This document shows positions 1 to 5,723 of a DNA stretch of 5,723 bases, one piece after another. The DNA lies in contig JADZET010000366.1 of the NCBI GenBank assembly GCA_020850375.1, positions 1 to 5,723 on the forward strand, written 5' to 3'. The DNA is from Phycisphaeraceae bacterium (GTDB lineage: Bacteria > Planctomycetota > Phycisphaerae > Phycisphaerales > Phycisphaeraceae). The first letter of the stretch is position 1, and every line of letters starts with the position of its first letter. The translations under genes were made by a program, and so were the position numbers. Below the pieces are notes generated by a model. That model made no database searches and was not told the origin of the DNA. It saw only the letters and a program-made list of their open reading frames with translations.

Positions 1-2
1 GC

Positions 3-434
3 AACGTCCACCGCGGCGAGGAGATCTTCCAGGAGGTCTTCCTGCTCGTCTGGGCCAAGCGCACGCTCTACGAGTTCCCCCGTCCCTTCAAGCCCTGGCT
101 CTATCAGATCGCGGTCAACCGCTGCCGGCAGGAGCTTCGTCTCAAACGGCTTGGCCTGGTCAACATGCCGTTCCTGGATCCCCTGGACATCCAGGCTGCG
201 CCGACCCCCTCCCCTGCCGAGGTGGCCATCCAGACCGAGACGGCCTCCCTCGTTCAGGAGGCCCTCTTAACGCTCCCGGTCAAGCAACGCGAGGTGGTGG
301 TCATGCGCGTCTGGGGCGGCCTGTCCTACACCCAGATCGCCCAGGCCACCAACTGGCGCGAGTCCAGCGTCCGTTCACACATGCACCACGCCCTGACCAC
401 CTTGCGGGCCCGGATCGAGACCCGTTTGCGGTGA
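3..434 (+). CDS. ECF-type RNA polymerase sigma factor, 5'-truncated by the window edge
   Basis: Reading from base 3, an open frame of 143 codons runs to TGA 432-434 with no stop, so the gene enters from outside the window. The visible N-terminal part (EEIFQEVFLLVW, then FKPWLYQIAVNRCRQELR) matches the end of sigma-70 region 2, which binds core polymerase and the -10 element. A short proline-rich linker follows (around 180-230). Bases 273-414 encode region 4, a helix-turn-helix that reads the -35 element: LPVKQREVVVMRVWGGLSYTQIA, then SSVRSHMHHALTTLRARI. ECF sigma factors are usually 160-200 residues, so roughly 30-50 residues are missing. The internal ATG at 165 is not the start, because region 2 lies upstream of it in the same frame. 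No C-terminal extension is present. The next gene starts 32 bases downstream on the same strand and appears to encode its membrane anti-sigma partner. The sigma-family call is firm; the regulon is unknown. Confidence 0.93.
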   Translation, partial: NVHRGEEIFQEVFLLVWAKRTLYEFPRPFKPWLYQIAVNRCRQELRLKRLGLVNMPFLDPLDIQAAPTPSPAEVAIQTETASLVQEALLTLPVKQREVVVMRVWGGLSYTQIAQATNWRESSVRSHMHHALTTLRARIETRLR

Positions 435-453
435 TCCTGCGTCCGTTGGACGC

Positions 454-459
454 AAGGAG
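454..459 (+). promoter_or_regulatory. Ribosome binding site setting the A2M gene start
   Basis: AAGGAG sits 7 bases before ATG 467, a near-ideal Shine-Dalgarno sequence and spacing. It favours ATG 467 over the in-frame GTG at 431. That GTG overlaps the sigma stop codon as GTGA, has no comparable purine-rich site in front of it, and would add 12 residues. No terminator or promoter-like sequence is evident in the 32-base gap, so the two genes are probably co-transcribed. Confidence 0.75.
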
Positions 460-466
460 CTCAGCC

Positions 467-799
467 ATGCAACGACGACACGATGACGTGCAGGGATGGG
501 TCGAGGATTACCTCCACGGCCTGCTCGACGACGAGCAGAGCGCGTTCGTCCGCGACCAGGTCGAGACCAATCCACTCTGGCAGGTGGCCATGACGCAGGC
601 CCAGCAGCGCCTGGACGCCATGCGGGAGCTGCCGGCCGTCGAGCCCTCGGAGAAGCTCATCCAGACCACCCTCCGCCGGGTCGACAACCGGGCGCGGTGG
701 AACCGCATGACCCGGCGTTGGAGCTGGCGCGTCACCGCGGGCCTGCTGACGGCCGCGGCGATCGTGCTCGCCAGTGTCCACCTCTACTTCCTGACGCTT
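467..799 (+). other. Anti-sigma-like cytosolic domain plus transmembrane anchor (region of the A2M gene)
   Basis: Residues 1-60 include VEDYLHGLLDDEQSAFV, then NPLWQVAM and QQRLDAMREL. This follows the anti-sigma domain pattern: a first helix with x-YL-x-G-x-L, an acidic D/E-E turn, a second helix, then a proline and a third helix ending in a leucine-rich stretch. The HxxxCxxC zinc motif of ZAS domains is absent, as in RskA-like or FecR-like anti-sigma domains, where a D/N-P-x-W type segment fills that place. Residues 70-88 hold eight arginines, and 89-111 form a clean hydrophobic helix. Arginines before the helix predict a cytosolic N terminus. Position directly after an ECF sigma gene is the strongest support. 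The domain call rests on pattern and context, not on a profile search. Confidence 0.65.
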
Positions 800-3700
800 T
801 CACCCACGCCCTACAACCTCGAAGTGCTCGGCCAATCCGAGCTGCTGGTCGACGCCCCGGCATCGCTGCACGTCCGGCTCGTCAACCAGAAGACGCACCA
901 GCCGATCGAGAACGCCGACATCCAGATCGCCCTTTATGAACCTGGAACGGGCCGGCAGGTCGAGCTGGCGGAATTCCGCACCGACAGCCGTGGCTCGGGC
1001 TCGCCACGCTTCACGATGCCGGACTGGAACGTCGGCTCCTACCAACTCCGCGTGACGGCCAGGCCTCGTGGCGGCGCGACCGAGTCGCTCACGCAGTCCG
1101 TCCGCCTCATCCGCTCCTGGCAGGTCATGGTCAGCTCGGACAAGCCCGTCTATCAGCCCGGCCAAACCATCCTCGTCCGCTGCCAGGCCCTGCGCAAGCC
1201 GGACCTCAAGCCCGTCGGCGGGCAGGACATCCTCTGGACCGTGGCCGACCCCAAGGGCAACATCATCTTCAAGCGGCACGACGTCAGCAGCCGGTTCGGC
1301 ATCGGCTCGATGCAGTGCCCGCTGGCCGACGAGCTGATCGAGGGCCCCTACACCATCACCTGTCAGCTCGGAGACACCACCAGCAGCCTGACCGTCGAGG
1401 TCAAGAAGTACGTCCTGCCGAAGTTCAAGGTCGATATCGAGCTGGACAAGCCCTTCTGCCAGCCCGGCGACCTCCTGCGCGGCCAGGTCGACGCCCACTA
1501 CTACTTCGGCAAGCCCCTGGCCGGCGCGGCGATCGACGTGCAGATGCAGTCGACCGGCTTCCAGCAGCCCGTGGTCCAGCTCCCCCGTCTCTACGCCGAT
1601 CCCGACGGCAAGGCCAGATTCGAGCTGCGCATCCCCACCTGGCTCGCCGGCCGGGAGCAGGACAGCGGCCACGCCCGTGTCCTGATCACCGTGACGGTCA
1701 CCGACACCGCCGGCCAGCAGCAGTCGCGCACGCTCGACCGGGCGGTGGTCTCCGAGCCCCTGCAGATCGAGGTGATCCCCGAGGACGGCCAGCTCGTCCA
1801 GGGCATCCCCAACAAGATCTACCTGCTGGTGACCTACCCCGATGGTTCGCCCGCCCAGGCCGACCTCGACGTCACGGGCATCGAGCAGTCCGTCCGGACC
1901 AGCGACGCCGGGGTGGCGGAGGTCGAGCTCACCCCCCTATCGCCGACGCTGGCCCTGACCCTCCGCGCGACAGACGACCGCGGCCTGACCGGCCTGCGCC
2001 GCGTCACCCTGACCTGCGGCAAGGGCACAGCCGACTTCATCACCCGCGTGGACCGAGCCGTGTACGACGGCGGGCAGAGCGTCCGCGTGACAGTCCTGAG
2101 CGGCTCCGCCGCCAGTCGGCAGCCGGTCTACATGGACCTGATCAAAGATGGCCAGACCATGCTCACCACCTCGGCCGAGTTCAAGGACGGCCGAGCCGAG
2201 CACGTCATCGACCTGCCGCCAGACCTCAGCGGCACGCTGCAACTGATTACCTACCGCTACGACGCCGACACAGGCCTGCCCGTGCGCAAGAGCCGCGTGA
2301 TCTACGTCCGCCCCGCCCGTCAGATCGACGTGCAGACGACGCTCGACCGCCCCGAGTACCGCCCGGGCGACCAGGCCCAGCTCAGCCTCCAGCTCCGCGA
2401 CGCCCAGGGCGAGCCCGTGCCCGGCGCGATCAGCCTCGTGGCCGTGGACGAAGCGGTCTTCGGCGTCCTCGAGCAGCGCCCGGGCCTGGAGCAGACCTTC
2501 TTCACCCTCGAGCAGGAGCTGCTCAAGCCCGTCTACGCGATCTACCCGTGGTCGCCCGACCTGACAACCAGCCTGCCCCCGGCGGATCGGCAATCGCTCG
2601 AACAAGCGATCTTCTCCCGCACCGCGGCGGCGAAGGTCGGTAGTCGCGAGGAACTGTTCCGGCGCCTCGTTGATCAGAAGCTCCTCGATCCCGACTATTT
2701 GCGAATCGAGGATTTGGATGGTTTCGAAGAGGCTTGGCAGCGCCAGCTGTCCAATGGAATGCTTCCCGAAGATGTCGTCCAGATCCTGCGCAAGGCGGAA
2801 TACTCACCGTACAGCCTGACCGGTGGGACCTATGCTGAGAAGGCCGCACAGACACGTGTGGCTCGTCGCAGCGGCATCGAGGCGATGGCCGTCGCATGGA
2901 CCCTTTATGTGTTCGTCGCGATCATCGCGGGAATTGCCTGCCTGTTGACCTACTTGCACATGACCACGGGCAGAACCATCCTCAACTTTGTGCTGATTAT
3001 GTTGGCGATCTTTCTCCTGGGAAGCCTGTTGCTTCCATCGCTAGGCACTGCACGCCGTCAAGCCAGACGCAGTGAAGCATCCGCTCGCGCCCACGGCATT
3101 GGTCAAGCGTTGGCCATGCTAAGCGATCAGGCCGTGCCTACGCCCGAGAGCCTCACAGCGGACCAGCCCGTCCGCGTGCGTCAGTGGTTCCCCGAGACGC
3201 TGCTCTGGAAGCCCCAGATCATCACCGACGACCAAGGCCGCGCGAACCTCAGCATCGACCTGGCCGACTCGATCACCACCTGGCGGCTGAGCGCCGGGGC
3301 CGTCACGGCCGACGGACAACTCGGCGGCACGCAGACGCCCATCCGCGTCTTCCAGCCCTTCTTCGTCGACCTGAACCTGCCCGTCGCCCTGACCCGCGGG
3401 GATGAGGTGGCCGTGCCCGTGGTGGTCTACAACTACGTGGACCAGCCGCAGACCGTCCGCCTCGAGCTCCAGCCCGACGGCTGGTTCACGCTCCTGGATG
3501 AGCCCGTGCAGCAGATCCAGCTCGCCGCCCACGAGGTGCGGGCCACGTCGTACCGCATCCGGGCCGCGAAGGTCGGCCAGCACGAGCTCCAGGTCCTCGC
3601 CCGCGGCCAGGGCGGCGACTCCGACGCCATCCGCCGATCCATTGAGGTGAACCCCGACGGCCGACTCGTCGAGCAGACCCTCAACGGGTCGCTCACCCAG

Positions 3701-5296
3701 CCCGTGTCGCTGTCCCTGGACTTCCCCGCCGACGCCATCGAGGGCAGCGGCAAGCTCCTGGTCAAGATCTACCCCACCACCTTCAGCCAGGTCGTCGAGG
3801 GCCTCGAGGGCATCTTCAGGCAGCCCTACGGCTGCTTCGAGCAGACCTCCTCCACGACCTACCCCAACGTCCTGGCCCTGGACTACCTCCGCCGCACGGG
3901 CAAGAGCGTCCCCGCCGTCGAGGCCAGGGCGCAGCAGTACATCCACCTCGGCTACCAGCGATTGCTGAGCTTCGAGATCCCGGGGGGCGGTTTCGACTGG
4001 TTCGGCCGGCCGCCCGCCAATCGCACGCTGACCGCCTATGGCCTGATGGAGTTCATGGACATGGCCCGCGTGCACGACGTCGACCCCCGGCTCATCGAGC
4101 GCACCCGCCAGTGGCTCATGCAGCAGCGCGACGCCGACGGCTCCTGGTCGCCCGAGGACCACCGCATGCACGAAGACCCCACCGGCCGGTCGCAGGCCCG
4201 GCTCTCGACCACGGCCTACATCGCCTGGGGCCTGTTCGGCGGCGACGACCGACGCCACCCCGAGGGCGCTGCCACCTACGACTACCTGCTCCGACACCGC
4301 CCCTCCTCGATCGACGACCCCTACACCCTGGCACTGGTGTGCAACGCCCTGCACGCCCTCTGGCCCGACTCGCATGACGTCGATCCTTACCTCGGAAAGC
4401 TCGCAAGCCTGCGTCGCACCAGCAGCGATGGCAAGCTCAACTGGTGGACTCAGTCACCCGGCGGCCGCACCACCTTCTACGGCGCGGGCGGCGGCGGCGA
4501 CGTCGAGACCACCGCGACAGCGTGCTTGGCGCTCATGCGTCGCCCACAGGAAGCCCTGCTGCTTCGCGGCGCACTGACCTGGCTGATCCAGCAGCGGTCG
4601 TCCAACGGCGTCTGGCCGTCGACCCAGGCCACCGTCCTGGCCCTCAAGGCCCTGCTGGCCGCCAGCGGCACGCCCCTGGGCGGGGACCAGGAACGGCTGA
4701 TCAGCGTCGCACTCGACGGCCAGGTGAGCGAGCGACGGTACATCTCCGAGGACCAGGCCGACGTGCTCCAGCAGATCGACCTCTCGGGTCGCGTCTCTCC
4801 CGGCCGGCACCGCCTGGACATCACTGAGTCGACCGGCGGCAGCAGCTACCAGGTGGTCCACCGCTACCACGTCCCGGACACCCTGGCCGCCAAGCCCCAG
4901 GAACCGCTGGAGATCACGGTGAGCTACGACCGCCGGCAGATGCAGGTCGGCCAGCCCCTCGCCGCCGTGGCCACGGTGACCAACCGCACCGCCGACGTCG
5001 CCCCGATGGTGATCCTGGACCTGCCGATCCCGGCCGGCTTCGAGCTGCGGGCGCAGGACTTCGACGCCCTGGTCAAAGCCGGCTCGATCGCCAAGTACCA
5101 GCTCACGCCGCGCAGCGTGATCGTCTACCTGCGGCAACTCGCGACTGGTCAGCGGCTCGAGCTTCGCTATCACCTTGAGCCCACGATGCCCGTAAGACTC
5201 ACCGTGCCCGGAGCCGAAGCGTACGAATATTACGATCCAGACCGCCGCGGGAGAAGCCCCTCCATGGAAATCGTAGTTTGCCAACCGACAATCTGA
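467..5296 (+). CDS. Membrane-anchored alpha-2-macroglobulin family protein with N-terminal anti-sigma-like domain
   Basis: The gene encodes 1609 residues. Residues 1-60 are an anti-sigma-like cytosolic domain, 70-88 are arginine-rich, and 89-111 form a transmembrane helix. MG domains follow: ~112-217; an MG2-type domain with DKPVYQPGQT (225-234); an MG3-type domain with YVLPKF (315-320) and YYFGKPL (345-351); then MG4/MG5 from ~430. An MG6 / bait-associated segment (~526-698) contains VDEAVF (660-665). An unusual insertion with two hydrophobic helices spans ~700-900. MG7 carries FPETLLW (908-914). The thioester domain (~1095-1400) carries GCFEQ with Cys1123 and Gln1126, and STQ at 1385-1387. 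A receptor-binding-like domain occupies ~1475-1605. Known for the family: A2Ms trap proteases; cutting of the bait collapses the structure and exposes a Cys-Gln thioester that bonds the attacker. Bacterial members sit in the cell envelope, many as lipoproteins; this one has a helix and no lipobox. Length is close to the usual ~1500-1700. Inferred role: envelope protease trap and sensor controlling the upstream sigma factor. Confidence 0.95.
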   Translation: MQRRHDDVQGWVEDYLHGLLDDEQSAFVRDQVETNPLWQVAMTQAQQRLDAMRELPAVEPSEKLIQTTLRRVDNRARWNRMTRRWSWRVTAGLLTAAAIVLASVHLYFLTLSPTPYNLEVLGQSELLVDAPASLHVRLVNQKTHQPIENADIQIALYEPGTGRQVELAEFRTDSRGSGSPRFTMPDWNVGSYQLRVTARPRGGATESLTQSVRLIRSWQVMVSSDKPVYQPGQTILVRCQALRKPDLKPVGGQDILWTVADPKGNIIFKRHDVSSRFGIGSMQCPLADELIEGPYTITCQLGDTTSSLTVEVKKYVLPKFKVDIELDKPFCQPGDLLRGQVDAHYYFGKPLAGAAIDVQMQSTGFQQPVVQLPRLYADPDGKARFELRIPTWLAGREQDSGHARVLITVTVTDTAGQQQSRTLDRAVVSEPLQIEVIPEDGQLVQGIPNKIYLLVTYPDGSPAQADLDVTGIEQSVRTSDAGVAEVELTPLSPTLALTLRATDDRGLTGLRRVTLTCGKGTADFITRVDRAVYDGGQSVRVTVLSGSAASRQPVYMDLIKDGQTMLTTSAEFKDGRAEHVIDLPPDLSGTLQLITYRYDADTGLPVRKSRVIYVRPARQIDVQTTLDRPEYRPGDQAQLSLQLRDAQGEPVPGAISLVAVDEAVFGVLEQRPGLEQTFFTLEQELLKPVYAIYPWSPDLTTSLPPADRQSLEQAIFSRTAAAKVGSREELFRRLVDQKLLDPDYLRIEDLDGFEEAWQRQLSNGMLPEDVVQILRKAEYSPYSLTGGTYAEKAAQTRVARRSGIEAMAVAWTLYVFVAIIAGIACLLTYLHMTTGRTILNFVLIMLAIFLLGSLLLPSLGTARRQARRSEASARAHGIGQALAMLSDQAVPTPESLTADQPVRVRQWFPETLLWKPQIITDDQGRANLSIDLADSITTWRLSAGAVTADGQLGGTQTPIRVFQPFFVDLNLPVALTRGDEVAVPVVVYNYVDQPQTVRLELQPDGWFTLLDEPVQQIQLAAHEVRATSYRIRAAKVGQHELQVLARGQGGDSDAIRRSIEVNPDGRLVEQTLNGSLTQPVSLSLDFPADAIEGSGKLLVKIYPTTFSQVVEGLEGIFRQPYGCFEQTSSTTYPNVLALDYLRRTGKSVPAVEARAQQYIHLGYQRLLSFEIPGGGFDWFGRPPANRTLTAYGLMEFMDMARVHDVDPRLIERTRQWLMQQRDADGSWSPEDHRMHEDPTGRSQARLSTTAYIAWGLFGGDDRRHPEGAATYDYLLRHRPSSIDDPYTLALVCNALHALWPDSHDVDPYLGKLASLRRTSSDGKLNWWTQSPGGRTTFYGAGGGGDVETTATACLALMRRPQEALLLRGALTWLIQQRSSNGVWPSTQATVLALKALLAASGTPLGGDQERLISVALDGQVSERRYISEDQADVLQQIDLSGRVSPGRHRLDITESTGGSSYQVVHRYHVPDTLAAKPQEPLEITVSYDRRQMQVGQPLAAVATVTNRTADVAPMVILDLPIPAGFELRAQDFDALVKAGSIAKYQLTPRSVIVYLRQLATGQRLELRYHLEPTMPVRLTVPGAEAYEYYDPDRRGRSPSMEIVVCQPTI
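2564..3166 (+). other. Insertion with two hydrophobic helices at the expected bait position of the A2M gene
   Basis: Codons ~700-900 lie between the MG6 core (ending near YAIYPWSP, 690-697) and the start of MG7 (FPETLLW at 908). In A2Ms this is where the protease bait lies. It encodes a charged, probably helical stretch (~726-785), an arginine-containing stretch (RVARRSG, ~797-803), helix 1 (806-830), a short turn (HMTTGR), helix 2 (838-860), then a basic tail with ARRQARR at 862-868 and arginine again at 874. The DNA is visibly less GC-rich: sample lines give 48-58% GC against 72% in a flanking line. GC at third codon positions is about two thirds over 160 codons (2642-3121), against about 95% just downstream. 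The reading frame stays intact through both edges, so this is a true part of the protein. Edges are approximate. Confidence 0.8.
3821..3844 (+). other. Thioester motif QPYGCFEQ of the A2M protein
   Basis: Residues 1119-1126 read QPYGCFEQ. Cys1123 and Gln1126 are the pair that forms the internal thioester in A2M and complement proteins, where the animal consensus is GCGEQ. Bacterial members commonly vary the residue after Cys, and Phe here falls in that position. The motif is followed by TSSTTYPNVLALDYL, as expected at the start of the alpha/alpha toroid thioester domain. Both reactive residues are kept, so covalent capture of a target is chemically plausible. Confidence 0.9.
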
Positions 5297-5308
5297 CATA
5301 CATGTCAG
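5293..5308. repeat. Short palindrome across the A2M stop codon
   Basis: CTGACAT (5293-5299) and ATGTCAG (5302-5308) are perfect inverted copies separated by AC, giving a 16-base dyad. The TGA stop (5294-5296) lies inside the left arm. It could be a protein-binding site or chance. A 2-base loop is too tight for a full RNA hairpin, and no T-tract follows, so it is not a terminator. Confidence 0.5.
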
Positions 5309-5490
5309 GGTTCCATACCCGGCAGGGACATAAGTGGCTCGCAACAACAGTCTTACAGAACATCATGCTCGTGTCGAACCTGACACATCTGCCACCAACA
5401 ACCCCGTTTGAGAGACGAATTGACGTACACCAGACCACACACCGCTTTGCAGCAAGTCTAGATTCGGCCAGCGAGCCGTATCGATCCAAG
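5297..5490. other. Intergenic region without a supported gene
   Basis: This stretch between the A2M stop and the terminator is lower in GC than the coding DNA (48% in the line starting at 5341). Its codon pattern in all frames is unlike the neighbouring genes. A frame of 74 codons from a TTG at 5278 crosses it, but it has no good ribosome binding site, no recognisable protein pattern, and runs into the terminator stem. I see no tRNA, no repeat array and no clear promoter. It is probably the 3' untranslated region of the sigma/A2M transcript. Confidence 0.5.
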
Positions 5491-5514
5491 AAGCCCCGCT
5501 AACGCGGGGCTTTT
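5491..5514 (+). terminator. Rho-independent terminator after the A2M gene
   Basis: AAGCCCCGC (5491-5499) pairs perfectly with GCGGGGCTT (5504-5512) around a TAAC loop. The 9-bp GC-rich stem runs into a TTTT tract (5511-5514), followed by GGCTT. This is a textbook intrinsic terminator for the plus strand. It lies 195 bases after the A2M stop, and no other plus-strand gene lies between, so it most likely ends the sigma/A2M transcript. Read on the minus strand the same stem is followed by CTTGG, a much poorer tract. Confidence 0.9.
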
Positions 5515-5554
5515 GGCTTGATTGGCCGCCCGCAGAGACGCCCCTGTGTCGAAT

Positions 5555-5647
5555 CTTGACGCCACAATCGGCCGCTCTTGGCCGAACGTCTCTTTCGCGG
5601 ATTTCGGCGGTGCGCTTTTCAAGAGATGGGGTTATTGGGGCGTCAAG
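5555..5647. repeat. Separated 9-bp inverted repeat in the downstream spacer
   Basis: CTTGACGCC (5555-5563) and GGCGTCAAG (5639-5647) are perfect reverse complements 75 bases apart. The right copy overlaps the end of the proposed minus-strand gene. AGAGACG (5534-5540) and CGTCTCT (5587-5593) form a second, interleaved pair. The significance is unclear; they could be remnants of a mobile element or long-range RNA structure. Confidence 0.35.
5568..5585 (-). terminator. Possible weak terminator hairpin for the convergent minus-strand gene
   Basis: TCGGCC (5568-5573) and GGCCGA (5580-5585) form a perfect 6-bp stem with a 6-base loop. On the minus strand it lies 46 bases beyond the proposed stop codon and is followed by TTGTGG, only a weak T-rich tail. 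Position suits a terminator, strength does not; the call is tentative. Confidence 0.3.
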
Positions 5648-5721
5648 GCATCCCCATAGCAGGCCGCATTGACGGAGGCGGCATCGAGTCGCAGGTAGCG
5701 CCCCTGCCAGTCTGCTCTAGA
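5632..5721 (-). CDS. C-terminal end of a convergent gene, function unknown (partial)
   Basis: On the minus strand, reading in from the window edge, 29 sense codons end at TAA (plus-strand TTA at 5632-5634). The peptide includes ADWQGRYLRLDAAS and ends CYGDALTPQ. About 69% of third positions are G or C by hand count (20 of 29), which fits a coding frame in this genome. The other two minus frames contain stops: TAG at the very edge, and TGA at the end of the third. The fragment is too short to assign a family. It would be transcribed towards the A2M gene, with the spacer and terminator between them. It could still be a chance open frame. Confidence 0.4.
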   Translation of the reverse strand, partial: SRADWQGRYLRLDAASVNAACYGDALTPQ

Positions 5722-5723
5722 CA

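Follow-up and report, generated by a model that had tools for sequence, protein, structure and literature searches.

An ECF sigma factor gene followed directly by the gene of a protein that joins an anti-sigma-like N-terminus to an alpha-2-macroglobulin (A2M) raises the question of whether an A2M can serve as the sensor of a transcriptional switch. In the literature that we searched, bacterial A2Ms are described as traps and not as receptors. The locus was examined computationally, together with its homologues, in a stretch of 5,723 nucleotides from a Phycisphaeraceae bacterium (hereafter, the window). Our results suggest that the two genes probably constitute a signalling unit, in which an ECF sigma factor would be held by a membrane anti-sigma factor with a complement-type A2M as its outer sensor, and would be freed by cleavage of the bait region. 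The features of the window are listed in Table 1.

Table 1 Features of the two-gene locus in the 5,723-nucleotide window.
Feature	Position	Strand	Basis
3' portion of the ECF sigma factor gene (143 codons and stop)	3..434	+	Pfam; PDB sequence search
Part of sigma region 2	about 18-146	+	Pfam; PDB sequence search
Sigma region 4	about 252-404	+	Pfam; PDB sequence search
AAGGAG, likely ribosome-binding site, 7 nt upstream of the ATG at 467	454..459	+	read from sequence
Anti-sigma/A2M fusion gene, 1609 aa (P0001)	467..5296	+	ORF, Pfam
Residues 1-80: predicted class I anti-sigma domain, zinc ligands (Hx3Cx2C) lost	467..706	+	family profile, HMM, model
Anti-sigma helices 2-16, 22-34, and 36-54, and helix 4 from 62	within 467..706	+	structure model
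Residues 73-88: Arg-rich stretch upstream of TM1, inside flank	683..730	+	sequence; family flank charge
TM1, residues 93-111	743..799	+	hydropathy; family flank charge
Residues 113-697: macroglobulin domains through MG6	803..2557	+	Pfam, alignment, model, fold search
Residues 698-808: linker leading to the hairpin (family mean pairwise identity 23%)	2558..2890	+	alignment
TM2, residues 809-827, at the bait-region position	2891..2947	+	hydropathy, profile borders, model
Residues 832-880: TM3 and Arg-rich helix, similar to the N-terminus of type II pseudopilins; G-1 present, Asn at the Glu5 place	2960..3106	+	searches against pseudopilins
Residues 858-900: hypervariable, candidate bait for cleavage, overlapping the last part of the pilin-like helix	3038..3166	+	alignment, model
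Residues 903-914 RVRQWFPETLLW: plug (alpha'NT) motif	3173..3208	+	alignment; mapped by motif to human A2M
Residues 911-1001: Pfam A2M domain (MG7)	3197..3469	+	Pfam
Residues 1104-1396: thioester domain	3776..4654	+	Pfam
GCFEQ thioester motif, residues 1122-1126	3830..3844	+	sequence, alignment
Residues 1513-1595: A2M receptor-binding-type C-terminal domain	5003..5251	+	Pfam
GC-rich hairpin GCCCCGC-TAAC-GCGGGGC, then TTTT; possible terminator of the two-gene unit	5493..5514	+	read from sequence

The sigma ORF, which ends with a stop codon at 432-434, contained both regions of the ECF sigma class, i.e. region 4 (Sigma70_r4_2, 56.9 bits) and region 2 (Sigma70_r2, 28.1 bits); the gene is truncated at its 5' end by the start of the window, which cuts region 2. 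Its solved relatives in a sequence search of the PDB included SigW (5wuq_A, E = 1.7e-11). The preliminary description of this DNA had reported an ECF sigma gene, a gap of 32 bases, and then an A2M gene, and this layout was confirmed by the Pfam matches and the two ORFs (3-434 and 467-5296, with the spacer at 435-466). A chance ORF or a misread start of the fusion gene was ruled out by the family HMM described below, the likely ribosome-binding site, and the many homologues. Downstream of the A2M gene (5297-5723), no convincing gene and two terminator-like hairpins were found; a terminator scan did not report the hairpin at 5493-5514 and reported a different one at 5568-5585.

The fusion protein consists of a four-helix N-terminal domain, an Arg-rich stretch, a transmembrane (TM) helix, and a thioester-type A2M. 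Its N-terminus gave no anti-sigma match in Pfam and weak anti-sigma matches in NCBIfam (E about 1e-3, 18-19 bits, with cut-offs of 100 and 225). An assignment via Pfam alone was accordingly set aside, and a family profile was required. An HMM built solely from 92 homologous rows carrying the zinc motif, with the window left out, gave the window N-terminus 75.4 bits, whereas the best of 1000 shuffles reached 6.8 bits, indicating that the likeness is not due to chance. When a profile of 29 rows (the window and 28 loci) was compared with the PDB, RsiW (E = 2e-4) and 3hug_B (E = 6e-4) were matched; the latter, entered under the molecule name 'probable conserved membrane protein', we take to be RslA. 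ChrR, matched by the same profile, was not significant (E = 0.07). The structure model of the domain (pLDDT 92.7) showed the three-helix bundle and helix 4 expected of class I anti-sigma domains, helix 4 (62-110) being the one that enters the membrane. In a Foldseek search with the N-terminal domain, 9 of the 28 matches were anti-sigma domains, in agreement with the sequence matches, but none of them was significant alone, and the predicted structure by itself was rejected as proof of anti-sigma identity.

The zinc motif Hx3Cx2C, which defines the ZAS subtype, was present within the first 90 residues of 92 of 121 rows (120 listed homologues and the window); the window protein was among the 29 rows without it and hence does not belong to that subtype. 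The Pfam family zf-HC2 exceeded its cut-off in one homologue (P0014), not in two others (P0013 and P0038), and was precomputed in 4 of the 120 listed homologues. According to the accessible text of PMC7406223, about 44% of the class I anti-sigma domains in a published set have no zinc motif, and the loss of the motif is therefore compatible with membership. On sequence grounds, residues 1-80 are assigned to the class I anti-sigma domains; the anti-sigma-like N-terminus first proposed for this protein is borne out by the family profile matches, the HMM score, and the modelled helices. Given this family membership and the synteny described below, the N-terminal domain presumably binds the sigma factor.

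The A2M part exceeded the Pfam cut-offs for MG2, MG3, MG4, BRD, A2M, TED, and the receptor domain. Together with the fold of residues 113-1103 and the CxEQ thioester motif (GCFEQ in the window), this domain set identified an A2M of the thioester type, and the fusion of an A2M ectodomain to the anti-sigma domain, as originally proposed, was upheld. When residues 113-1103 (window 803-3775) were used for a Foldseek search, human C3, A2ML1, and CD109 were placed above the E. coli A2M, with E values down to 1e-44; the E. coli protein (ECAM) ranked 49 among the best 50 rows. R905 and F908 were invariant in two overlapping sets of aligned rows (28/28 and 40/40) and, in a mapping by motif, stand at the positions of R732 and F735 of human A2M. 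The accessible text of PMC9352918 describes the latter as plug residues, the retraction of the plug from its channel triggering the collapse of the protein.

TM segments were called with a hydropathy window of 19 and not by a trained predictor. The protein had been described as having one TM helix followed by a full A2M ectodomain; TM1 and the A2M domains were indeed found, but two further TM segments (about 809-827 and 838-856) were detected within the ectodomain. In 102 proteins, the mean net charge was +4.4 before TM1 and -0.3 after it. The strongly positive inner flank of TM1 suggests that the anti-sigma domain is cytoplasmic and the A2M outside, and with this topology TM3 would run from inside to outside. 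Pilin helices also run from inside to outside. The outward flanks of the hairpin formed by TM2 and TM3 were positive on average (+2.0 before TM2 and +1.2 after TM3), contrary to the positive-inside rule.

TM2 and TM3 of the window occupy the expected place of the bait region, between MG6 and MG7. With borders defined by profiles, 74 of 114 rows could be placed: two or more TM segments lay between MG6 and MG7 in all 23 placed fusions (19 recognized by HMM and 4 assigned by eye) and in 6 of the 47 placed A2Ms without an anti-sigma domain, and 4 further rows were cut at the 5' end. The 40 unplaced rows have a locus that stops within the gene, a fragmented gene, or no recognized MG7. Six bait TM segments were counted in three fusions (L029-L031). 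In a tree of 65 rows, the two-TM planctomycete fusions formed one fully supported group of 21 rows, two of which (L011 and L021) lack their 5' end; the six-TM forms were placed beside this group. The structure model contained a long helical hairpin (789-833 and 836-885) of moderate confidence, followed by a disordered segment (887-907). The stretch after TM3 was the most variable long segment, with 11% mean pairwise identity and a length of 31-90 aa in the homologues, whereas MG7, just after it, was 74% identical in the family. A variable and disordered stretch is present, but it is joined to a TM hairpin, and the bait region of the fusions is predicted to be membrane-bound. Six A2Ms with no detected anti-sigma domain (L036, L039, L055, L075, L020, and L061) had two to six TM segments at the bait position; the last bait helices of L055 and L061 looked pilin-like by eye.

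TM3 resembled a particular class of membrane helix. In a whole-protein search, residues 813-907 were unexpectedly matched by ORFs of 336-390 residues in two genomes (best E = 2e-6, in one genome). Three of the matched ORFs, out of five stretches, were scanned with Pfam; all three passed the cut-off of N_methyl and two passed that of DUF1559. The window insert scored 45.1 bits against the best pseudopilin ORF, compared with at most 34.3 bits in 1000 hydropathy-preserving shuffles and 15.4 bits for a TM1 piece; this shuffle control covers composition and hydropathy alone, because the pilin targets had been found with the same protein. A motif of the LLPxxxxAR type, searched with a regular expression that fixes the P and the A/S-R/K pair, was present in 57 of 145 inserts, a set in which some loci repeat listed proteins, the window occurs twice, and five loci were added by hand. 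Glu stood at the exact place of pilin Glu5 in 17 of the 57. Of four homologues picked for a Pfam scan, two (P0013 and P0038) had DUF1559 above its cut-off in the bait, and this family was precomputed in 11 of the 120 listed homologues. The window insert itself had no pilin match in Pfam, its likeness resting instead on the BLAST matches to pseudopilins and on the homologues; in NCBIfam, it gave a weak match to GspG (E = 0.01). A type II pseudopilin carries its prepilin motif with Glu5 at the N-terminus, whereas this segment is internal and has Asn at that place. TM3 therefore appears to be pilin-derived or pilin-like and is not a pilin.

A search with residues 1-460 yielded 1229 proteins at E ≤ 1e-3 from 7991 scored candidates. 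The family rows used here were 120 listed matches, each covering 97-100% of residues 1-460, and the window. The closest protein among the matches listed was P0003, named Phycisphaeraceae, with 92% identity over these residues. The thioester motif was found in every one of the 111 rows (of 121) longer than 1450 aa; by a simple hydropathy scan, 106 of these long rows had one N-terminal TM segment and 107 had exactly two between MG6 and MG7. The automatic source names of the 120 listed proteins included 'anti-sigma factor RsiW' once and 'pseudopilin PulG' four times. Matches reaching into the anti-sigma domain occurred in at least 15 of 297 genomes of one class and at least 5 of 298 of another, in at least 10 of 102 genomes of one order, and in at least 5 of 196 and at least 3 of 146 genomes in two further draws by order. 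In a draw from the phylum, with two candidates scored per genome, at least 4 of 392 genomes had a listed match that began no later than residue 10. All these counts are lower bounds from overlapping samples, in which scoring covered the 2-22 top candidates of each genome. The fusion family appears to be large but sporadic.

Linkage to the sigma gene was examined in a sample of 114 distinct A2M N-terminal pieces, 103 of which had at least 500 bp of upstream DNA; the window, with less than 500 bp, is not among the loci counted. All 29 loci in which the anti-sigma domain was detected had an ECF sigma ORF immediately upstream, compared with 6 of the 74 in which it was not (Fisher, 5e-20). Since the loci were picked by similarity to the family, these counts hold for it and for the A2Ms closest to it rather than for A2Ms at large. 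By eye, the N-termini of four of the six domain-negative rows looked anti-sigma-like, either of the zinc type (L029 and L082) or resembling FecR (L030 and L031); the other two (L078 and the second L024 row) were gene fragments. The distance from the end of the sigma ORF to the start of the A2M match was 0-183 bases, with a median of 60, in the 29 loci. Had homologues carried this N-terminus without a sigma gene nearby, the original proposal would have failed; a sigma ORF adjoined in every testable locus, and the pairing of the sigma factor with the anti-sigma/A2M protein is well supported by sequence and synteny. Among 21 loci including the window, no third gene family recurred beyond pairs of loci from close relatives, except for ORFs antisense to sigma that were common to three. 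In this comparison, made at the level of gene families, the result may speak against an arrangement like that of YfhM and PbpC.

In 28 pairs, sigma distances correlated with anti-sigma distances at r = 0.65 (0.49 as a partial correlation controlling for the MG domains) and with MG-domain distances at r = 0.60 (partial 0.41). The coevolution signal is consistent with the pairing but not decisive, because the correlation with the MG domains was nearly as high; a specific sigma/anti-sigma coevolution, only weakly above this control, was not retained. In a crude search of the DNA preceding 33 sigma genes, 12 ECF promoter motifs were tried, none of which was clearly more frequent than in shuffles. 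In an unbiased scan, the commonest motif pair was present at 14 of the 33 genes and at no more than 6 in shuffles; it was not used as an ECF promoter because the scanned regions probably include coding sequence. A close A2M relative, L125, matched the model from position 74 and had neither the anti-sigma domain nor an upstream sigma ORF, as if the two had been lost together.

The mechanism that we infer, including the binding and release of the sigma factor, a protease as the stimulus, and the regulon, would be as follows. At rest, the N-terminal helical domain would hold the sigma factor in the cytoplasm, and TM1 would link this domain to the A2M, which would lie beyond the inner membrane. 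From MG6, the bait chain would cross the membrane as a hairpin of TM2 and the pilin-like TM3, return as the variable disordered stretch, and reach MG7 at the conserved plug motif. A break in the bait outside the hairpin, made by a protease or by other damage, would let the plug retract and the A2M collapse; as known A2Ms do, the collapsed protein could then capture the attacker through its thioester. Since the A2M would be tied to the membrane by three TM helices, its collapse may shift the N-terminal half or expose TM1 to intramembrane proteolysis, as for RseA, which is released by sequential proteolysis according to the accessible text of PMC8103513. The freed sigma factor would then transcribe its genes, perhaps including its own operon, by which the used-up trap would be replaced. 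A membrane hairpin with a pilin-like helix in the bait changes how the trigger could work. Counting against the proposed mechanism are the positive outward flanks of this hairpin and its unlikeness to soluble baits, the lack of zinc ligands and of a Pfam match in the N-terminus of the window protein, the fold matches below significance, the promoter search that yielded no motif, and the sporadic occurrence of the family. We tentatively suggest, with less confidence than the signalling unit as such, that the bait has become a pilin-like membrane hairpin that tethers the plug to the membrane, so that retraction of the plug, whether set off by an external cut or by something that happens to the hairpin within the membrane, would be converted directly into sigma release.

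The hairpin might instead be the sensing element itself. It would then pack with pseudopilins or with their membrane platform, or respond to inner-membrane damage; proteases would not be the main signal, and pulling or loss of the hairpin would withdraw the A2M plug and free the sigma factor. The near-universal occurrence of the hairpin (exactly two TM segments in 107 of 111 long rows, two or more in all 23 placed fusions) and the pilin likeness of TM3, i.e. its score above all hydropathy-preserving shuffles, the LLPxxxxAR motif with Glu5 in some inserts, and DUF1559 in the bait of homologues, fit such a sensor. However, the pilin-like helix is poorly conserved (17% mean identity in the family), 88 of the 145 inserts lack the pilin motif, and only the sigma gene recurs beside the A2M beyond close relatives; moreover, the retained thioester and plug fit a trap triggered by cleavage. 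We consider a sensor of this kind unlikely.

Cleavage could also serve a narrower purpose, in that the A2M would be mainly a protease trap whose consumption is reported by the anti-sigma domain, with the sigma factor remaking the trap and controlling no wider regulon. A two-gene unit with short spacing and no further recurrent neighbour beyond close relatives would be expected of this circuit, but no autoregulatory promoter motif was found upstream of the 33 sigma genes, and the window does not contain the sigma promoter. ECF sigma factors, moreover, commonly have multiple targets, and a circuit restricted to refilling seems improbable to us. An N-terminal domain that is vestigial or serves just to anchor the protein, next to a sigma gene with no role in the system, would account for the zinc motif missing from 29 of 121 rows, the window included, and for L125, which has neither domain nor sigma gene. 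Against this stand the sigma linkage in 29 of 29 loci as opposed to 6 of 74 without a detected domain, the 43% mean identity of the anti-sigma domain in the family, and the frequency of published class I domains without the zinc motif, which together make this explanation highly improbable.

Each part of the protein has known counterparts. Like RsiW, RslA, RskA, and RseA, it has a short N-terminal helical bundle and helix 4 followed by a TM segment, and its gene lies directly 3' of its own ECF sigma gene; most rows of the family also share the Hx3Cx2C motif with the membrane class I anti-sigma factors. In contrast to these factors, the sensor of the fusion is a 1500-residue thioester macroglobulin with two extra TM segments inside. 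With E. coli YfhM (ECAM), a type I A2M associated with PbpC, it shares the CxEQ thioester and a bait between MG domains. Bacterial A2Ms are divided into type I and type II in the accessible text of PMC5764988, and that of PMC4498604 describes ECAM as linked to Pbp1C and anchored in the inner membrane, with a largely disordered bait; the fusion differs in its membrane hairpin within the bait, its anti-sigma N-terminus, and the absence of a recurrent third neighbour. Human complement C3, A2ML1, and CD109 resemble it in the fold of residues 113-1103 and the plug residues, but the fusion is bacterial, bears an N-terminal signalling domain, and carries the hairpin where they have a soluble bait or an ANA domain; known soluble baits in general differ from it in this respect. 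From the DUF1559 type II pseudopilins, which have a similar hydrophobic helix with an LLPxxxxAREAAR-like continuation, it is distinguished by the internal position of the segment, the lack of a pilin globular domain, and, in the window, the lack of Glu5.

The preliminary description knew of no anti-sigma/A2M fusion, and none was found described in the open papers that we searched. The accessible main text of PMC7406223 does not mention macroglobulin, A2M, or MG2, and the accessible passages of PMC12839542 that matched macroglobulin and anti-sigma were unrelated. Within these papers, the parts are known and their combination looks undescribed. A conserved chain of this kind would link envelope attack to transcription in planctomycetes and would be a new type of input for an ECF pair, in a natural design that couples a complement-type collapse to a membrane hairpin. 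If the proposal is true, a bacterial complement-like protein acts as a signalling receptor spread across the Planctomycetota; an evolutionary question also arises, namely why a macroglobulin bait should contain a pilin-like helix.

The A2M ORF of L126 begins, by eye, with a sequence like ECF sigma region 2 in frame with a TM segment and the A2M, and contains no anti-sigma domain; this joining may be genuine, may be left over from a deletion, or may have arisen in the assembly. In L030 and L031, which belong to the Verrucomicrobiota, a second ECF-like sigma ORF and another common gene were found 3' of the A2M gene.
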